A stretch of DNA of 64,000 bases, from contig NZ_PJMQ01000001.1 in assembly GCF_002846335.1 (NCBI RefSeq), positions 3,534,001-3,598,000 of the forward strand. The letters are read 5' to 3'. The notes below the pieces were generated by a model. The model saw only the letters and a program-made list of their open reading frames with translations. It did not search any database and was not told the DNA's origin. Numbering within the stretch: the first letter of the stretch is position 1; the number at the start of each line of letters is the position of its first letter. This document shows positions 1 through 64,000 of this stretch, piece by piece. The DNA comes from Janthinobacterium sp. 61 (GTDB lineage Bacteria > Pseudomonadota > Gammaproteobacteria > Burkholderiales > Burkholderiaceae_D). The position numbers were made by a program, and so were the translations under genes.

Positions 1-211
1 TACCGAGCGTACCTTCAAGCTTGCCGGCTTCTCGATCTGGAATGCGCGCCTGGCCTGGCAAGCCACGCCGCAGGTGGCCCTGTCGGTCAACGTCAACAAC
101 GTCTTCGACAAACGCTACATCATCCCGGCCTACAACACCACCGGGTCGAATAACTACTATGGCGACCCGCGCAACGTGCAGTTCACGCTGAAGTACACAC
201 CGAAGTGGTAG
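1..211 (+). CDS. TonB-dependent receptor, C-terminal end (partial)
   Basis: Reading from base 2, 69 codons run to a TAG at 209-211. The peptide contains NVNNVFDKRYI followed by a Gly-Asp-Pro-Arg-x-Val and a final strand ending in KYTPKW. This is the usual last part of the 22-strand outer-membrane barrel of TonB-dependent siderophore receptors, where the terminal aromatic residue serves as the BAM recognition signal. The ferric-siderophore substrate class is inferred from the FhuE/FpvA-like end of the barrel. The plug domain and most of the barrel lie outside the window, so the ligand cannot be named. Confidence 0.85.
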   Translation, partial: TERTFKLAGFSIWNARLAWQATPQVALSVNVNNVFDKRYIIPAYNTTGSNNYYGDPRNVQFTLKYTPKW

Positions 212-237
212 GCTGACACCTTGCGGTGACGGAACAG

Positions 238-271
238 GCGGGCCGGCATTCAGCCGTGCCCGCCTTTTTTT
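238..271 (+). terminator. Rho-independent terminator after the TonB receptor
   Basis: The arms GGCGGGC-CGGC and GCCG-T-GCCCGCC pair around a 5-nt loop (238-263) and are followed by an uninterrupted run of T. It sits 26 bases after the receptor stop and ends transcription before the histidine phosphatase gene. Confidence 0.85.
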
Positions 272-326
272 CGTTTTTTTTCGTTCAGTGCTAGGCTTGC
301 ATTCAAGAAAACATTCACAAAAAACC

Positions 327-1892
327 ATGCCCCTATCGCTTCCCCTGTCCAGCGTGCCGCTGGCCCTGGCCCTGTACGCCAGTCCCGCCCTGGCCTTCGA
401 CGGCGACTATCAAACCAAGACGCCGTATGCGCCGCAGCAGGACCCGGCCACGTATGCCGCGCCCCCGGCCGGCTTCCAGCCCATCTACACGCAACTGGTG
501 GCGCGCCACGGTGCGCGCGGGCTGACGGGCATGAAGAGCGACGCGGCCCTGTATGCGATGTGGCAGCAGGCCGCCGCGCAGGACGCGCTCACGCCCCTTG
601 GATGCGAACTGGGCCCCGACATCCTGGCCCTGATGCGGGCGAATGCCTTGCTTGGGTATGGCGTGGCCGGCATCGAACGGCCCGGCTACGGCAATCTGTC
701 GCAGACGGGCATCGAGGAACACCGGCAACTGGCCGTGCGCCTGCTGGCGCGCCTGCCCACCCTGTTTGCGCAAGTGGGGCAAGACGCCGCGACGGCGCCG
801 CGCCAGCTCGTCACCATCCATTCCGGCGTGGACCGCGCGCGCGACAGCGCACGCTTTTTCACGCAGTCGCTGCTCGAGCATGCGCCAGCGCTCGCGCCGC
901 TGATGTATCTGCCGCCGGCACCGGCACCGGCCCCGTATCCGCAGGAACGCACACCGGCCCCACAACCGGATGGCGTGAATCGTTTCCTGCTGTACGCGCA
1001 CAAGCTGGCGCCGCAGACGGATTTTGTCGCTGATCGCGCCAACCCGTATTTCGCCACCTATGCCGCCAGCCAGGCCTACCAGCGCTACGAAAAGACCAAG
1101 CGGCTGGACACCCTGATAGCCCCCCCTGCCAGGCAGCCGGCAGCCGCCAAGCATGCGCGCCAGGTGCTGGAGCGCTTGTTCACGCCCGCCTTCCTCGCGC
1201 AGTTTAACGGCGGCGCCACCAGCTATGCGGATACGGGCAGCTACACGTTCACCAGCGCGGACGGCAAACTCAAGCGCACCCTGAAGGGCAGCGGCAAGAC
1301 GGCCATCCGCAGCGTGAATGCGGCCGCCACGACGCTGTATCAGCTGTACGCCATTGCCGCCGGCATGCGCCACGAGGTGAAGGCCGATTTCAGCCGCTAC
1401 ATGCCGGCCGACGATGCGCGCTATTACGCCTCGGTGGCCGACCACGAGGATTTTTACAAGAAGGGGCCGTCCACCACGGACAGTGCCGGCGTCACCTGGC
1501 GCTTCGCCGTGGCGCTGCGCGAGGATTTTTTCAAGGAAGTCGATGCGCTGGCCGCAGGCGACCTGCGCCACGCGGCCAAGCTGCGCTTCACGCATGCCGA
1601 GATGATCATCCCGCTGGCTTCGGCCATGGGCTTGCAACAGGCGCTGCCGCCATCGGCCAGCTATGGTTATGACAATCATCCATGGCGCGGCCAGACCGTC
1701 TCGCCGCTGGCGGCCAACATGCAATGGGACGTGTACCGCAATGGCGATGGTCAGCTCATCGTGCGCCTGCTGTACAACGAAAAGGAAACGCCCTTCCAGG
1801 CATCGTGCGACAGTGCCCGCATCGCGCCGGGCAGCGTCTTCTATGACTACACGGGGCTGAAAGCCTGTTACGGCCACGCGGCGGCGCAATAA
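327..1892 (+). CDS. Exported histidine phosphatase, phytase/MINPP-like
   Basis: Histidine-acid-phosphatase (branch 2) fold protein of 521 residues. The catalytic RHGARG motif is at residues 60-65; its His forms the phospho-enzyme. The second motif is His-Ala-Glu near residue 423. HAE rather than HD is typical of multiple inositol polyphosphate phosphatases and bacterial homologues, so the likely substrate is phytate or another organic phosphate. I chose ATG 327 because it directly precedes a Sec signal peptide of about 23 residues ending ALYASPALA; an in-frame GTG at 288 would add 13 residues ahead of it. The product should be periplasmic or secreted. It follows a TonB receptor gene but is separated from it by a terminator. 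Substrate is inferred from the motif class only. Confidence 0.85.
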   Translation: MPLSLPLSSVPLALALYASPALAFDGDYQTKTPYAPQQDPATYAAPPAGFQPIYTQLVARHGARGLTGMKSDAALYAMWQQAAAQDALTPLGCELGPDILALMRANALLGYGVAGIERPGYGNLSQTGIEEHRQLAVRLLARLPTLFAQVGQDAATAPRQLVTIHSGVDRARDSARFFTQSLLEHAPALAPLMYLPPAPAPAPYPQERTPAPQPDGVNRFLLYAHKLAPQTDFVADRANPYFATYAASQAYQRYEKTKRLDTLIAPPARQPAAAKHARQVLERLFTPAFLAQFNGGATSYADTGSYTFTSADGKLKRTLKGSGKTAIRSVNAAATTLYQLYAIAAGMRHEVKADFSRYMPADDARYYASVADHEDFYKKGPSTTDSAGVTWRFAVALREDFFKEVDALAAGDLRHAAKLRFTHAEMIIPLASAMGLQQALPPSASYGYDNHPWRGQTVSPLAANMQWDVYRNGDGQLIVRLLYNEKETPFQASCDSARIAPGSVFYDYTGLKACYGHAAAQ

Positions 1893-1922
1893 AAAAGCCG
1901 CCAGCTGGACAGCTGGCGGCTT
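1891..1922 (-). terminator. Terminator for the MHS transporter, possibly bidirectional
   Basis: The hairpin AAGCCGCCAGCTG / CAGCTGGCGGCTT (1896-1922) has a very short loop. On the minus strand it is followed by a T run (1895-1891), so it terminates the transporter gene that ends at 1957. It also lies directly at the stop of the plus-strand phosphatase gene and may stop that transcript too. Confidence 0.8.
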
Positions 1923-1956
1923 GTGGGGCACTCACACGGGGAGCGCGTTTACTCGT

Positions 1957-3243
1957 TTATTGCCAGGCTTCCTTGCCTGCCCTCGGCTTGCCCACCATCA
2001 ACAGCGCGCCCAGGGTCAGCACGGCTGCCAGCGACAGGTAATAGCCCACGTATTGCAAGCCATGATTGGTGGCCAGCCAGGTGGCGATGTACGGCGCCAG
2101 CGAGGCGCCCAGAATGCCCGCCAGGTTGAAGGTCAGCGAGGCGCCCGTGTAACGCACTTCGGGCGGGAACAGCTCGGACAGCATGGTACCCAGCGGTCCG
2201 TAGGTCATGCCCATCAGGCCCAGGCCGACAGCCATGAAGAGCGTCACTTCCCACGTCACGCCGGAACCGAACATCGGGGCCAGCACCAGGCCGAAGATGG
2301 CGATGGCGACGGAAACCCAGATCATGGTGGCACGGCGGCCGCGGCGGTCGGCCAGCACGGCCGAAAACGGAATCGTCAGGGCAAAGAACAGCACGGCGAA
2401 CAGCTGCACGATGAGGAATTCCTTGCGCGTGAAGCCCAGCTTGGTCGTACCCCAGCTCAAGGCAAACACCGTCATCAGGTAGAACAGCACGAAGGTGGCC
2501 AGGGCGATGATGGTGCCCAGGAACAGCATGCGGCCATGCTGACGGAACACGGTGGCGACGGGCAGTTTGACGACTTCGTTCTTGTCGATGACTTTCTGGA
2601 AGTCCGGCGTTTCCGTGATCTTCAGACGCACGTACAGGCCGACAATGACCAGCAGCGCGCTGGCCAGGAAGGGGATGCGCCAGCCATAGCTGAAGAATTG
2701 CTCATCGGTCATGGTTTCGCTCAGCAGCAGGAAGATGCCGCCCGACAGGAAGAAGCCGATTGGCGCCCCCAGCTGCGGGAACATGCCGTACCAGGCGCGT
2801 TTGCCCGGTGGCGCGTTTTCCGTGGCCAGCAGCACCGCGCCGCCCCACTCGCCGCCCAAACCCAGGCCCTGGCCGAAACGGCACAGCGCCAGCAGCAATG
2901 GTGCCAGCGTGCCGATGGCGGCGTAGGTCGGCAGCAAGCCGATGATGACGGTGGAAATGCCCATGGTCAGCAAGGCTGCGACGAGGGTGGCCTTGCGGCC
3001 GATGCGGTCGCCGAAATGGCCGAACACGGCCGAACCGATGGGGCGGGCGAAGAAGGCGATGGCGAACGTGGCCAGCGACTGCAGCACGGCGGCCGACGGA
3101 TCGCCGGCAGGGAAGAATAGTTTCGGGAACACCAGCACGGCGGCGGTGGCGTAGATATAAAAGTCAAAGAACTCGATGGTGGTGCCGATCAGGCTGGCGA
3201 ACAGCACCGTGCCGGGGGAATTTTTCTTGGGGGGGGTGCTCAT
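1957..3243 (-). CDS. MFS transporter, metabolite:H+ symporter (MHS) family
   Basis: This 428-residue inner-membrane protein has about 12 hydrophobic segments. Family signatures seen are IEFFDFYIY at the start of TM1, ARPIGSAVFGHFGDRIGRK in the TM2-TM3 loop (shortened form of the MFS A-motif), GLGLGGEWGGA in TM4-5 and YGWRIPF before TM6. These place it with the ShiA/ProP/YdfJ group, which carries organic acids, shikimate or betaines into the cell with protons. An AAGGAG ribosome site lies 8 bases before ATG 3243. A second MHS transporter lies at 4927-6222. The nearby beta-ketoadipate genes suggest an aromatic or dicarboxylic acid, but nothing in the sequence fixes the substrate. Confidence 0.85.
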   Translation of the reverse strand: MSTPPKKNSPGTVLFASLIGTTIEFFDFYIYATAAVLVFPKLFFPAGDPSAAVLQSLATFAIAFFARPIGSAVFGHFGDRIGRKATLVAALLTMGISTVIIGLLPTYAAIGTLAPLLLALCRFGQGLGLGGEWGGAVLLATENAPPGKRAWYGMFPQLGAPIGFFLSGGIFLLLSETMTDEQFFSYGWRIPFLASALLVIVGLYVRLKITETPDFQKVIDKNEVVKLPVATVFRQHGRMLFLGTIIALATFVLFYLMTVFALSWGTTKLGFTRKEFLIVQLFAVLFFALTIPFSAVLADRRGRRATMIWVSVAIAIFGLVLAPMFGSGVTWEVTLFMAVGLGLMGMTYGPLGTMLSELFPPEVRYTGASLTFNLAGILGASLAPYIATWLATNHGLQYVGYYLSLAAVLTLGALLMVGKPRAGKEAWQ

Positions 3244-3749
3244 TTACTGCGCTCCTTGGGGAGGGTGTCTAAAGGCCATTCTCTGGATGTTTTTTCAGGC
3301 AGCAGCACAGCACGTTGTCTAGGCGCGTTGTTGGCATATCATAGCCGTGCGCGCCAGCGTTTGCCGCGCATTTGCTATTAAATTTGCAAACAAAAAACAA
3401 CGGTTTTTGTTGCCGTAGCGAACTGCCGGCAACGCGCGCTAACGCGCTGTGATCAGTACTGATGTAGAGAAACAACGGTCGTGCGCCATCCGGTTACCCG
3501 GGGCACGGCAGGAAAGGCGTCAGGGGATGGGCGACGTGTATCAGGCCCGGCGTATCGCCAGGCATTCCGTACCAGACCCGCGCGTCGGCATCGCGGCATC
3601 GGTCATTTGTGGTGAATCCTTGCCTGCGGCCCCTCCGGGTGGAGCAGGCCGGCGATCATCGCGCTGCATCACTAAGGATGCGGTTGATCTTGCTGTAAGC
3701 GGCTTATCATACGCGCAGTGGTGCAGTGCGGCAAGATAATGTAAGCCCG
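3244..3749. other. Intergenic, about 500 bases, no gene seen
   Basis: Short reading frames here have neither convincing ribosome sites nor recognisable proteins. The part nearest the MHS transporter is AT-rich (about 3375-3420) and holds an A5/T5 inverted repeat, CAAAAA then TTTTTG; it probably carries the minus-strand promoter of that gene. The remainder, up to the thioredoxin stop, is GC-rich without recognisable signals. Confidence 0.5.
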
Positions 3750-4073
3750 TTAGGCCTCGATCAGGGCAAACGCCTTGCCGATCTCCGCGCTGTCGAGCGG
3801 GCGTACGAGGCGCACCACTTCCTGGCCGTCCTTGAGAAAGATCAAGGTCGGCCACAGTTTCACCCGGAATGAACGCCCCAGCGCGCGGCCGGACCCGTCT
3901 TCCACGCGCAGGTGCAGCACCTCGGGGTGTTGCGCAAATGCGGCGGCCAGCGGCGCCTGGGTGGCGCGGCAGTGGCCGCACCAGCCCGTGCCAAATTCCA
4001 GCAGGGCCGGCCCCGCCAAGGCGTCGATCTCGGCACGCGTGGGTTGCGCTACAGAATAAGTGTCGCTCAGCAT
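3750..4073 (-). CDS. Thioredoxin-family protein
   Basis: This 107-residue protein has a single thioredoxin domain. The redox-active motif WCGHC is at residues 31-35, and the cis-Pro region reads KLWPTLIFLKDGQEV. It lacks a signal peptide, so a cytoplasmic thiol-disulfide role is likely. The start ATG 4073 was chosen because AAGGAG stands 6 bases upstream; an in-frame ATG at 4106 lacks such a site. CGHC instead of the CGPC of canonical TrxA suggests a more oxidising redox couple than housekeeping thioredoxin. It is encoded between two catabolic or transport genes, and its partner is unknown. Confidence 0.85.
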   Translation of the reverse strand: MLSDTYSVAQPTRAEIDALAGPALLEFGTGWCGHCRATQAPLAAAFAQHPEVLHLRVEDGSGRALGRSFRVKLWPTLIFLKDGQEVVRLVRPLDSAEIGKAFALIEA

Positions 4074-4088
4074 GGTAACTCCTTGAGT

Positions 4089-4130
4089 CAAAATAAAAGC
4101 CCGCAAGGCGATTGTGCGCCATGCGGGCTT
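4089..4130 (-). terminator. Rho-independent terminator after the FAH-family gene
   Basis: Arms AAGCCCGCA / TGCGGGCTT (4097-4130) enclose a second GGCG/CGCC pairing. On the minus strand they are followed by TTTATTTTG. The site lies just after the hydrolase stop (4154) and overlaps the leader of the thioredoxin gene. Confidence 0.75.
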
Positions 4131-4153
4131 GCTGTGCTGTGCGCCAGGGCGCT

Positions 4154-4849
4154 TTACACGATCTTGACGCGCAGTTCGCCCAGGCCGTCGATGGCGCCCA
4201 CCAGCGCGTCGCCGCGCTGCACGGCCGCCACGCCGGCCGGCGTGCCCGTGTAGATCAGGTCGCCTGGCTGCAGGGTGAAGTAGGTCGACAGGTCGGCGAT
4301 GGTTTCGGCCACGTTCCAGATCAGCATGTCGATGCTGCTGCCTTGACGCAGTTCACCATTCACGTGCAGGGTGATGGCGGCATGGCTGACGTCGCCCGCC
4401 TGCGCGGCCGGGGTGATGGAACCGATGGGTGCGGAGTGCTCGAACGCCTTGCCCGTCTCCCAAGGACGGCCCTGCTTTTTCGCTGCGCCCTGCACATCGC
4501 GGCGCGTCATGTCCAGGCCTATCGCATAACCCCATACATGGCTCAGTGCATCGGCCACGCCGATATCGCTGCCGCCCTTGCCGATGGCCACCACCAGTTC
4601 CATCTCGTGCTGGAAATCCTGCGTTTGCGCCGGGTACGGCAGCTCGCCCGTCGTGCCCGCTGGCACGGGCAGCACGGCGTCGTTTGGTTTCATGAAGAAA
4701 AACGGCGCCTCGCGGCCCGTGTGGCCCATTTCCTTGGCGTGGTCGACATAGTTGCGGCCCACGCAATAGATGCGGTGGACAGGGAAAGTATCGACGCTGC
4801 CGGTGACGGGAACGCTGGGCTGGATGGCTGCGGGAATAACATACGGCAT
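4154..4849 (-). CDS. Fumarylacetoacetate hydrolase family protein
   Basis: This 231-residue protein is the size of the compact FAHD1/YcgM type of the FAH superfamily (acylpyruvate hydrolases and oxaloacetate decarboxylases). The metal ligands are visible as E82-x-E84 in HEMELVVAIG and D113 in IGLDMTRRD; the C-terminal YTGTPAGV loop is also conserved. Such enzymes cleave acylpyruvates at the end of aromatic ring-cleavage routes or decarboxylate oxaloacetate using Mg2+. AGGAG lies just before ATG 4849. It is flanked by two MHS transporters and the pca genes, which supports a catabolic role. The exact substrate is not determined by the sequence. Confidence 0.85.
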   Translation of the reverse strand: MPYVIPAAIQPSVPVTGSVDTFPVHRIYCVGRNYVDHAKEMGHTGREAPFFFMKPNDAVLPVPAGTTGELPYPAQTQDFQHEMELVVAIGKGGSDIGVADALSHVWGYAIGLDMTRRDVQGAAKKQGRPWETGKAFEHSAPIGSITPAAQAGDVSHAAITLHVNGELRQGSSIDMLIWNVAETIADLSTYFTLQPGDLIYTGTPAGVAAVQRGDALVGAIDGLGELRVKIV

Positions 4850-4926
4850 GAGGACTCCTGATCGGCACGATAAAAAGGCGGTGATGAAAAAGGGGACACC
4901 GCAGTGTCCCCCATTTTACGGCAACG

Positions 4927-6222
4927 TTACTTCAGCAGGCCCGAGCGGCTCGGGTCAGGCATGCGGATGGCAACGATGAAGGAAATCAGGCACATGATGG
5001 TCACGTACCAATAGAAATACTCTTCCACGTGCCAGGCCTTGAACTGCAGCGCCACGTATTCGGCCGAACCGCCGAACATGGCGTTGGCAACGGCATACGA
5101 GAGGCCCACGCCCAGCGCGCGCACTTCGACGGGGAACATTTCCGCCTTGATCAAGCCGCTGATCGACGTGTAGAAACTGATGATGGCCAGGGCGATGATG
5201 ATCAGGCCGAACGCCGCGTACGGGCTGCTGATGTCTTTCAAGGCATGCATGATGGGCAACACGCACAGGGTGGCCAGGCCGCCGAAGAACAGCATCGAGG
5301 TGCGGCGGCCGATGCGATCGGACAGGGCGCCGAACACCGGTTGCAGAATCATGTACACCAGTAAGGCGCAGGTCATGACGGCGCTGGCCGTCTTGGTATC
5401 CATGCCGGCCGTGTTGACCAGGTATTTCTGCATGTAGGTGGTAAATGTGTAGAACACCAGCGAGCCGCCGGCCGTAAAGCCCAGCACGGTGATGAAGGCG
5501 CGCTTGTGCTTGAGCAAGCCGCGCAGGCTGCCCGCGTCTTTATCCTTGCGCTCGCTGGCGGTGGTCGTTTCCGTCAGGGATTTACGCAAGTTCAGCGACA
5601 CCAGGGCCGCCAGGGCGCCGAAGACGAACGGGATGCGCCAGCCCCAGGCACGCAATTCTTCCAGGGTCAGCAATTGCTGCAAGACCACCAGCACCAGCAG
5701 CGCCAGCAGCTGCCCGCCGATCAGGGTCACGTACTGGAACGAGGCGAAGAAGCCGCGCTTGCCCGACTCCGACACTTCACTCATGTAAGTGGCGCTGGTA
5801 CCGTATTCGCCGCCCACGGACAGGCCCTGGAACAAACGCGCCACGAGCAGCAGGAACGGGGCGAAGGCGCCGATGGTGTCATAGGTCGGCATGACGGCGA
5901 TCATCAGCGAGCCGCCGCACATCATCAGCACGGAAATCATCATCGACTGGCGCCGGCCGTATTTGTCGGCGATGCGGCCGAACAGCCAGCCGCCCACGGG
6001 ACGCATGAGGAAGCCGGCGGCAAAGATGCCGGCCGTCTGCAGCAGCTGCGTGGTGGGGTTACCGGAAGGGAAGAAGGCGTGCGAGAAATACAGCGCGCAG
6101 AACGAGTAAATGTAGAAGTCGAACCATTCGACCAGGTTACCGGAGGAAGCGCCAATGATGGCCTTGATGCGCTGCTGGGAAGTCAGCTGCGCAACGTCAT
6201 GCGGAGTATCGTGGGATGTCAT
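4927..6222 (-). CDS. MFS transporter, MHS family (KgtP/ShiA-like)
   Basis: This 431-residue proton symporter has 12 predicted membrane segments. It carries the family motifs [11 protein letters not shown] (TM1), [18 protein letters not shown] (loop 2-3), LSVGGEYG (TM4) and WGWRIPF (TM6). It resembles the alpha-ketoglutarate, citrate and dicarboxylate branch more than the first MHS protein in this window does. I chose ATG 6222, because it gives the usual short hydrophilic N terminus; the frame stays open to 6348 but adds a sequence unlike the family. It lies downstream of pcaF on the same strand, 150 bases away. A role in importing a ring-cleavage substrate or dicarboxylate is inference. Confidence 0.83.
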
Positions 6223-6375
6223 ATCAATCTTCTTGTTCGTGTAAAAAAGCCAACGCCAGCCTGGTTGCCCGGGCTGGTTTTGCATCATACGCCCTTGATC
6301 AGGGTCAAAAAGGTGCCCGGCATACGCGTTAATACGTACTGCCGGCAAATTTTTTCGCCTGCGGACGCACAGGAT

Positions 6376-7578
6376 CTAGACGCGTTCCAGCACCAGCGCA
6401 ATCCCCTGTCCTACGCCGATGCACATGGTGCAAAGCGCATAGCGTCCACCCGTGCGGTGTAGCTGGTTGACGGCCGTCATCGCCAGGCGCGCACCGGACG
6501 CGCCCAGCGGATGGCCCAGGGCAATGGCGCCGCCGTTCGGGTTGACGCGCGGGTCGTCGTCGCGCAAGCCCAACTGGCGCAGCACGGCCAGGCCCTGCGC
6601 GGCAAACGCTTCGTTCAGTTCGATGACGTCGAAGTCGGCCAGGCTCAAGCCCGTCATGGCCAGCACTTTCAGGGTGGCGGGCGCGGGGCCGATGCCCATG
6701 ATGCGCGGCGCCACGCCGGCCGTCGCCATGGCCACGACGCGCGCGCGCGGCGTCAGGCCAAAGCGGGCCGCGTTCGCCTCGTCGGCCAGCAGCAGCGCCG
6801 CCGCGCCATCGTTGACGCCGGACGCGTTGCCGGCAGTAATCGTGCCGTCGGCGCGCACGACGGGTTTCAATTTGGCCAGGGTGTCCAGGGTGGTGGCGCG
6901 CGGATGCTCGTCGCGGGCGACAACGATGGGATCGCCCTTCTTTTGCGCGATGCTGACGGGGCAGATTTCGCTGTCGAACACGCCCGCCTGCTGCGCCGCC
7001 AGCGCTTTCACCTGGCTGGCCAGGGCGAACGCATCCTGGTCAGCGCGGCTGATGCAAAACTCGACGGCCACGTTTTCCGCCGTTTCCGGCATCGAATCGA
7101 CGCCATACTGGGCCTTCATCAAGGGGTTGATGAAGCGCCAGCCGATGGTCGTGTCTTCCATTTTCATGCCGCGCGAAAAAGCGCTGTCCGCCTTGCCCAT
7201 GACAAACGGTGCGCGGCTCATGCTTTCCACGCCGCCGGCGATCAGCAAGCCCGCTTCGCCGCTCTTGATGAAGCGTGCCGCGCTGCCGATGGCGTCCAGG
7301 CCCGAACCGCACAAACGGTTCAGGGTGGCGCCCGGCACGCTGTCGGGCAAGCCGGCCAGCAAGGCGGCCATGCGCGCCACGTTGCGGTTGTCCTCGCCAG
7401 CCTGGTTGGCGCAGCCGTACAGCACGTCGGTGACGGCCGTCCAGTCCACGTTCGGGTTGCGCGCCATCAAGGCACGGATGGGCACGGCGCCCAGGTCGTC
7501 GGCGCGCACGCCGGCGAGTCCACCGCCATAGCGGCCGAATGGGGTGCGCTGCGCGTCGCAGATATAAGCGTGGGTCAT
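6376..7578 (-). CDS. pcaF: 3-oxoadipyl-CoA thiolase
   Basis: This 400-residue thiolase cleaves beta-ketoadipyl-CoA to succinyl-CoA and acetyl-CoA, the last step of protocatechuate/catechol catabolism. The nucleophilic Cys is C90 in NRLCGSGLDA. The second active-site elements are GHPLGASGAR (about 356) and CTMCIGVGQG (about 386). The N-terminal AYICDAQRTPFGRYGG is typical of PcaF rather than PhaA or FadA. A GGAGGAAAG ribosome site precedes ATG 7578. It is the third gene after pcaI and pcaJ, 41 bases downstream of pcaJ, which supports the specific assignment. Confidence 0.92.
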   Translation of the reverse strand: MTHAYICDAQRTPFGRYGGGLAGVRADDLGAVPIRALMARNPNVDWTAVTDVLYGCANQAGEDNRNVARMAALLAGLPDSVPGATLNRLCGSGLDAIGSAARFIKSGEAGLLIAGGVESMSRAPFVMGKADSAFSRGMKMEDTTIGWRFINPLMKAQYGVDSMPETAENVAVEFCISRADQDAFALASQVKALAAQQAGVFDSEICPVSIAQKKGDPIVVARDEHPRATTLDTLAKLKPVVRADGTITAGNASGVNDGAAALLLADEANAARFGLTPRARVVAMATAGVAPRIMGIGPAPATLKVLAMTGLSLADFDVIELNEAFAAQGLAVLRQLGLRDDDPRVNPNGGAIALGHPLGASGARLAMTAVNQLHRTGGRYALCTMCIGVGQGIALVLERV

Positions 7579-7619
7579 GTTCTTTCCTCCAAGAAAGGGT
7601 ATCGAGTGTAGATGGTGAA

Positions 7620-8261
7620 TTAGCGGGCGTCCCTCAGCGGCACGGCCGTCAAGGCTTGCAGCTGCGCAAAGCTCAAGCCATCGACCAGCTCGACGACGGC
7701 GGCGCCGGCGTGGGACAGGTCAATCACGGCCAGGTCGCTGTAGATGCGGCTGACGCAGGCTATGCCCGTCAGCGGATACGAGCACGCCTGCACCAGCTTG
7801 CTTTCACCCGTCTTGGTCAGCAAATCCATCATGACCCAGGTCTTTTTCGCGCCGATGGCCAGGTCCATGGCCCCGCCCACGGCGGGAATGGCATCTCGGT
7901 CACCCGTGTGCCAGTTGGCCAGGTCGCCCGTGGCAGAGACTTGAAAAGCGCCCAGTACGCAGATGTCCAGGTGGCCACCGCGCATCATGGCGAAGCTGTC
8001 GGCATGGTGGAAATAACTGCCGCCCGCCAGCAGGGTGACAGGCTGTTTGCCCGCGTTGATCAGGTCATAGTCTTCCTCTCCAGGCGCGGGTGCCGGGCCC
8101 ATGCCGATCACGCCGTTTTCGCTGTGCAGGATGATGTCCGCGCCAGCCGGCAAGTGATTCGCCACCAGCGTCGGCAAGCCGATGCCCAGGTTCACCACGG
8201 CACCCTCATGGATGTCGGCCGCCACGCGGGCCGCCATGTGATCTCGATTCCATTTATTCAT
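7620..8261 (-). CDS. pcaJ: 3-oxoadipate CoA-transferase, beta subunit
   Basis: This 213-residue class I CoA-transferase subunit carries the catalytic glutamate E49 in HSENGVIGMG, which forms the glutamyl-CoA thioester. With PcaI it moves CoA from succinyl-CoA to 3-oxoadipate, making the substrate of PcaF. GAGGAAT precedes its ATG, 11 bases after the pcaI stop, so the two subunits are made from one message. The succinyl-CoA:acetoacetate transferase ScoAB is a close alternative by sequence; the adjacent pcaF and IclR regulator favour Pca. Confidence 0.9.
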   Translation of the reverse strand: MNKWNRDHMAARVAADIHEGAVVNLGIGLPTLVANHLPAGADIILHSENGVIGMGPAPAPGEEDYDLINAGKQPVTLLAGGSYFHHADSFAMMRGGHLDICVLGAFQVSATGDLANWHTGDRDAIPAVGGAMDLAIGAKKTWVMMDLLTKTGESKLVQACSYPLTGIACVSRIYSDLAVIDLSHAGAAVVELVDGLSFAQLQALTAVPLRDAR

Positions 8262-8272
8262 TGTGATATTCC

Positions 8273-8971
8273 TCAGGCAGCTTTGAAGCCGGCAGGGCCG
8301 GTGGCCGTGCGCGGCACTTGCACGATGCGCTGCACGAACAGGCCCGGCGTGATGACGTGCTCGGGATCGATGCTGCCCAGTTCGGCAACCTCGTGCACGG
8401 AGGCAATGCTCACTTTCGCGGCCATGGCCATGACGGGGCCGAAGTTGCGCGCCGTCTTGCGGTAGGTCAGATTGCCCCAGCGGTCGCCCTGCTCCGCCTT
8501 GATCAGCGCGAAATCGGCGTGGATGGGCGACTCGAATACATACATGCGCCCGTCGATCTCGCGCGTTTCCTTGCCCTTGGCCAGATCCGTGCCATAGCCC
8601 GTGGGGGTGAAGAAGCCGCCAATGCCGGCGCCGGCGGCGCGGATACGCTCGGCAAGGTTGCCCTGGGGCACCAGTTCCAGTTCCAGCTTGCCCGCGCGGT
8701 ACAGCGCGTCAAAGACGTGGGAATCGGCCTGGCGGGGGAAGGAGCAGATGATCTTGCGCACCTGCCCGTTTTTCAGCAGGGCGGCCAGGCCCGTATCGCC
8801 ATTGCCCGCGTTGTTGTTGACGATGACGAGGTCGCGGGCGCCCTGGGCGATCAAGCCGTCGATCAGCTCGGCCGGTTGGCCCGCGCCGCCGAAGCCGCCA
8901 ATCATGACGGTGGCGCCATCGTGGATATCGGCCAGCGCCTCAAGGACGCTGGAACGCAGTTTGTCGATCAT
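8273..8971 (-). CDS. pcaI: 3-oxoadipate CoA-transferase, alpha subunit
   Basis: This 232-residue alpha subunit of the heteromeric class I CoA-transferase has the CoA-binding glycine-rich loop GGFGGAGQP at residues 25-33 and the NNNAGNGDTGLA segment of the family. It is the first gene of the pcaI-pcaJ-pcaF unit and starts with an AGGAGA ribosome site. The promoter region facing the divergent IclR gene contains the palindrome at 9003-9025, so expression is probably controlled by that regulator in response to 3-oxoadipate or a related acid. Confidence 0.9.
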   Translation of the reverse strand: MIDKLRSSVLEALADIHDGATVMIGGFGGAGQPAELIDGLIAQGARDLVIVNNNAGNGDTGLAALLKNGQVRKIICSFPRQADSHVFDALYRAGKLELELVPQGNLAERIRAAGAGIGGFFTPTGYGTDLAKGKETREIDGRMYVFESPIHADFALIKAEQGDRWGNLTYRKTARNFGPVMAMAAKVSIASVHEVAELGSIDPEHVITPGLFVQRIVQVPRTATGPAGFKAA

Positions 8972-9002
8972 TGCTGTCTCCTACAAATCAAACACACCAT
9001 CA

Positions 9003-9056
9003 ATTTGTTCGTATAACGAACAAATATTCGTATTTAGAACTTATTCGTGAGAATAT
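9003..9056. promoter_or_regulatory. Candidate IclR/PcaR operator between pcaI and its regulator
   Basis: A perfect inverted repeat with 9-base arms, ATTTGTTCG / CGAACAAAT, is separated by TATAA (9003-9025). It is followed by two further half-site-like copies, ATTCGT at 9026-9031 and 9043-9048, and an ATATTC / GAATAT pair (9024-9056). The arrangement lies 32-85 bases upstream of the pcaI ATG and 81-134 bases upstream of the IclR gene, where a shared control region is expected. The protein that binds is inferred from position. Confidence 0.7.
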
Positions 9057-9136
9057 GCCTGATCGGTGCGCTTGTCAATTTGCCGTTTTCACCAGCGCCA
9101 TGGCTATAATTGCCACCTTGACCCATTGGAATTGCC

Positions 9137-9964
9137 ATGACCGCACGCAGCAGCACGCCCGTTTCCGCCGAAGAACTCCCCGATGCCGACGGCGCGCCGC
9201 GTCCCGGCGACAGCTATGTGCAATCGTTTGCGCGGGGCCTGGCCGTGCTGCGCAGCTTTGGCGCCGACGCGCCGCGACAAACCCTGAGCGAAGTGGCGGA
9301 GCGGGCGCAGCTGACGCGCGCGGGCGCGCGGCGCATCCTGCACACCTTGCTGCATCTCGGTTATGTGGAAGCGGATGGACGGCTGTTCCGCCTGACGCCC
9401 AAGGTGCTCGACCTCGGCTACGCCTATCTGTCGTCCTTGCCCGTCTGGACAAAGGCGCAGCCGCTGCTGGAAGAGCTGATGCACACCGTGCGCCAGTCGT
9501 GCTCGGCCACCGTGCTCGACGGCGACGACATCGTCTATGTCGTGCGCCTGTCCGCGCACCGCACCATGTCGATCAACCTGGGCATCGGCAGCCGATTACC
9601 CGCGTACTGCACCTCGATGGGCAGAGTGTTGCTGTCGGGCTTGCCGCCCGAGATGTTGCGCGAACGGCTGTCGACAATGGCGCTGCTGAAGATCACGCCG
9701 GCGACCAAGGTCGATATCGACGTCCTGATGGAGGAAATTGCGCAAGTGCGGCGCCAGGGCTGGTGCCTGGTGCAGGAAGAACTGGAGCAGGGCTTGATCG
9801 CCCTGGCCGCGCCCGTGTTCGACCGGGCCGGCAAGGTGGTGGCGGCGATCAACGTCAGCGGCCAGACGGCGGGGCCGTCCGTAGCGCATCTGCTGGAACA
9901 CAGCTTGCCGAAACTGCTCGATACGGCAAGCCGGGTCAGCGCCCTGGTGCGGGTGCAGCAGTGA
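9137..9964 (+). CDS. pcaR: IclR-family regulator, PcaR/PcaU/PobR type
   Basis: This 275-residue protein has an N-terminal winged helix (about residues 30-90, including LSEVAERAQLTRAGARRILHTL and a wing) and the C-terminal IclR effector domain (GIGSRLPAYCTSMGRVLL; SLPKLL near the end). GLAVLRSF at the start of the helix-turn-helix region is typical of the PcaR/PobR subgroup, in which beta-ketoadipate or another aromatic-pathway acid is the inducer. It is divergent from pcaIJF with the palindrome at 9003-9025 between them. Whether it activates or represses cannot be told from sequence. The symbol is by context and subgroup. Confidence 0.82.
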   Translation: MTARSSTPVSAEELPDADGAPRPGDSYVQSFARGLAVLRSFGADAPRQTLSEVAERAQLTRAGARRILHTLLHLGYVEADGRLFRLTPKVLDLGYAYLSSLPVWTKAQPLLEELMHTVRQSCSATVLDGDDIVYVVRLSAHRTMSINLGIGSRLPAYCTSMGRVLLSGLPPEMLRERLSTMALLKITPATKVDIDVLMEEIAQVRRQGWCLVQEELEQGLIALAAPVFDRAGKVVAAINVSGQTAGPSVAHLLEHSLPKLLDTASRVSALVRVQQ

Positions 9965-10822
9965 TTATTTTTTAAACTTCGCGCACGGGTCCGGGCGCGG
10001 TTGCGCCGGCATCGTTTGCGTCAGGTCGAACGTGCCCTTGTAGCCGCTGCCGCCCTGCTCCAGGTAGCCGATGCTGCGCATGTTCAGTTGCGGGTCGGCC
10101 AGCTTCAGCCAGCGGGGCACGCCGATGTCCTTGCGCACATGCTCATTGCCGGCGATCAGCACCACGTCGCGCGGCGCCTGGTCGCGGATCAGCTTGGCCA
10201 TCCAGATATCGCGCGCCACCTGGGCGTTGACGACACCTTTGATCATCATGTCGGGCAGCATATTGCAGCGGGCCGCCTGGACTTCCTTCTGTTGCCCTTC
10301 CAGAATATCGGCCGGTACGGGCGCGGCCAGGTAAGTGGCGACCATGGCCGGCGGCATGGCCCATTGGATGCCGTCGCGCACGATGCGCGAGGCATCGGCC
10401 GGCGACAAATTGCCTGCGACCAGGGTCAGCTGGTAGCTGATGACGAGGTCCAGCACGGGCCGGTACAAGGCCCAGTCCCAGCGCGGCTGTTCCATCACGC
10501 GGATGATGCAATCGGGGTCGGCGCAATCGCGCGCGGCGCGCGTCAGCAAGGCCTGGTTTTCGCGGTCGAACTGTTCCATGACAATCACGGGACGCCAGCC
10601 AGCCGCCAGGCGGCGCTGCAACTCTGCGACGCGCAAGCGCTGGCCTTGTGCATTGTCATGCACTTCCCCCAGCAGCAACACTTGTGGATTAGGCAAGGTG
10701 TCAGCCACGGGCGCGGGAGCGGGCGGCGCTTCCTTCTTCAGCAAGCTGCCGCAGGCGGCCAATGCCAGCACGCTGCACAGTAGGGCGGCGCGCGTGCCGG
10801 CGCGGAAAATCACGGTCTTCAT
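9965..10822 (-). CDS. ChaN-like haem-binding lipoprotein
   Basis: This 285-residue lipoprotein has the signal peptide MKTVIFRAGTRAALLC and lipobox LALAAC with the lipidated Cys at residue 24. The ChaN/TIKI-superfamily core begins at LLLGEVHDN (about 50-57) and includes the C-terminal GNEHVRKDIGVP. ChaN of Campylobacter binds haem as a dimer and works with an outer-membrane haem receptor; the superfamily also includes proteases, so function remains open. ATG 10822 was chosen because it starts the lipoprotein signal; the frame extends to 11023 but those codons do not resemble the family. It is the last of four minus-strand genes beginning with the ArsR regulator, 43 bases after the second YeeE gene. 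Confidence 0.82.
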   Translation of the reverse strand: MKTVIFRAGTRAALLCSVLALAACGSLLKKEAPPAPAPVADTLPNPQVLLLGEVHDNAQGQRLRVAELQRRLAAGWRPVIVMEQFDRENQALLTRAARDCADPDCIIRVMEQPRWDWALYRPVLDLVISYQLTLVAGNLSPADASRIVRDGIQWAMPPAMVATYLAAPVPADILEGQQKEVQAARCNMLPDMMIKGVVNAQVARDIWMAKLIRDQAPRDVVLIAGNEHVRKDIGVPRWLKLADPQLNMRSIGYLEQGGSGYKGTFDLTQTMPAQPRPDPCAKFKK

Positions 10823-10865
10823 GTAAGCGGGTATCCAAAGTGGCGATGCGCCAGATTGTACCGTC

Positions 10866-11297
10866 TCAGGCCGGCGCGGGTAGCTTGCGGCGCTCCAGCA
10901 CCTCAAACAGGGCCATGCCGGCCAGCATGGCGGCGACAAAAATCCAGGCCTTCGGCTGGCCCGCCAGCAGGGAGACGAGGGCGGGGCCGGGACAAAAACC
11001 GGCGATACCCCAGCCCGCGCCAAAGGCCAGGCTGCCCAGCAGCAAGCGCCGGTCGATGCGCCGCGACGCCGGCAATTGCATGGGCTCGCCCAGCAGCGCC
11101 GTGCTGCGCCGGCGCGCCAGCCAGAAGGCGGGCATGGCCACGCCGATGGCGCCGCCCATCACCAGCGCCAGCGATGGATCCCAGGCGCCGGCCAGGTCGA
11201 GGAAACCGAGCACCTTGGCCGGGTTGCCCATGCCGGAAACGATCAGGCCCAGTCCAAAGACTAGGCCGCTCAACAGGGAAAGGATCAGCTTGCTCAT
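10866..11297 (-). CDS. YeeE/YedE-family membrane protein, C-terminal-half type
   Basis: This protein of 143-144 residues has four hydrophobic segments. GFCPGPALVSL and the early LIVSGMGNPAKVLGFLDL segment are characteristic of the second of the paired small YeeE/YedE proteins (PmpB type). Single-chain members such as TsuA import thiosulfate; the paired forms are encoded with BigR in Xylella and Agrobacterium. ATG 11297 was chosen because it directly begins the first membrane segment, 8 bases after the previous gene's stop. The role is transport or handling of a reduced sulfur species, by family and context. Confidence 0.8.
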   Translation of the reverse strand: MSKLILSLLSGLVFGLGLIVSGMGNPAKVLGFLDLAGAWDPSLALVMGGAIGVAMPAFWLARRRSTALLGEPMQLPASRRIDRRLLLGSLAFGAGWGIAGFCPGPALVSLLAGQPKAWIFVAAMLAGMALFEVLERRKLPAPA

Positions 11298-11305
11298 AAG
11301 CTTGC

Positions 11306-11731
11306 TCACAGATGGCGCAACAGATAGACGGTGAGGAAACCGGCCGCCATGAAGGCACAAGTGGCTGCCAGCGAACGGGGTGACAGGCGCGACAGACCGC
11401 ACACGCCGTGGCCGCTGGTACAGCCGGCGCCATAGCGCACACCCACGCCCACCAGCAAGCCCGCCACGATCAGCCCCGTCGTGCCCGCCTCGATCTGCAC
11501 GGGCGGCAAGGCTTGCCACAGCGAATACAGTACGGGCGTGCCGATCAGACCGGCAAGAAAAGCGATACGCCAGCCCAGGTCGCCACTGCGCGGGCGCAGC
11601 AAGCCGCCGAGGATGCCGCTGATGCCGGCGATGCGGCCGTTAAACAGGATCAATAGCGCAGCCGCCAGGCCGATCAGCATGCCGCCCGCCAGCGACGCCC
11701 ACGGCGTAAAGTTCTGCCAAGCAATATTCAT
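11306..11731 (-). CDS. YeeE/YedE-family membrane protein, N-terminal-half type
   Basis: This 141-residue membrane protein carries the conserved cysteine motif [17 protein letters not shown]. In the thiosulfate channel TsuA the equivalent Cys residues contact the substrate. It is the PmpA-type partner of the protein encoded immediately downstream; together the two have the length of one full YeeE chain. It starts 8 bases after the regulator stop, behind a GAGG ribosome site. Co-transcription with the ArsR sulfide sensor suggests induction by sulfide, persulfide or related stress. Confidence 0.82.
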
Positions 11732-11739
11732 GACGAGCC

Positions 11740-12093
11740 TCAGTCTGCTTCGTCGTTGAACGGGGGGCGCGGCGCGCAAAATTGCGCATACAGCACTTGC
11801 AGCACGGCCAGCACGGGTGCGCTGGCAACGCGGTAATAAATCTGTTTGCCGTCGCGCCGCGTGGCCACCAGCATCTCTTCGCGCAGCACGCCCAGTTGCT
11901 GCGACAGGGTCGGCTGGCCTATGCCCACTTTTTGCTCGAGGTCGCTGACGCAATGCTCGCCCTGAGATAGCTGGCACAGCAGCATCAGGCGATCGGCATT
12001 GCCCATGGCCTTGAGCAGCGAGCTGGCCTTATAGGCCGAGCCACGCATGGCATCGAGGTTGTACTCGGCGTGTTGTGTTGCGACTGTCTCCAT
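11740..12093 (-). CDS. bigR: ArsR-family sulfide/persulfide sensor, BigR-like
   Basis: This 117-residue winged-helix repressor has a recognition helix in [16 protein letters not shown] and a wing in [13 protein letters not shown]. Cysteines occur at 40, 48 and 106. The 66-residue spacing of C40 and C106 equals that of the C42/C108 pair which forms the polysulfide-sensing disulfide in BigR/SqrR. It leads the operon of two YeeE proteins, as in plant-associated bacteria, although the persulfide dioxygenase (Blh/ETHE1) normally found there is absent here. A GGGAGGG ribosome site precedes ATG 12093. It probably represses itself through the palindrome at 12134-12161. Confidence 0.85.
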
Positions 12094-12133
12094 CTTGCCC
12101 TCCCACAGGCGGTCATGTTGTGCATCATGCGAT

Positions 12134-12161
12134 AAACAATATACTAATCAATATATTGTTT
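12134..12161. promoter_or_regulatory. BigR-type operator palindrome
   Basis: Perfect inverted repeat with 10-base AT-rich arms AAACAATATA / TATATTGTTT around an 8-base spacer, 40-68 bases upstream of the ArsR-gene ATG. AT-rich palindromes overlapping the -10 region are typical BigR sites. Binding is inferred. Confidence 0.75.
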
Positions 12162-12425
12162 TTCTGCTGGCGATTCGCACAAAAAAACAACAGTGTTTTT
12201 TCAGCGATAGCGTGCTCATGCAAAGTGTGAGGCAACGATAGTTTTCGCGCTATCAAAATGATAAATATTCGTAATTTAAAGCAAATATACGTAGCAAAAT
12301 TGCCACGATTTGTGATGTAATAATATCTCGTCAGAAAAATCGTGATACGCCCCCGTACAGGCGCATTGTCCGTCCAAGCGCATGCCGGTTTCGGCCGCGC
12401 CGCACGGTGAACCAGGGAGTCAAAG
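12162..12425. other. Intergenic leader region before the PEP-CTERM-like gene
   Basis: With the operator and the bigR leader this makes 332 bases without a gene. It is AT-rich up to about 12330 and holds an A/T-only inverted repeat (AAAAAACA / TGTTTTTT, about 12182-12201) that lacks GC pairs and is unlikely to terminate. TATAATAT-like hexamers suitable for a -10 element lie near 12318. No coding region was recognised. Confidence 0.4.
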
Positions 12426-12845
12426 ATGAAGATACTTCAGTCGCTATGCATGACCATGCTGACGCTGTCGGCCAGTGCAGGGAATGCGGTGGCAATCGGA
12501 GCTGACACGCCAGGCAACCCGCACACAGTAAACGCCCAGGTCGTGAGCGACGACAGTTTCGGCTTCAATAACACTGCGGACAATCCCGGCTGGGAAACAC
12601 CGGACTTGCCGTATGCGCGCCTGCTGGCGCAGAGCACGACGCTCAATGCGCCCCCGCGCTGGCGCAGCGCCGGTGCGCGCCAGGGCGCACTGCCGCCGCC
12701 CACCGCCACCAACACCCCTGCCGTACAACACGCGAACGTGCCGCCGCCCGTACCCGAAGCGAGCATGGTCTCGATGTTACTGGTGGGACTGGGTTTACTG
12801 GCCTTCAGCATACACGGTGAAAAACAGGAAAAATTCGATGGCTGA
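12426..12845 (+). CDS. Exported protein with a PEP-CTERM-like C terminus
   Basis: This 139-residue protein has an N-terminal signal peptide (cut near residue 23, NAVA), a low-complexity Pro/Ala/Thr-rich middle and a C-terminal tripartite signal. That signal is VPEA at 109-112, a hydrophobic stretch at about 114-129 and a charged tail. In PEP-CTERM proteins this targets cleavage by exosortase in exopolysaccharide-producing Gram-negatives. The tail HGEKQEK is less basic than the usual Arg cluster. AGGGAG lies 6-8 bases before ATG 12426. It stands alone between divergent and convergent neighbours and ends at a strong terminator. Its function is unknown; the mid-region shows no known domain. Confidence 0.7.
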   Translation: MKILQSLCMTMLTLSASAGNAVAIGADTPGNPHTVNAQVVSDDSFGFNNTADNPGWETPDLPYARLLAQSTTLNAPPRWRSAGARQGALPPPTATNTPAVQHANVPPPVPEASMVSMLLVGLGLLAFSIHGEKQEKFDG

Positions 12846-12873
12846 CCCATTCCGGCGGCCAATACCGCTGCCA

Positions 12874-12907
12874 TAAAAAAATTCCGCCTTGTGCGGAATT
12901 TTTTTTG
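12874..12907. terminator. Strong bidirectional Rho-independent terminator
   Basis: The arms AAAAAATTCCGC / GCGGAATTTTTT pair around CTTGT, giving a T run on the plus strand and, by complement of the A run, on the minus strand as well. It ends both the PEP-CTERM-like gene and the convergent four-gene unit whose last stop is at 12928. Confidence 0.85.
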
Positions 12908-12927
12908 GCTGCTTCACCTGCAACATC

Positions 12928-13107
12928 TCACTTGTTGAGCAAGCGGCAAACTCTTTCGATATTGCCCACAGGAATACCAGACTTCAGGGCGCGCGCGATG
13001 CAGCCCGCCTTGTCAGGTCCCGAGGCAGACATGAGCACGAAGGCCGTGCCCACGGCGCTGACGGCGACCAGCAGGATCAGCACGCCCTTGACGATATCCC
13101 AGTTCAT
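12928..13107 (-). CDS. Small membrane protein, 59 residues, unknown
   Basis: This short gene has one N-terminal membrane segment (about residues 5-26, VKGVLILLVAVSAVGTAFV) and a small C-terminal part with two cysteines (C35 and C53) and positive charges. Its ATG overlaps the stop of the DUF3224 gene as ATGA, with GAGG 5-8 bases upstream, which strongly supports translation. I do not recognise a family. By topology it is probably an inner-membrane protein with a short soluble tail. Confidence 0.65.
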   Translation of the reverse strand: MNWDIVKGVLILLVAVSAVGTAFVLMSASGPDKAGCIARALKSGIPVGNIERVCRLLNK

Positions 13108-13505
13108 GGCGCCTCAGCAATGTCATACGTGAAATCATAATAATGCTTGCCATCTTCGATGCGGATGGCCAGGCTGCCCGACAGCCCTTGCAACTGGCCA
13201 GTGCCCGTGTCGGGTACCACGCTGACGGACAAGCTGGGCGTGCCACGCGCCATGCTGCCACTGTGCTGCAGGTAAAAACTGCCGTGACGCCCGTTCAGGG
13301 TGCCTTCCAGCCGTTCCAGCGCCACATAGCCGGCTGAACCTGCCACGGCGGCGCGTACGCTGAGCATCTCGCCCTGCGCGCTGGCCTCGAGGGCGCCGTA
13401 GTAGCGCTTGGCTAACGACAAGCGTCCCAGCCCCGACTGCGCAGCAGTGTCCGAGAGGGTTTCCGGGGTGATGGTGACGTCGAACGCACCTGAAATGGTA
13501 GGCAT
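13104..13505 (-). CDS. DUF3224-domain protein
   Basis: This 133-residue beta-rich protein has the DUF3224 pattern: an N-terminal SGAFDVTITPETLSD, then LSLAKRYYGALEASAQGEML, later YVALERLEGTLNGRHGSFYLQH and a final GKHYYDFTYDI. The family is lipocalin/AOC-barrel-like and has no established biochemical role. ATG 13505 is preceded by AGGAG at a good distance; an ATG at 13508 is adjacent. It starts two bases before the stop of the DUF1697 gene is passed, and its own stop overlaps the next start, so it is translated as part of a coupled unit. Confidence 0.8.
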   Translation of the reverse strand: MPTISGAFDVTITPETLSDTAAQSGLGRLSLAKRYYGALEASAQGEMLSVRAAVAGSAGYVALERLEGTLNGRHGSFYLQHSGSMARGTPSLSVSVVPDTGTGQLQGLSGSLAIRIEDGKHYYDFTYDIAEAP

Positions 13506-13507
13506 CA

Positions 13508-14092
13508 TTACTCCTTGGAAAATGACGATGTGGCGGTCGGATCGGGCCCGTTCAGCAGCGCAAGCAATTTTTGCATGGTGGCCCAGTTGCGCGAGGTGAC
13601 GCCATCGCCCAACACGACACCCAGTGCCGCCACCACCTTGCTGGCCAGCACGCCCTCGGGGCACCAGGCATACGCGGCCCATCGCCCCAGCGCCAGCGCT
13701 TCCGGCTGCCACGGCCGCTGCAAGAGCGGCGCCAGGCGCTGGACATCGGCCGGATTGTTCAGCACCAAGGTCAGCAAGCGGGCCGCATCGGCCGCGGGCG
13801 CCAGGGTATTTTGTTCGATCAGTTCGGCAAACTGGGTGGCCGACAGCACCGTCACCCTGGCCGCCACGCCCAGTTTCAGGACCAGCGCTTCCTCGATGCG
13901 GGCGGCGGCCTCGGCCGGCGCCACCGCCCCCCCGTCATATACGGCGTTGCCGCTGTTGAGTACCGTGCGTACCTGCGTAAAACCCAGGTCGCCCAGCAAC
14001 TTGCGCAGGTCGGCCATGGCCACGCGCTTGGCGCGGCCCACATTGATCCCGCGCAGGAGCGCCACTTGCTGAGTGTTTTCTAGCTGTGCCAT
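13508..14092 (-). CDS. DUF1697-domain protein
   Basis: This 194-residue protein begins with the family signature VALLRGINVGRAKRVAMADLR and contains VRTVLNSGNAVYDG. DUF1697 proteins are common in bacteria and uncharacterised; the fold is ferredoxin-like. AAGGAGA precedes its ATG, only 15 bases after the histidine kinase stop, so it is probably transcribed with that kinase. No catalytic residues are evident. Confidence 0.85.
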   Translation of the reverse strand: MAQLENTQQVALLRGINVGRAKRVAMADLRKLLGDLGFTQVRTVLNSGNAVYDGGAVAPAEAAARIEEALVLKLGVAARVTVLSATQFAELIEQNTLAPAADAARLLTLVLNNPADVQRLAPLLQRPWQPEALALGRWAAYAWCPEGVLASKVVAALGVVLGDGVTSRNWATMQKLLALLNGPDPTATSSFSKE

Positions 14093-14107
14093 GTCTCTTC
14101 TCCTTGC

Positions 14108-15670
14108 CTACGCAGGGCTGCTGCTTTCCGGCAACGGCGTCACCATGGGCAGGCGCAGCAGGAATGTCGCGCCCTGTCCCAGCGTGCTGCTGACGGTGAT
14201 GGTGCCGCCAAACTGCTTGGCAATCAAGTTGAATACGATATTCAAGCCCAGGCCCGTACCGCCCTGTCCCCGCCGCGTAGTGACAAACGGGTCAAACACA
14301 CGGTCGAGCATGTCGGGCGCAATGCCGCGGCCGTTATCGCGCACCTGCATGGAGATCCACTCGCCGTCGCGACGCACGTCAATATGGATGTTGCCGGCCG
14401 TGTCCGCGTCGAACGCGTGCTCGACACAGTTCAAGACCAGGTTCGTCAGCACCTGCGCCAGCGCACCCGGATAGCTGTCGAGTATGATGTCAGCCGGGCA
14501 ATCAATATCGATGCTGATGCGCGTCTTTTTCAAGGTCGGCTGCAGGCTCGAGATCACTTCACCAATATAGTCGCGCAATTCGAACAAACGGCGCGCCTCG
14601 CTGACCTGGTCGACGGCAATCTGCTTGAAGCTGTGGATCAGGTGCGCGGCGCGATAGGCATTGTTCATGATCAGCCGCGCGCTCTCGCCGGCCGTTTCCA
14701 GGTAGCGCACGATATCGGTTTTCTTCACGCTGCCGCCGGCCACCGCTGCGCTGAGGTGATCGGTGGCTTCCTTCAGCACCGAGGCGCTGGTCAGCGCGAT
14801 GCCGACCGGGGTGTTGATTTCATGCGCCACGCCAGCCACCAGGCTGCCCAGCGAAGCCAGGCGTTCCGACTGCAGCAACGATTCCTGCGCGCGGCGCAGC
14901 TCGTCCATCGCCTGCGCCGTTTCCTGCTGCGAGCGGCGCGCCATGTCTTCCGCCTCGCGGCTGCCCTCGATGATGGACTTGAGCTTGCGCTGCACGGCAT
15001 TGAAGCCGCGGATCACGTCACCCAGTTCATCGCGCCGGTTTTCCGGCAGCTCTTCGACCTCGTCGCTGCCGCGCGTGGCCAGGTCGAACAAGCCGTCGCG
15101 CAACTGCTTCAAGGGCCCGAAGACGATGCGCAGGCTCAGCGCCAGGGCGCCCACCAGGATGATGTCAAGCAGCAACACTTCCAGGACCTTGCGCCGCACT
15201 TCGCCGCGCAGGGCCGCATCGATCTGCGCGCGGCTGAAATTGACGATGACCTTGCCGACGATTACCGGTTTACCGCCCGTGGCCGCCGCCACGGCATCGC
15301 GGAACACCAGCGGCGCCTCAACGGGCGTGCCGCCCATGGCCACATCGGAGGTCAAAGGCACCAGAGTGCCGGCCGCGTCGCGTACTTCGCCCGCGAACAG
15401 GCCCACGGAGGCGTCGTAGACACGGATGCCGACCAGTTCCGGCGGCAGCATTTCAGCCGCGACAATACTGTCGACCTTGGATTTATCGAGATCCCACAGG
15501 GCCGAAGGCAAGCTCGTCTGCAAGCGCGTGAGCACGCCGCTGCGCAAGCGCGCGCTGCCCGATTCGAGTTCCTGACTCAGTGTATATTGGGTGTAGCTGC
15601 CAGAAATGCCGAGCACCAAGGTGACGATCACGACAAAAAGCAGGGTCAGCCGGACTTGGATACTCACCAT
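14108..15670 (-). CDS. Orphan membrane sensor histidine kinase
   Basis: This 520-residue kinase has TM1 at about 7-29, a periplasmic sensor domain of about 130 residues and TM2 at about 165-187. A HAMP-like linker (IVFGPLKQLRDGL) and a coiled coil follow. The H-box is GVAHEINTP with phospho-accepting H283, and the catalytic domain has NLVLNCVEHAF (N box), DNGRGI (G1) and GGTGLGLNIV (G2). HEINTP with a long helical linker resembles kinases that couple to diguanylate or chemotaxis-like outputs. No response regulator is adjacent: upstream is an intergenic gap, downstream DUF1697. A GGGGAG ribosome site precedes ATG 15670. The signal is unknown. Confidence 0.88.
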   Translation of the reverse strand: MVSIQVRLTLLFVVIVTLVLGISGSYTQYTLSQELESGSARLRSGVLTRLQTSLPSALWDLDKSKVDSIVAAEMLPPELVGIRVYDASVGLFAGEVRDAAGTLVPLTSDVAMGGTPVEAPLVFRDAVAAATGGKPVIVGKVIVNFSRAQIDAALRGEVRRKVLEVLLLDIILVGALALSLRIVFGPLKQLRDGLFDLATRGSDEVEELPENRRDELGDVIRGFNAVQRKLKSIIEGSREAEDMARRSQQETAQAMDELRRAQESLLQSERLASLGSLVAGVAHEINTPVGIALTSASVLKEATDHLSAAVAGGSVKKTDIVRYLETAGESARLIMNNAYRAAHLIHSFKQIAVDQVSEARRLFELRDYIGEVISSLQPTLKKTRISIDIDCPADIILDSYPGALAQVLTNLVLNCVEHAFDADTAGNIHIDVRRDGEWISMQVRDNGRGIAPDMLDRVFDPFVTTRRGQGGTGLGLNIVFNLIAKQFGGTITVSSTLGQGATFLLRLPMVTPLPESSSPA

Positions 15671-15874
15671 CGATCAACACTCCCCGGGCCAGGCCTGCCG
15701 CCGGCCCGCGGCGCGGGCGCAGATACGTCAACGGACTTCAGCCTGAATCAAATGTACGGTATGACCTGCTTATTGGCAAGATTTACAGCATCCCCGTTTT
15801 AACAGGGCTTTGATACAGCTTGAGACATTGCGTCATGGCAATGGTAATATCCCGCAATCATCTAAGGAGTCGTC

Positions 15875-16213
15875 ATGGCGGTCTTGCATCAACATCTACC
15901 CCTTGAACAAGTGCGTCCTGGCATGGTCTTGTCGGATGTCTTGCTCGACGCGCATGGACAAGTGCTGTTGCCACAAGGGGCGGTACTGACGGAAAACATG
16001 CTGTCCCTGATGCCGCGCCACGGCATCGACATGCTGCCGATTCAGGCGCCGCCGCCCTCGCCGGAAGAAGTCGCAGCACAGCAAGCGCTCCACAGCGCGC
16101 GGCTAGCCCATCTGTTCCGCAAGCATGATCCGGACGATCCCGAGGACGTGGCCACCGCATTGCTGCGCAGCTATGTCACGCAATACCGCCTGGGCACGGG
16201 AGGCGCGGCATGA
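15875..16213 (+). CDS. Small protein resembling the N-terminal region of HD-GYP proteins
   Basis: This 112-residue soluble protein starts with LEQVRPGMVLSDVLLDAHGQVLLPQGAVLT. This LRPGMVL...DxxGxVLL.xGxxLT pattern is found at the N terminus of many HD-GYP and HDOD signalling proteins, where it forms a small beta domain. The C-terminal part is helical and charged. AAGGAG stands before ATG 15875. Its stop overlaps the next start as ATGA, so it is translationally coupled to the HDOD protein and is probably its partner. No enzyme motif is present. Confidence 0.75.
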   Translation: MAVLHQHLPLEQVRPGMVLSDVLLDAHGQVLLPQGAVLTENMLSLMPRHGIDMLPIQAPPPSPEEVAAQQALHSARLAHLFRKHDPDDPEDVATALLRSYVTQYRLGTGGAA

Positions 16214-17055
16214 GCAAGCAGCTGACACTCGACGATATCGTCGCCCACCTCGATGACCTGCCTTCGCTGCCCGCCGTCGTCATGGAGTTACTCAACAGCA
16301 TAGACCAGGAAGACGTCGATATTTCCGTGCTGGCGAAAAAAGTCTCATACGATCAGGCGCTGACGGCGAAAACCTTGCGCCTGGCCAATTCCTCGCAATA
16401 TGGCTTGCAGGTGAAGGCCACCACCATTCAGCAGGCGATCACTTACCTGGGCTTCCAGACCACACGCAGCCTGATCACGTCGGCCGCCATCACGGGCTGC
16501 TTCCCGGAAGGTCGCTGCCCCGGCTTCGACGACAAGGCCTTCTGGCGCCATTCGGTAGCGACTGCCGCTTGCGCCAAGGCGCTGGCGCGGCAGATCCGCT
16601 TCAACCAGGATTACGCCTTCACGGCCGGCTTGCTGCATAACATCGGTCGCCTGGTGCTGGTCAGCAGCTTTCCCGCACAATACGCGCAAGTCATCGTGCA
16701 CCAGGCGGCGCACGATTGCAGCCTGCTTGAAGCGGAGCAGGCCGTGCTGGGCGTAGACCACGTGCAAGCAGGCGTGGCACTGGCCGAGCACTGGAATTTT
16801 TCCGACACCATGCGCCTGGCGCTGGCCAACTACCTGCAGCCGGAAACGCCGGGGGCAGGCTTCCTGGCAGCGCTGATCCACGTGGCCAATGCCATCGTCT
16901 GCGCACTCGACCTGGCGCAGGCGGGCGACGACATGGTGCCGCGGGTCTCGACGGTGGCCTGGGATGCGCTGGGCCTGGGCGAAGAAACCTATCTGCAGCT
17001 ATTCCGCGAAACGGAGTTGCGCTACGACGAAATCACCTCGGCACTGCTGAGCTAA
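16210..17055 (+). CDS. HDOD-domain signalling protein
   Basis: This 281-residue protein is almost entirely an HDOD domain (about residues 15-215), including LPSLPAVVMELLNSI, LRLANSSQYG, AITYLGFQTTRSL, FWRHSVATAACAKALA and AGLLHNIGRLVL. HDOD domains are HD-fold proteins lacking phosphohydrolase activity; members take part in two-component, chemotaxis and c-di-GMP networks as protein-protein switches. H-x12-H-N-type residues remain (HNIG rather than the HD of HD-GYP). It forms an operon with the upstream 112-residue protein. Output is unknown. Confidence 0.87.
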   Translation: MSKQLTLDDIVAHLDDLPSLPAVVMELLNSIDQEDVDISVLAKKVSYDQALTAKTLRLANSSQYGLQVKATTIQQAITYLGFQTTRSLITSAAITGCFPEGRCPGFDDKAFWRHSVATAACAKALARQIRFNQDYAFTAGLLHNIGRLVLVSSFPAQYAQVIVHQAAHDCSLLEAEQAVLGVDHVQAGVALAEHWNFSDTMRLALANYLQPETPGAGFLAALIHVANAIVCALDLAQAGDDMVPRVSTVAWDALGLGEETYLQLFRETELRYDEITSALLS

Positions 17056-17072
17056 ACGCCGCACCAAATGCC

Positions 17073-17102
17073 AACGGCTCTCGCCGCGAAGCGAAAGCCG
17101 TT
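17073..17102 (+). terminator. Probable terminator hairpin after the HDOD gene
   Basis: Stem AACGGCT-c-TCGC / GCGA-a-AGCCGTT with a 6-base loop, 18 bases after the HDOD stop. There is no T tract after it, so it may only stabilise the message end. Confidence 0.45.
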
Positions 17103-17196
17103 ATGGGTACTGCGGTGTGTCCATGCCGCCCGGTCCACGCCAGCCTGTTGCCGCCAGCAATGACGCAAGCAGCACAGTCAGCGTGCAACCGCCACA

Positions 17197-17523
17197 TCAG
17201 TGCGCGTAATTCGATTCTTGCGCATCGCCGCGGTCTTCCGCTTTTGGACGGCCCTGGGCGTCGGACAGACGATACTTGGTGCGGCGATCGCCCATCAAGT
17301 CGCGCAGGTCACGGATGCTCATGCCCGTCACTTCGTGCATGCGGATCAGCAGCGAGGCGCCGACCGGCAAGCGGTGGTGACGGATCTTGCTGATGACGGG
17401 TGGTGCCACTTCGAGCAGGCGCGACAGGGCTGCGTCGTTCTTCAGCTGCATCTTGCTCAGCAGAATATCCAGCAGGTGATTCGGGTTGTAACTCTCTTGC
17501 GATGCTAATGCATGATGTGTCAT
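17197..17523 (-). CDS. Small helix-turn-helix (XRE-like) regulator
   Basis: This 108-residue protein has a four-helix HTH core (about residues 15-75: LLDILLSKMQLKNDAALSRLLEV, then PPVISKIRHHRLPV and LIRMHEVTGMSIRDLRDLM) followed by a charged, probably disordered tail. The shape matches small Cro/cI-like regulators common in Oxalobacteraceae and Burkholderiales, mostly unnamed. GAGGAAA lies before ATG 17523. It is encoded alone, facing 660 bases of non-coding DNA that contains a perfect 14-base palindrome; autoregulation is possible but not shown. Confidence 0.7.
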   Translation of the reverse strand: MTHHALASQESYNPNHLLDILLSKMQLKNDAALSRLLEVAPPVISKIRHHRLPVGASLLIRMHEVTGMSIRDLRDLMGDRRTKYRLSDAQGRPKAEDRGDAQESNYAH

Positions 17524-18186
17524 GATTTTTCCTCGTCTAGTGAATGTTGAAAGAATGCCGATATGAACTTAAGGCTGGCTTAGAGTGTTTAAAGAAACGT
17601 CTTTCCATCGGATTCAGCCCTCCCATCTTGTTGCACTGCCCGCACAGGACTCGCACAGCCACGTCCAGCCAACGTGCACAGCTTGCCGCGTGAGTAAAAG
17701 CACTGCAATCCACCAAAATGAATTGCATATAAAACAATATACCAGTCCAAACACGCCGCATCTGCGCCTCGCGCAAACTTCCTGATTGTTAAATATCAAT
17801 CAAGCTGCTGGTTGGCTAGCCAACGATGCTATTTCAACACATTAGGATGCCAGCGGGCGCACACAAGGCTTTGCAGCAACTTGTTACAAATCAATGGTGT
17901 CCCACAGCAATAAATGCTTTACGGCATCGCCGTGCCGGGCGCCGTATTCACGCTGCAATCTTGTCGGCAAGGTCAGTGCGGCATGGCCCGTCCCGGCGAT
18001 TTACGCTAAACTATGGCCTGAACTTGCAGCGAGCCTGCCACCGGGCAGCCAGAGGTGCCCGGCCGGTCATCCAGCGCCTCCCGCCCAGAGCGGCGCACGG
18101 CGCAAGCCCCCTGCCCAGCTTATTTGCCGCCACACTTATTTGCCCCACTTATTTGCCGCCACATTTACCGATAAGCACCCGACTCC
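17524..18186. other. Large intergenic region (663 bases)
   Basis: No gene was recognised; short frames here lack ribosome sites and read as low-complexity. Visible elements are an AT-rich stretch at about 17720-17800 likely to hold the HTH-gene promoter, the perfect palindrome GTTGGCTAGCCAAC at 17811-17824, a GC-rich part from 17980, and the tandem repeats at 18119-18163 directly upstream of miaB. It is the longest non-coding stretch in the window. Confidence 0.5.
18119..18163 (+). repeat. Tandem direct repeat upstream of miaB
   Basis: Three head-to-tail units: CTTATTTGCCGCCACA (18119-18134), a shortened CTTATTTGCCCCA (18135-18147) and the full unit again (18148-18163). It ends 23 bases before the miaB ATG, within the expected 5' leader. 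Confidence 0.85.
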
Positions 18187-19554
18187 ATGCAGAAAAAAGT
18201 ATTCATTAAAACCTTCGGCTGCCAGATGAACGAGTACGACTCGGACAAGATGGCCGACGTGCTGGGCGCCTCCGATGGCCTGGTGCGCACCGACACGCCG
18301 GAAGATGCCGATGTGATCTTGCTCAACACCTGCTCCGTGCGCGAAAAAGCGCAGGAAAAAGTGTTTTCCGACCTGGGCCGTCTGCGCGAGCTGAAACTGG
18401 CCAAGCCGCACCTCTTGATCGGCGTGGGCGGCTGTGTGGCCTCGCAGGAAGGCGACGCCATCGTCAAGCGCGCGCCGTATGTCGACATGGTCTTCGGCCC
18501 GCAAACCCTGCACCGTCTGCCGCAAATGATAGCCCTGCGCCGCACCAGCGGCGCCTCGCAGGTGGACATCAGCTTCCCGGAAATCGAAAAGTTCGACCAC
18601 ATGCCGCCGGCCAAGGTGGACGGCGCTTCGGCGTTTGTTTCCATCATGGAAGGCTGCAGCAAGTATTGCAGCTATTGCGTCGTGCCCTACACGCGCGGCG
18701 AGGAAGTGTCGCGCCGCTTCGAAGACGTACTGACGGAAGTGGCGGGCCTGGCCGCCCAGGGCGTCAAGGAAATCACCCTGCTGGGGCAGAACGTGAACGC
18801 CTACCGTGGCGTGATGGAAGGCGGAGACATTGCCGACTTCGCCCTGCTGCTCGAATACGTGGCCGACATTCCCGGCATCGCGCGCATGCGTTTCATCACC
18901 AGCCACCCGAAGGAATTCACGCAGCGCCTGATCGACGCCTATGCGAAGATCCCGCAACTGGTCGACCATTTGTACCTGCCGGCCCAGCACGGTTCCGACA
19001 AGATCCTCGGCGCCATGAAGCGCGGCTACACGGCCCTGGAATACAAGTCCATCATCCGCCGCATCCGCGCCGTGCGCCCGAACATGGCCATTTCGTCTGA
19101 CTTCATCGTCGGTTTCCCTGGCGAGACGCAAGCCGATTTCGACGCCATGATGAAGCTGATCGCCGACGTGGGGTTTGACAACAGCTACAGCTTCATCTTC
19201 AGCAAGCGCCCCGGCACGCCGGCCGCCAGCCTGGAAGACGACACGCCGCACGAAGTTAAACTTGCTCGGTTACAACAACTGCAAGCTGCCATCGACGCCA
19301 ACACGCGCAAATACAGCCTGGCCATGGTGGGCAGCGTGCAAACCATCCTCGTCGAAGGCCTCTCGAAGAAGGACACGATAGCGCGCGAGCTGCAAGGCCG
19401 CACGGAAAACAACCGCGTGGTTAATTTCGACGCCGGCCCGGACGCGCTGCAACTGCTCGGCCAACTGGTCGACGTGCGCATCACAGAAAGCCATTCCTAC
19501 ACCCTGCGCGGCGAACTCGTCGCCAGCGCCCCCGCATTGAAAAGAGCCAGTTGA
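18187..19554 (+). CDS. miaB: tRNA-2-methylthio-N6-dimethylallyladenosine synthase
   Basis: This 455-residue radical-SAM methylthiotransferase adds the 2-methylthio group to i6A37 of tRNAs reading UNN codons. Domains are the N-terminal UPF0004 domain with cluster cysteines in [17 protein letters not shown] and GVGGCVAS, the radical SAM core with C157-x3-C161-x2-C164 (CSKYCSYC), and a C-terminal TRAM domain (about 385-450). Length is normal. It is the first gene of the miaB-ybeZ-ybeY unit; its stop overlaps the next start. Confidence 0.96.
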
Positions 19555-20615
19555 AAACCAAAGCCCCGATACAGCCGCATTACTTCATCCCCGAGCCGCT
19601 GGACAACACGCGCCTGGCGCACTTGTGCGGACCGCTCGATGAAAACCTGCGCCAGATTTCCGCCGCCCTCGACGTGACGATCTTCCGCCGCGGCGAGAAA
19701 TTCATCGTCGGCGGCAGCAATGCCGAGCGGGCCGTGGAAATCCTCGATCAGTTCTACGCCATCGCCAACAAGGTCGTGCCGCTGGAAGAAGTGCAGCTGG
19801 CCCTGGTGGAGCAGCGCGCGGGGCTGTCCGCCGCCTCGGAACACCACGCCAACGCGCCCATCAGCACCTTCGTGGAGCCGGACATCGCCAGCCCCGTGCT
19901 GAAAACCCGCCGCAGCGACCTGCGCGGGCGCACGCCGCACCAGATCGCCTACCTGCGCGACATCCTCGAACACGACATCAGCTTCGGCGTGGGCCCGGCT
20001 GGCACGGGTAAAACCTATTTGGCCGTTGCCTGCGCCGTCGACGCGCTCGAACGCGACGCCGTCAAGCGCATCATCCTGACGCGCCCCGCCGTCGAAGCGG
20101 GCGAGCGCCTGGGCTTCCTGCCTGGCGACCTGGCGCAAAAGGTCGACCCCTACCTGCGCCCCCTGTACGATGCGCTGTACGATTTGCTGGGCTTTGACCG
20201 CACGCAAAAGCTGTTTGAAAAACAGGTGATCGAGATCGCCCCGCTGGCCTACATGCGCGGACGCACCCTGAACCACGCCTTCGTCATCCTCGATGAAGCG
20301 CAAAATACCACCGTCGAACAGATGAAGATGTTCCTGACGCGCATCGGTTTTGGCAGCAAGGCCGTGGTGACGGGCGATGTGACCCAAGTCGACCTGCACA
20401 AGAGCCAGACGAGTGGCCTCATCGACGCCGTGCACGTGCTCAAGGATGTGCGCGGTATCGGCTTCACCCAATTTAACAGCACCGACGTGGTGCGCCATCC
20501 GCTGGTCGCGCGCATCGTCGATGCCTATGAAACGGCGCAGGCGGCCGGCGCCAACGCCGCCCAGTTACTCCCCCTGATCAAACCAGCAGCCGCCAAAAAT
20601 GTCCGAAAAAAATAA
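19551..20615 (+). CDS. ybeZ: PhoH-like ATPase YbeZ
   Basis: This 354-residue PhoH-family P-loop ATPase has Walker A GPAGTGKT at about residue 149, Walker B VILDEAQN and the PhoH motif [11 protein letters not shown]. YbeZ works with YbeY in 16S rRNA maturation and ribosome quality control. The start is a TTG at 19551 overlapping the miaB stop as TTGA; no ATG is available before the conserved N terminus, so coupling to miaB translation is likely. The N-terminal 100 residues form the KH-like region of this subfamily. Confidence 0.93.
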
Positions 20616-21063
20616 ACTGTCCTTGTCCGTACAATACCCGGACGCCCGCCTGGAAAGCCTGATCACGCGCCCCAAAGTGCGCCGCTGGGTCAAGGCGGCC
20701 CTGTTCGCGCCTGCCGAATTCACCATCCGCTTCGTCGATGCCGAAGAAGGCCGCAGCCTGAACCGCGACTACCGCGAAAAGGACTACGCCACCAATGTGC
20801 TGACCTTCGCCTACAACGAAGGTGAAGAGTTGGCTGACGACGAGCCGACGCGCGCCGACATCATCCTGTGCACGGACGTGCTGGAAAAGGAAGCGACCGA
20901 GCAAAAGAAGAGCGTGGAAGAACACACGGCCCATTTGATCGTGCACGGCGTGCTGCATGCGCAGGGCTACGACCACATGGATGACGAGGAAGCCACCGAG
21001 ATGGAGGGCCTGGAGACGGAAATCCTCGCGAAACTCGGCATCACCGACCCGTACAAGGAGTAA
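20599..21063 (+). CDS. ybeY: Endoribonuclease YbeY (rRNA maturation)
   Basis: This 154-residue UPF0054 metalloprotein has the zinc-binding motif H116-G-V-L-H120-A-Q-G-Y-D-H126. YbeY is needed for 16S rRNA 3'-end maturation and 70S quality control together with YbeZ and ribosomal protein S11. It overlaps the end of ybeZ by 17 bases, so it is translated from the same message. An open frame at +2 inside its C-terminal half is a shadow that runs into the next gene. Confidence 0.95.
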
Positions 21064-21067
21064 GACC

Positions 21068-21487
21068 ATGGGAACCTGGGCCACCGACGCCTTCGGCAAC
21101 GACTACGCCATGGATTGGGCGCAGGATCTGCACGAATACAAAACCCTGGAATTGGTCGAGACCACGCTCGACAATGTCATCGACAGCACGGAAGCGGAGC
21201 TGGAAGCGCCGTTCGCCGCCGAGGCGCTGGCCGCGCTGGAAGTGATCGCGCGTCTTCTGGGCAAACCGGGCGAGGACGACCCGGCCACCGCGGAAGTGGA
21301 CGAATGGGTAGCCGCCTGCAAGAAGAAAGTCACGCCGCTTCTGCAGGAAAAAGCGCGCCTGGCGTTCGACAAGATCGTGGCCGAGTCGTCGGAACTGCGC
21401 CAGCTATGGCAGGACAGCGAGCATTTCGCCGACTGGCAGGCCGACGTGCTGGATTTGCGCACGCGCGTGCTGGGCCAGGACGCCTGA
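21068..21487 (+). CDS. DUF4259-domain protein
   Basis: This 139-residue acidic protein begins MGTWATDAFGNDYAMDW, the signature of DUF4259 (GTWGxxxFxNDxAxDW), and is helical and charged thereafter. The family has no known function and is often found near toxin/immunity or regulatory genes. ATG 21068 is four bases after the ybeY stop; the same frame stays open upstream inside ybeY, but the family N terminus starts here. Its presence between ybeY and corC, which are normally adjacent, is unusual. Confidence 0.8.
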   Translation: MGTWATDAFGNDYAMDWAQDLHEYKTLELVETTLDNVIDSTEAELEAPFAAEALAALEVIARLLGKPGEDDPATAEVDEWVAACKKKVTPLLQEKARLAFDKIVAESSELRQLWQDSEHFADWQADVLDLRTRVLGQDA

Positions 21488-21604
21488 AACGTCGGGCAAC
21501 GGTACACTTCAGCGTATTAAATTTGCATCAAAAGCGGGGAAATCCGGTATTCCCCCACTTTTGGTGTATCCTATATCCCTTCGCAACAACGGCTCACGCC
21601 TCCT

Positions 21605-22483
21605 ATGCCCGAGCACCCTAGTGGCGTCAGAACTGACGTCAAGCCCCACCGGTCACTGTTTGAACGCCTGACCGCACTCATTTCCCCCGAGCCAGAGAAC
21701 CGTGCAGAATTGCTCGATGTTCTACACGATGCGCATGAACGCAAGCTGATCGACGCCGACGCACTGTCGATGATCGAAGGCGTGTTCCAGGTATCGGATC
21801 TCTGTGCGCGCGACATCATGATTCCCCGCTCGCAAATGGATGTCATCGACATCAGCAAGCCGATCGAGGAATGGATGCCGGAAGTCCTGTCCACTGCCCA
21901 CTCGCGCTTCCCCGCGATTGAAGGCGAGCGCGACAAGGTCATCGGCATCCTGCTGGCGAAAGATTTGCTGCGTTATTACGCAGAAGAAACTTTCGACGTC
22001 CGCGACATGCTGCGCCCCGCCATCTTCATCCCCGAATCGAAACGCCTGAATGTGCTGCTGCGCGATTTCCGCGCCAACCACAATCACATGGCCATCGTCG
22101 TCGATGAATACAGCGGCGTCGCCGGCCTGATCACCATCGAAGACGTGCTGGAACAGATCGTCGGCGATATCGAGGACGAATACGACTTTGACGAAGCCGA
22201 GGACAATATCCTCTCGCTCAAGGAAGGCCAGTTCGGCCCCCGCTGGCGGGTCAAGGCGCTGACCGAGATCGAACAGTTCAACGAAGAAGTGGGCAGCCAC
22301 CTGGTGGACGACGACGTCGACACCATCGGCGGCCTGGTGTCAAAGTACCTGGGCCGCATGGCGCACAAGGGCGACATCTTCGACCTGGGCAATCTGCGCT
22401 TCGAGGTGCTGCGCGCCGATGCGCGCCAGGTGCACGTGCTGCTCGTCGAACGCCTGCCCAACGTACCGGAACTGGAACTCTGA
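21605..22483 (+). CDS. corC: CBS-domain protein CorC/YbeX
   Basis: This 292-residue cytosolic protein has two CBS domains (about 70-200, including DIMIPRSQMDVIDI and VDEYSGVAGLITIEDVLEQIVGDIEDEYD) followed by a CorC_HlyC (transporter-associated) domain at about 210-285. It is linked to Mg2+/Co2+ homeostasis, and YbeX has been tied to ribosome metabolism. A gap of 117 bases precedes it, long enough for its own promoter. It is followed directly by lnt. Confidence 0.93.
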   Translation: MPEHPSGVRTDVKPHRSLFERLTALISPEPENRAELLDVLHDAHERKLIDADALSMIEGVFQVSDLCARDIMIPRSQMDVIDISKPIEEWMPEVLSTAHSRFPAIEGERDKVIGILLAKDLLRYYAEETFDVRDMLRPAIFIPESKRLNVLLRDFRANHNHMAIVVDEYSGVAGLITIEDVLEQIVGDIEDEYDFDEAEDNILSLKEGQFGPRWRVKALTEIEQFNEEVGSHLVDDDVDTIGGLVSKYLGRMAHKGDIFDLGNLRFEVLRADARQVHVLLVERLPNVPELEL

Positions 22484-22484
22484 C

Positions 22485-22499
22485 ATGCGCGTGCTGTAA
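22485..22499 (+). other. Four-codon mini-ORF abutting the lnt start
   Basis: ATG CGC GTG CTG TAA starts one base after the corC stop and ends exactly before the lnt ATG. The lnt ATG has no other clear ribosome site, so re-initiation from terminating ribosomes is plausible. Confidence 0.4.
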
Positions 22500-24089
22500 A
22501 TGCGTTTCAGACGCCTGGATCCCAACGCCCCCGCCAAACCGCCCCGCAGTACGTGGGCGCGCATGCTGACTGCCGCCATCGCCGGCGCCGTCGCCGTGCT
22601 GGCGTTCGCCCCTTTCGGCTACTGGCCATTGCAAATCCTCAGCCTGGGCGTGCTGTTCTACCAGGTGCTGCGCGCCTCGGACGTCAAGGCAAGCGCGCTG
22701 ATCGGCTGGGCCTATGGCTTCGGCTGGTGCGCGGCCGGCACGCACTGGCTGTACATCTCCATGCACCGCTATGGCGACATGGCCGCGCCGCTGGCCGTCA
22801 TCGCCGTGGGCCTGCTGGCCCTCTTGATGGCCATTTACGTGGCCCTGGCCATGGGCGCGGCCGCCTGGCTGCGCAAGCGCTGGGTACTCTCGCTGCCGAC
22901 AATGACGCTGTTGATCTTGCCTTCCCTGTGGACCCTGTTCGAATGGACGCGCGGCTGGCTGTTTACAGGTTTCCCGTGGCTGGCCACGGGCTACGCCCAC
23001 AACACGAGCCCGCTGGGCGGCTTTGCCCCCGTCATCGGGTCGTATGGCCTGGGCTGGCTGGCGGCGCTGTCGGCCGGCGCCCTGCTCTTGCTAGTCCACC
23101 CCCTGCGCCGCACGCGCTGGAGCGCGCTGGCCGGCCTGGTCTCGCTGTACGCGGCCGGCGTTGGCCTGCAGTACGTGAACTGGACCCATCCTGTCGGACG
23201 CCCGATTACGGTGCGCCTGTTGCAGGGCAATGTGCCGCAGCAGCAGAAATTCGACCCCGGCTTCGTCCTCGGCGCCCTGCAGATGTACCAGAGTGCCATC
23301 ACCAGCGCGCCGGCCGACCTGATCGCCACGCCGGAAACGGCCGTCACTGTGCTGCCGCACCAGCTTCCGCCCGGCTATCTGGATAGCTTGGCGACTTATT
23401 CACAGCAGACGGGCAGCACGATTTTGCTCGGCCTGCCGGTGCTCGACGAGCAGCAGCGCTTCTACAATGCGGCGCTGGGGATCACGCCCAACGGCACGCC
23501 AGGTCCTTACTATCAGTACCGCAAGCACCATCTGGTCCCGTTCGGCGAGTTCGTGCCGCCCGGCCTGCACTGGTTTGTCGCCATGATGGCCATCCCGCTG
23601 GGCGACATGGGCCGTGGCGCCGACGTGCAGGCGCCGCTCCAGGTGCGCGACCAGCTGGTGCTGCCGAATATCTGCTACGAAGACTTGTTTGGCGAAGAAA
23701 TCGCGGGACAGCTGGCCAGCGCCCACCACAATGGCAAGCAGTCAGCCTCGGTGCTGCTCAATATGTCGAACCTGGCCTGGTTTGGCGACTCAATCGCCAT
23801 TCCGCAGCATCTGCAGATTTCGCAGATGCGCAGCCTGGAAACGGGCCGTCCGATGCTGCGCTCGACGAACACGGGCGCCACCGCCGTCATCGACGGCAAG
23901 GGCGTGGTGCAAAGCCTGCTGCCGCCGGAACAGCAAGCCACCCTGGCGGCCAAGGTGCAAGGCATGGGCGGCATGACGCCATACATTCTGTATGGCAATA
24001 AACTGGTGCTGGCTCTGGCCGCACTGGCCTTGCTGACGGCCTTCCTGCTGTCGCGCGCCGCCCGCCGTGGCAGCGCCGCGCAGCAATAA
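22500..24089 (+). CDS. lnt: Apolipoprotein N-acyltransferase
   Basis: This 529-residue inner-membrane enzyme transfers the third acyl chain to the N-terminal Cys of lipoproteins. The N-terminal part has about six membrane helices, a periplasmic nitrilase-fold domain follows (about 225-490), and there is a final TM helix. The catalytic triad is visible as E279 (ATPETAV), K342 (YRKHHLVPFGE) and C392 (PNICYEDLF). It follows corC, as in most proteobacteria. The start is ATG 22500, immediately after a mini-ORF stop. Confidence 0.95.
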   Translation: MRFRRLDPNAPAKPPRSTWARMLTAAIAGAVAVLAFAPFGYWPLQILSLGVLFYQVLRASDVKASALIGWAYGFGWCAAGTHWLYISMHRYGDMAAPLAVIAVGLLALLMAIYVALAMGAAAWLRKRWVLSLPTMTLLILPSLWTLFEWTRGWLFTGFPWLATGYAHNTSPLGGFAPVIGSYGLGWLAALSAGALLLLVHPLRRTRWSALAGLVSLYAAGVGLQYVNWTHPVGRPITVRLLQGNVPQQQKFDPGFVLGALQMYQSAITSAPADLIATPETAVTVLPHQLPPGYLDSLATYSQQTGSTILLGLPVLDEQQRFYNAALGITPNGTPGPYYQYRKHHLVPFGEFVPPGLHWFVAMMAIPLGDMGRGADVQAPLQVRDQLVLPNICYEDLFGEEIAGQLASAHHNGKQSASVLLNMSNLAWFGDSIAIPQHLQISQMRSLETGRPMLRSTNTGATAVIDGKGVVQSLLPPEQQATLAAKVQGMGGMTPYILYGNKLVLALAALALLTAFLLSRAARRGSAAQQ

Positions 24090-24237
24090 GCGGCCGATAT
24101 TGCCCGAAGAGTCACAGTGGGCCCGTAAAAACCGCTAAAATTAGCAAAACTCCGGCCCGGACGCGCTTTCCAAGCAGGCGTCCGGCCTTCAAGCAACCCC
24201 TTACAGCGCGCAGCCTCCCGCGCGGCGAACTCATACG

Positions 24238-25155
24238 ATGCTCACATTTCAACAAATTATCCTGACCTTGCAAACCTATTGGGACAAGCAAGGTTGCGCC
24301 CTGCTCCAGCCTTACGACATGGAAGTCGGCGCCGGCACCTTCCACACCGGCACCTTCCTGCGCGCAATCGGCCCGGAACCCTGGCGCGCCGCGTATGTCC
24401 AGCCGTCGCGCCGCCCGAAAGATGGCCGCTATGGCGAAAACCCGAACCGCATGCAGCACTACTACCAGTACCAGGTGGTCTTGAAGCCCGCGCCGGAAAA
24501 TATCCTCGACCTGTATCTGGGTTCGCTGGCCGCCTTGGGCCTGGACTTGAAGCAGAATGACGTCCGCTTCGTCGAAGACGACTGGGAAAGCCCGACCCTG
24601 GGCGCCTGGGGCCTGGGCTGGGAAGTCTGGCTGAACGGCATGGAAGTGACGCAATTTACCTACTTCCAGCAAGTGGGCGGCCTCGATTGCAAGCCTGTGC
24701 TGGGCGAAATCACCTACGGCATCGAACGCCTGGCCATGTATCTGCAAGGCGTGGAAAACGTGTATGACCTGGTATGGACGGAGTGGGAAGAAAACGGTAT
24801 TACGAAAAAACTGACCTACGGCGACGTTTTCCACCAGAACGAAGTGGAACAGTCGACCTACAACTTCGAGCACGCGAATACGGACCTGCTGTTCGAACAG
24901 TTCGGTAACTACGAAGCGGAAGCGAAGCGTCTGATCGAGCTGCAACTGACCCTGCCCGCCTACGAAAAAATCATGAAGGCCTCGCACAGCTTCAATATGC
25001 TGGACGCGCGTGGCGCCATCTCGGTGACGGAACGCGCCGCCTACATCGGCCGCGTGCGCACCCTGTCGCGCCTGGTGGCGCAAGCGTATTACGACTCGCG
25101 CGAGCGCCTCGGTTTCCCGATGCTGCCCGCCGCAGACCAACCCGCCGCCGCTTAA
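24238..25155 (+). CDS. glyQ: Glycyl-tRNA synthetase alpha subunit
   Basis: This 305-residue class II catalytic subunit of the alpha2beta2 enzyme contains [26 protein letters not shown] and the class II motif around [21 protein letters not shown]. It activates glycine and charges tRNA-Gly together with GlyS. A gap of 148 bases after lnt, including AT-rich TAAAAT sequence near 24134, probably holds its promoter. glyS follows after 53 bases. Confidence 0.96.
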
Positions 25156-25208
25156 CTTCGAGCCTCCATCATTCGAGCCTCTACACCGCCGTACCAGACA
25201 AGAACACC

Positions 25209-27311
25209 ATGAACCAAACACTGCTCATCGAACTGCTGACCGAAGAACTGCCGCCGAAAGCGCTGGCCAAACTGGGTGCCGCCTTCACTGCCGGCATCGT
25301 CAACGGCCTGAAGGCGCGCGACTTCCTGGAAGCCGACAGCGTCGCCACCAGCTACGCCTCGCCGCGCCGCCTGGCCGTCTCCATCACCAACGTGCGCGAA
25401 GTCTCGCCCGACAAATCCATCCGTGAAAAAGTCCTGCCTGTCTCCGTGGCGCTGGACGCGAACGGCAATGGCACGCCGCCGCTGGCCAAGAAACTGGCCG
25501 CGCTGGGCTTTCCCGATCTGACGGTGGCCGAGCTGGAACGCGCCGTCGACGGCAAGGCTGAAAGCTTCTTCTACACCTACACGGCGCCAGGCAGCCAGCT
25601 CGCCACCGGCGCGCAGGCGGCATTGATGGAGTCGGCCGCCAAGCTGCCGATTCCAAAACTGATGAGCTATCAGCGCCCGGACGGCACGACCGTGCAATTC
25701 GTGCGCCCGGCCCACAGCCTGATCGCCCTGCATGGCATCAACGTGCTGCCTTTGACCCTGCTGGGATTGACAGCCGGCCGCAGCACCCTGGGCCACCGCT
25801 TCCTCACCGACGGCAAGGCTATCACCATCGCGCACGCGGAAAACTATGCGGCTTCCCTGATCCTCAACGCCAGCGTCATCGCCAGCAACGAGGAGCGCAA
25901 GGAGCGCATCCGCGCCCAGTTGCTGGACAAGGCCGGTGCCGACCAGGTGCTGATGCCTGAAGCGCTGCTCGACGAAGTCACCGCGCTGGTCGAATGGCCG
26001 GTCGTGTATGAGTGCCACTTCGAGGAAGAGTTCCTGGCCGTGCCGCAGGAATGCCTGATCCTCACCATGCAGACGAATCAGAAATATTTTGCGCTGACCG
26101 ACAGCGAAGGCAAGCTGCGCTCGCGCTTTTTGATCGTCTCGAACATCGAGACGGACACGCCGGAACACATCATCGGCGGCAACGAGCGCGTCGTACGCCC
26201 GCGCCTGTCCGACGCCAAGTTCTTCTTCGAGCAAGACAAGAAAAAAACGCTGGCATCGCGTTTGCCACTGCTGGCCAACGTGGTATACCACAACAAGCTG
26301 GGCACGCAGGCGGCCCGTACAGAAAGAGTAAAATCATTAGCCGGCGCCATTGCGACCAAGCTGGGCTACGACGTGGCCCTGGCCGAACGCGGCGCCCTGC
26401 TGGCCAAGACCGATTTGCTGACCGACATGGTGGGCGAGTTCCCAGAACTGCAAGGCATCATGGGGACGTACTACGCGCGCCATGACGGTGAACCGGAAGA
26501 AGTAGCGCTGGCCGCCTCCGAACACTACCAACCGCGCTTTGCCGGCGACAGCCTGCCGTCCACCGCCACCGGCATCGCCGTGGCCCTGGCCGACAAGCTC
26601 GAAACCCTGGTCGGCATCTGGTCGATTGGCCTGGCGCCTACGGGCGACAAGGACCCGTTCGCGCTGCGCCGCCACGCCCTGGGCGTGCTGCGCATGCTGC
26701 TGGAAAAACGTTTGCCCCTGTCGATCCAGAGCCTGCTGGGCGACGCCGCCGCGCAATTCGCAGCCATTCCCGGCTTCAAGGACCCGGTGGCGGATGTCAC
26801 CACCTTCATGCTCGACCGCCTGCGCGGCATCCTGCGCGAACGCGGCTTCTCGCCGAATGAAATCGAAGCAGTCGTGGCGCAAAATCCCGACCGCCTGGAC
26901 GACATCGTGCAGCGCCTCGAAGCCGTGCAAGCGTTTGCCGCACTGCCGGAAAGCGCCTCGCTGGCCGCCGCGAACAAGCGCATCACCAACATCCTGAAAA
27001 AGAACGAGGAAGCAGTCAACCAGGTCGCCGCCGGTGGCGTCAACGTGGCGCTGCTGCAGGACGAAGCGGAGAAAAAACTGGCCGCTGCCGTCTCGCGCGT
27101 GCAGCCGGAAGTCGACGCAGCCTTCGCCAAGGGCGACTTCACCAGCACCCTGCAAACGCTGGCGCAGCTGCGCGACGACGTCGACGGCTTCTTCAACGAC
27201 GTGATGGTGATGGCAGAGGATGTCGCCCTGCGCAACAACCGCCTGGCCTTGCTGTCGTCGCTGCACGGCATGATGAACCGCGTGGCCGACATTTCCAAGC
27301 TGGCGGCATAA
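25209..27311 (+). CDS. glyS: Glycyl-tRNA synthetase beta subunit
   Basis: This 700-residue beta subunit begins [15 protein letters not shown] and contains the family segments [20 protein letters not shown] and [12 protein letters not shown]. The C-terminal part carries the DALR-like anticodon-binding region. It recognises tRNA-Gly and is required by GlyQ. Length is normal for the family. Its stop overlaps the gmhB start by one base (TAATG), so translation runs on. Confidence 0.96.
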
Positions 27312-27898
27312 TGGGCACTCCGGCGCTGAAACTGATTATTCTCGACCGCGACGGCGTCATTAATCATGACTCGCCGGACTTCATCAAATCGCCGGCCGAA
27401 TGGTTGCCGATTCCCGGTTCGCTCGAAGCGATAGCCCGCCTGAACCAGGCCGGCTATCGTGTCATCGTGGCCTCGAACCAGTCGGGTATCGCGCGCGAGT
27501 ACTTCGACATGACGGTGCTGAACGCGATCCACCAGAAGATGCATACCCTGGCACAGCAAGTGGGCGCCGATATCGACGCCATCTTCTTTTGCCCGCACGC
27601 AGGCGCGGACAATTGCGACTGCCGCAAGCCGAAACCGGGCATGTTCCATGAAATCTCGCAGCGCTACAACACCAGCCTGAAAGGCGTGCCCACCGTCGGC
27701 GATTCGCTGCGTGACCTGCAGGCCGGTTTCATCAGCGGTTGCGTGCCCTACCTGGTCCTGACGGGCAAGGGCGAAAAAACCAACGAAACGGGTGGCCTGC
27801 CGCCTGGTACCCAGGTATTCCCCGACCTGGCCGCCGTAGTCAGCCACCTGCTCAAGGCGCCAGCGGCGCCAGCGCCCACCGTGGCATTCAGTATCTAA
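27311..27898 (+). CDS. gmhB: D-glycero-beta-D-manno-heptose-1,7-bisphosphate 7-phosphatase
   Basis: This 195-residue HAD-superfamily phosphatase has the nucleophile motif LDRDGVINHD, the zinc loop CPHAGADNCDCRKPKPGM and the distal VGDSLRDLQAG. The zinc ligands (Cys-x-His ... Cys-x-Cys) are complete. It removes the C7 phosphate in ADP-heptose synthesis for LPS inner core, fitting waaC further downstream. It overlaps glyS by one base and is followed by plsC, the usual Burkholderiales order. Confidence 0.93.
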   Translation: MGTPALKLIILDRDGVINHDSPDFIKSPAEWLPIPGSLEAIARLNQAGYRVIVASNQSGIAREYFDMTVLNAIHQKMHTLAQQVGADIDAIFFCPHAGADNCDCRKPKPGMFHEISQRYNTSLKGVPTVGDSLRDLQAGFISGCVPYLVLTGKGEKTNETGGLPPGTQVFPDLAAVVSHLLKAPAAPAPTVAFSI

Positions 27899-27914
27899 TT
27901 TTCGGAGAACCGCA

Positions 27915-28655
27915 TTGCGTAATATTTCCCTGTTCCTGCGATCCCTGCTGTTCATGACCATCATGATCGTGGCCACCATCGTCTGGGCCTGCGTGTGTTT
28001 TTTTGCCGCGCCATTGAGCTACAACAAGCGCTATTGGGTCACCTCGCGCTGGAACGTGTTTATCCTGTGGTGTGCCAAGGTCATTTGCGGCATCCGCTAT
28101 GAAGTCAAGGGCGCCGAGAACTTCCCGGATGCGCCAGCCATCGTGCTGTCTAAGCACCAGTCAGCATGGGAAACCATCTTCTTGCTGCCCAGCCTGCCCC
28201 GTCCGCTGGTGTATGTGTTCAAGAAAGAGATCCTGTACATCCCCTTCTTCGGCTGGGCCATGGCGCTGCTGCGCATGATCCCCATCGACCGCAAGCAGGG
28301 CAAGCATGCCTTCAAGAGCGTCGTCGCGCATGGCAAGCGCCGCCTGGCCGATGGCCAATGGATTATCATGTTCCCCGAAGGTACCCGCATTCCCGTGGGT
28401 CAGGCGGGCAAGTACAAGAGCGGCGGCACGCGCCTGGCCATCGCCACGGGCGCCGTGGTGGTACCGATTGCGCATAATTCAGGCGAATGCTGGCCCAAGC
28501 AGTCATTCCTCAAACGCCCGGGATTGATCACCGTCTCGATAGGCAAACCGATTTCGCCGGAAGGGCAAACCCCGGACAGCATGATGCAACAGGTGGAAAA
28601 TTGGATAGAATCAGAAATGCGCGTCATTTCGCCTCACGCCTACAACGCTGGCTAG
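27915..28655 (+). CDS. plsC: 1-acyl-sn-glycerol-3-phosphate acyltransferase
   Basis: This 246-residue membrane acyltransferase makes phosphatidic acid from lysophosphatidic acid. It has an N-terminal TM helix (about 8-30), the catalytic HX4(D/E) motif as KHQSAWE and the substrate motif FPEGTR. Glu in place of Asp in the first motif is common in betaproteobacterial PlsC. The start is TTG 27915, nine bases after GGAG; the next ATG would cut into the membrane helix. Confidence 0.92.
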   Translation: MRNISLFLRSLLFMTIMIVATIVWACVCFFAAPLSYNKRYWVTSRWNVFILWCAKVICGIRYEVKGAENFPDAPAIVLSKHQSAWETIFLLPSLPRPLVYVFKKEILYIPFFGWAMALLRMIPIDRKQGKHAFKSVVAHGKRRLADGQWIIMFPEGTRIPVGQAGKYKSGGTRLAIATGAVVVPIAHNSGECWPKQSFLKRPGLITVSIGKPISPEGQTPDSMMQQVENWIESEMRVISPHAYNAG

Positions 28656-28699
28656 ACGGCATCAGCGCGGTCATCCAGGAGCCGACCCTGCGCCAGCAG

Positions 28700-29623
28700 A
28701 TGAAGACCATCAAGGTCGGCGATCAACAACTGGATCTGTTCGCGCACGACGTCTCGACCAGCACGCCCCCGGCGGTGCGCCCCACGGCACCGCCAGCGCC
28801 GCCCGTGGCGCCACCGCAAGTGGCGCCCGCGCCACCCATCGTTCCCCCTGCCCCATCTCCCCTGCCTTCCCCGCCGCGCACCGCTGATGGCCCGCCACTG
28901 CGCCAGCTGCAGCTGGGCAGCCACCTGATCGAATTCGCCCTGCGCCGCTCCACGCGCCGCTCCATCGGTTTCATGATCGACGATAACGGCTTGCGCGTGA
29001 CCGCGCCCAAGCGCGTCACCCTGGCCGAAATTGACAATGCCATCCGCGCCAAGCAGGGCTGGATTGTGTCGAAGCTGCTGGAACGGGGCGAGCGCAAGGT
29101 GCAGCGCCAACAACGCCCACCCGTGGCATGGGTCGATGGCGCCGTGCTACCCTACCTCGGTGGCGAGATCACATTGCGATTGCACCAGGCGCCGCGCCAC
29201 CGCGCCAGCTTCCAGCGCGAGACGAATGAATTGCACGTCTGGGTCACGCCCACGGGCAGCGAACAACAATTGAAGGAAAAAGTGAAGGGCTGGTTCCAGC
29301 ATGAAGCGCGCCAGCTGTTTGAAGCGCGCCTGGACCTGTATGCGGACAAGCTGGGCGTGCGCTACGACTCATTATCGCTATCCTCGGCCGGCACGCGCTG
29401 GGGCAGCTGCACCATCGAGCGCAAGATCCGTCTGAACTGGCGCCTGATCCACTTCGCCCTGCCCCTCATCGACTACGTGGTGGCGCACGAACTGTCGCAC
29501 CTGCTGGAAATGAACCACAGCGCCCGCTTCTGGGCCACCGTGGAATCGATTTATCCCGATTACGATGGCGCCAAGCAGGCGCTCAGAAAGCGCTCGCAGG
29601 AGCTTCCAGTCCTGTTTAATTAA
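28700..29623 (+). CDS. YgjP-type zinc metallopeptidase-like protein (M48/DUF45)
   Basis: This protein of about 307 residues has a Pro/Ala-rich linker at about 20-65 and then the YgjP/SprT-like domain. Family marks are RRSTRRSIGFMIDDNGLRVTAP, the zinc motif HELSHLLEMNHSARFW (HExxH plus a downstream His) and RWGSCT before it. YgjP-type proteins are presumed metal-dependent hydrolases of unknown substrate. The start is uncertain: ATG 28700 gives a normal N terminus, while the frame is open back to 28487 across the end of plsC and a TTG at 28601 is also possible. Its stop overlaps the convergent waaA stop by 4 bases. Confidence 0.85.
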   Translation: MKTIKVGDQQLDLFAHDVSTSTPPAVRPTAPPAPPVAPPQVAPAPPIVPPAPSPLPSPPRTADGPPLRQLQLGSHLIEFALRRSTRRSIGFMIDDNGLRVTAPKRVTLAEIDNAIRAKQGWIVSKLLERGERKVQRQQRPPVAWVDGAVLPYLGGEITLRLHQAPRHRASFQRETNELHVWVTPTGSEQQLKEKVKGWFQHEARQLFEARLDLYADKLGVRYDSLSLSSAGTRWGSCTIERKIRLNWRLIHFALPLIDYVVAHELSHLLEMNHSARFWATVESIYPDYDGAKQALRKRSQELPVLFN

Positions 29624-30897
29624 GCTGCCAGTAAAGGCTTGATGGCCGCAATAGTGCGCGGCGTGGCACCCCGGTGCTGGTTGGCAAACGCCAGCGCTTT
29701 TTCTCCCATCAACGATAACCGCGCCGGATCCTGCAGCAATGCCGCCGCTTGCGCCATCAGCGCGTCCGCATCCGCCACTCGCGCGGCGCCGCCGGCGGCA
29801 ATCGCCTGCTCGGTCACCAGCGCAAAGTTGAAGGTGTGGGGGCCGATCAGCACGGGTTTCCCCAAGGCCGCCGGTTCAATCAGGTTTTGCCCGCCCAGCG
29901 GTGGCAGGCTGCCGCCGACAAAGGCGCAATCGCAGGCCGCGTAATACGCAAACATCTCGCCCATCGAATCGCCCAGCAGCACCTGCGTGCCCGCCGCGAC
30001 GACACCATCCGGGCCCAGACCGGACCTGCGCTGCACGGCCAGGCCGTGGGCAGCAATCATTTTTTCCACCTCGTCGAAGCGCTGCGGATGACGCGGCACG
30101 ATCAGCAGCAGCGCATTAGCGGGCAAACTGGCGCGGGTATAGGCATCAAGGATCAGCTGCTCTTCGCCTTCACGCGTGCTGGCGCACAGCAGCACGGGAC
30201 GCTGGCCGATGGCTGCGCGCAGCGCGGCCCCCGTCGCCAGGGCCGCCTCGGGCACGACGACGTCGAACTTGATACTTCCCGTGACGACCACGCCCTGCAC
30301 ACCCAACTGGCGCACGCGCTCGGCATCGTCCTGCGTTTGCGCCGCCACCAGGGTGATGCCGCGCGCCGCATCGGTGATGAGCTTACCCAGGCGCTGCGCC
30401 TTGCCCAAGGAACGCTGCGACAATCGCGCATTGGCCAGCACCACCGGCACACCGTGGCGATTGCATTGGTGTATCAAATTCGGCCACACTTCCGTCTCCA
30501 TCAGGATGCAGATGCGCGGCGCGAAATGGCGGATGAAACGGGCCGGCATGGCGCCCGTGTCATACGGCAGATAGCTTTGCACGAGGCGCGCACCATGTTT
30601 GGCGAACAGGGTTTTACCGGTCGCGCGCCCCGTGGGCGTCATGTGCGTGAGGACGATGCGGCAATCGGGCCATGCGGCCAGCAACGCATCGATCAGCGGC
30701 TCGGCCGCGCGCGTCTCACCGACGGAGACGGCGTGCAGCCAGAGCGTAGGAATCAGTGGTTTGGCCTGGCGACCGTAGCAGCCCAGGCGCTCGCCCCAAT
30801 GCTGGCGGTAGCCGGGCTCCTGGCGTCCGCGCAGCCACAGCCGCGCCAGCACCAGGGGCAAGGCCAGCCACCAGGCGAGGGTATAAAAAAGTCGCAT
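29620..30897 (-). CDS. waaA: 3-deoxy-D-manno-octulosonic acid (Kdo) transferase
   Basis: This 425-residue GT30 glycosyltransferase adds Kdo to lipid IVA in LPS synthesis. It has an N-terminal membrane anchor (FYTLAWWLALPLVLARLWLR), LHAVSVGETRAA with the catalytic Glu, and the C-terminal CMP-Kdo-binding part with GGSLPPLGGQNLIEPAALGKPVLIGP. It is the last of the pgm-waaC-waaA minus-strand run, 18 bases after waaC. It converges with the YgjP-like gene with a 4-base overlap. Confidence 0.95.
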   Translation of the reverse strand: MRLFYTLAWWLALPLVLARLWLRGRQEPGYRQHWGERLGCYGRQAKPLIPTLWLHAVSVGETRAAEPLIDALLAAWPDCRIVLTHMTPTGRATGKTLFAKHGARLVQSYLPYDTGAMPARFIRHFAPRICILMETEVWPNLIHQCNRHGVPVVLANARLSQRSLGKAQRLGKLITDAARGITLVAAQTQDDAERVRQLGVQGVVVTGSIKFDVVVPEAALATGAALRAAIGQRPVLLCASTREGEEQLILDAYTRASLPANALLLIVPRHPQRFDEVEKMIAAHGLAVQRRSGLGPDGVVAAGTQVLLGDSMGEMFAYYAACDCAFVGGSLPPLGGQNLIEPAALGKPVLIGPHTFNFALVTEQAIAAGGAARVADADALMAQAAALLQDPARLSLMGEKALAFANQHRGATPRTIAAIKPLLAA

Positions 30898-30915
30898 GAT
30901 TGTTTAACGTTGAAG

Positions 30916-31938
30916 TCAGGCGGGAGGATGCTCGGCCAGCAGGCGCTGCGCCGCGGCCAGCACTTCCGGCACGCTGGGAGGCGTACCCTTGTCGCCCAGG
31001 TTGATGATGTTCGGCGACCAGTTGCCTTCCGTTTTCCATAGCGGCGAATCGGCATAGATTTCCACCGTTGGGCGCAGGAAAGCGGCGGCGATATGCGTCA
31101 GGCCCGTATCGACGCCGATCACCAGCGCCGCGTGGCGCGCCAGCAGCGTGGCCTCGTCCATCGACAGCTTCGGCAGCACGCGCGCATTCGGCAGGCCGGC
31201 CGCCAGCACTTCTGCTTCTGCCTTTTCCTTGGGCGAACCCCAGGGCAGCAGAATGGCCATGGGCGAGAGCGCATGGCCGAGGGCGATCCAGTTTTCCGGC
31301 GCCCATTTCTTGGCGTCGCGCGCCGTGCCGTGGAAATACACGCAATATGGCGCAGCACCCATCCAGTCCGGGCGTGGTTCCTTGCCTGACACTGCCGGCA
31401 AGCCGAAATCAGCCGTCGTGTCGACCGTGTAGCCGAGTGCGGCGGCGGCTACCAGGCGGCCGCGCGCAACCGCGTGCGTACGCGGGTCGAGCGGAATGCT
31501 TTTGGTATGGAACAGACGCGAAATACCTTCGTAGCCGGAGCCTTCGCTGCCATTCGCCAGGCCAACCTTCTGTCCGCCTGGCGCCAGGCGCGCAGCACCC
31601 ATGATGATGCCCGTCTTGAGCAAGCCCTGAGTATCGAACACGTAATCGTAGCGCGTCTGGCGCAGGTTACGGAAAAAGGCAGCGATTTCCGCGCGTGTCT
31701 CCTTCTTGCCCAGGCTCTTGCGCCAGCGCCGCAGCGCGAAAGGGAAAATGGTATTCACGCGGGGGTTCAGGCGCACCAGGCTGGTGTAGCCTTCCTCGAC
31801 CACCCAGTCGATGGTCGCATCCGGATAATGGCAGGCGATGTCCGCTACCATCGGCAGGTTATGCAGCACGTCGCCCAGCGAAGATACCCGCACCAGCAGG
31901 ATTTTCAAGGGCGCCTGTGCGCCAGATTGACCGGCCAT
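30916..31938 (-). CDS. waaC: LPS heptosyltransferase I
   Basis: This 340-residue GT9 transferase attaches the first L,D-heptose to Kdo in the LPS inner core. N-terminal ILLVRVSSLGDVLHNLPMVADI is the family signature, and the C-terminal half contains the donor site VIGVDTGLTHIAAAFLRPTVEIY. Its ATG is four bases after the stop of the phosphomannomutase gene and waaA follows, so the three genes form one unit. Confidence 0.94.
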   Translation of the reverse strand: MAGQSGAQAPLKILLVRVSSLGDVLHNLPMVADIACHYPDATIDWVVEEGYTSLVRLNPRVNTIFPFALRRWRKSLGKKETRAEIAAFFRNLRQTRYDYVFDTQGLLKTGIIMGAARLAPGGQKVGLANGSEGSGYEGISRLFHTKSIPLDPRTHAVARGRLVAAAALGYTVDTTADFGLPAVSGKEPRPDWMGAAPYCVYFHGTARDAKKWAPENWIALGHALSPMAILLPWGSPKEKAEAEVLAAGLPNARVLPKLSMDEATLLARHAALVIGVDTGLTHIAAAFLRPTVEIYADSPLWKTEGNWSPNIINLGDKGTPPSVPEVLAAAQRLLAEHPPA

Positions 31939-31942
31939 GCTG

Positions 31943-33337
31943 TCAGAACGGCAGAACGGCGTCAGGCTTGGCGGCCAGGATCACGCTCTTGAACTGGCCC
32001 TGGATGCGTGCCAGGGCTTGCGGCGTTTCCGCTTCAAAGCGCATGACGATCACTGGCGTGGTGTTCGACGAACGGGCCAGGCCGAAGCCGTCCGCGTATT
32101 CCACGCGCAAGCCGTCGATGGTGATGATCTGTTCATTACCGGGGAAGACGGCGTCGCGGCGCAGCATGTCCATCAACGCGACGTTCTCGCCTTCCTTCAG
32201 TTCCAGGTGCAGCTCCGGCGTACTGTCGGACTGCGGCAGGGAGTTCAACAGAGCGGAAGGATTGGCTTCGCGCGTGAGGATTTCCAGCAGGCGCGCAGCC
32301 GAATACAGGCCATCGTCGAAACCATACCAGCGGTCCTTGAAGAAGATATGGCCGCTCATTTCGCCGCCCAGCGGCGCACCCGTCTCGCGCAGTTTGGCTT
32401 TCACCAGCGAGTGGCCCGTCTTGTACATCAGCGGCACGCCGCCATGCTTGCTGATCCACGGCGCCAGATGGCGCGTGCATTTCACGTCATACAAAATCTG
32501 CGCGCCGGGGTGGCGGGTCAGCACGTCGGCGGCAAACAGCATCATCTGGCGGTCAGGGTAGATGATCTGGCCATCCTTGGTGACCACGCCCAGGCGGTCG
32601 CCGTCGCCGTCGAAGGCGATACCGATTTCGGCATCCGTCTCGGCCAGGCAGCGGATCAGGTCTTGAAGGTTTTCCGGATGCGCAGGGTCCGGGTGGTGGT
32701 TCGGGAAATTGCCATCAACATCGCAGAACAATTCGATGACCTCGCAGCCCATGCCGCGGAACAGGTCGCCCGCGAATGCGCCGGCCACGCCATTGCCGCA
32801 ATCGACGGCGATCTTGATCGGGCGCGCCAGCTTGACGTCGCCCAGGATGCGCTCCAGGTAGGCGGCGCGGATATCGTGCGTGGCATATGTTCCCAGGTTG
32901 GCAACGTCCTTGGCGCTGGCGCTGCCTTCGTGGGCGACGATGCTGTGATACAGCGCCTGGATCGCTTCGCCGTGGATCGCTTCGCCCGCCAGCACCATCT
33001 TGAAGCCGTTGTAATCGGGTGGATTGTGGCTGCCAGTGACCATGATGCCGGAGCGGGTGTCGAGCACGTTCGTGCCAAAGTAGACCATCGGCGTGGCTAC
33101 CACGCCCAGGTCGATCACGTCGACGCCAGCGGCCTGCAGGCCCTGCGCCAGCGCCGCCGTCAGTTCAGGCCCAGACAGGCGGCCATCGCGGCCGATCACG
33201 ACCCGCTGCTCCCCCTTGGCCAGGGCGGCCTGGCCAAATGCCTGACCGATCTTGTAGGCCACGCTGGCATCGAGGGTTTTAGCGATGATGCCGCGAATAT
33301 CGTAGGCCTTGAAGATCGTTCTGGACAATGGAAGCAT
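31943..33337 (-). CDS. Phosphomannomutase/phosphoglucomutase (AlgC-like)
   Basis: This 464-residue alpha-D-phosphohexomutase has the N-terminal FKAYDIRGI, the phospho-serine loop VTGSHNPPDYNG, the metal loop DGDGDRLGV and the sugar-binding GGEMSGH, in the order of the four-domain PMM/PGM family. It interconverts the 1- and 6-phosphates of mannose and glucose, feeding nucleotide-sugar synthesis for LPS and exopolysaccharide. ATG 33337 was chosen since it directly begins the conserved N terminus; an in-frame ATG 81 bases upstream (33418) adds an unrelated stretch. No strong ribosome site is visible at either position. Confidence 0.92.
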   Translation of the reverse strand: MLPLSRTIFKAYDIRGIIAKTLDASVAYKIGQAFGQAALAKGEQRVVIGRDGRLSGPELTAALAQGLQAAGVDVIDLGVVATPMVYFGTNVLDTRSGIMVTGSHNPPDYNGFKMVLAGEAIHGEAIQALYHSIVAHEGSASAKDVANLGTYATHDIRAAYLERILGDVKLARPIKIAVDCGNGVAGAFAGDLFRGMGCEVIELFCDVDGNFPNHHPDPAHPENLQDLIRCLAETDAEIGIAFDGDGDRLGVVTKDGQIIYPDRQMMLFAADVLTRHPGAQILYDVKCTRHLAPWISKHGGVPLMYKTGHSLVKAKLRETGAPLGGEMSGHIFFKDRWYGFDDGLYSAARLLEILTREANPSALLNSLPQSDSTPELHLELKEGENVALMDMLRRDAVFPGNEQIITIDGLRVEYADGFGLARSSNTTPVIVMRFEAETPQALARIQGQFKSVILAAKPDAVLPF

Positions 33338-33430
33338 GGTGTGGGCGGTATAAGTAAGGGTATCGATAGGGTGCCTGGCAAGGTACAGCACGTGGCTGGC
33401 AGCTTGCCACTGCGCCAAGAGTATACCGAA

Positions 33431-33739
33431 TTATACGCGCAGCAGATCGATGGACTTGCCCGATTCTACCCACTGCCTGACCCACAGCGGCTGGCGGCCA
33501 CGTCCTGTCCACTGTTCAGCGGCATTGTCAGGATGGCGGTAACGTACCGCGACTTTGCCCGTACGCGGATGCAAGCCGTCGAGTATCAGCTGTTTCAGCG
33601 GAATGCCCGCTTGCTGCGCGATGGCCATGATCTGTTCGCGCGCCTTGTTCAAGTCTTCACGCTCGCGGCTATTCAATTCCTGCGTCACATTATTTTCCAG
33701 CTTGCGTAATTCCTGCATCGTCATCGTTGACAGATCCAT
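33431..33739 (-). CDS. H-NS-family nucleoid protein
   Basis: This 102-residue protein has an N-terminal oligomerisation helix region (QELRKLENNVTQELNSRERED) and a C-terminal DNA-binding domain. The conserved part, YRHPDNAAEQWTGRGRQPLWV, is the AT-hook-like loop of betaproteobacterial H-NS/BpH3 proteins (QGR-type GRGRQP). It silences AT-rich or acquired DNA. It is preceded by about 390 AT-rich non-coding bases, as is usual for autoregulated H-NS genes. It may be one of several copies in the genome. Confidence 0.92.
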   Translation of the reverse strand: MDLSTMTMQELRKLENNVTQELNSREREDLNKAREQIMAIAQQAGIPLKQLILDGLHPRTGKVAVRYRHPDNAAEQWTGRGRQPLWVRQWVESGKSIDLLRV

Positions 33740-34128
33740 TGCTACATCCTTTATATTAATTCAAATAATAAAATCACTTGGAATATACTACATTGCATAA
33801 TCCATCGCCGTTTGAATCACGGCTATCGACTTATTGATCTACCCAACATCAAGATTAAATGAGGACTATGCCGATAGCGCGCGTGGAAAATGAATAAACA
33901 TGGATGAAATGGCATTCCGGCACGTGTGAACGGCGTGCCGGCAGATTACTTTCGGTATATGGCAGCGGGATATAAAGCAAAATTACATCCTCACGCAGCA
34001 TAATCGGCATCCGCTTTTTTCATCCCGCTGGCCATGTAAGCAATCGCGCACCTGCCAGGAACACATCTAACGCCAAAAAGCAGCCATGCTTATAATGCAT
34101 GCGCGTAATTCACTTCACCTCGGCACCT
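33740..34128. other. AT-rich intergenic region between hns and apaH
   Basis: No gene was recognised in these 389 bases. The half nearest hns is markedly AT-rich (TATATTAATTCAAATAATAAAATC near 33750) and likely contains the hns promoter and H-NS binding sites. A GC-rich inverted repeat, CCGGCACG / CGTGCCGG, lies at 33917-33941. A TATAAT at 34091-34096 is a good -10 for apaH, 33 bases before its ATG. Confidence 0.5.
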
Positions 34129-34968
34129 ATGAAAACTTACTTTATCGGCGATCTGCAAGGCTGCCATGCACAAACCGTCGAATTGATCGAACGGATCCAG
34201 GCAGCGGCAGATGGCCCGTACCGGCTCCTGTTCGCGGGCGACCTGATCAATCGCGGTCCGGCATCGCTGGCCACCCTGCGCCACGTGCATGCGCTGGCGC
34301 AGCAGGGCCTGGCCGACAGCGTCCTGGGTAACCACGACTTGCACTTGCTGGCGGTGGCCAACGGCATCCGCCCGGAGCATGCGTCCGACACGCTGGCCGA
34401 GATCCTCGATGCGCCCGACCGCGAGCAATTGCTCGCCTGGCTGCGCCACCGTCCGCTCGCCTTGCAGCACCAGGGTCATGTACTCGTGCATGCAGGCCTG
34501 CTGCCACAATGGAGCGCAACCCAGGCTTTGTCCCTGAGCGAGGAAGTGTCGACCATGCTACGCAGCGACGGTTGGGTGGCGTTCCTGCGCACCATGTACG
34601 GCAACGAACCGGCCGCCTGGCGCGACGACCTGCAGGGCGCCGACCGGCTGCGCTGCATCGTCAACGCCATGACGCGTTTGCGCTTTTGCACGCCGGACGG
34701 CGTGATGGACTTCAAAATGAAGGAGAGCGGCAGCGCGCCGCCGGGCTCCGGCCTGCTGCCGTGGTTCGACGTGCCTGGCCGGCGCAGCGCTGGCGACACC
34801 GTCGTCTTCGGTCACTGGTCGGCGCTGGGACTGCAGCTGCACCCGCACCTGATCGGCCTCGATAGCGGCTGCGTCTGGGGCGGAAAACTGTCGGCCGTGT
34901 GCCTGGAAGACCGCTCGCTGCTGCAGGTGGACTGTCCCGCCTTCCTGCAGCACAGTGGCAAACAGTAA
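34129..34968 (+). CDS. apaH: Bis(5'-nucleosyl)-tetraphosphatase, symmetrical
   Basis: This 279-residue PPP-family metallophosphatase hydrolyses Ap4A to two ADP and can decap NpnN-capped RNA. The three metal motifs are GDLQGC (residues 7-12), GDLINRGP and GNHDLHLL, followed by FGHWSALG near the C terminus. ATG 34129 was chosen, with a TATAAT -10 box 33 bases upstream; an in-frame ATG at 34099 lies directly at that box and is unlikely to be translated. It is encoded alone between the H-NS gene and the AraC regulator. Confidence 0.94.
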
Positions 34969-35057
34969 GCTGCATCGCGCGCATATGCTTAGTCGAAATC
35001 GGTCGTTTGCCTTGCCGCGCGTGGCCCGTATGATGCAGCTTTTGCCTGTCCCATCCC

Positions 35058-35978
35058 ATGCACCCTGATACCGACAGACTGGCACGCTGGCTGCTGGGCA
35101 GCCTGGAACTTGACACCGCCGTCCTGCATGTAGGCCAGTACTGCGGCCGCTGGCGCGCCTCCACGGCGGGCCGGGAACTGGGCAGCTTTCACCTGGTGCT
35201 CGATGGCCATTGCTATTTGCACCTAGATGGGGCGGCACCGATTGCGCTCGGCCCGCGCGATGGCGTCTTCCTGCTGCGCGACTTGCCCCACTTCCTCAGT
35301 CCCCACAGCGATCCGCTGCAGGCTGTGAGCGCACAAGCCATGCTGCCGCTGCAGGCGTCCACGGACCAGCCGGCGACGGCGCTGGCGTGCGGCTTCTTTC
35401 AATTTCGCGGCGCCCTCTCCGCACTGATCGTCGACTCCTTCCCGCCGTACCTGCTGATACACGGCGACGCGCCCGCCTTCAGTGCCGCCGCCGCGCTGTT
35501 CGACCTGATCCTGGCAGAGGCCGGCGGTGACCCGGAACAGCCATCGCCACTCATCGCGCGCCTGGTCGAACTGCTGTTCTTCTACCTGATCCGCCATGTG
35601 GCGCAGGGTGAGCAAGTGGCGGCCGGCCTGCTGTCGCTGCTGCACCAGCCCGCATTTTCGCCGCTGCTCGAACGCATGCTCGACGCCCCCGCCGCCGACT
35701 GGTCGATTGAAAACATGGCCAAAGCCGCCTGCATGTCGCGCGCCAGCTTCTGCAAGCATTTCGCCAGCGCCAGCGGCCACTCGCCGGCCCAGTTCCTGCT
35801 CGTGCTGCGCATGAAGATCGCCGCGCGGCGCCTGCACGATGGCGTCTCCGTCGAACGCGCAGCCGAACTGGTAGGCTACCGCTCGCACGCCGCCTTTACG
35901 CGCGCCTTCAAGCGGGTCACGGGCGAGCAACCGGGCGCCTACCGGCGCGACCAGCGCCAGCGTCAACTGGCAAGCTGA
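35058..35978 (+). CDS. AraC-family transcriptional regulator
   Basis: This 306-residue regulator has an N-terminal cupin-like effector domain (Cupin_6 type, with LVLDGHCYLHLDGAAPIALGPRDGVFLLRDLPHFL) and a C-terminal double HTH (about 205-300; MAKAACMSRASFCKHFASASGHSPAQFLLVLRM and AELVGYRSHAAFTRAFKRVTGEQPGAYRRD). Regulators of this subgroup often control oxidoreductase or detoxification genes. It is followed on the same strand, after 141 bases that contain a good promoter, by the CMD-ACAD-ABC unit. I infer that it controls that unit. Confidence 0.9.
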   Translation: MHPDTDRLARWLLGSLELDTAVLHVGQYCGRWRASTAGRELGSFHLVLDGHCYLHLDGAAPIALGPRDGVFLLRDLPHFLSPHSDPLQAVSAQAMLPLQASTDQPATALACGFFQFRGALSALIVDSFPPYLLIHGDAPAFSAAAALFDLILAEAGGDPEQPSPLIARLVELLFFYLIRHVAQGEQVAAGLLSLLHQPAFSPLLERMLDAPAADWSIENMAKAACMSRASFCKHFASASGHSPAQFLLVLRMKIAARRLHDGVSVERAAELVGYRSHAAFTRAFKRVTGEQPGAYRRDQRQRQLAS

Positions 35979-36006
35979 GGTTCAGCTGAGGTTCATCCTG
36001 ACCTCA
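35973..36006 (+). repeat. 11-base tandem duplication and hairpin at the AraC-gene stop
   Basis: AGCTGAGGTTC occurs twice without gap (35973-35983 and 35984-35994); the first copy contains the regulator's TGA stop. TGAGGT (35987-35992) pairs with ACCTCA (36001-36006), forming a weak hairpin with an 8-base loop. Confidence 0.6.
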
Positions 36007-36058
36007 AGGTTTGCGCAATCAAAGACGAACGAGCACAAAAGGACGACGCTAACGTCTG

Positions 36059-36085
36059 TTGCACGCTCGGCATGGCCGATATAAT
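36059..36085 (+). promoter_or_regulatory. Candidate sigma-70 promoter of the CMD-ACAD-ABC unit
   Basis: TTGCAC (36059-36064) and a perfect TATAAT (36080-36085) are separated by 15 bases, and the first ATG follows 34 bases later at 36120. The spacer is a little shorter than ideal, which is compatible with an activator-dependent promoter. A GACG-CTAA-CGTC inverted repeat lies just upstream of the -35 box. Confidence 0.6.
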
Positions 36086-36119
36086 GGCTGGGTGACTTAC
36101 TAACTTAGCAAGGTACCCC

Positions 36120-36674
36120 ATGTCCCGTCTGACGCTGCACACTCTCGATACCGCCCCGCCCGATAGCCGCCCCTTCGTGGAAAAGGCCATCGCCAACAAT
36201 GGCTACCTGCCCAACCTGATCGGCGTGCTGGCCAATGCCCCATTGGCGCTGGAAACCTATCTGACCGTATCGGGCATCAATGCGCGCGCCAGCCTGAGTT
36301 TGATGGAACGCGAAGTGGTGCAAATCACCGCCGCGCGCATCCACGGCTGCGATTTCTGCATCGCCGGCCATAGCGCCATCTCGCTGAAAAAAGCGGCACA
36401 GACGCCTGATACGGTGCGCGCCCTGCAGCATGGCCAGCCGACCGGCGACGCCAAGCTGGACGCCGTCGCCGCCTTCGCCACGGCCGTCATCGCCACGCGC
36501 GGCGCCGTCGCCGACGTAGCCTATCAAGCCTTCCTGGCAGCAGGCTACAACGAACAGCAGGCGCTGGAAGTCGTGCTGGGCATCAGCCTGGCCACCCTGT
36601 GCAATTTCTCCAACAGCCTGGCCGGCACGCCCGTCAATCCGCAATTGACGCCCTACCTGCCTGGCGCCGTCTGA
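36120..36674 (+). CDS. Carboxymuconolactone decarboxylase/AhpD-fold protein
   Basis: This 184-residue helical protein belongs to the CMD/AhpD family. The redox motif C77-x2-C80-x3-H84 (CDFCIAGH) is complete, as in alkylhydroperoxidase AhpD, so a peroxidase or thiol-redox activity is likely rather than lactone decarboxylation. It is the first gene of a tight unit; the acyl-CoA-dehydrogenase-like gene starts one base after its stop. It might remove peroxide produced by the flavoprotein downstream; this is inference. Confidence 0.87.
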   Translation: MSRLTLHTLDTAPPDSRPFVEKAIANNGYLPNLIGVLANAPLALETYLTVSGINARASLSLMEREVVQITAARIHGCDFCIAGHSAISLKKAAQTPDTVRALQHGQPTGDAKLDAVAAFATAVIATRGAVADVAYQAFLAAGYNEQQALEVVLGISLATLCNFSNSLAGTPVNPQLTPYLPGAV

Positions 36675-36675
36675 G

Positions 36676-37761
36676 ATGGCGAACCTCAATCATTGGCTGC
36701 ACATGCATGCCGACCAGCTCGACCAGTCATCGGCACTGGCTGACACCGTCTTGCCGGCATTGGCCGGCGACCAACTGCTGGCCATCGGCGTGCCACAAGA
36801 GCACGGCGGCGCGGGCGGCGACGTACGTGACGCCATCGACGCCATCGCCAACGTGGCCGAGCAATCGGTAACGGCGGCCTTTGTCTTCTGGGGCCAGCGC
36901 TGCTTCATCGAGTTCCTGCTGCAAAGCGAGAACCGCGCGCTGGCAGAACGCCGCTTGCCAGGCCTGCTGGCGGGCACGCAGGCGGGCGCCAGCGGTTTGT
37001 CGAACGCCATGAAATTCTTGTCCGGCATAGAGCAGCTGCAAATCACGGGCGCACGCCAGGATGACGGCTTGCTGGTCGATGGCGGCCTGGCGTGGGTGAC
37101 AAATTTACGCAAAGCGGGCTTTGTCGCGGCGGCCGCCGTGGCGCCCAACGATGGCGCGCCCCCCGTCATCGTCGCCTTTGACAGCAGCACGGCAGGCGTC
37201 AAGCGCAGCGACGATCTGGACCTGATCGCCCTGCGCGGCAGCAATACCGCCTCCGTCAAGCTGACGCAGGTGCATATTCCCGCAGCGGACATCATCAGCG
37301 AGAATGCGCCAACCTGGCTGCCGCAAGTGCGCCCATCGTTCCTCGGCATGCAGTGCGGCCTGTCCATCGGCCTGGCGCGCGCCAGCCTGGCGCAGGCGGC
37401 GCAGATCTCGGCCGGCTCGCGCAACCAGCTCACGCCGCGCATCGAAGCGCTGCAAGCGACCCTGGAGGCGGCTGTTGCCACCCTGCTGGCCGGCGTGCAC
37501 GATGGCCGCTTCAAGACGCAGGCGCCGGCCATGTTCCGCCTGCGCATACAGCTGGCTGAATTGCTGCAGCAAGCCCTGATGCTGGAACTGCAGGCCATGG
37601 GCGGACGCGCCTACCTGAACGCGGAGCAGCAGGGCTTTGCGCGCCGCTGGCGCGAGTCGTCATTCATCCCCATCGTCACCCCCAGCCTGACGCAATTGCA
37701 GGCAGCCTTGCAGCTGTTCGACAGCCAGCAGGCGGCAACAGCGGCGGGAGCGCCCGCATGA
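36676..37761 (+). CDS. Acyl-CoA-dehydrogenase-fold flavoprotein
   Basis: This 361-residue protein has the three-part ACAD fold: an N-terminal helical domain (LLAIGVPQEHGGAGGDVRDAI), a middle beta domain (GLSNAMKFLSG...VTNLRKAGFVA) and a C-terminal helical bundle (about 225-350). The C-terminal catalytic Glu region of true acyl-CoA dehydrogenases is not recognisable, and the end reads RRWRESSFIPIVTPS. That leaves open an FMN/FAD-dependent monooxygenase (DszC/SfnC-like) or another oxidase. Its stop overlaps the start of the ABC ATPase gene (ATGA), so its activity probably concerns the transported compound. Confidence 0.78.
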   Translation: MANLNHWLHMHADQLDQSSALADTVLPALAGDQLLAIGVPQEHGGAGGDVRDAIDAIANVAEQSVTAAFVFWGQRCFIEFLLQSENRALAERRLPGLLAGTQAGASGLSNAMKFLSGIEQLQITGARQDDGLLVDGGLAWVTNLRKAGFVAAAAVAPNDGAPPVIVAFDSSTAGVKRSDDLDLIALRGSNTASVKLTQVHIPAADIISENAPTWLPQVRPSFLGMQCGLSIGLARASLAQAAQISAGSRNQLTPRIEALQATLEAAVATLLAGVHDGRFKTQAPAMFRLRIQLAELLQQALMLELQAMGGRAYLNAEQQGFARRWRESSFIPIVTPSLTQLQAALQLFDSQQAATAAGAPA

Positions 37762-38567
37762 CGGCAGCAGTGGAAGCACAAGACTGGGCGCTGCAGGCGC
37801 AGGACCTCAGCTACGCCTACCCGGGTACGGCGCCCGTTTTCCAGCAGGTCTCGCTGGGCGTGCGCAAGCGCGAAATTGTCTGCCTGCTGGGCGGCAGCGG
37901 CTGCGGCAAATCAAGCCTGCTGCGCGTGCTGGCCGGCTTGCAGCCACCATCGACGGGCGCGATCCAGTTTCTCGACGCACCGATGCGCGAACCGGACCCG
38001 CGCAGCGCCCTGGTGTTCCAGCAGGCGAGCCTCTTGCCCTGGCTGAACGTCACGGGTAATGCCGGCTTTGGCCTGGACTTCAAGCACCAGCCGCAGCTGA
38101 CGCGCGAAGCGCACCAGGCGCGCGTGGCGCAAGCCATCGAAGCTGTGGGCCTGAAGGGCCGCGAAAAGCTGTATCCGTCCGCCCTGTCGGGCGGCATGGC
38201 GCAGCGCGTGGCCTTGGCCCGCGCACTGGCGCGCGAACCGGAACTGCTGTTCGCCGACGAGCCGTTTTCCGCGCTCGACGCGATCACCCGCGCCGAGATG
38301 CAGTCGCTACTGGTCGACGTGGTGCACCGCTGGCACACGGCCGTTCTGCTGGTCACGCATGATATCGACGAAGCCATCCTGGTGGCCGACCGTATTTTGC
38401 TCATGGGTGGCAAACCGGGCAACATCGTGCGCGAATGGCCCGTTGCCATCGCCCAGCCCCGCATCGGCCACAGCGCCGACGTCATCGCCCTCAAGATGGA
38501 CATCCTCGACGCCCTGCAAGCGCTGCAAAAGCAGGACCAGCAGCCCGCCGTCGCCCCCTTTAATTGA
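37758..38567 (+). CDS. ABC importer ATPase, NitT/TauT type
   Basis: This 269-residue ATPase has Walker A GGSGCGKSS (about 45-53), the Q-loop LVFQQASLLPWLNV, signature LSGGMAQR (about 144), Walker B LLFADEPFSALD and an H-loop LLVTHDIDEA. It groups by motif with SsuB/TauB/NrtD, importers of sulfonates, taurine, nitrate or small aromatic acids. It is overlapped by the flavoprotein gene upstream and followed by the binding-protein and permease genes. Substrate is not deducible from the ATPase. Confidence 0.92.
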   Translation: MTAAVEAQDWALQAQDLSYAYPGTAPVFQQVSLGVRKREIVCLLGGSGCGKSSLLRVLAGLQPPSTGAIQFLDAPMREPDPRSALVFQQASLLPWLNVTGNAGFGLDFKHQPQLTREAHQARVAQAIEAVGLKGREKLYPSALSGGMAQRVALARALAREPELLFADEPFSALDAITRAEMQSLLVDVVHRWHTAVLLVTHDIDEAILVADRILLMGGKPGNIVREWPVAIAQPRIGHSADVIALKMDILDALQALQKQDQQPAVAPFN

Positions 38568-38580
38568 CCGGAGCACTTCC

Positions 38581-39825
38581 ATGTCCTTCCAAGAAAATAA
38601 CAAACCCCTGCACATCTGCGCCTCCTCCGATTGCGACTGCGGCCTGACGCGGCGCGACTTCCTGCGCATGTCGGCCCTGGCCACGGCCAGCGTCGCTTCG
38701 CCCCTGCTGTTCGCCGGCGACGCCATGGCCCAGCAAGGCCCGAAAGGCGACGACCAGCCCGTGAAAATCGGCTACCTGCCGATCACCGACGCCACCCCGC
38801 TGCTCGTCGCCCACGCCCGCAAGCTGTTCGAGGCGGAAGGCTTGCAGGCGGAAACGCCGCGCCTGTTCCGCAGCTGGGCGCAGATCATCGAAGCTTTCGT
38901 GGCTGGCCAGGTCAACGTCATCCATTTACTGTCGCCCGCCACCCTGTGGGTGCGCTACGGCGCCAAGTTCCCGGCGAAAGTCGTCGCGTGGAACCACGTC
39001 AACGGCTCCGCGCTGACGGTGGCCAACGAGATCAACAAGGTCTCCGACCTGGGCGGACGCACGGTCGCCATCCCGTTCTGGTACTCGATCCACAACATCC
39101 TGCTGCAGCAAATCCTGTCCTCGAATGGTTTGACGCCGGTCACCCGCGCGCGCAACGCAGCCATCAAATCGAATGAAGTCAACCTGATCGTGCTGGCACC
39201 GGCCGAAATGGTCTCCGCCCTGGCCAGCAAATCCATCGCCGGCTACATCGTGGCCGAACCGTTCAATGCGGCGGCGGAAAACGCCGGCATCGGCAAGATA
39301 CTGCGCTTCTCGGGCGACGTGTGGAAAAACCATGCATGCTGCGTCACTTTCCTGTCCGAGCGCGACATCAACACGCGTCCGGAATGGGCGCAAAAAGTCA
39401 CTAACGCCATCGTCAAGGCGCAGCTGTGGACGCGCTCGAACCAGGTCGACACGGCCAAGCTGCTGTCGAACGTGGGCGAACACCGCTACACGCCGCATCC
39501 GCTGCAGGTGCTGACCAAGGTGTTGGCCACGACCGATTACGCCGGCTATGAGAAGCAGGGCCTGATCGTGCACAAGAACTGGCAGCAGCGCCGCATCGAC
39601 TTCCAGCCGTATCCGTTTGCCTCGTACACGGAAGAACTGGTGCGCGCCATCGGCCGCACCAAGGTCGAAGGCGATACGCGCTTCCTGGCCAACCTCGATC
39701 CGAAGTTCGCCGCGCGCGACCTGGTCGATGACCGCTTCGTGCGCAAGGCCATCACGGCAGTCGGCGGCCCGGCCGCCTTCGGCTTGCCGGCCAACCTGCT
39801 GCGCAGCGAAACCGTGGCGGTCTGA
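38581..39825 (+). CDS. ABC importer substrate-binding protein, Tat-exported
   Basis: This 414-residue periplasmic binding protein of the NrtA/SsuA class has a Tat signal, TRRDFLRMSALATAS, with Arg24-Arg25 and predicted cleavage after AMA at residue 50. The mature part opens with VKIGYLPITDATPLLVAHARKLFEAEGL, the ligand-domain start of the NitT/TauT family. Ahead of the twin arginine stand three cysteines at residues 13, 18 and 20 (HICASSDCDCG), which is not usual in these signals. GGAG precedes ATG 38581; the frame extends back into the ATPase gene but is not coding there. Tat export suggests folding or cofactor binding before export. Confidence 0.88.
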   Translation: MSFQENNKPLHICASSDCDCGLTRRDFLRMSALATASVASPLLFAGDAMAQQGPKGDDQPVKIGYLPITDATPLLVAHARKLFEAEGLQAETPRLFRSWAQIIEAFVAGQVNVIHLLSPATLWVRYGAKFPAKVVAWNHVNGSALTVANEINKVSDLGGRTVAIPFWYSIHNILLQQILSSNGLTPVTRARNAAIKSNEVNLIVLAPAEMVSALASKSIAGYIVAEPFNAAAENAGIGKILRFSGDVWKNHACCVTFLSERDINTRPEWAQKVTNAIVKAQLWTRSNQVDTAKLLSNVGEHRYTPHPLQVLTKVLATTDYAGYEKQGLIVHKNWQQRRIDFQPYPFASYTEELVRAIGRTKVEGDTRFLANLDPKFAARDLVDDRFVRKAITAVGGPAAFGLPANLLRSETVAV

Positions 39826-39827
39826 CG

Positions 39828-40592
39828 ATGGCAAGCAAGTTGTTCACGAAGTTTGGCCTGCCCCTGGTGGGGCTGGCCTGTGCCTTGCTGCTGTGGTCAA
39901 TGGGCGTGACTGCACTGGAGAAATCCACGCCCATCGCGACCGCCTTTGCGCCACTGCCCACGGCGCTGGCGTTCAAGGAAATGCTGGGCGGTTCGGATAT
40001 CTGGCTGCACGTGGTACTGAGCCTGCAAAGGGTGGCCGTGGGCCTGGGGCTGGCCATCGTCATCGGTGTGCCGCTGGGCGTGCTGGTGGCCATGTCGAAA
40101 AGCTTTTCCGGCGCGGCCATGCCGCTGTTCCAGCTGCTGCGCATGATTTCGCCGCTGTCGTGGATGCCGATTGCCGTGATGGTGCTGGGCGTCGGTGACG
40201 CTCCCGTGTATTTCCTGCTGGCGTTTGCGGCCGTCTGGCCGATTCTGCTCAATACGGCGGCCGGCGTGGCGCGCCTCGATCCGAACTGGCTGCTGCTGGC
40301 GCGCAGCCTGTCTGCCACGCGCAGCGAAATCGTCTTCAAGGTGATTTTGCCGGGCATCACGGCCGATATTCTGACGGGCGTGCGCCTGGCCATCGGCATC
40401 ATCTGGATCGTGCTGGTGCCAGCGGAAATGCTGGGCGTGTCGGCCGGCCTCGGCTACTTCATCCTCGACACGCGCGACCGCCTGGCGTATTCGGAGCTGA
40501 TGGCTGCCATCGTGCTGATCGGGATTCTGGGTTTTATCCTCGACTATCTGGCCCGCGCCGCGCACGCGCGCTGGCTGCATGTGAAGAACTAA
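39828..40592 (+). CDS. ABC importer permease, NitT/TauT type
   Basis: This 254-residue inner-membrane protein has about six membrane helices and the BPD_transp_1 fold. The EAA-type coupling loop is ARSLSATRSEIVFKVILPGITADILTG, which contacts the ATPase. It begins three bases after the binding-protein stop. It completes the importer with the two preceding genes. Its stop overlaps by four bases (CTAA) the stop of the convergent acyltransferase gene. Confidence 0.9.
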   Translation: MASKLFTKFGLPLVGLACALLLWSMGVTALEKSTPIATAFAPLPTALAFKEMLGGSDIWLHVVLSLQRVAVGLGLAIVIGVPLGVLVAMSKSFSGAAMPLFQLLRMISPLSWMPIAVMVLGVGDAPVYFLLAFAAVWPILLNTAAGVARLDPNWLLLARSLSATRSEIVFKVILPGITADILTGVRLAIGIIWIVLVPAEMLGVSAGLGYFILDTRDRLAYSELMAAIVLIGILGFILDYLARAAHARWLHVKN

Positions 40593-41335
40593 GCGGCCTT
40601 TTCCAGCGGCAGCGCGGCGGCAACCGCCGCCTGCGTTGCCGCAGCCAGCTCACGCCGGTGTGCACCGGCCGTGAATTCCGGCGCCAGGCAGGTCAGGCGC
40701 GCCGTGATCGGCGGGCCGCTCAAAATCGCCACCATGCTTTGCGCAAAGCTCATCTCGCCAATGAAGTCGACGGCGTGATGCAAAGCCCCCTTGTCATCCA
40801 CATACACGAGCGCGAACGGCTGCACCGGCACTTGCGCATCGATGGCCGCCTCGAACAAGTTAGCGTGAAACGGCAAAATCTGCCCTTGCGCGGCGGTCGT
40901 GCCTTCGGGGAAGAACGCAATGCGCTCGCCCGCCGTCAATTTATCGACCAGGCCCTGAAAGATCAGACGCAGGTCCCGCTTGCTGCCGCGTGAAATGAAG
41001 ATGGTGCCGGCGCGCCCCGCCAGCCAGCCAAGAATCGGCCAGGCGCGGATTTCCGCCTTGGCGACGAAACGGCAGGGATGGACGGCATTGATGACGAAGA
41101 TGTCGAGCCACGAAACGTGGTTCGCCACCACCATCGCATGGTCGAGTGCCGGCACGCTGTCGGCCGGAAGCACCACATGCACGCCGCAGATATCGAGCAA
41201 CTGCGTCGACCAGCGGCGGATGCGCCGGTTGCGCCCTTCCAGGTCCAGCCAGGGAAACAGCACGGCGCTCTTGGCCATGCCGCAGCTCAGGTGAATGGCG
41301 ATGCGCGCGAGGCGGTAGGTAAGCAGAAGTTTCAA
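40589..41335 (-). CDS. PlsC-type 1-acylglycerol-3-phosphate acyltransferase
   Basis: This 248-residue acyltransferase has the HX4D motif NHVSWLD and FPEGTT, plus an N-terminal amphipathic/hydrophobic segment. It is a second PlsC-family member in the window; OlsA-type or other lyso-lipid acceptors are possible. The start in this frame is a TTG at 41335. It lies downstream of pyrC' on the same strand, with a REP pair between them. It overlaps the ABC permease gene tail to tail. Confidence 0.85.
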   Translation of the reverse strand: MKLLLTYRLARIAIHLSCGMAKSAVLFPWLDLEGRNRRIRRWSTQLLDICGVHVVLPADSVPALDHAMVVANHVSWLDIFVINAVHPCRFVAKAEIRAWPILGWLAGRAGTIFISRGSKRDLRLIFQGLVDKLTAGERIAFFPEGTTAAQGQILPFHANLFEAAIDAQVPVQPFALVYVDDKGALHHAVDFIGEMSFAQSMVAILSGPPITARLTCLAPEFTAGAHRRELAAATQAAVAAALPLEKAA

Positions 41336-41371
41336 ATGACACCAAGGTTGGAAGCAAATCCATACAGCCGC

Positions 41372-41465
41372 GTAGGTCGGCTTAGCTGCGCCGGTGAGGC
41401 GCTGCGTAAGCCGACAGAAGCCGCCATGGACTGGTCGGATTACGCGTACCGCTCATCCGACCTAC
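41372..41465. repeat. GTAG-type REP pair (BIME) between pyrC' and the acyltransferase gene
   Basis: Two inverted REP-like units: plus-strand GTAGGTCGGCTTAGC...GTAAGCCGAC (41372-41415) and a minus-strand copy ending GGTCGGAT.../...ATCCGACCTAC (41433-41465). Each forms a hairpin, and the GTAG tetranucleotide marks the outer end of each. The same unit occurs at 47391-47490. Confidence 0.85.
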
Positions 41466-41482
41466 GGCTCCGATACAAATAA

Positions 41483-42784
41483 TTAACGCTGAAACGCCAC
41501 CTGTCCAGCCACGATGGTCGCCTTCACGATACCACTCAGCTCATAGCCGAGGAAAGGCGTGTGCTTGCCCTGACTGGCCAGCGACGCCGACGACACCGTC
41601 CAGCGCGCGTGCGGATCGAAGACGCAGATGTCGGCCGCTTCGCCCACGGCCAGGCTGCCGGCCGGAATGCCGGCGACACGTGCCGCGTCGGACGTGACCT
41701 TGGCCACGGCGCGCGCCAGTGGACGCGCACCGGCCTGCGGCTGCGCCAGCGCATAGTCGTCAGCCCATTTCAGGGCCAGCGACAACAGCAGTTCCAGGCC
41801 CGTGGCGCCCGGCGAGGCTTCGCCGAAGGGCAGCAGTTTTTCATCGTCATCGACTGGCGTGTGGTCCGAGCACATGGCGTCCACCGTGCCATCGAGCAAG
41901 CCGGCACGGATCGCATCGCGGTCGCGCTGGCTGCGGAACGGCGGCGTGACGCGCGCGTTCGGATCGAAAAAGCCGATGTCGGCGTCCGTCAGATGCACAT
42001 GGTGCACGCCCACGTCGCAGGTGACTGGCAATCCTTCGGCCTTGGCGGCGCGGATCAGCTCCAGCCCCGCCGCCGACGAGATGCGGCACAGGTGCACGCG
42101 CGCGCGGCTGGCGCGCATCAATTCAAAGATCGTATGCAGGGCGATGGTTTCGGACATCACGGGCACGCCCGACAAACCCAGGCGCGACGCCAGCGGACCG
42201 CTGTGGGCGATGCCGCCACGACCGATGTGCGGATCCTGCGGGCGTAGCCAGACCGTGTAGCCGAATGTGTTCGCGTACTGCATCGCGCGCAGCAGCACGG
42301 TGGTGTCTTCGATTGGCTCTTCCGCCTGCGCGAAGCCGATGCAGCCCGCTTCCGTCAGCTCCGCCATTTCCGTCAGCGACTTGCCTTTCAAGCCCATGGT
42401 CAGCGCGCCCAGCGGGTGCACGTGGGCCTTGTTCTGCGTCTTGGCGCGGTATTTCAGCATCTCCACCAGGCCAGGCTCGTCGAGCACGGGATCGGTGTCA
42501 GGCGGGCAGACCAGGCTCGTGACGCCGCCCTGCAGGGCCGCCTGCAGTTCCGATTCCAGCGTCGCCTTGTATTCGTAGCCCGGCTCGCGCAGGCGCGCGG
42601 ACAGGTCGACCAGGCCGGGGGAAACCACCAGGCCGGCCGCATCAAAGGTGGTATCAGCCTTGAAACCGGCCGGAGCGCTGCCCACGGCAAGCACTTTGCC
42701 ATCGGCGATAAACAGGTCTTGCAAGCCATCGATGCCGTTGGCAGGGTCGATCAGGTGGCCGTTCTTGATATGTAGTGTCGTCAT
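41483..42784 (-). CDS. pyrC': Dihydroorotase-like ATCase partner PyrC' (probably inactive)
   Basis: This 433-residue amidohydrolase-fold protein is of class I dihydroorotase type. The metal motif DxHxHLREP of active enzymes reads D60-L-S-A-R-L-R-E-P68: both histidines are lost (S62, R64). The segment around WLRPQDP also lacks the usual His-x-Glu-Asp, while CSDHTPVD remains. This is the pattern of Pseudomonas PyrC', a non-catalytic homologue needed to assemble active aspartate transcarbamoylase. It follows pyrB in the same order as in Pseudomonas pyrRBC'. An active dihydroorotase should therefore be encoded elsewhere. Confidence 0.88.
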   Translation of the reverse strand: MTTLHIKNGHLIDPANGIDGLQDLFIADGKVLAVGSAPAGFKADTTFDAAGLVVSPGLVDLSARLREPGYEYKATLESELQAALQGGVTSLVCPPDTDPVLDEPGLVEMLKYRAKTQNKAHVHPLGALTMGLKGKSLTEMAELTEAGCIGFAQAEEPIEDTTVLLRAMQYANTFGYTVWLRPQDPHIGRGGIAHSGPLASRLGLSGVPVMSETIALHTIFELMRASRARVHLCRISSAAGLELIRAAKAEGLPVTCDVGVHHVHLTDADIGFFDPNARVTPPFRSQRDRDAIRAGLLDGTVDAMCSDHTPVDDDEKLLPFGEASPGATGLELLLSLALKWADDYALAQPQAGARPLARAVAKVTSDAARVAGIPAGSLAVGEAADICVFDPHARWTVSSASLASQGKHTPFLGYELSGIVKATIVAGQVAFQR

Positions 42785-42808
42785 GCTCGCTTACTCGTCC
42801 TTGGGCTA

Positions 42809-43774
42809 TCAGCCCTGATTACCAGCCAAAATACTCATCACCGCCATGCGCACGGCGATACCGAACGTCACCTGCGGCAGGATCACCGCCTGCGGGCCAT
42901 CGGCCACGGCCGAATCGATTTCAACGCCGCGGTTCATCGGGCCCGGATGCATGACGATGGCGTCCGGTTTCGCCAGCGCCAGGCGCTCGGGCGTCAGGCC
43001 GTAGCTCTTGAAATATTCCTGCGCCGATGGCAGCAGCGCGCCGCTCATGCGTTCATTCTGCAGGCGCAGCATGATGATCACGTCCACGCCTTTCAGGCCT
43101 TCATCCATGTTGGTGAAAGTGCGCACGCCCATTTGTTCCAGGCCGCCCGGCAGCAGGGTATGCGGGCCGATGGCGCGCACTTCCGGCACGCCCAGTGTGG
43201 TCAGCGCATGGATGTCGGAACGGGCCACGCGGCTATGCAGGATGTCGCCCACGATGGCCACCGTCAGATTGGTGAAATCCTTCTTGTAGTGGCGGATCGT
43301 GTACATGTCGAGCAAGCCCTGGGTCGGGTGCGCGTGACGTCCGTCGCCCGCGTTGACGACGTGGACGTGCGGCTGCTTGGTGTCGATCAGGTGCTTGGCG
43401 ATCAGGTAGGGCGCGCCCGACTGCGCGTGGCGCACGACGAACATGTCGGCATGCATGGCCGACAGGTTGTCGATGGTGTCGAGCAGAGACTCGCCCTTGC
43501 TGGCCGACGAAGCCTGGATGTTCAGGTTGATGACATCGGCCGACAGGCGCTTCGAGGCGATCTCGAAGGTGGTGCGGGTGCGCGTGGAGTTTTCAAAGAA
43601 CAGATTGAAAACGCTCTTGCCGCGCATCAGCGGCACCTTTTTCACATCGCGGTCGGAAATGCCGACGAACGAAGATGCGGTGTCGAGGATGTGGTTGACG
43701 ATAGACTTCGGCAAGCCTTCAATCGTCAGCAGATGTTGCAGTTCGCCGTGTTTATTCAGTTGCGGATTAAGCAT
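42809..43774 (-). CDS. pyrB: Aspartate carbamoyltransferase catalytic subunit
   Basis: This 321-residue transferase makes carbamoyl-aspartate, the committed pyrimidine step. The carbamoyl-phosphate site [13 protein letters not shown] and the HPTQGLLD motif are present, and the aspartate-binding MHPGPMNRG is near the C terminus. Its start overlaps the pyrR end by 8 bases and pyrC' follows after 24 bases. The N terminus is that of the class A ATCase that assembles with PyrC'. Confidence 0.95.
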
Positions 43775-44306
43775 GGTGGGTATCTAGGGTGAGCGTGAAT
43801 TTTCCATCGTCGGCTTGCTTCAGGACCAGGGCCTGGCCCGCCGGCACGGCAGTGAAGGCGGCCACGAAATCTGCGGCCACCGGCAGTTGGCGCTCGCCGC
43901 GATCGACCAGGGCGGCCAGCATGATCTTGGCCGGACGGCCATAGTCGAACAATTCATTGATGGCCGCGCGCGTGGTGCGGCCCGTGTACAGCACGTCGTC
44001 GACCAGCAGGATGGTGGCGCCGGCGACGTCAAAGCTGATTTTCGTCGGCTTGACGTCGGCATGCAGGCCTTTCTGGGCAAAGTCGTCGCGGTAGAACGAG
44101 ACGTCGAGCACGCCCAGGCGATCCACCAGGTTCAGGTCGCGCGCCAGGCGTTCGGCCAGCCAAGCGCCACCCGAATGGATGCCGACGATGGCCACGTTGG
44201 GGATGCCCGCCAGGCCGCTCTGCACCTGCTGCAGCAAGACCGCGTACAGGGCCTCGGCGTCGAGTTGGGAAGGATTCGTAGGATGCGGCATAGAGTTCTT
44301 AATCAT
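43767..44306 (-). CDS. pyrR: Pyrimidine operon regulator / uracil phosphoribosyltransferase PyrR
   Basis: This 179-residue PRTase-fold protein has the PRPP loop [18 protein letters not shown] and the flexible [10 protein letters not shown] region of PyrR. In Gram-positives PyrR binds pyr mRNA; in Pseudomonas it is encoded in pyrRBC' and regulates the operon. Two starts are possible: ATG 44306 (MIKNS) or ATG 44291 (MPHPT); neither has a strong ribosome site. It is followed by pyrB with overlap. Confidence 0.92.
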
Positions 44307-44330
44307 TCAGGATGGGAGGCTAAGGTCAGA

Positions 44331-44729
44331 TTAATAATTCGCGTCGAAATACTGTTGCAGGATAATGGCGGCGGCGCGGTCGTCGATGACTTCACCGCGC
44401 TTGGCGGCGATAACGGCCGAGGAATAACGCTCATCGACCAGTTCCACCGGCAGGTTGAAGCGGCCATGCACCTGGTTGGCGAAACGGCGGCAACGCGCGC
44501 TCATCTCGTGCTCGGTGCCATCCGGATGACTGGGCAGGCCTACCACGATGCGGCTCGCGCCCCACTCCCTGATCAGGCTATCGATGGCGGCAAACTTCGG
44601 CTCATTCGCCGTGGCCGTGATCACGCTGAGCGGCTTGGCCTGGCAAATCATGGTATTGCCGATGGCCACGCCGATGCGTTTCAAGCCGAAATCGAAGGCG
44701 AGGATGGTGTCGATGGCGTCACTCGTCAC
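44331..44729 (-). CDS. ruvX: Pre-16S rRNA nuclease YqgF/RuvX
   Basis: This 132-residue RNase H-fold protein begins TILAFDFGLKRIGVAIGNT, with the first catalytic Asp, and has GLPSHPDGTEHEMSARCRRFA and the C-terminal DDRAAAIILQQYFD acidic motif. YqgF processes the 5' end of 16S rRNA. The start is GTG 44729 behind GGAAAAA. It lies between yqgE and pyrR in the usual order. Confidence 0.92.
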   Translation of the reverse strand: MTSDAIDTILAFDFGLKRIGVAIGNTMICQAKPLSVITATANEPKFAAIDSLIREWGASRIVVGLPSHPDGTEHEMSARCRRFANQVHGRFNLPVELVDERYSSAVIAAKRGEVIDDRAAAIILQQYFDANY

Positions 44730-44879
44730 AGCATTTTTCCATAATAAAGATCAACATAGGTGGTGCCATAAACCGTGGCGAGCAAGCTCAAAGTCGGATT
44801 GAGTAGCGGAGCTGCTCGAAGGTACAGCGAGCAACGGATGCCCGAAAGTGGGCTGCGCAATAGGTTTATAGCATCCACC

Positions 44880-45524
44880 TCATGCGTGTCCGGCCTCGCT
44901 CGCCAACATGAGGGGATCGATGCCCAGCAATTTGATGGCCGCGACGTAACGCTGCTCGATGGGGAAGTCGAACAGGATGTCGGCCGAGGCGCCCACCGTC
45001 AGCCAGCCATTGCGGCCGATCTCGTCTTCCAGCTGGCCCGGGCTCCAGCCTGAATAGCCGATCGAAACGAGCATGCGCTCGGGACCATCGCCCTTGGCGA
45101 CGGCTTCGAGCACGTCGATCGAGGTGGTAAACGCGATTTCATCGGTCACCGTCAGCGACGAGGAATAGTGCGCACCCGGCGTATGCAGCACAAAGCCGCG
45201 GTCGTCCTGCACGGGGCCGCCGAACATGATAGGTTCATTGATGATGGGCGTGTCGCTGCCGGCCGCCAGTTTCAGATCGATGCGGTCAAACAGCACTTCC
45301 ATGGTCATGTCGGTGGGTTTGTTGATGACAACACCCAGCACGCCGTTTTCATTGTGCTCGCAGACGTACACGACCGTGCCGCCGAAGATCGGATCTTGCA
45401 TGGCCGGCATCGCGATCAGGAAATGGTTGGCCAGATTCAAGGTGGAGGAACCGGTCGCCGCCGGCTCTCCCACACCCTGCATCAAACGATGCCCTGGTAG
45501 AGTCTGGTCAATTTTATTTTTCAT
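44880..45524 (-). CDS. yqgE: YqgE/AlgH family protein
   Basis: This 214-residue DUF179 protein has a start region NLANHFLIAMPAMQDPIFGGTVVYVCEH, followed by GVLGVVINKP and MFGGPVQDDRGFVLH, which identify the family. Biochemical function is unknown; AlgH in Pseudomonas influences alginate and virulence genes. ATG 45524 is the first start; the family core begins 32 residues later, so a shorter form from an internal start is possible. It leads the yqgE-ruvX-pyrR-pyrB-pyrC' run, with a 150-base gap before ruvX. Confidence 0.9.
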   Translation of the reverse strand: MKNKIDQTLPGHRLMQGVGEPAATGSSTLNLANHFLIAMPAMQDPIFGGTVVYVCEHNENGVLGVVINKPTDMTMEVLFDRIDLKLAAGSDTPIINEPIMFGGPVQDDRGFVLHTPGAHYSSSLTVTDEIAFTTSIDVLEAVAKGDGPERMLVSIGYSGWSPGQLEDEIGRNGWLTVGASADILFDFPIEQRYVAAIKLLGIDPLMLASEAGHA

Positions 45525-45930
45525 ACGCGATGCTCTCTCTGTGGGCTTGCTGGCAAGTCTCGCTTACCCCGCTATCGTACGCCTGGCGCAAGCTGCCGCG
45601 AATGCTGGGCGGCGCGCACCGTGATGCCAGGCGCTATTCTTGTTATGTTGTAAATTATTATAAATTAGCCATCAATTCGCTTGGCCTTGCGGCTACGCCA
45701 CGCACGCTTTGCGATTTGCGCAAAATTAAACATCACCCTGCTTGCGGGCGCATGGCCATGCCAATTGTAAAATTGATTGCACAATCGCTGTCGCACATAA
45801 ACCACCACGAACATACCCACTAGTTTACACTGAATTGCCGCTGCAGCGACGCCAAAGGCACGACGCGAGCGGCCATAAAGCCCTGTTGGCGGCAAAAAAT
45901 GAGCTATCTTTGACCCTGAACACGCAAATA
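45525..45930. other. Intergenic region between divergent yqgE and phrB
   Basis: No gene was recognised in these 406 bases. The middle is AT-rich and contains a 7-base direct repeat, TAAATTA, at 45651-45657 and 45661-45667, 10 bases apart. Promoters for both divergent genes should lie here, but no pair of boxes stands out. Confidence 0.45.
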
Positions 45931-47394
45931 ATGACTATCAAGACTTCCCTGGTGTGGTTCCGGCGCGATCTGCGCGCGTTTGACCATGCTGCACTGCATC
46001 ACGCCCTGCGCCAGAGCCAGGCCGTGCATTGCGTCTTCGTGTACGACACCGCCATCCTGGCAGCGCTGCCGCGCCGCGACCGGCGGGTCGATTTCATCCA
46101 TGCCAGCGTGGCCGAGCTGGCCGGCGAGTTGCGCCAGCTGGGCGGCGACCTGATCGTGCTGCACGCGGACGCCGCCGAGGCCATCCCGCGCCTGGCCGCC
46201 GAATTGAAGGCCGACGCCGTGTTTGCCAACCACGACTACGAACCGCAAGCCATCGCGCGCGACGCCACCGTGGCCGCCGCGCTCACGCAAGAGGCGCGCC
46301 TGTGGTTCAGCTTCAAGGACCAGGTCATCTTTGAAAAGGACGAGGTGCTGACGCTCTCGGCCAAGCCGTACACCGTCTACACGCCGTACAAGAATGCCTG
46401 GTTGAAGAAAATGCGCGCCGAACCCGGCTGCCTGGCGCCGTTCGCTGTCGAACCGCACGCCGCCAGCCTGGCGCCGCCGCGCACCGGCACGCCTGCGCCC
46501 CTGCCCACCTTGGGCGAGCTGGGTTTCGAAGCCAGCAACCTTGCCGAACTGGCGATTCCCACTGGCATGTCGGGCGCCAGCACACTGTTCGAGGATTTCC
46601 TGCCGCGCGTGGCCCGCTATGACGTGGCGCGCGATTTTCCCGCCTTGAAGGGACCGTCCTACCTGTCCATGCATCTGCGCTTCGGCACCGTGTCGCTGCG
46701 CTATCTGGTGCGCACCATTGTCGACCTGATGGACCGGGGCTGCGGCGGCGATGGCGCGCCCGTGTGGCTGGCCGAACTGATTTGGCGCGATTTCTACGCC
46801 ATGATCCTGTACCAGAACCCGCATGTGGAAGGCGGCGCCTTCAAACCGGCCTACGACGCCATCGCCTGGGAAACGGGGCCCGAAGCCGATGCCGCGTTTG
46901 CCGCCTGGTGCGAGGGGCGCACCGGCTACCCGCTGGTGGACGCGGCCATGGCGCAGCTGAATCAGACTGGCTATATGCACAACCGCCTGCGCATGGTCAC
47001 GGCCTGCTTCCTGATCAAGGATCTGGGCATCGACTGGCGCCGCGGCGAAGCGTATTTCGCGCTGCACCTGAATGACTTCGACCTGGCTTCGAACAACGGC
47101 GGCTGGCAATGGGCCTCCTCGTCCGGCTGCGACGCGCAGCCCTATTTCCGCATCTTCAATCCCATCACGCAGTCGGAAAAATTCGATGCGAGCGGGCGCT
47201 TCATCCGCCGCTACCTGCCACAGCTGAAGGCGCTGGGCGACAAGGAAATCCATGCGCCCTGGCTGGTGCCGCGCATGCTGCTCGAACAAAAAAACATCGT
47301 ACTGGGACGCGACTATCCGGAACCGCTGGTGCAGCACGATGAGGCGCGCAAGGAAACGTTGGCGCGCTATGCGGTGGTGAAGGTGGTCGCGTAG
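45931..47394 (+). CDS. phrB: Deoxyribodipyrimidine photolyase (CPD class I)
   Basis: This 487-residue flavoprotein repairs cyclobutane pyrimidine dimers with light. It has an N-terminal antenna domain (SLVWFRRDLRAFDHAALHHAL) and a C-terminal FAD-binding domain with the family core WLAELIWRDFYAMILYQNPHV, TGYPLVDAAMAQLNQTGYMHNRLRM and the end NGGWQWASSSGCDAQPYFRIFNP. ATG 45931 was chosen because it starts the conserved N terminus; the frame is open 63 codons upstream. Its TAG stop lies inside the GTAG end of a REP element. Confidence 0.94.
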   Translation: MTIKTSLVWFRRDLRAFDHAALHHALRQSQAVHCVFVYDTAILAALPRRDRRVDFIHASVAELAGELRQLGGDLIVLHADAAEAIPRLAAELKADAVFANHDYEPQAIARDATVAAALTQEARLWFSFKDQVIFEKDEVLTLSAKPYTVYTPYKNAWLKKMRAEPGCLAPFAVEPHAASLAPPRTGTPAPLPTLGELGFEASNLAELAIPTGMSGASTLFEDFLPRVARYDVARDFPALKGPSYLSMHLRFGTVSLRYLVRTIVDLMDRGCGGDGAPVWLAELIWRDFYAMILYQNPHVEGGAFKPAYDAIAWETGPEADAAFAAWCEGRTGYPLVDAAMAQLNQTGYMHNRLRMVTACFLIKDLGIDWRRGEAYFALHLNDFDLASNNGGWQWASSSGCDAQPYFRIFNPITQSEKFDASGRFIRRYLPQLKALGDKEIHAPWLVPRMLLEQKNIVLGRDYPEPLVQHDEARKETLARYAVVKVVA

Positions 47395-47490
47395 GTCGGA
47401 TTAGCGGGGCAAGGCCCCGCTAATCCGACGATATTGTTGCCTAGGCCGGTGGTGGTGTCGGGTTACGCGCTGCGCGCTAACCCGACCTAC
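47391..47490. repeat. GTAG-type REP pair (BIME) between phrB and chpA
   Basis: Two inverted units: GTAGGTCGGATTAGCGG...CCGCTAATCCGAC (47391-47429) and, on the opposite strand, GTAGGTCGGGTTAGCGC...GTAACCCGAC (47490-47457). The outer GTAG of each unit contains the TAG stop codon of the adjacent convergent gene (47392-47394 for phrB, 47489-47487 for chpA). Confidence 0.9.
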
Positions 47491-50400
47491 GCCACCTCAC
47501 CGCCCAGCAAGCGCCCCACTTCCGCCAGCAATTCTTCTTCCTGGAACGGCTTGCCGAAATACGCATCCACGCCCAGTTCAAACGCGTGCGCGCGGTGCTT
47601 GTCGGCACTGCGCGAGGTGATCATGATGACGGGGATGGCGCGAGTCTTGTCATCGCTGCGCACATTGCGCGTCAAGTCAAAACCGTCCATGCGCGGCATC
47701 TCCACGTCGACCAGCAGCAGGGCCGGCATGGCAGCCGGTTCCAGTGCATGCAACTGCTCCAGCGCATCGAGGCCATCCTTGGCCAGCAGCACCTGGTAGC
47801 CTTCGCGCTCGAACAGACGCTGCATCACGCGGCGCACCGTCAGCGAATCGTCGACCACCATCACGCGGATGGCAGGCACGGCCAGTGCGCTGGAGGCGGC
47901 ATGCTGTTCGCTGCTGGCCAGCGCATACTGCGACAGCAGTTCCGGGTGATGCTCCAGGTGCTGCGCCAGCGCCACCGGATTGAGGATCAGCACGATATCG
48001 CCCGTGCCCAGTACCGTGGCGCCGGCGATGCCCGGCATGCGCGCCAGCTGCGGCCCCACATGCTTGACCACGACCTCTCGGTTGCCCACCACGTCATCGA
48101 CCTGCAGCGCCAGCCTGTCATTGCCATTCCTGAGCAGGAGCACGGGCGCATAGCGCAGCGTGGCCTGCGCCACCGGCGTTTCGCCCAGCATGGCCGACAG
48201 GTGATGCAGTGCCAGCGACTGCCCGTGCGACGCGATGCACCCGGCTGCCCGCACCTGCTCCAGCTGTTCGCCTTTCAGGTGCAGCACCTGCTCCACCAGC
48301 ACCGATGGCAAGGCATACATCTTGCCGTTCGCCGCCAGCAGCACCACTTGCGTGACGGCCAGGGTCAGCGGCAGGTGAATGGTGAAGCGCATGCCCAGGC
48401 CGGCTTGCGTCAGCGTCTCCACGCGGCCGCCCAGGGCCAGCGCTTCAGAGCGCACGATATCCATGCCAAAACCGCGGCCTGCCAGTTCCGTCAGGCTGTC
48501 GGCGGTGGAAAAACCCGGCGTGAAAATCAGCTCGGCCGCCTGCACGTCGCTCAGAGGCGCATCCGTCGCCACCAGGCCGGTGCCGTGTGCCTTGGCGCGA
48601 ATGCGTTCCAGGTCGAGCCCAGCGCCATCGTCGGAAAATGCAATCGCCACTTCATTGCCCTGCTGGCTGACCTGCACCAGCAGCTCGCCCGTCTCGCTCT
48701 TGCCCGCCACCAGGCGCGCTTCGCGCGGCTCGATGCCGTGCACGATGGCGTTGCGCAGCAGGTGCTCGAACGGCGCGGCCATGCGTTCGAGCACGCTGCG
48801 GTCGATTTCCACGCCACCGCCGCGGATGTCGAGGTTAACGCGCTTGTCCACTTCCTTGGCGCTTTGCCGCGCCACACGGAACAGCCGTTCGGCGATGCTG
48901 GCAAACGGCACCATGCGGATCTGCATCAGGTCGCGCTGCAGCTCGCGCGTCAGCCGCGCCTGCAGCACCAGATCGTCTGTCACCGCATCGACGCTGTGGC
49001 TGAGATTTTCGTGGAACGAGGCCACGTCGTTGACGCTTTCGGCCATCATGCGCGTGAGTTCCTGCAGGCGCGTAAAGCGGTCGAATTCGAGCGGGTCGAA
49101 TTCGCGCTCGCTGCCGACGGCCATGCGCGAGGCGATCTGCGATTCGGCCTGCATTTCCACTTCGCGCAACTGGCGCCGCAGACGCGCCAGGTTGTCGGAA
49201 AACTCGGACAGCGAAGCGCCCAGCACGCCGACCTCATTTTCCATTTTAGAACGCGTGATCGACACTTCGCCGGCCTGGTTCACCAGGCGGTCGAGAATAT
49301 CGGCGCGCACGCGCACCAGCGCCGCCTTCGGTTCGGCGGCCGGCGTGTCCTCCATGCCCGGCAAGGGCAGCAACGGTTGCTGCAACTGCTCGAACAGGTG
49401 CAGCGCATGGTCGTAATGGGCCAGCAACTCCTCGAAGGCCTGTGGCGTGGCGGTGCCCGCGTGCAGCATGTTTTCGATATGCGTCTCGATTTCATGCGCA
49501 TGCTGGCCCAGGCGCATGGCGCCGGCCATGCGCGCGCTGCCTTTGACGGTATGCAGGGTGCGCAGCAGCATCTGCGCCTGGCTGCTGTCGTGCGGCTGCT
49601 GCTGCCAGCTGCGCAGCGCCTCGCCGATCTGCGGCAGCAGGTCGGCGCCCTCTTCCAGGAAGACAGACAATAGATCGAGATCGAGTTCATCGCTGATGCC
49701 GGCGCTCGCTGCCAGCAGCGCGGCCGCATCTGGCGGCATGATGGCCGGCGCCGGCGCTTCCGGCACGGCGTGCTCCAACGGCGGCGCGTGTTCGAAGCCG
49801 GCGTCGAACAGGTCGTCGCTGGCGCCGCGGTCGTGTGCCTGCGCCTGCACCTGTGCCGGCGCCGGCGCATCAGCCGGCCGCAGTGCATCGGCGACGATGC
49901 TCGCATACGCCGCCTCGAACAGGGTCTCGAGCTGCGCCGCAGGGATCTCGGCCAACGCGTCATCCTGCGCTTCGGGCGGCAGCACCGGCGTACCGACGAT
50001 GCTGGCGTAAGCGGCCGCAAACAGGGCGTCGAGCCGGTCTTCCTGGCTCTCGCCGGGCGGCGCCGTCAAGGTGCGCCACAGGGTGTTGAGCGCTTCGATC
50101 ATGTCCGGCTGCGATGGTGCCAGGTCGCCCAAGGCAAACGCCTGCAGCATCTGCGCGATGCGCTGCGTGGCCTGTTCCAGCACGTCGTGCTGCCCGGCGC
50201 GCAGGCCGGCCAGCGGCACCACCACCGTTTCGATCACTGTCTCTAGCGCGTGCGCCAGGTCGCGCAGGGACTGGAAACCGACCGTGCCGGAAGTTCCCGC
50301 CAGGGTATGCACAGCTTGCAGCGCCTCCGCGCTGACGGCGCGCTGTTCATGGCGCCATTCGCCGAAGTCGCGCGTGAGCACGCGCAGCAATTCATCCGTC

Positions 50401-52790
50401 TCGGCCAGGTAGATGTTGTACAAGGGGAGGCTGATGCGCAGTTCGCCGACGTGCTTGAGGTTATCGTCAGGCGCGTCGTGGGCGGCGGGCGCCGTGGCGG
50501 ATGGAAAGCCGATCACATTGCCGTTGCTGGCCACGGGCGTCGCCGCGCGCGGCTTGCGCAGTTCAAACGGACCGCCTTCGCGCACGCGCTCGGCCGCCGC
50601 CAGCAGCATGCCGGCCTCGCGCTCGCGCCCTGCGCCGCCTTCCAGTTCGGCCAGCCATTCGCTGAGCTGGTACCAGCCGTAATTGAGCAAGGTAAACAGA
50701 TCATCGCTGACGGGGCGCGCTTCGGCCAGCCAGGTATTCATGACACGTTCGATGGCGCCGGCTGCTTCGGCAAACTGCGCCAGGCCGATCATGCGGCTGC
50801 TGCCTTTCAGGGTGTGGAACGAGCGGCGCAGCATGGCCAGGTGGTCGCCGCTGGCGGCCTGCTCGCGCGGCAGAGCCAGGGTGGTGTCAATGAAGGCCAG
50901 TACTTCGCGCGCTTCGGCGATGAAGATGTCGAGCATCTCGGCGTCGACACCGGTCACTTCTGGCGCAGCATCCATGCCAGCAGGCGCGGCGGGCGCCAGC
51001 GCCTGGTCGAGCAAGGGCACCGGCACGGCGCCGGCGGCGGCGACTTTTTCAAATGGCAGGGCGCGGAAGGTGCCGGCGACGGCATCGAAATGGAAACGCC
51101 CGCTGGCCGCTTGCGCGTTGCGGCCCAGCATATCGACAAAAAAGCCCAGTGCGCTGACATTTTGCGCGATCTCGTCGAGCGCCTCGGCATGCGCCTTCGC
51201 ATTGGCATCCGCATTTGCGTCACCACCAGCCAGCTGCCGCACGGCCGCGTCAACCTGCAGCACTGCGGCGCGCGCATCTTCCTGTCCCAGCCCGGCCAGC
51301 TGCTGCTGCAACTGCCCCAGCACAAGCGCGACGCCAGCGAGGCCCCCCGCCCTCGCCCCCGCTGCATCCGCGTAATAGGCGTTAAGCACCTTTTCCACCT
51401 GGCGCAGGCCCGTCTTCATTTCCTCGGCCAGCGCGGCGACGGTCTGCCCCTGTTCGATCTGGCGCGACAGCTCGCCCGCCGTGACGGGTGGCGGCGCTTC
51501 GCCGGCCAGCAGCGCCTGCAGGCGTGCGGCGATGGTTTCCGCATTGCCGGCAAAATCGTCGGGCAGGCGGCGCACCTGCTCCAGGCCCGTATCGGCAAAC
51601 AGCAGCGCCATGCCGATTTCATTCTCCAGGGCCGCGCTACGCCCGCTGGCCACGGCTTGCCGCGCCACCGCCGCGCATTCGCGCAGCAGGCTGGCCAGGG
51701 CCGGCTGCTTCAGGGACTCCACATGTGCCGCCACCTCTTGCAGCGACGCGTCAAAATCCGTGCCCAGAACAGGATCGAGGTCGGCTTGCGCCAGGCGGCT
51801 CCAGCTGGCGCGCGCCTGCGCCAGGGCCGTGCGGGCGCCTTGCAAGGCATCCTGGTCGACTTGGCCATAGCGCCGTGTTTCCACGTCGGCGGGCACCTGT
51901 CCCTCCAGCGCAAAAGCGGCACGCAGCTGGCGTGCCTCCGGCGTCGGCTCAGTGGCGGCCGCGATGAAGAACAGGGCGTCGCGCAGCATCGGTTCGGGCA
52001 GGCTGGCCGTGCCCTGCGCCAGGCGGCGCAATTGCAGGTTGATCAGGCCGAACAGCTGTTTGACGTTGAGCGTGCCCATGCCCTCGCCGCTGGCCGCCAG
52101 TCCGGCAAACGCCTGCATGGCGAACCAGAAGGTGCGCGCCGGCGCTTCTTGCTGGGCGTCCGCCACCAAGGTCAGGGTGGCATGCAATTCGCTTGCGTGC
52201 TGGCGCCGCGCAGCATCATCCTGCGCCTTCAGGAAGGGCAGCAATGACTTTTCAAAGCGCCCGCGCCAGGCCGGATAATCGGCCAGCGGGGGCGCGTCCG
52301 CCAGCGCGATGGCATGCCCTTCCAGCATCGATGAAGGTGGAAAAAACAGGTCCGCCGGGTGTATGCGCTCGGCGCCCAGCATGGTTTGCAGGGCGCGGTA
52401 GTAGGGGAACAAACGCGTCGGCTGCGGTGGCGTGCCGACCACCAGGTCTTCCAGGTATTCGATCAGGGCCTGATACAAGTCGGCGACAATCTGCGCATGG
52501 TCCAGCGTGTATTCCAGGCTGCCGTCGCGAAAGCGCGCCAGTGCCTGTTCCGCGCCGTCCGTCAGCAGGCTGGCGCCGGCTACGTCCACCATCACCAGCG
52601 CGCCATGCGCCTGGTGCAGGTGCGAGCGGGCATGCTGCAGGGCCGTGGCGCGTTCCTCGCGCTCGCGGCCACCCGCTTCGAACAGCGCCGTTTTCGAGCG
52701 GCCCAGCGCTTCGCGGATTTCCACCATCACCCACGACAACGGTTCACTGTCGAACGGTTTGGACTGCTGTGGACTATCAGGTGTGCTCAT
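47487..52790 (-). CDS. chpA: Hybrid chemosensory histidine kinase ChpA/PilL
   Basis: This 1767-residue CheA-type kinase belongs to the Pil-Chp system that controls type IV pilus retraction. Hpt domains with intact His are at about residues 657 (HTLKGSSRM), 826 (HTLAGTSG) and 1079 (HTVKGSARM); an N-terminal Hpt-like region lacks a clear phospho-His. Then come the dimerisation region, the ATPase (HLLRNAIVHGIEPREAR at about 1342), a CheW domain and a C-terminal receiver (MVVDDSLTVRR at about 1640, Asp in LLVDVEMPRMDG). It ends in the REP pair. Pilus CheA proteins of this length vary in the number of Hpt domains. Confidence 0.94.
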   Translation of the reverse strand: MSTPDSPQQSKPFDSEPLSWVMVEIREALGRSKTALFEAGGREREERATALQHARSHLHQAHGALVMVDVAGASLLTDGAEQALARFRDGSLEYTLDHAQIVADLYQALIEYLEDLVVGTPPQPTRLFPYYRALQTMLGAERIHPADLFFPPSSMLEGHAIALADAPPLADYPAWRGRFEKSLLPFLKAQDDAARRQHASELHATLTLVADAQQEAPARTFWFAMQAFAGLAASGEGMGTLNVKQLFGLINLQLRRLAQGTASLPEPMLRDALFFIAAATEPTPEARQLRAAFALEGQVPADVETRRYGQVDQDALQGARTALAQARASWSRLAQADLDPVLGTDFDASLQEVAAHVESLKQPALASLLRECAAVARQAVASGRSAALENEIGMALLFADTGLEQVRRLPDDFAGNAETIAARLQALLAGEAPPPVTAGELSRQIEQGQTVAALAEEMKTGLRQVEKVLNAYYADAAGARAGGLAGVALVLGQLQQQLAGLGQEDARAAVLQVDAAVRQLAGGDANADANAKAHAEALDEIAQNVSALGFFVDMLGRNAQAASGRFHFDAVAGTFRALPFEKVAAAGAVPVPLLDQALAPAAPAGMDAAPEVTGVDAEMLDIFIAEAREVLAFIDTTLALPREQAASGDHLAMLRRSFHTLKGSSRMIGLAQFAEAAGAIERVMNTWLAEARPVSDDLFTLLNYGWYQLSEWLAELEGGAGREREAGMLLAAAERVREGGPFELRKPRAATPVASNGNVIGFPSATAPAAHDAPDDNLKHVGELRISLPLYNIYLAETDELLRVLTRDFGEWRHEQRAVSAEALQAVHTLAGTSGTVGFQSLRDLAHALETVIETVVVPLAGLRAGQHDVLEQATQRIAQMLQAFALGDLAPSQPDMIEALNTLWRTLTAPPGESQEDRLDALFAAAYASIVGTPVLPPEAQDDALAEIPAAQLETLFEAAYASIVADALRPADAPAPAQVQAQAHDRGASDDLFDAGFEHAPPLEHAVPEAPAPAIMPPDAAALLAASAGISDELDLDLLSVFLEEGADLLPQIGEALRSWQQQPHDSSQAQMLLRTLHTVKGSARMAGAMRLGQHAHEIETHIENMLHAGTATPQAFEELLAHYDHALHLFEQLQQPLLPLPGMEDTPAAEPKAALVRVRADILDRLVNQAGEVSITRSKMENEVGVLGASLSEFSDNLARLRRQLREVEMQAESQIASRMAVGSEREFDPLEFDRFTRLQELTRMMAESVNDVASFHENLSHSVDAVTDDLVLQARLTRELQRDLMQIRMVPFASIAERLFRVARQSAKEVDKRVNLDIRGGGVEIDRSVLERMAAPFEHLLRNAIVHGIEPREARLVAGKSETGELLVQVSQQGNEVAIAFSDDGAGLDLERIRAKAHGTGLVATDAPLSDVQAAELIFTPGFSTADSLTELAGRGFGMDIVRSEALALGGRVETLTQAGLGMRFTIHLPLTLAVTQVVLLAANGKMYALPSVLVEQVLHLKGEQLEQVRAAGCIASHGQSLALHHLSAMLGETPVAQATLRYAPVLLLRNGNDRLALQVDDVVGNREVVVKHVGPQLARMPGIAGATVLGTGDIVLILNPVALAQHLEHHPELLSQYALASSEQHAASSALAVPAIRVMVVDDSLTVRRVMQRLFEREGYQVLLAKDGLDALEQLHALEPAAMPALLLVDVEMPRMDGFDLTRNVRSDDKTRAIPVIMITSRSADKHRAHAFELGVDAYFGKPFQEEELLAEVGRLLGGEVA

Positions 52791-52830
52791 GCATGCCTCG
52801 GTAAAAAAATCGCCTGGACTGGCGCAGCGT

Positions 52831-55068
52831 TCAGGCGGCGACGCGGAAGCGCGACACCGAATTTTTCAGTTCCTGCGCCAGCATCGACAGTTTATGGATC
52901 GATTGCGCCGTTTGCTGCGTGCCATCCTGGGTCTGCTCCGTCACGCTCAGGATATGCTGGATATTCAAGGCTACGCCGCTGGCCGAACCGGCCTGCGTGC
53001 CCGTGGCGAACGAGATGCCCTGAATCAGTTCGGCCAGGTGTTTCGACACCTGGCTGATGTCGTTCAAGGCAGCGCCGGCCGCGTCGGACAGGTGTGCGCC
53101 CTCGACCACGCCCTGCGTGGATTTTTCCATCGCGCGGGTAGCATCCTGGGTATCGGCCTGGATGGTGCGCACCAGCGCGCCGATCTGCTTGGCGGCAGCT
53201 GCCGAGCGTTCTGCCAGGCGCTGCACCTCCTCGGCGACAACCGAGAAGCCGCGCCCCGCTTCGCCAGCCGATGCAGCCTGGATGGCGGCGTTCAGCGCCA
53301 GCACGTTGGTCTGTTCGGTGATGTCGGAAATGAGCTCGGTGATTTCGCCGATTTCCTGCGACGATTCGCCCAGGCGCTTGATGCGCTTGGAGGTATCCTG
53401 GATCTGCTCGCGGATTTCATGCATGCCCTTGATGGCATTTTCCACCGCCGTCGCCCCCTGCTGCGCTGCCGCCACCGACTGGCGTGCCACGTCGGCCGAG
53501 ACACTGGCCGACTTCGACACGTCGGTAATCGCATTGGCCATTTTGACCACGGTGGCGCTCACGCCCTGGATTTCGCGCGACTGCTGCTGCGAAGCGATCA
53601 ACAGCTTGCTGGAGATACTTTGCGCCTGCGTCGAGGCGCGGTTGACCTGTTCGGCCGTCGCCGTCACGCGCCCCACCAGGCCACGCAATTCCTCCACCGT
53701 GTAATTGACGGAATCGGCGATAGCGCCCGTGATGTCCTCCGACACGGTGGCCTGTACCGTCAGGTCGCCGTCGGCGACCTTCTGCAATTCGTTCATCAGG
53801 CGCAGGATGGCCGCCTGGTTCTGGTCATTCTTGGCCTTGGCCTGCTCTTCCTTTTCCTGCGACAGCAGGCGCAGGATTTCCGCTTCCTGACGCCGCCGCT
53901 CGGCGTCGCGCGTACGGTTGACGGAGTCCTGCAGCAGCACGCGGCCGATGCCGGCCGCCGCGATCAGGGTCAGCAATACGCCGCCAACCATCATCCAGAA
54001 GGCCATGCCCAGGGTTTCCTGGTTCACGTGGTACATCTGCTGCAGCAGGGTCAAACGCTGGCGCAGGTCTTCGTTCTCGTTGAAAATCAGCAGTTCGGCG
54101 CTCTTGGCCGAACTGAATTTATCCAGCCGGTCGAGTATCGACGAAACCAGCTTCTGGTAAGTGTCGAAACTGGCTTTCAGCGCCACCAGCCGGTCGCGCA
54201 GTTCGGCGTCGCGCGTGGGCGCCAATTGCAGCGACATGCTGCCGTTGAGCAAGCCTTCGACGGCGGTACGGAAATACGTCGTGTCGCGCCCCAGCGAAAA
54301 TGCCGTTTCCGAGCTGATGCTGCCCGACGACAGAAACTCGCTGGCACTGCGACTCATGCGCTGGCTCAGCATCATCAGGCGGCCGATGACGGCCAGGTCG
54401 CGCGCGTTGCCGCCGCGCTGCACCTTGAGCGCCGCTATTTCCTCGGTCTGCGCCAGCAGCGCCGGCGACAGTGCGTTCAATTGCTGCAAGGTCTTGTCGA
54501 ATTCACCCAGCTCCGTTTTCAGGCGCAAGATGGTGCTGGCCGCGCGGTCGCTGCTGGCCCACTTCTTGCGCGCGTCGGCCACCGCCGCCAGCAGGCCGGA
54601 ACGCGACTCGCCGATATCGCGGCCGTGATACGTCCCGCCGCGCAGCATCAGGCGGAAATCCTGGTTCAGCTCATTGCGGCTTTCCTCGAGCTGGCGGAAG
54701 GCTTCCGGATTACCCTGCACGGCATTCGGCGCAGCCTTGCCGATGCGCTGCGAATGCATTAACGCGTCGCTGGCCAGCTGCGTCTGCGCCGAGGCGATAT
54801 TGCCGCTGCGCGTATTGAGGCCGACGAACAGCAGGCTGGCGGCCAGACTCAGGGCCATCACCGTCGACAGGATGCTCAATTGCCTTTGCAGCGGCAAATG
54901 GCCGATCAGCGGCAGCTTCAAGTCGCTGACCGGTGCCTTGGCCAGCGACTTGCGCCGTCCCAGCGCGTCGCGCAAGCGCAGCGGCAGGTCGGCCGCCGCG
55001 GTCGGCCCGTCAGCAACGTGGTCCGTCTCGGGCATGCCGGTAGTCAGGATAGGAGAATTGGCGCCCAT
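52831..55068 (-). CDS. pilJ: Methyl-accepting chemotaxis protein PilJ
   Basis: This 745-residue chemoreceptor has TM1 at about 62-85, a periplasmic region of about 250 residues with PilJ-type helical repeats ([11 protein letters not shown]...), TM2 at about 345-370, a HAMP-like linker and a cytoplasmic signalling hairpin. Its tip is [23 protein letters not shown]. It senses surface or pilin-related cues and controls ChpA. Its ATG overlaps the pilI stop by one base (TGATG). Confidence 0.94.
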
Positions 55069-55706
55069 CAGCGTATGTCCTCGTGGTCGGCGAATCCGCC
55101 AAAACCGGCATCAAGGAAGCGTTCCGATTGCGCCAGCTGCGCCAGGTCCAGGCGCAGCCACTGCTGCCCTGCGCTGTCGCACAGCGTCTGCGCCGCCCAG
55201 GAAGGCACCTCGCGAGGCGCCTCCGGCATGGGCATGGATTGCATCGTGCGCAGCTGGCGCAAGCCCAGCACGCGCTCGACCAGCAGTGCGCAATTGAGGC
55301 CCAGGCGGGGAGAAAACGTGATGATGCGGCAGTGGCTGCCGGGCGCGCAGGCCGGTTCGCCCATGTAGCGGGCCAGGTCGACAACCCCCGTCAGGCGTCC
55401 GCGCATGGCCGCCAAGCCCAAATACCAGTCCTGCGCCAGCGGCACGCCCTGGATCTGCACCCCGGCGGCAATGACGATTTCACCGAGCTGCGTCAGATCG
55501 AGCAGGCACGGCCGGCCACCGAGCATCACGCCCAGTTCCTTGCGCGCTGCCAGCGCGCCGCTGCGCGCGGCCTGTATCCGCTCGATCAATTGCAGCTGAT
55601 ACTGGCGCAAGCGCCCCTGCCGCGCCCCCATATCGAAAGATGACATGGCGGCAGCGGCAGGCGGGAAGGCCGCTGTGGACACGCCGTGACCTGGCATCGT
55701 TTGCAT
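55068..55706 (-). CDS. pilI: CheW-like coupling protein PilI
   Basis: This 212-residue CheW-domain protein has a core ([57 protein letters not shown]) that matches the PilI coupling adapter between PilJ and ChpA. An N-terminal extension of about 40 residues precedes the domain. It starts three bases after the pilH stop and overlaps pilJ by one base. Confidence 0.92.
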
Positions 55707-55708
55707 TC

Positions 55709-56074
55709 TCAGGAAATCGCGGCAATCTTGGCCAGCAGCTCGGCTTCGACCACCGGCTTGACCAGGTAATCGCGCGCGCCCTGGCGCAAGCCCCAGATAC
55801 GGTCCGTTTCCTGGCTCTTGCTGGAACAGATAATCACCGGCACGTCCTGCAGTTCGGGATCGCGCGCAATCGCGCGCGTGATCTGGAAGCCATTCGCACC
55901 GGGCATCACCACGTCCATCAGGATCAGGTCGGGCCTGGCCTGCTTCAGTTGCGCCAACGCGTCGGCACCGTCCTGCGCCGTGACGACGGCATAACCGGCA
56001 CGCACCAGCATCTCGCTCAGGTAATAGCGTTCTGTCGGCGAGTCATCGACGATCAGAATTGTGTGTATGGCCAT
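55709..56074 (-). CDS. pilH: Twitching-motility response regulator PilH
   Basis: This 121-residue single-domain receiver has the acidic pocket ILIVDDSPTERYYL, phospho-acceptor Asp in LILMDVVMPG and Lys in YLVKPV. The PTERYYL segment after the first Asp pair is typical of PilH. In the Pil-Chp system PilH acts with PilG downstream of ChpA. ATG 56074 is preceded by AAGGAAG. Confidence 0.92.
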   Translation of the reverse strand: MAIHTILIVDDSPTERYYLSEMLVRAGYAVVTAQDGADALAQLKQARPDLILMDVVMPGANGFQITRAIARDPELQDVPVIICSSKSQETDRIWGLRQGARDYLVKPVVEAELLAKIAAIS

Positions 56075-56109
56075 CTGCTTCCTTGCTGCGTTGTCAATCA
56101 ATAAACCAC

Positions 56110-56532
56110 TTACTCAAATTGCCTGGCCAGGTGCAGCCGCACGGCTTCCAGCAGCGCCTCGCGCGCCAGCGGCTTGACCAAGCAGGCGCTGGCGCCTGCC
56201 ATGGCACCGCGCGCGCGGTCAAACAAGCCCTCCTTCGACGACAGCATCAGCACCGGCGTGGCATGAAAGGCCGCACTGGCCTTGATCAGCGCACACGTGC
56301 GGTAGCCGTCCAGGCGAGGCATCACAATGTCGCACACGATCAGCGCCGGCTGGCAGTCGGCGATCTTGGCCAAGGCCTCGAAGCCGTTTTCCGCCACCAC
56401 CACGCGATAACCTGCCTCGCGCAAGACCTTTTCGGCCGCGCTGCGGCTGGTGGCGCTGTCGTCGATGACCAGTATCGTGGCGCTGGCGCACACGGCATCG
56501 GACGGTGCCTCTGGCAGAATTGGACGCGACAT
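56110..56532 (-). CDS. pilG: Twitching-motility response regulator PilG
   Basis: This 140-residue receiver has ILVIDDSATSRSAAEK, Asp in LIVCDIVMPRLDGYRT and Lys in CLVKPLAREALLEA. It is the first gene of the pilG-H-I-J-chpA unit. ATG 56532 was chosen because it begins the normal N terminus; an in-frame ATG lies 11 codons upstream. In Pseudomonas PilG stimulates pilus extension and cAMP synthesis via FimL/FimV. Confidence 0.9.
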   Translation of the reverse strand: MSRPILPEAPSDAVCASATILVIDDSATSRSAAEKVLREAGYRVVVAENGFEALAKIADCQPALIVCDIVMPRLDGYRTCALIKASAAFHATPVLMLSSKEGLFDRARGAMAGASACLVKPLAREALLEAVRLHLARQFE

Positions 56533-56617
56533 GTAATTATTCGACAATCTTTCATACCATAGCACAGGCTGCCGCGATACCAGCGTGCGGCAGCACCATC
56601 CCAGGGTTCTGGATTAG

Positions 56618-56809
56618 TTAAAGCGCCACCATCTCGAAATCATCCTTGCGCGCACCGCATTCAGGACAGGTCCAGTTCATCGGAACATCGGCCCAACGCG
56701 TGCCGGGAGCGATGTCTTCGTCGGGCAGGCCGGCCGCTTCATCATAAACCCAGCCGCAAATAAGACACATCCACGTTTGGAATTGCTGCGTTGTTTCGTT
56801 GCTACTCAC
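56618..56809 (-). CDS. rubA: Rubredoxin
   Basis: This 63-residue iron protein has the two cysteine pairs MCLICGWVYDE and WTCPECGARKDDF that bind one Fe(Cys)4. It transfers single electrons in the cytoplasm. The start is GTG 56809, with GAAGGG about 7 bases upstream; TTG 56830 in the same frame is weaker. It is divergent from thiD, with 57 bases between them. Confidence 0.9.
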   Translation of the reverse strand: MSSNETTQQFQTWMCLICGWVYDEAAGLPDEDIAPGTRWADVPMNWTCPECGARKDDFEMVAL

Positions 56810-56866
56810 GTTCTGCCACCCTTCAATCAAGTAAAATGCTGAATTAGGTATCTTAATCTACCCGCC

Positions 56867-57724
56867 GTGCAAAACCAAACTTCTCCCCTCATATTAAGCT
56901 TCGGCGTGTCCGATCCGGTCGGCGCGATCGGTATCCAGGCCGACCTGGCCACGTTTTCAGCCTTCGGCTGCCATGGCCTGTCGGTCACCACGGGCCTGTT
57001 GATCAGCGATACCGCGCGCGTGGAAGACGTGCAAGCGGTCGACCCGGACTGGGTTTCCGACCAGGCGCGCGTGCTGCTGGAAGACATGTCCGTCTCGGCC
57101 ATCAAGATCGGCGCCCTGGGCAGCGTGGAAAACGTCACGGCCATCGCCGAAATCGTCTCCGACTATCCGAACGTGCCGCTGATCCTCGATCCCTTCATTT
57201 CGGCGCTGCCGGAACAGGGCATGGACGACGAAGACATCCTCACCGCCGTGCGCCAGCTATTGATCCCGCAAACGACTTTGCTGGTGCTCTCGCCGGTGGA
57301 ACTGGAGCGCCTGGCAGAAACCTGGCGCGACGCCGACCCGGACGACACCCTGCAAAACGATGTCGATTACCTGGTAGCTCTGGGCTGCGAGTACGTGCTC
57401 GTCACCGGCATGCCGGCCGACGCCAGCAAATCCGGCACGGCCGAAGGCAAGTTGCGCGCCAATACCCTGTTCGGCGAGGACGGCGTGGTGCGTCACGACG
57501 AATGGCAGCACCTGCCGGGCATCTTCAACGGTGCCGGCAGCACCCTGTCGGCGGCGGCCACCGCCCTGCTGGCCCTGGCTGAAAACGAAGACGATGTGCC
57601 GCAGGTGGTCGTGGCGGCGCAGGAATTTACCACCGGCGCGCTGGCCCACGCGCAGCGCCACGGCATGGGCAAGCTGGTGCCAAACCGGCAGTTCCAGCAG
57701 CAGCGCCAGCGCGGCGTCCAATAA
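56867..57724 (+). CDS. thiD: Divergent hydroxymethylpyrimidine kinase-like protein (ThiD family)
   Basis: This 285-residue ribokinase-fold protein has a GTG start (56867). The N-terminal motif reads [20 protein letters not shown] where active ThiD has AGSDPSGGAGIQADLKT, and the distal anion-hole motif reads GAGSTLSAA where ThiD has GTGCTLSAA. So a glycine of the first loop and the active-site Cys are changed. The C terminus has a 15-residue Gln/Arg-rich tail. HMP/HMP-P kinase activity is by family only and the substitutions leave it open. It precedes hemL on the same strand and is divergent from rubA. Confidence 0.78.
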
Positions 57725-57774
57725 GCACAGACCAGACGACACAGACAACGATCCACTTTCAAGGCACGATTATC

Positions 57775-59064
57775 ATGACGACGACTTCACAGAACGACAT
57801 CCTGTTTGCCCGCGCACAAAAAACCACGCCAGGTGGTGTCAATTCGCCCGTGCGCGCCTTCCGCTCCGTCGGTGGCACGCCGCGCTTCATCACGCGCGCC
57901 GAAGGCCCGTACTTCTGGGATGCGGACGGCAAGCGCTATATCGATTACATCGGTTCGTGGGGCCCGGCCATCGTCGGCCACGCCCATCCGGAAGTGGTGA
58001 AAGCGGTGCAGGATGCGGCCGCGCTGGGCCTGTCGTTCGGCGCGCCGACCGAAGGCGAAGTGCTGATGGCCGAGGAAATCACGCGCCTGGTACCGTCGAT
58101 CGAGCAAGTACGACTGGTCTCGTCGGGCACGGAAGCGACCATGAGCGCCCTGCGCCTGGCGCGTGGCGCCACGGGGCGTGACAAGATCGTCAAGTTCGAA
58201 GGCTGCTACCACGGCCACGCCGACTCACTGCTGGTGAAGGCAGGCAGCGGCCTGCTCACCTTCGGCAACCCGACCTCGGCCGGCGTGCCGGAAGATTTTG
58301 TGAAGCACACCCTGGTACTTGACTATAACAACGTGGAACAGCTGAAGGACGCCTTCGACAGTTTCGGCGCGGAGATCGCCTGCGTGATCGTCGAGCCCGT
58401 GGCCGGCAACATGAACCTGGTGAAAGCCACGCCGCAATTCCTGCAGGCGATGCGCGATCTGTGCACGCAGCACGGTGCTCTGCTCATTTTCGATGAAGTC
58501 ATGTGCGGCTTGCGCGTGGCCCTGGGCGGCGCGCAGGCGCTGTACGGCATCAAGCCCGACCTCACCGCGCTGGGCAAGGTCATCGGCGGCGGCATGCCGG
58601 TGGCGGCCTTCGGCGGCAGCGCGGCGCTGATGCACCACATGGCGCCCCTGGGCGCCGTCTACCAGGCCGGCACCCTGTCGGGCAACCCGGTCGCCGTGGC
58701 GGCCGGCATGGCCACCTTGAAACTGATCCAGCAGCCTGGCTTCTACGAGCAGCTGGGCGCCACGGCCAAGCGCCTGGCCGAAGGCCTGACCGCCGCAGCC
58801 AAAGAGGCGGGCGTGGTCTTCTGCGCCGACTACATCGGCGGCATGTTCGGCATTTATTTCAGCGCCACGCCACCGAGCAGCTACGCGGAAATGATGGCGG
58901 GCGACCGCAGCAAGTTCAACGCCTTCTTCCACGCCATGCTGGACGAAGGCGTGTACTTCGCGCCCGCTGCCTTCGAGGCAGGCTTCGTCTCGGCGCAGCA
59001 CGATGATGCCGTCATCGACGCCACCATCGCTGCCGCGCGCAAAGTGTTTGCCAAACTAGCGTAA
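57775..59064 (+). CDS. hemL: Glutamate-1-semialdehyde 2,1-aminomutase
   Basis: This 429-residue PLP enzyme makes 5-aminolevulinate in the C5 haem pathway. The PLP lysine is in [18 protein letters not shown] (about residue 267), and the N-terminal [11 protein letters not shown] and [16 protein letters not shown] motifs identify HemL rather than other class III aminotransferases. It follows thiD after 50 bases. Its stop lies in the left end of the repeat element at 59062-59192. Confidence 0.96.
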
Positions 59065-59192
59065 GGTACACACCTGACAAAACCTACTGCGCGTCGCGCT
59101 TTGCGGCCGGCGATGCTCACCGTACTAGAGTACGGTTGCGCTTCTCGGCCACAAATCACTGCCGCTCGCTACGGTTTTGTCAGGTGTCGTTA
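59062..59192. repeat. 130-bp inverted-repeat element between convergent hemL and HAD gene
   Basis: Perfect 15-base terminal arms ACACCTGACAAAACC (59070-59084) and its complement GGTTTTGTCAGGTGT (59173-59187) flank an imperfect inner palindrome centred on ACCGTAC-taga-GTACGGT (59119-59136). GTAA outside the left arm and TTAC outside the right arm contain the stop codons of both neighbours (TAA 59062-59064; TAA 59192-59190 on minus). No T tracts are present, so it is not a simple terminator. Confidence 0.8.
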
Positions 59193-59906
59193 CACTGTAG
59201 CGCTTTGTAGCACCGCCGCCACCAGCGCCGGCAGGCTGGCCATGTCGTTGAACACGACGTGCGCGCCGGCCGCCTTCAGGCGCGCTTCCTGGCCGGCGGC
59301 GATATGCCCGCCGCCGATGAATCCCAATACCGTCATGCCCGCCGCCACGGCGGCCGTCACGCCCGTGACGCTGTCTTCCAGCACCAGGCACTGGCCTGGC
59401 CGCACGCCAAACGCGGCAGCCGCCGCCAGGTAGACGCCCGGGTGCGGCTTGGCGTGGCCCACCAGGTCAGGCGTAAAGACGCGTTGATCGAACAGCGGCG
59501 CCATGCTAGTGCGCTCGAGCGCCGACAGCACGCGTGCGCTGACGCTGTTCGAGGCCACGGCCTTGGGCAGGGGAATGGCGGCCAGCGCCTGCGCCACGCC
59601 GGGCACGGCGCGCAATTGCGCGTCGCAGGCCGCATCGACGGCGTTGCCGATAGCCATGATTTCGTCGGCCGGCAATTGTGGCAAGCCCAGTTCCTTGTAA
59701 ATATCCTGCATCAGCGGCACCAGGCGCTGGCCCAGGCGCGGCTCGATCAAGCCTTGCAGGGTAACACCCTCGGGAAGGTTCGGCAGGCGCGGCGCCAGCA
59801 ATTCCAGCAGCGCTTGCAGGGCCACGGCTTCGCTGTCGATCAGCACGCCATCGCAGTCGCTGATCAGATGGGTGAAACGCGGTGGGGTAGTGGCGGTATC
59901 AGGCAT
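59190..59906 (-). CDS. HAD-superfamily phosphatase (phosphoglycolate phosphatase-like)
   Basis: This 238-residue haloacid dehalogenase-like hydrolase has nucleophile motif ISDCDGVLIDSE, motif II ASNS and motif III/IV VGHAKPHPGVYLAAAAAFG ... CLVLEDSVTGVTAAVAAGM. This is the beta-phosphoglucomutase/GS1-like subclass (cap C1); YieH/YniC-type sugar-phosphate phosphatases are the nearest by pattern. ATG 59906 is preceded by GGAGAG; the frame reaches back to 59966. The stop lies in the right end of the repeat element. Confidence 0.85.
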   Translation of the reverse strand: MPDTATTPPRFTHLISDCDGVLIDSEAVALQALLELLAPRLPNLPEGVTLQGLIEPRLGQRLVPLMQDIYKELGLPQLPADEIMAIGNAVDAACDAQLRAVPGVAQALAAIPLPKAVASNSVSARVLSALERTSMAPLFDQRVFTPDLVGHAKPHPGVYLAAAAAFGVRPGQCLVLEDSVTGVTAAVAAGMTVLGFIGGGHIAAGQEARLKAAGAHVVFNDMASLPALVAAVLQSATV

Positions 59907-60216
59907 GGACTCTCCAGAAAGCAACGGTGACGGGAAATGCGGCGGCCGGCCGGCCAAGGCTGGCATCGCACGATCATAGGTGGAACAGGCGGACGCTACT
60001 ACGCAGAAAACGTCTCAATGACGATACTTTTCTGCAAAAAGCAGACTACGGGGGGAAGAATCGGGCGCCAGGCAAGCGCTGACGGAAAAATACCAATTCA
60101 ATACCACGCAATACCAATGATTATCGCTGATTTTTGAATTTGCTGCGTTCGCCTTGGAATCCGGGACGCAGCCCGGTGGCGTATCCGGAACGCGGACGCG
60201 TCCCGGCGAAGAATGC
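59907..60216. other. Intergenic region between the HAD gene and corA
   Basis: No gene was recognised in these 310 bases. It holds the leader of the HAD gene, an AT-rich middle and, next to the corA stop, the hairpin described at 60161-60206. Confidence 0.45.
60161..60206 (-). terminator. Possible terminator hairpin after corA
   Basis: Arms CCGGGACGC (60161-60169) and GCGTCCCGG (60198-60206) with a 28-base loop that itself can pair partly. It lies 11 bases beyond the corA stop on the minus strand. There is no T tract, so termination is uncertain. Confidence 0.4.
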
Positions 60217-61182
60217 TTATTTCAGCCAGCCGCGATGGCGGAAGTACAGGAAGGGCGCGATGGCGCTGGTGATCATCAGGCCCCAGGCCCACGGATAGCC
60301 AAACGACCATTCCAGTTCCGGCATCAGCTTGAAGTTCATGCCGTACACGCTGGCGATCAGGGTAGGCGGCAGGAAAGCCACGCTGGCCACCGAGAAGATC
60401 TTGATGATCTTGTTCTGGTTGATGTTGATGAAACCGACGGTGGCATCCATCAGGAAGTTGATCTTGTCAAACAGGAACGAGGTATGGCCATCGAGCGATT
60501 CGATGTCGCGCAAAATCTGCCGCGCTTCCTCGAACTGCTCGGAATTGAGCAAGCGGCCGCGCATCAGGAAACTCACGGCGCGGCGCGTATCCATCATGTT
60601 GCGGCGGATACGGCCATTCAAATCTTCCTCGTGGGCAATGGCATTCAGCGCTTCGGCTGCGTGGGCATCGGTAAATTCCTTTTGCAGCACGCGCGTGCTG
60701 ACTTCTTCCAGGTTCTGGTAGATGCCTTCGAGCACGTCGGCCGAATATTCGGCATCGGTGGCGTACAGGTCGAGCAGCACGTCCATGTAGTCGGCAATCG
60801 AGCCTGGCCGCGAGCGGGCGCGCATGCGCACCAGGCGGAACACGGGCAAGTCGTCCGTATGCATGGAAAACAGGATCTTGCGGGCAAGAATGAAGGCTAC
60901 CGTGATGACGCGCGAGGGGCCATCGTCCTCTTCGCGCAAGAAGTCCGTGCGCAGGTGCAAATCGCCGTTTTCCGCTTCGTAATAGCGCGCCGACGCTTCA
61001 ATATCCTTGACTTCGTCTTCGCCCGGCAGGGTAACGTTGTAAATGGCCTTGACCCAGCCCCGTTCATCGTCGGTGGGATCGGTCAGGTCGACCCACACCG
61101 GTTCGGCATTTTCGAGGTCTGCGCGGCTGTCGATCGGCACCTGGTTGAGCCGGCCATTCTGTAATACAAAGACATTGATCAT
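60217..61182 (-). CDS. corA: Magnesium/cobalt transporter CorA
   Basis: This 321-residue protein has a large cytoplasmic domain and two C-terminal membrane helices. The first ends with the pore signature YGMNF (about residue 280), followed by the MPELEWSFGYPWAW loop. It forms pentameric Mg2+ channels. The leader region upstream (61183-61404) contains a perfect short palindrome near the start. It ends with a FRHRGWLK tail. Confidence 0.94.
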   Translation of the reverse strand: MINVFVLQNGRLNQVPIDSRADLENAEPVWVDLTDPTDDERGWVKAIYNVTLPGEDEVKDIEASARYYEAENGDLHLRTDFLREEDDGPSRVITVAFILARKILFSMHTDDLPVFRLVRMRARSRPGSIADYMDVLLDLYATDAEYSADVLEGIYQNLEEVSTRVLQKEFTDAHAAEALNAIAHEEDLNGRIRRNMMDTRRAVSFLMRGRLLNSEQFEEARQILRDIESLDGHTSFLFDKINFLMDATVGFININQNKIIKIFSVASVAFLPPTLIASVYGMNFKLMPELEWSFGYPWAWGLMITSAIAPFLYFRHRGWLK

Positions 61183-61222
61183 GCGCGCTCTCAGCCGGAT
61201 GTTGGGTTATCGTGATGTGCTG

Positions 61223-61236
61223 GCGCTTGCGCCAAA
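61223..61236 (-). promoter_or_regulatory. Perfect palindrome in the corA leader
   Basis: TGGCGC-TT-GCGCCA lies 41-54 bases upstream of the corA ATG, so it forms a hairpin in the leader transcript or an operator. A second hairpin (CTTTTT-cacgg-AAAAAG, 61295-61311) lies farther upstream. No Mg2+ riboswitch class was recognised. Confidence 0.4.
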
Positions 61237-61404
61237 AATGAAAACAGCGCAAGTGTACCCGCAAAGGCCTTTTCACGACCACCCCCCGGCACCGCTTTTT
61301 CACGGAAAAAGTGCGGCGTTGCACCAAGCGAGCCGATTAAGATGCTGTGGCGCAATAATGCAGATTAAGCATTCTTAATTTTATGAAAAGAAAGCCAGCG
61401 GCCA

Positions 61405-62136
61405 TCAAGGCAATTCAGCCGCCCCCATGCGGCGCAGGATGACACCCGTGCGCCGGTTCAGGTAGCCAGTATCGCGGTGGCGGTCGTAAAAGCGGGGATT
61501 CGGCAGCATCACGGCCAGTTTCGCCGCCTGCGCCGCGCTCAGGCCCGCCGCGCTGACGTGATAATAGTGGCGCGCGGCCGCTTCGGCGCCGAAGATGCCC
61601 GTGCCGAATTCCACCACGTTCAAATAAATTTCAAAGATGCGCTGCTTATCCATCAGGCTTTCCAGCATGTAGGTGATGATCAGTTCCTGGCCCTTGCGCA
61701 CATAGCTGCGCGAACCGGACAGGAACAGATTCTTTGCCAGTTGCTGCGTGATGGTGGAGCCGCCCGCCACGACCTTCTGCTTTTTATTATTTTTTTCGTA
61801 CGCCTTTTGCAAGGCTTCCCAGTCCACCCCTTCATGCTCGGAAAAATTCGCATCTTCCGAGGCGATGATGGCCCGTTTTAAATTGTTCGAGATGCGGTTG
61901 TACGGCACCCACGTTTGCTGGATGGTGGCATTGGGATTCTTGTCCTGCAAGGCAGACAACTGTTCGCGCATGAAGGCCGTGCTGGACGGGTTGTGGTCGA
62001 CCCACCACCAGATTTGCAGGAAGAAATACAGTTGCACGACGATAAAGGCCAGCACGGGCACGATAAACAGCCACTTGATCCAGCCATAGCGGCTGCCGCG
62101 ACCAGCTTTGGGCGCGCCTTTCTTGCCGCCGCTCAC
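61405..62136 (-). CDS. mtgA: Monofunctional peptidoglycan transglycosylase
   Basis: This 243-residue GT51 enzyme polymerises lipid II to glycan strands. It has a single N-terminal TM helix ([19 protein letters not shown]), the catalytic Glu in [17 protein letters not shown], and [16 protein letters not shown] and [10 protein letters not shown] motifs. The start GTG 62136 overlaps the aroE stop as GTGA, which gives the usual N terminus; the frame reaches back to 62193 inside aroE. Confidence 0.92.
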
Positions 62137-62990
62137 GAACTGCCCCGCATGTGCGCCAGCAAGTCCTGCGTCTGCGGCCGCACGCCGCGCCATACGTAAA
62201 ACGCTTCCGCCGCCTGCTCCACCAGCATGCCCAAGCCGTCGCGCACCTGCGCGCCATGCTGGGCGGCAAAGTCCATGAAGACGGTGGGCTGGGCGCCATA
62301 CATCATGTCCAGCGCCAGCGTGTGGCTGCCGAAGACACTTGCGGGCACGGGCGGTAAATCGCCCGCCAGGCTGGCCGAGGTGGCATTGATGACGATATCG
62401 AAGACGCCTTCGGGCTGCGTGTAGCCGCAGGCATGCAGTTGACCGGGATGACTGAGCGCATCGGCAAACTGGGCCACCAGCGCCTCGGCCGTGGCCACGG
62501 TGCGGTTGGCAATAAGAATTTCCTTCGGCCCCTGTTCCAGCAAGGGCAGCACCACGCCGCGCGCCGCACCGCCCGCGCCCAGCAGCAGGACGCGTTTGCC
62601 GGCGATGTCCACGCCCGCGTTGCGCACGATGTCCGCCACCAGGCCCGCGCCGTCGGTATTGTCACCAAGAATGGCGTCGCCATCGAAACGCAAGGTATTG
62701 ACGGCGCCGGCCGCTTGCGCGCGCGGCGTCAGGACAGTGGCCAGCGCACACGCATCGAGCTTGAATGGCACCGTGACATTCGCGCCCTTGCCCCCTTCGG
62801 CGGCGAAACTGCGGGCCGCCAGAGCAAAGCCGTCCAGCGGCGCCAGCCGGCGTTCATAGACCATGGCTTGTCCGGTTTGCAGGGCAAACGCGGCGTGGAT
62901 CAAGGGAGACTTGCTGTGGGCGATGGGATTACCAAAGACGCAATATTGATCAGAATGTACTTCGCTTGTATTTAGTTCGTGTGTACTCAA
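62133..62990 (-). CDS. aroE: Shikimate dehydrogenase
   Basis: This 285-residue NADP-dependent dehydrogenase of the shikimate pathway has the substrate site [15 protein letters not shown] and the Rossmann loop GAGGAARGV, plus NATSAS and the C-terminal [16 protein letters not shown]. The start is TTG 62990 overlapping the preceding gene's stop as TTGA; no ATG exists before the conserved region. It is translationally coupled on both sides. Confidence 0.92.
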
Positions 62991-63874
62991 TTGCTGCCGC
63001 CAGTCAGGTTAGCTTCCATTTTTTCTTCGCGCGTAAATTTGAAACGGGTGATGACGACCCACAGGTCATCCTTGTCACTCGACAACATATTCGGTGGGAA
63101 ACGGCCGAAAGGCGCCGCGCGGCGCACGATGGCCAGGGCCGCCGCATCCAGCGCCGGGTTGCCCGAGCTTTTCTCCACGCGGGCGCCGCCCTCCTTCTGG
63201 TAAATCGTGCCGTCCTGGAAGATGGGGATGTAGACGACCAGTTCGCCATATATCTTGCGGCCATTCTTTTGCGGGAAATTCAGGGTGCCTATTTCCTCGA
63301 TGCGCTTTTGCAGGGTCTTGTAATACATGGCATAGCCGACCTCTTGCGTGCTGGGCGTAATGAAAGTCTTGCGGGGACGCTTGTTCTGGTCTTCCACGGT
63401 CTGGCTGATCTCGGCCGCCATGCGCGCGATGGCCTTGCTGCTTTCCATCAAGTCCGAACCGCTGGCCAGGGGATTGGGCTTGTCTTTTTCCGTGACGGGC
63501 GCGGCGCTGTAGGGCGTGGTCTTGGCCGCCTGCGTCAGCAGTTCCTGCTGCTTTTGCTCCAGTTCGGCAATGCGTCGGGCGCTGGCCTTGGCGCTATCGC
63601 CCTCTTCTACCTTGCGCATGTCGGGCAAGGGCGACTTGGCGCGGCCCTTGTCGGCCTGGCCACCGCCGTCGAGATTGGCTTGCGCCAGGGCCTCGGCCTT
63701 CAGCGGCTTGTTCGCATGCTTGGCGTTGACCAGGATCACTTCCAGGCCGGGATCGGTGGCCACGGCCCGCTGCGGGGCCGGGGCGACAAAATGCATCGCC
63801 AGCAAGGTGCCGTGCGCCAGCAGCGACACCGCCACGGCGATCATCAGGAAACGATACTCTCGGAAAGACTTCAC
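62987..63874 (-). CDS. TonB-like energy-transducing protein
   Basis: This protein of about 295 residues has an N-terminal membrane anchor ([17 protein letters not shown]), a long, charged periplasmic spacer and a C-terminal TonB domain (about 205-280: [18 protein letters not shown] ... [21 protein letters not shown]...[22 protein letters not shown]). It lacks the Pro-rich spacer of classical TonB, so the partner ExbBD and role are open. Start GTG 63874 was preferred because it gives a short basic N terminus ahead of the membrane helix; TTG 63901 is possible. It precedes aroE with overlap. Confidence 0.85.
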
Positions 63875-63925
63875 GCGCAACCCAGTTCGCAACAAGCACA
63901 AGATGTGCTGAATTCTACGTCAAAG

Positions 63926-63956
63926 GGCGGTGCCGGCAACAGTTATCAGCACCGCC
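63926..63956 (-). terminator. Possible terminator hairpin before the TonB-like gene
   Basis: Arms GGCGGTGC (63926-63933) and GCACCGCC (63949-63956) with a 15-base loop, just downstream of the partial gene's stop at 63976 on the minus strand. On that strand the arm is followed by CTTTG, a weak T tract. Confidence 0.5.
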
Positions 63957-63975
63957 TTGTGGCTTGGCGGCGGCC

Positions 63976-64000
63976 TTACTTGACCTCGGGCTCGCTGACC
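63976..64000 (-). CDS. C-terminal end of a gene (partial, 7 codons and stop)
   Basis: The minus strand ends a reading frame in VSEPEVK then TAA (63978-63976). In related genomes the gene upstream of this TonB-like protein and aroE is an RNB-domain ribonuclease (RNase II/R type) with a similar charged end. The seven residues alone cannot identify it. Confidence 0.4.

Follow-up and report, generated by a model that had tools for sequence, protein, structure and literature searches.

Several described systems resemble the unit analysed here in part. The SsuEADCB, TauABCD and sfn systems share a common plan, in which a NitT/TauT-type importer accompanies an oxidative enzyme acting on a sulfur source; our unit differs in having no SsuD, TauD or flavin reductase gene, in family scores below cut-off and in an HxCC motif in its substrate-binding protein (SBP). 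The cynABDS system likewise has an NrtA-like SBP with HxCC, and sister genes for an acyl-CoA dehydrogenase-fold (ACAD-fold) flavoprotein and an OsmC protein lie beside or inside such clusters, but our unit and its genome lack cyanase.

Two thiocyanate systems also resemble it. In Thiobacillus, the thiocyanate hydrolase genes scnABC of the COS pathway are described as being followed by a NitT/TauT importer (PMC5328954). In the four genomes with scn operons examined, a homologous SBP, permease and ATPase are present; cyanase lies upstream in three of the four, and one operon (L239) also carries sulfur-carrier genes. The scn operons have a nitrile-hydratase relative as enzyme and two permease genes, whereas our unit pairs the ACAD-fold flavoprotein with a protein of the carboxymuconolactone decarboxylase (CMD)/AhpD family. 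The thiocyanate dehydrogenase (TcDH) cluster of Thioalkalivibrio, which represents the cyanate pathway, carries out the same reaction as we propose below and is adjoined by ABC transporter genes, according to two reports (PMC5328954, PMC5744179). TcDH, a copper enzyme, bears a Tat signal and serves energy generation, whereas our candidate is a flavoprotein proposed to serve nutrient supply. The original prediction knew of no named system with this exact composition, and we likewise found no description of one in the open-licence literature.

Organization and conservation of the unit

The unit lies in a 64,000-nucleotide stretch of the Janthinobacterium sp. 61 genome (hereafter the window). Between positions 35058 and 40592, the open reading frames and their Pfam and NCBIfam matches define six genes, all on the forward strand: a probable AraC-family regulator of the unit (Cupin_6 and HTH_18 domains; 35058–35978), the CMD/AhpD protein (36120–36674), the flavoprotein (36676–37761), an ABC importer ATPase (ABC_tran; 37758–38567), the SBP (38581–39825) and the permease (BPD_transp_1, 78.3 bits; 39828–40592). 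We took the ATG at 38581 as the SBP start, within a reading frame listed from 38359. The last five genes are separated by 1, -4, 13 and 2 bases, the negative value being the overlap of the flavoprotein and ATPase genes, and this close packing downstream of an AraC regulator agrees with the earlier description. That description also placed the five genes behind one promoter, which our scan did not bear out: between 34900 and 40800, the single sigma-70 match (35007–35034) lies upstream of the AraC gene, a count no higher than in shuffled sequences, and the 141-base gap ahead of the CMD gene has none.

The five-gene arrangement is far from chance, because 74 of 80 named loci hold all five families in order. 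Four of the remaining six loci are truncated by contig ends (L091, L103, L116, L117), one (L097) is broken after a partial ATPase, and one (L106) is a lone flavoprotein gene. In 72 of the 80 loci, the flavoprotein gene has an AraC match no more than 3 kb away, on the same strand in 49 and divergent in 23, leaving eight without. A search across the class of one further genome (G873) gave just 2/289. Neighbouring genes were called by codon scoring suited to GC-rich genomes, so their starts are approximate, and our scans covered selected members of 188 listed unlabelled neighbouring reading frames. Annotated records name the proteins only as acyl-CoA dehydrogenase, carboxymuconolactone decarboxylase or OsmC family protein.

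The last of these names reflects a sister form of the module, in which OsmC takes the place of CMD. By hand classification, the fetched loci comprised 44 of the OsmC type, 15 of the CMD type and one with a DUF4242 protein. Both OsmC and AhpD proteins are known for thiol-peroxidase chemistry.

The flavoprotein and its dithiol partner

The AlphaFold model of the flavoprotein (pLDDT 94.9), like its Pfam match (Acyl-CoA_dh_N), assigns it the acyl-CoA dehydrogenase fold that had been predicted; its best fold matches are isovaleryl-CoA dehydrogenase and other acyl-CoA dehydrogenases, and the matches listed are mostly dehydrogenases. Judged from alignments, however, it is not a normal acyl-CoA dehydrogenase, because Thr335-Pro336 (codons at 37678–37683) replaces the catalytic Glu motif in all 35 aligned members, the window protein included. 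This pair aligns with the Glu-Gly-Thr of an acyl-CoA dehydrogenase from the same genome (L003). Retention of a standard catalytic Glu, which the original prediction had named as evidence against itself, was thus seen in none of the 35. Phe222 is likewise invariant where isovaleryl-CoA dehydrogenase would presumably carry its Glu, a correspondence that we placed by hand. The suggested kinship to DszC/SfnC-type enzymes fared less well: SfnB is the best NCBIfam match at 49.5 bits (cut-off 430.9), and DszC reaches 21.9 (cut-off 850). Neither DszC nor MsuC appeared among the 50 fold matches listed, an absence that excludes nothing.

The partner protein has the expected AhpD-type site. It matches the CMD domain with 40.6 bits (Pfam cut-off 23) and ahpD_dom with 29.2 (cut-off 27.8), scores 55.4 against TIGR01926, under the cut-off of 81.8, and matches PDB entries 3lvy and 6e8l. 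The CxxC-x3-H site (C77, C80 and H84; codons at 36348–36371) and E65 are invariant in 18 of 18 aligned CMD proteins, including that of the window.

The importer and its relatives

The families matched by the SBP (NMT1_2, 158 bits; NrtA/CmpA-like), permease and ATPase agree with the NitT/TauT type originally assigned. The importer scores below the curated cut-offs of the nitrate, taurine and aliphatic-sulfonate families, with 151.7 bits for ntrB (cut-off 209), 202.7 for the taurine ATPase (357) and 96.2 for the SsuA family (163.5). The three proteins also match models of the selenocysteine-assisted organometal (Sao) system, all below cut-off; the literature was of no help there, and we set this reading aside. 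The nearest SBP in the PDB by phmmer is 3un6, presumably from Staphylococcus aureus; a literature search gave nothing useful on its function.

On the available sequences, the importer is the main clue to the substrate. Among 399 genomes sampled from the order, with at most four candidates scored per genome, 14 contained a window-type SBP (E ≤ 1e-40), of which 10 adjoin CMD and ACAD genes and four lie within thiocyanate hydrolase operons. Pfam NHase_alpha matches the hydrolase gamma subunit in all four operons, TIGR03887 (scnC), applied to two of them (L239 and L240), matches it with 399 and 391 bits against a cut-off of 291, and the beta and gamma subunits of L239 match PDB 2dd4. The TIGR03887 profile found no match in the window's own genome, nor in any control genome.

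The window SBP is 43–47% identical to the hydrolase-linked SBPs, which are nearer to OsmC-type SBPs (54–57%). In a tree of 45 SBPs, a selection of those at hand, the four hydrolase-linked SBPs group with seven linked to OsmC and ACAD genes (11 rows, support 86/98), and these 11 fall together with the window SBP inside one clade of 35 rows (support 86/87). Internal branching of this clade is partly unresolved, including that of the window's group relative to the hydrolase-linked group. Because of this, and because identity is only 43–47%, the specificity of the window SBP may have shifted.

A W-x2-H-[AP]-C-C motif is present in all 43 non-SsuA SBPs of the tree and in neither of the two SsuA types; in the window SBP it includes H251-A-C253-C254 (codons at 39331–39342). 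SBPs of a second, cyanate-type clade, several of which adjoin cyanase, also have HxCC, and alignments show G or K residues at the HACC positions in CmpC and nitrate relatives. A twin-arginine pattern, TRRDFLR in the window SBP (38647–38667), occurs in part of its relatives.

Thiocyanate and alternative substrates

We propose, with a probability of roughly 60%, that the unit scavenges thiocyanate. Judging from the company of the SBP's relatives, the SBP, permease and ATPase would bring in SCN- as a small anion. In the cytoplasm, the flavoprotein, lacking the dehydrogenase base, would oxidize it, most likely to cyanate and sulfane-level sulfur, as the partner genes of the sister form suggest. 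The CMD/AhpD dithiol protein, or OsmC in the sister form, may then accept the oxidized sulfur as a persulfide, or clear peroxide. The sulfur would pass into assimilation, and cyanate would yield ammonia and CO2 where a cyanase exists. The original prediction of import of a small organic compound, flavin-dependent oxidation and peroxide clean-up is partly borne out: uptake of a small sulfur compound (a thio-compound was among those listed), its oxidation by an ACAD-fold flavoprotein of non-canonical type and a partner with thiol-peroxidase function all fit, and the neighbourhood suggests thiocyanate as the substrate. No identified neighbouring gene supports the nitrile or ester also proposed.

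This reading draws first on the importer, namely the 10 and four of 14 window-type SBPs that adjoin CMD and ACAD genes or thiocyanate hydrolase, the placement of hydrolase-linked and OsmC-ACAD-linked SBPs within the window SBP's clade, and the importer described as following scnABC in Thiobacillus (PMC5328954). It draws also on the sister form, which clusters with cyanase, rhodanese and persulfide dioxygenase-like genes. Cyanase lies within 12 kb of 25 of 38 OsmC-type loci, a two-domain rhodanese near 17 of the 44 fetched OsmC-type loci and persulfide dioxygenase-like genes near 2 of 44, the queries for all three having been drawn from loci of that same set. One locus (L184) holds a window-type ATPase, SBP and permease, OsmC, ACAD, rhodanese and cyanase in a single run. 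Sulfur contexts lend further support. In Synechococcus elongatus, the module adjoins cysK on plasmid pANL, which is described in two papers as having a sulfur-metabolism region and genes induced by sulfur starvation, a statement about the plasmid and not about the module genes. In Xylophilus (L106), the genes that precede a clade-A ACAD gene encode a luciferase-like monooxygenase, an importer, an enzyme of Cys/Met metabolism and proteins resembling MetN and MetQ. Thiocyanate is, moreover, the simplest anion with both sulfur and cyanide moieties.

Against the thiocyanate reading, we count the lack of a flavin reductase gene in the operon, the distance between the window SBP and its hydrolase-linked relatives noted above, the identity of only ~30% between the window flavoprotein and those behind the cyanase and rhodanese links, and the distribution of cyanase. 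No CMD-type locus of 32 has cyanase within 12 kb. A PF02560 search found no cyanase in the window's genome, with a match in the Synechococcus control, nor in five of five other Janthinobacterium tested. The counts of 38 and 32 cover loci whose partner gene was seen and were entered by hand; among others, they leave out G008 (cyanase on a different contig), G082 (cyanase ~5 kb from the ACAD gene), G722, G400, G427, G474, G553, a second copy in G114, the lone ACAD of G324 (C26), and Janthinobacterium outside the cyanase search. Cyanase occurs in 8 of 27 listed genomes with only CMD-type loci (7 of 26 without G114, which is counted as CMD-only on one of its two copies), similar to 15 of 49 genomes without the module, controls that came from no-match lists with differing E-value limits and were unmatched in size or lineage. 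Moreover, cyanase beside a COS-pathway enzyme is no proof of a cyanate route, as has been cautioned (PMC5328954).

It seems unlikely that the unit instead scavenges organosulfur compounds (sulfonates, sulfinates or thioethers), with the flavoprotein acting as a monooxygenase that uses FMNH2/FAD, in the manner of SfnB, MsuC or DszC. The match to SfnB, the resemblance of SBP and ATPase to the SsuA and TauB families, the sulfur contexts in Synechococcus and Xylophilus and the SsuA/Tau-like importers that adjoin the module at two Herbaspirillum loci (L085, L102) would all fit such a role. However, every one of these family scores is under its curated cut-off, the fold matches listed are mostly dehydrogenases, both SsuA-type SBPs compared lack HxCC, and sulfonates leave unexplained the cyanase of the sister form and the thiocyanate hydrolase links of the SBP's relatives. 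Slightly less probable is cyanate or cyanide handling, for nitrogen supply or detoxification, in which the flavoprotein would oxidize cyanide to cyanate or work beside a cyanate importer and cyanase. The cyanase and rhodanese near OsmC-type loci and the HxCC shared with cyanate-type SBPs favour it, but it sits poorly with the cyanase-free CMD form and genome and does not account for the sulfur contexts, persulfide dioxygenase-like genes or thiocyanate hydrolase operons; HCN, moreover, crosses membranes and requires no importer. Ordinary acyl-CoA metabolism beside an unrelated importer, suggested by the fold, is very improbable given the missing Glu, the invariant Phe222 and gene orders that show no further acyl-CoA enzyme in the conserved unit.

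Extending the thiocyanate reading beyond the window, we put at about even odds the proposal that such modules constitute a third thiocyanate route, apart from thiocyanate hydrolase and the copper thiocyanate dehydrogenase. This route would combine a TP-type ACAD-fold flavoprotein, a dithiol partner that can be exchanged between AhpD/CMD, OsmC and perhaps DUF4242, and an HxCC-type importer dedicated to pseudohalides. Its modules, seen in Pseudomonadota, in cyanobacteria and in one Deinococcus, would provide ordinary heterotrophs with sulfur, nitrogen or both. Thiocyanate is also a mining pollutant. If the proposal is correct, the module would supply the missing genes for the use of thiocyanate as food by ordinary bacteria, through a flavoprotein that differs from the known thiocyanate enzymes, and this flavoprotein and its AhpD and OsmC partners would gain a function. 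The W-x2-H-x-C-C signature may, in turn, separate cyanate and thiocyanate SBPs from those for nitrate and bicarbonate.

Architecture and spread of the CMD-type module

Open reading frames and family matches place an AraC/Cupin_6 regulator (35058-35978) on the plus strand ahead of a CMD/AhpD protein (36120-36674; carboxymuconolactone decarboxylase-family dithiol protein), an acyl-CoA-dehydrogenase-fold flavoprotein (ACAD, 36676-37761), an ABC ATPase (37758-38567), an NMT1_2 substrate-binding protein (SBP, 38581-39825) and a permease (39828-40592), the last five spaced by 1, -4, 13 and 2 bases. A convergent minus-strand ORF (40589-41335), acyltransferase-like by eye, overlaps the permease stop by 4 bases. 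The original prediction set the five genes behind one promoter; a promoter scan found no sigma-70-like promoter in the 141-base gap 5' of CMD, and the sole sigma-70 match, upstream of AraC, was no better than in shuffled sequence. No description of this gene combination was found in open-licence papers.

Among the matches listed, the closest named relatives of the flavoprotein belong to Janthinobacterium. At E<=1e-20, ACAD matches turned up in 26 of the 195 genomes that represent the window's family; the best match is close (at least 60% identity) in 19 of them and reaches only about 30% in the remaining 7. The order AraC-CMD-ACAD-ATPase-SBP is kept in 18/18 close-relative loci (the window's own not counted), the stretch read stopping within the SBP gene at each. 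In the seven of these 18 loci that come from other genera, CMD (76-85% identity) and SBP (80-84%) are more conserved than ACAD (60-65%). A scan of genome contigs yielded 393 relatives; among the best 80 of these 393 loci, which come from Janthinobacterium, Massilia, Duganella, Herbaspirillum, Pseudomonas, Zoogloea, Azoarcus, Variovorax, Methyloversatilis and other genera, 74 carry the complete ordered CMD-ACAD-ATPase-SBP-permease set. Annotated plasmids with the module further involve Agrobacterium, Bartonella, Roseomonas, Deinococcus and Variovorax.

Irregular loci were also seen. CMD is split over two frames, by frameshift or sequencing error, in J. lividum PAMC 25724 (L073, 6446-6996); the ATPase is partial, with the importer absent beyond it, in a Massilia locus (L097, 8068-8379); and a second clade-A flavoprotein (L043, G324 C26), lacking both CMD and importer, adjoins a large ORF and a cytochrome c protein.

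A binding protein with relatives in thiocyanate hydrolase operons

In a tree of 100 flavoproteins, an 85-row clade including the window's flavoprotein stands against a 15-row group of about 30% identity. Some loci of the latter (L047, L053, L054) keep the CMD-ACAD-ATPase-SBP-permease order; in other members outside the window's clade, OsmC replaces CMD, accompanied by varying mixtures of rubredoxin, a rubredoxin-NorW-like reductase, DUF302, a GAF/sigma-54 activator and TetR. Since a window-type importer also stands beside OsmC-ACAD, in L184-L186 (SBPs 46-52% identical to the window's) and on plasmids L194-L197, CMD and OsmC may have equivalent roles. Nine loci (L048, L049, L055, L060, L207, L208, L212-L214) share a recurrent set of GAF-bearing sigma-54 activator, OsmC, ACAD-like protein, DUF302 and mostly rubredoxin, most with an NrtA-like SBP gene nearby. 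One family with 1.8-2.8 Mb genomes (L056, L057, L215-L218) has CMD-ACAD-rubredoxin-like genes, the stretch read being without importer genes.

The window SBP had matches at E<=1e-40 in 14 of the 399 genomes of its order that were searched. Ten of these, the window included, carry CMD-ACAD modules. The other four (L238-L241) gave no ACAD match within the 18 kb read; they have three hydrolase genes in a row and, behind them, genes for the ATPase, the SBP and two permeases. A cyanase lies upstream in L239-L241, and none was seen in L238. Pfam NHase_alpha matches the hydrolase gamma subunit in all four, and TIGR03887 identifies thiocyanate hydrolase gamma in L239 (399 bits) and L240 (391 bits; cut-off 291). 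In L239, the one locus examined for these features, the other two subunits match Pfam NHase_beta halves, beta and gamma match PDB 2dd4, and DsrE, TusA and SQR-like genes are present. The arrangement agrees with the Thiobacillus thiocyanate hydrolase cluster described in PMC5328954.

In a 45-row SBP tree, the four SBPs linked to thiocyanate hydrolase genes (scn) group with seven OsmC-ACAD-linked SBPs (support 86/98). This group is nested in a 35-row window-type clade (86/87; inner branching order partly uncertain), separate from an 8-row cyanate-type clade and two SsuA types. The motif W-x2-H-[AP]-C-C occurs in 43/43 non-SsuA SBPs of the tree, whether scn-linked, ACAD-linked or cyanate-type, and in 0/2 SsuA types; G or K residues occupy this site in CmpC and the nitrate relatives, and the SBP of PDB 3un6 has CC there. 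W-x2-H-x-C-C is a possible marker of pseudohalide-binding proteins.

Sulfur and cyanate neighbours

Within the window's wing of the family, plasmid 1 of Synechococcus elongatus carries, in this order, cysK, gamma-glutamyltransferase, DUF4242, ACAD (41% identical), ATPase, SBP and permease; the plasmid also bears srpI, cysteine desulfurase, serine acetyltransferase and a second cysK. Two papers place srpI among many genes induced by sulfur starvation, on a plasmid rich in sulfur-related genes (PMC8049743), and describe a sulfur-metabolism region on pANL (PMC9239245). An SrpI-type encapsulin gene adjoins ACAD in L185. Xylophilus (L106) has a clade-A flavoprotein that stands alone, preceded by a luciferase-like monooxygenase, importer genes, a PLP enzyme of Cys/Met metabolism and MetN-/MetQ-like genes. 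The flanks of many other clade-A loci were uninformative.

We sorted 44 OsmC-type and 15 CMD-type loci by hand, counting within the stretches read. The OsmC-type loci include cyanase in 9, a two-domain rhodanese (at least 60% identity to queries) in 17 and persulfide dioxygenase-like genes in 2; none of the three was found at that identity in the CMD-type stretches, where L174 gave one weak rhodanese match (29%). The OsmC-wing rhodanese matches thiosulfate and mercaptopyruvate sulfurtransferases. The L173 metallo-beta-lactamase, 60% identical to its L178 counterpart, matches the Blh dioxygenase half (score below the cut-off of the two-domain Blh model) and structures 4ysk and 4efz, and ETHE1 more weakly.

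Thiocyanate as candidate substrate

We favor thiocyanate as the module's substrate, with a probability of roughly 0.6, because this one compound covers small-anion import by the SBP, thiocyanate hydrolase as alternative enzyme, cyanase, the sulfane-sulfur enzymes and the sulfur contexts. By coordinates, cyanase lies within 12 kb of ACAD in 25/38 OsmC-type loci, and genomes with the flavoprotein have it in 44/68 cases versus 15/49 without. However, CMD-type units lack this link (0/32 loci within 12 kb), and no cyanase was found in the window's own 6.0 Mb genome. Cyanase alone is moreover little proof, since it also adjoins COS-pathway genes, according to PMC5328954. A substrate shift between the scn-linked SBPs and the window SBP is also possible on sequence grounds, because their identity (43-47%) is below that of scn-linked versus OsmC-type SBPs (54-57%).

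If thiocyanate is the substrate, the flavoprotein would probably convert SCN- to OCN- and sulfane sulfur, and could act as an oxygenase or as a dehydrogenase/oxidase. The rubredoxin and reductase genes of the OsmC-type sister form hint at a supply of electrons; the fold hints at their removal. Its dithiol partner might accept the sulfur as a persulfide, or clear peroxide.
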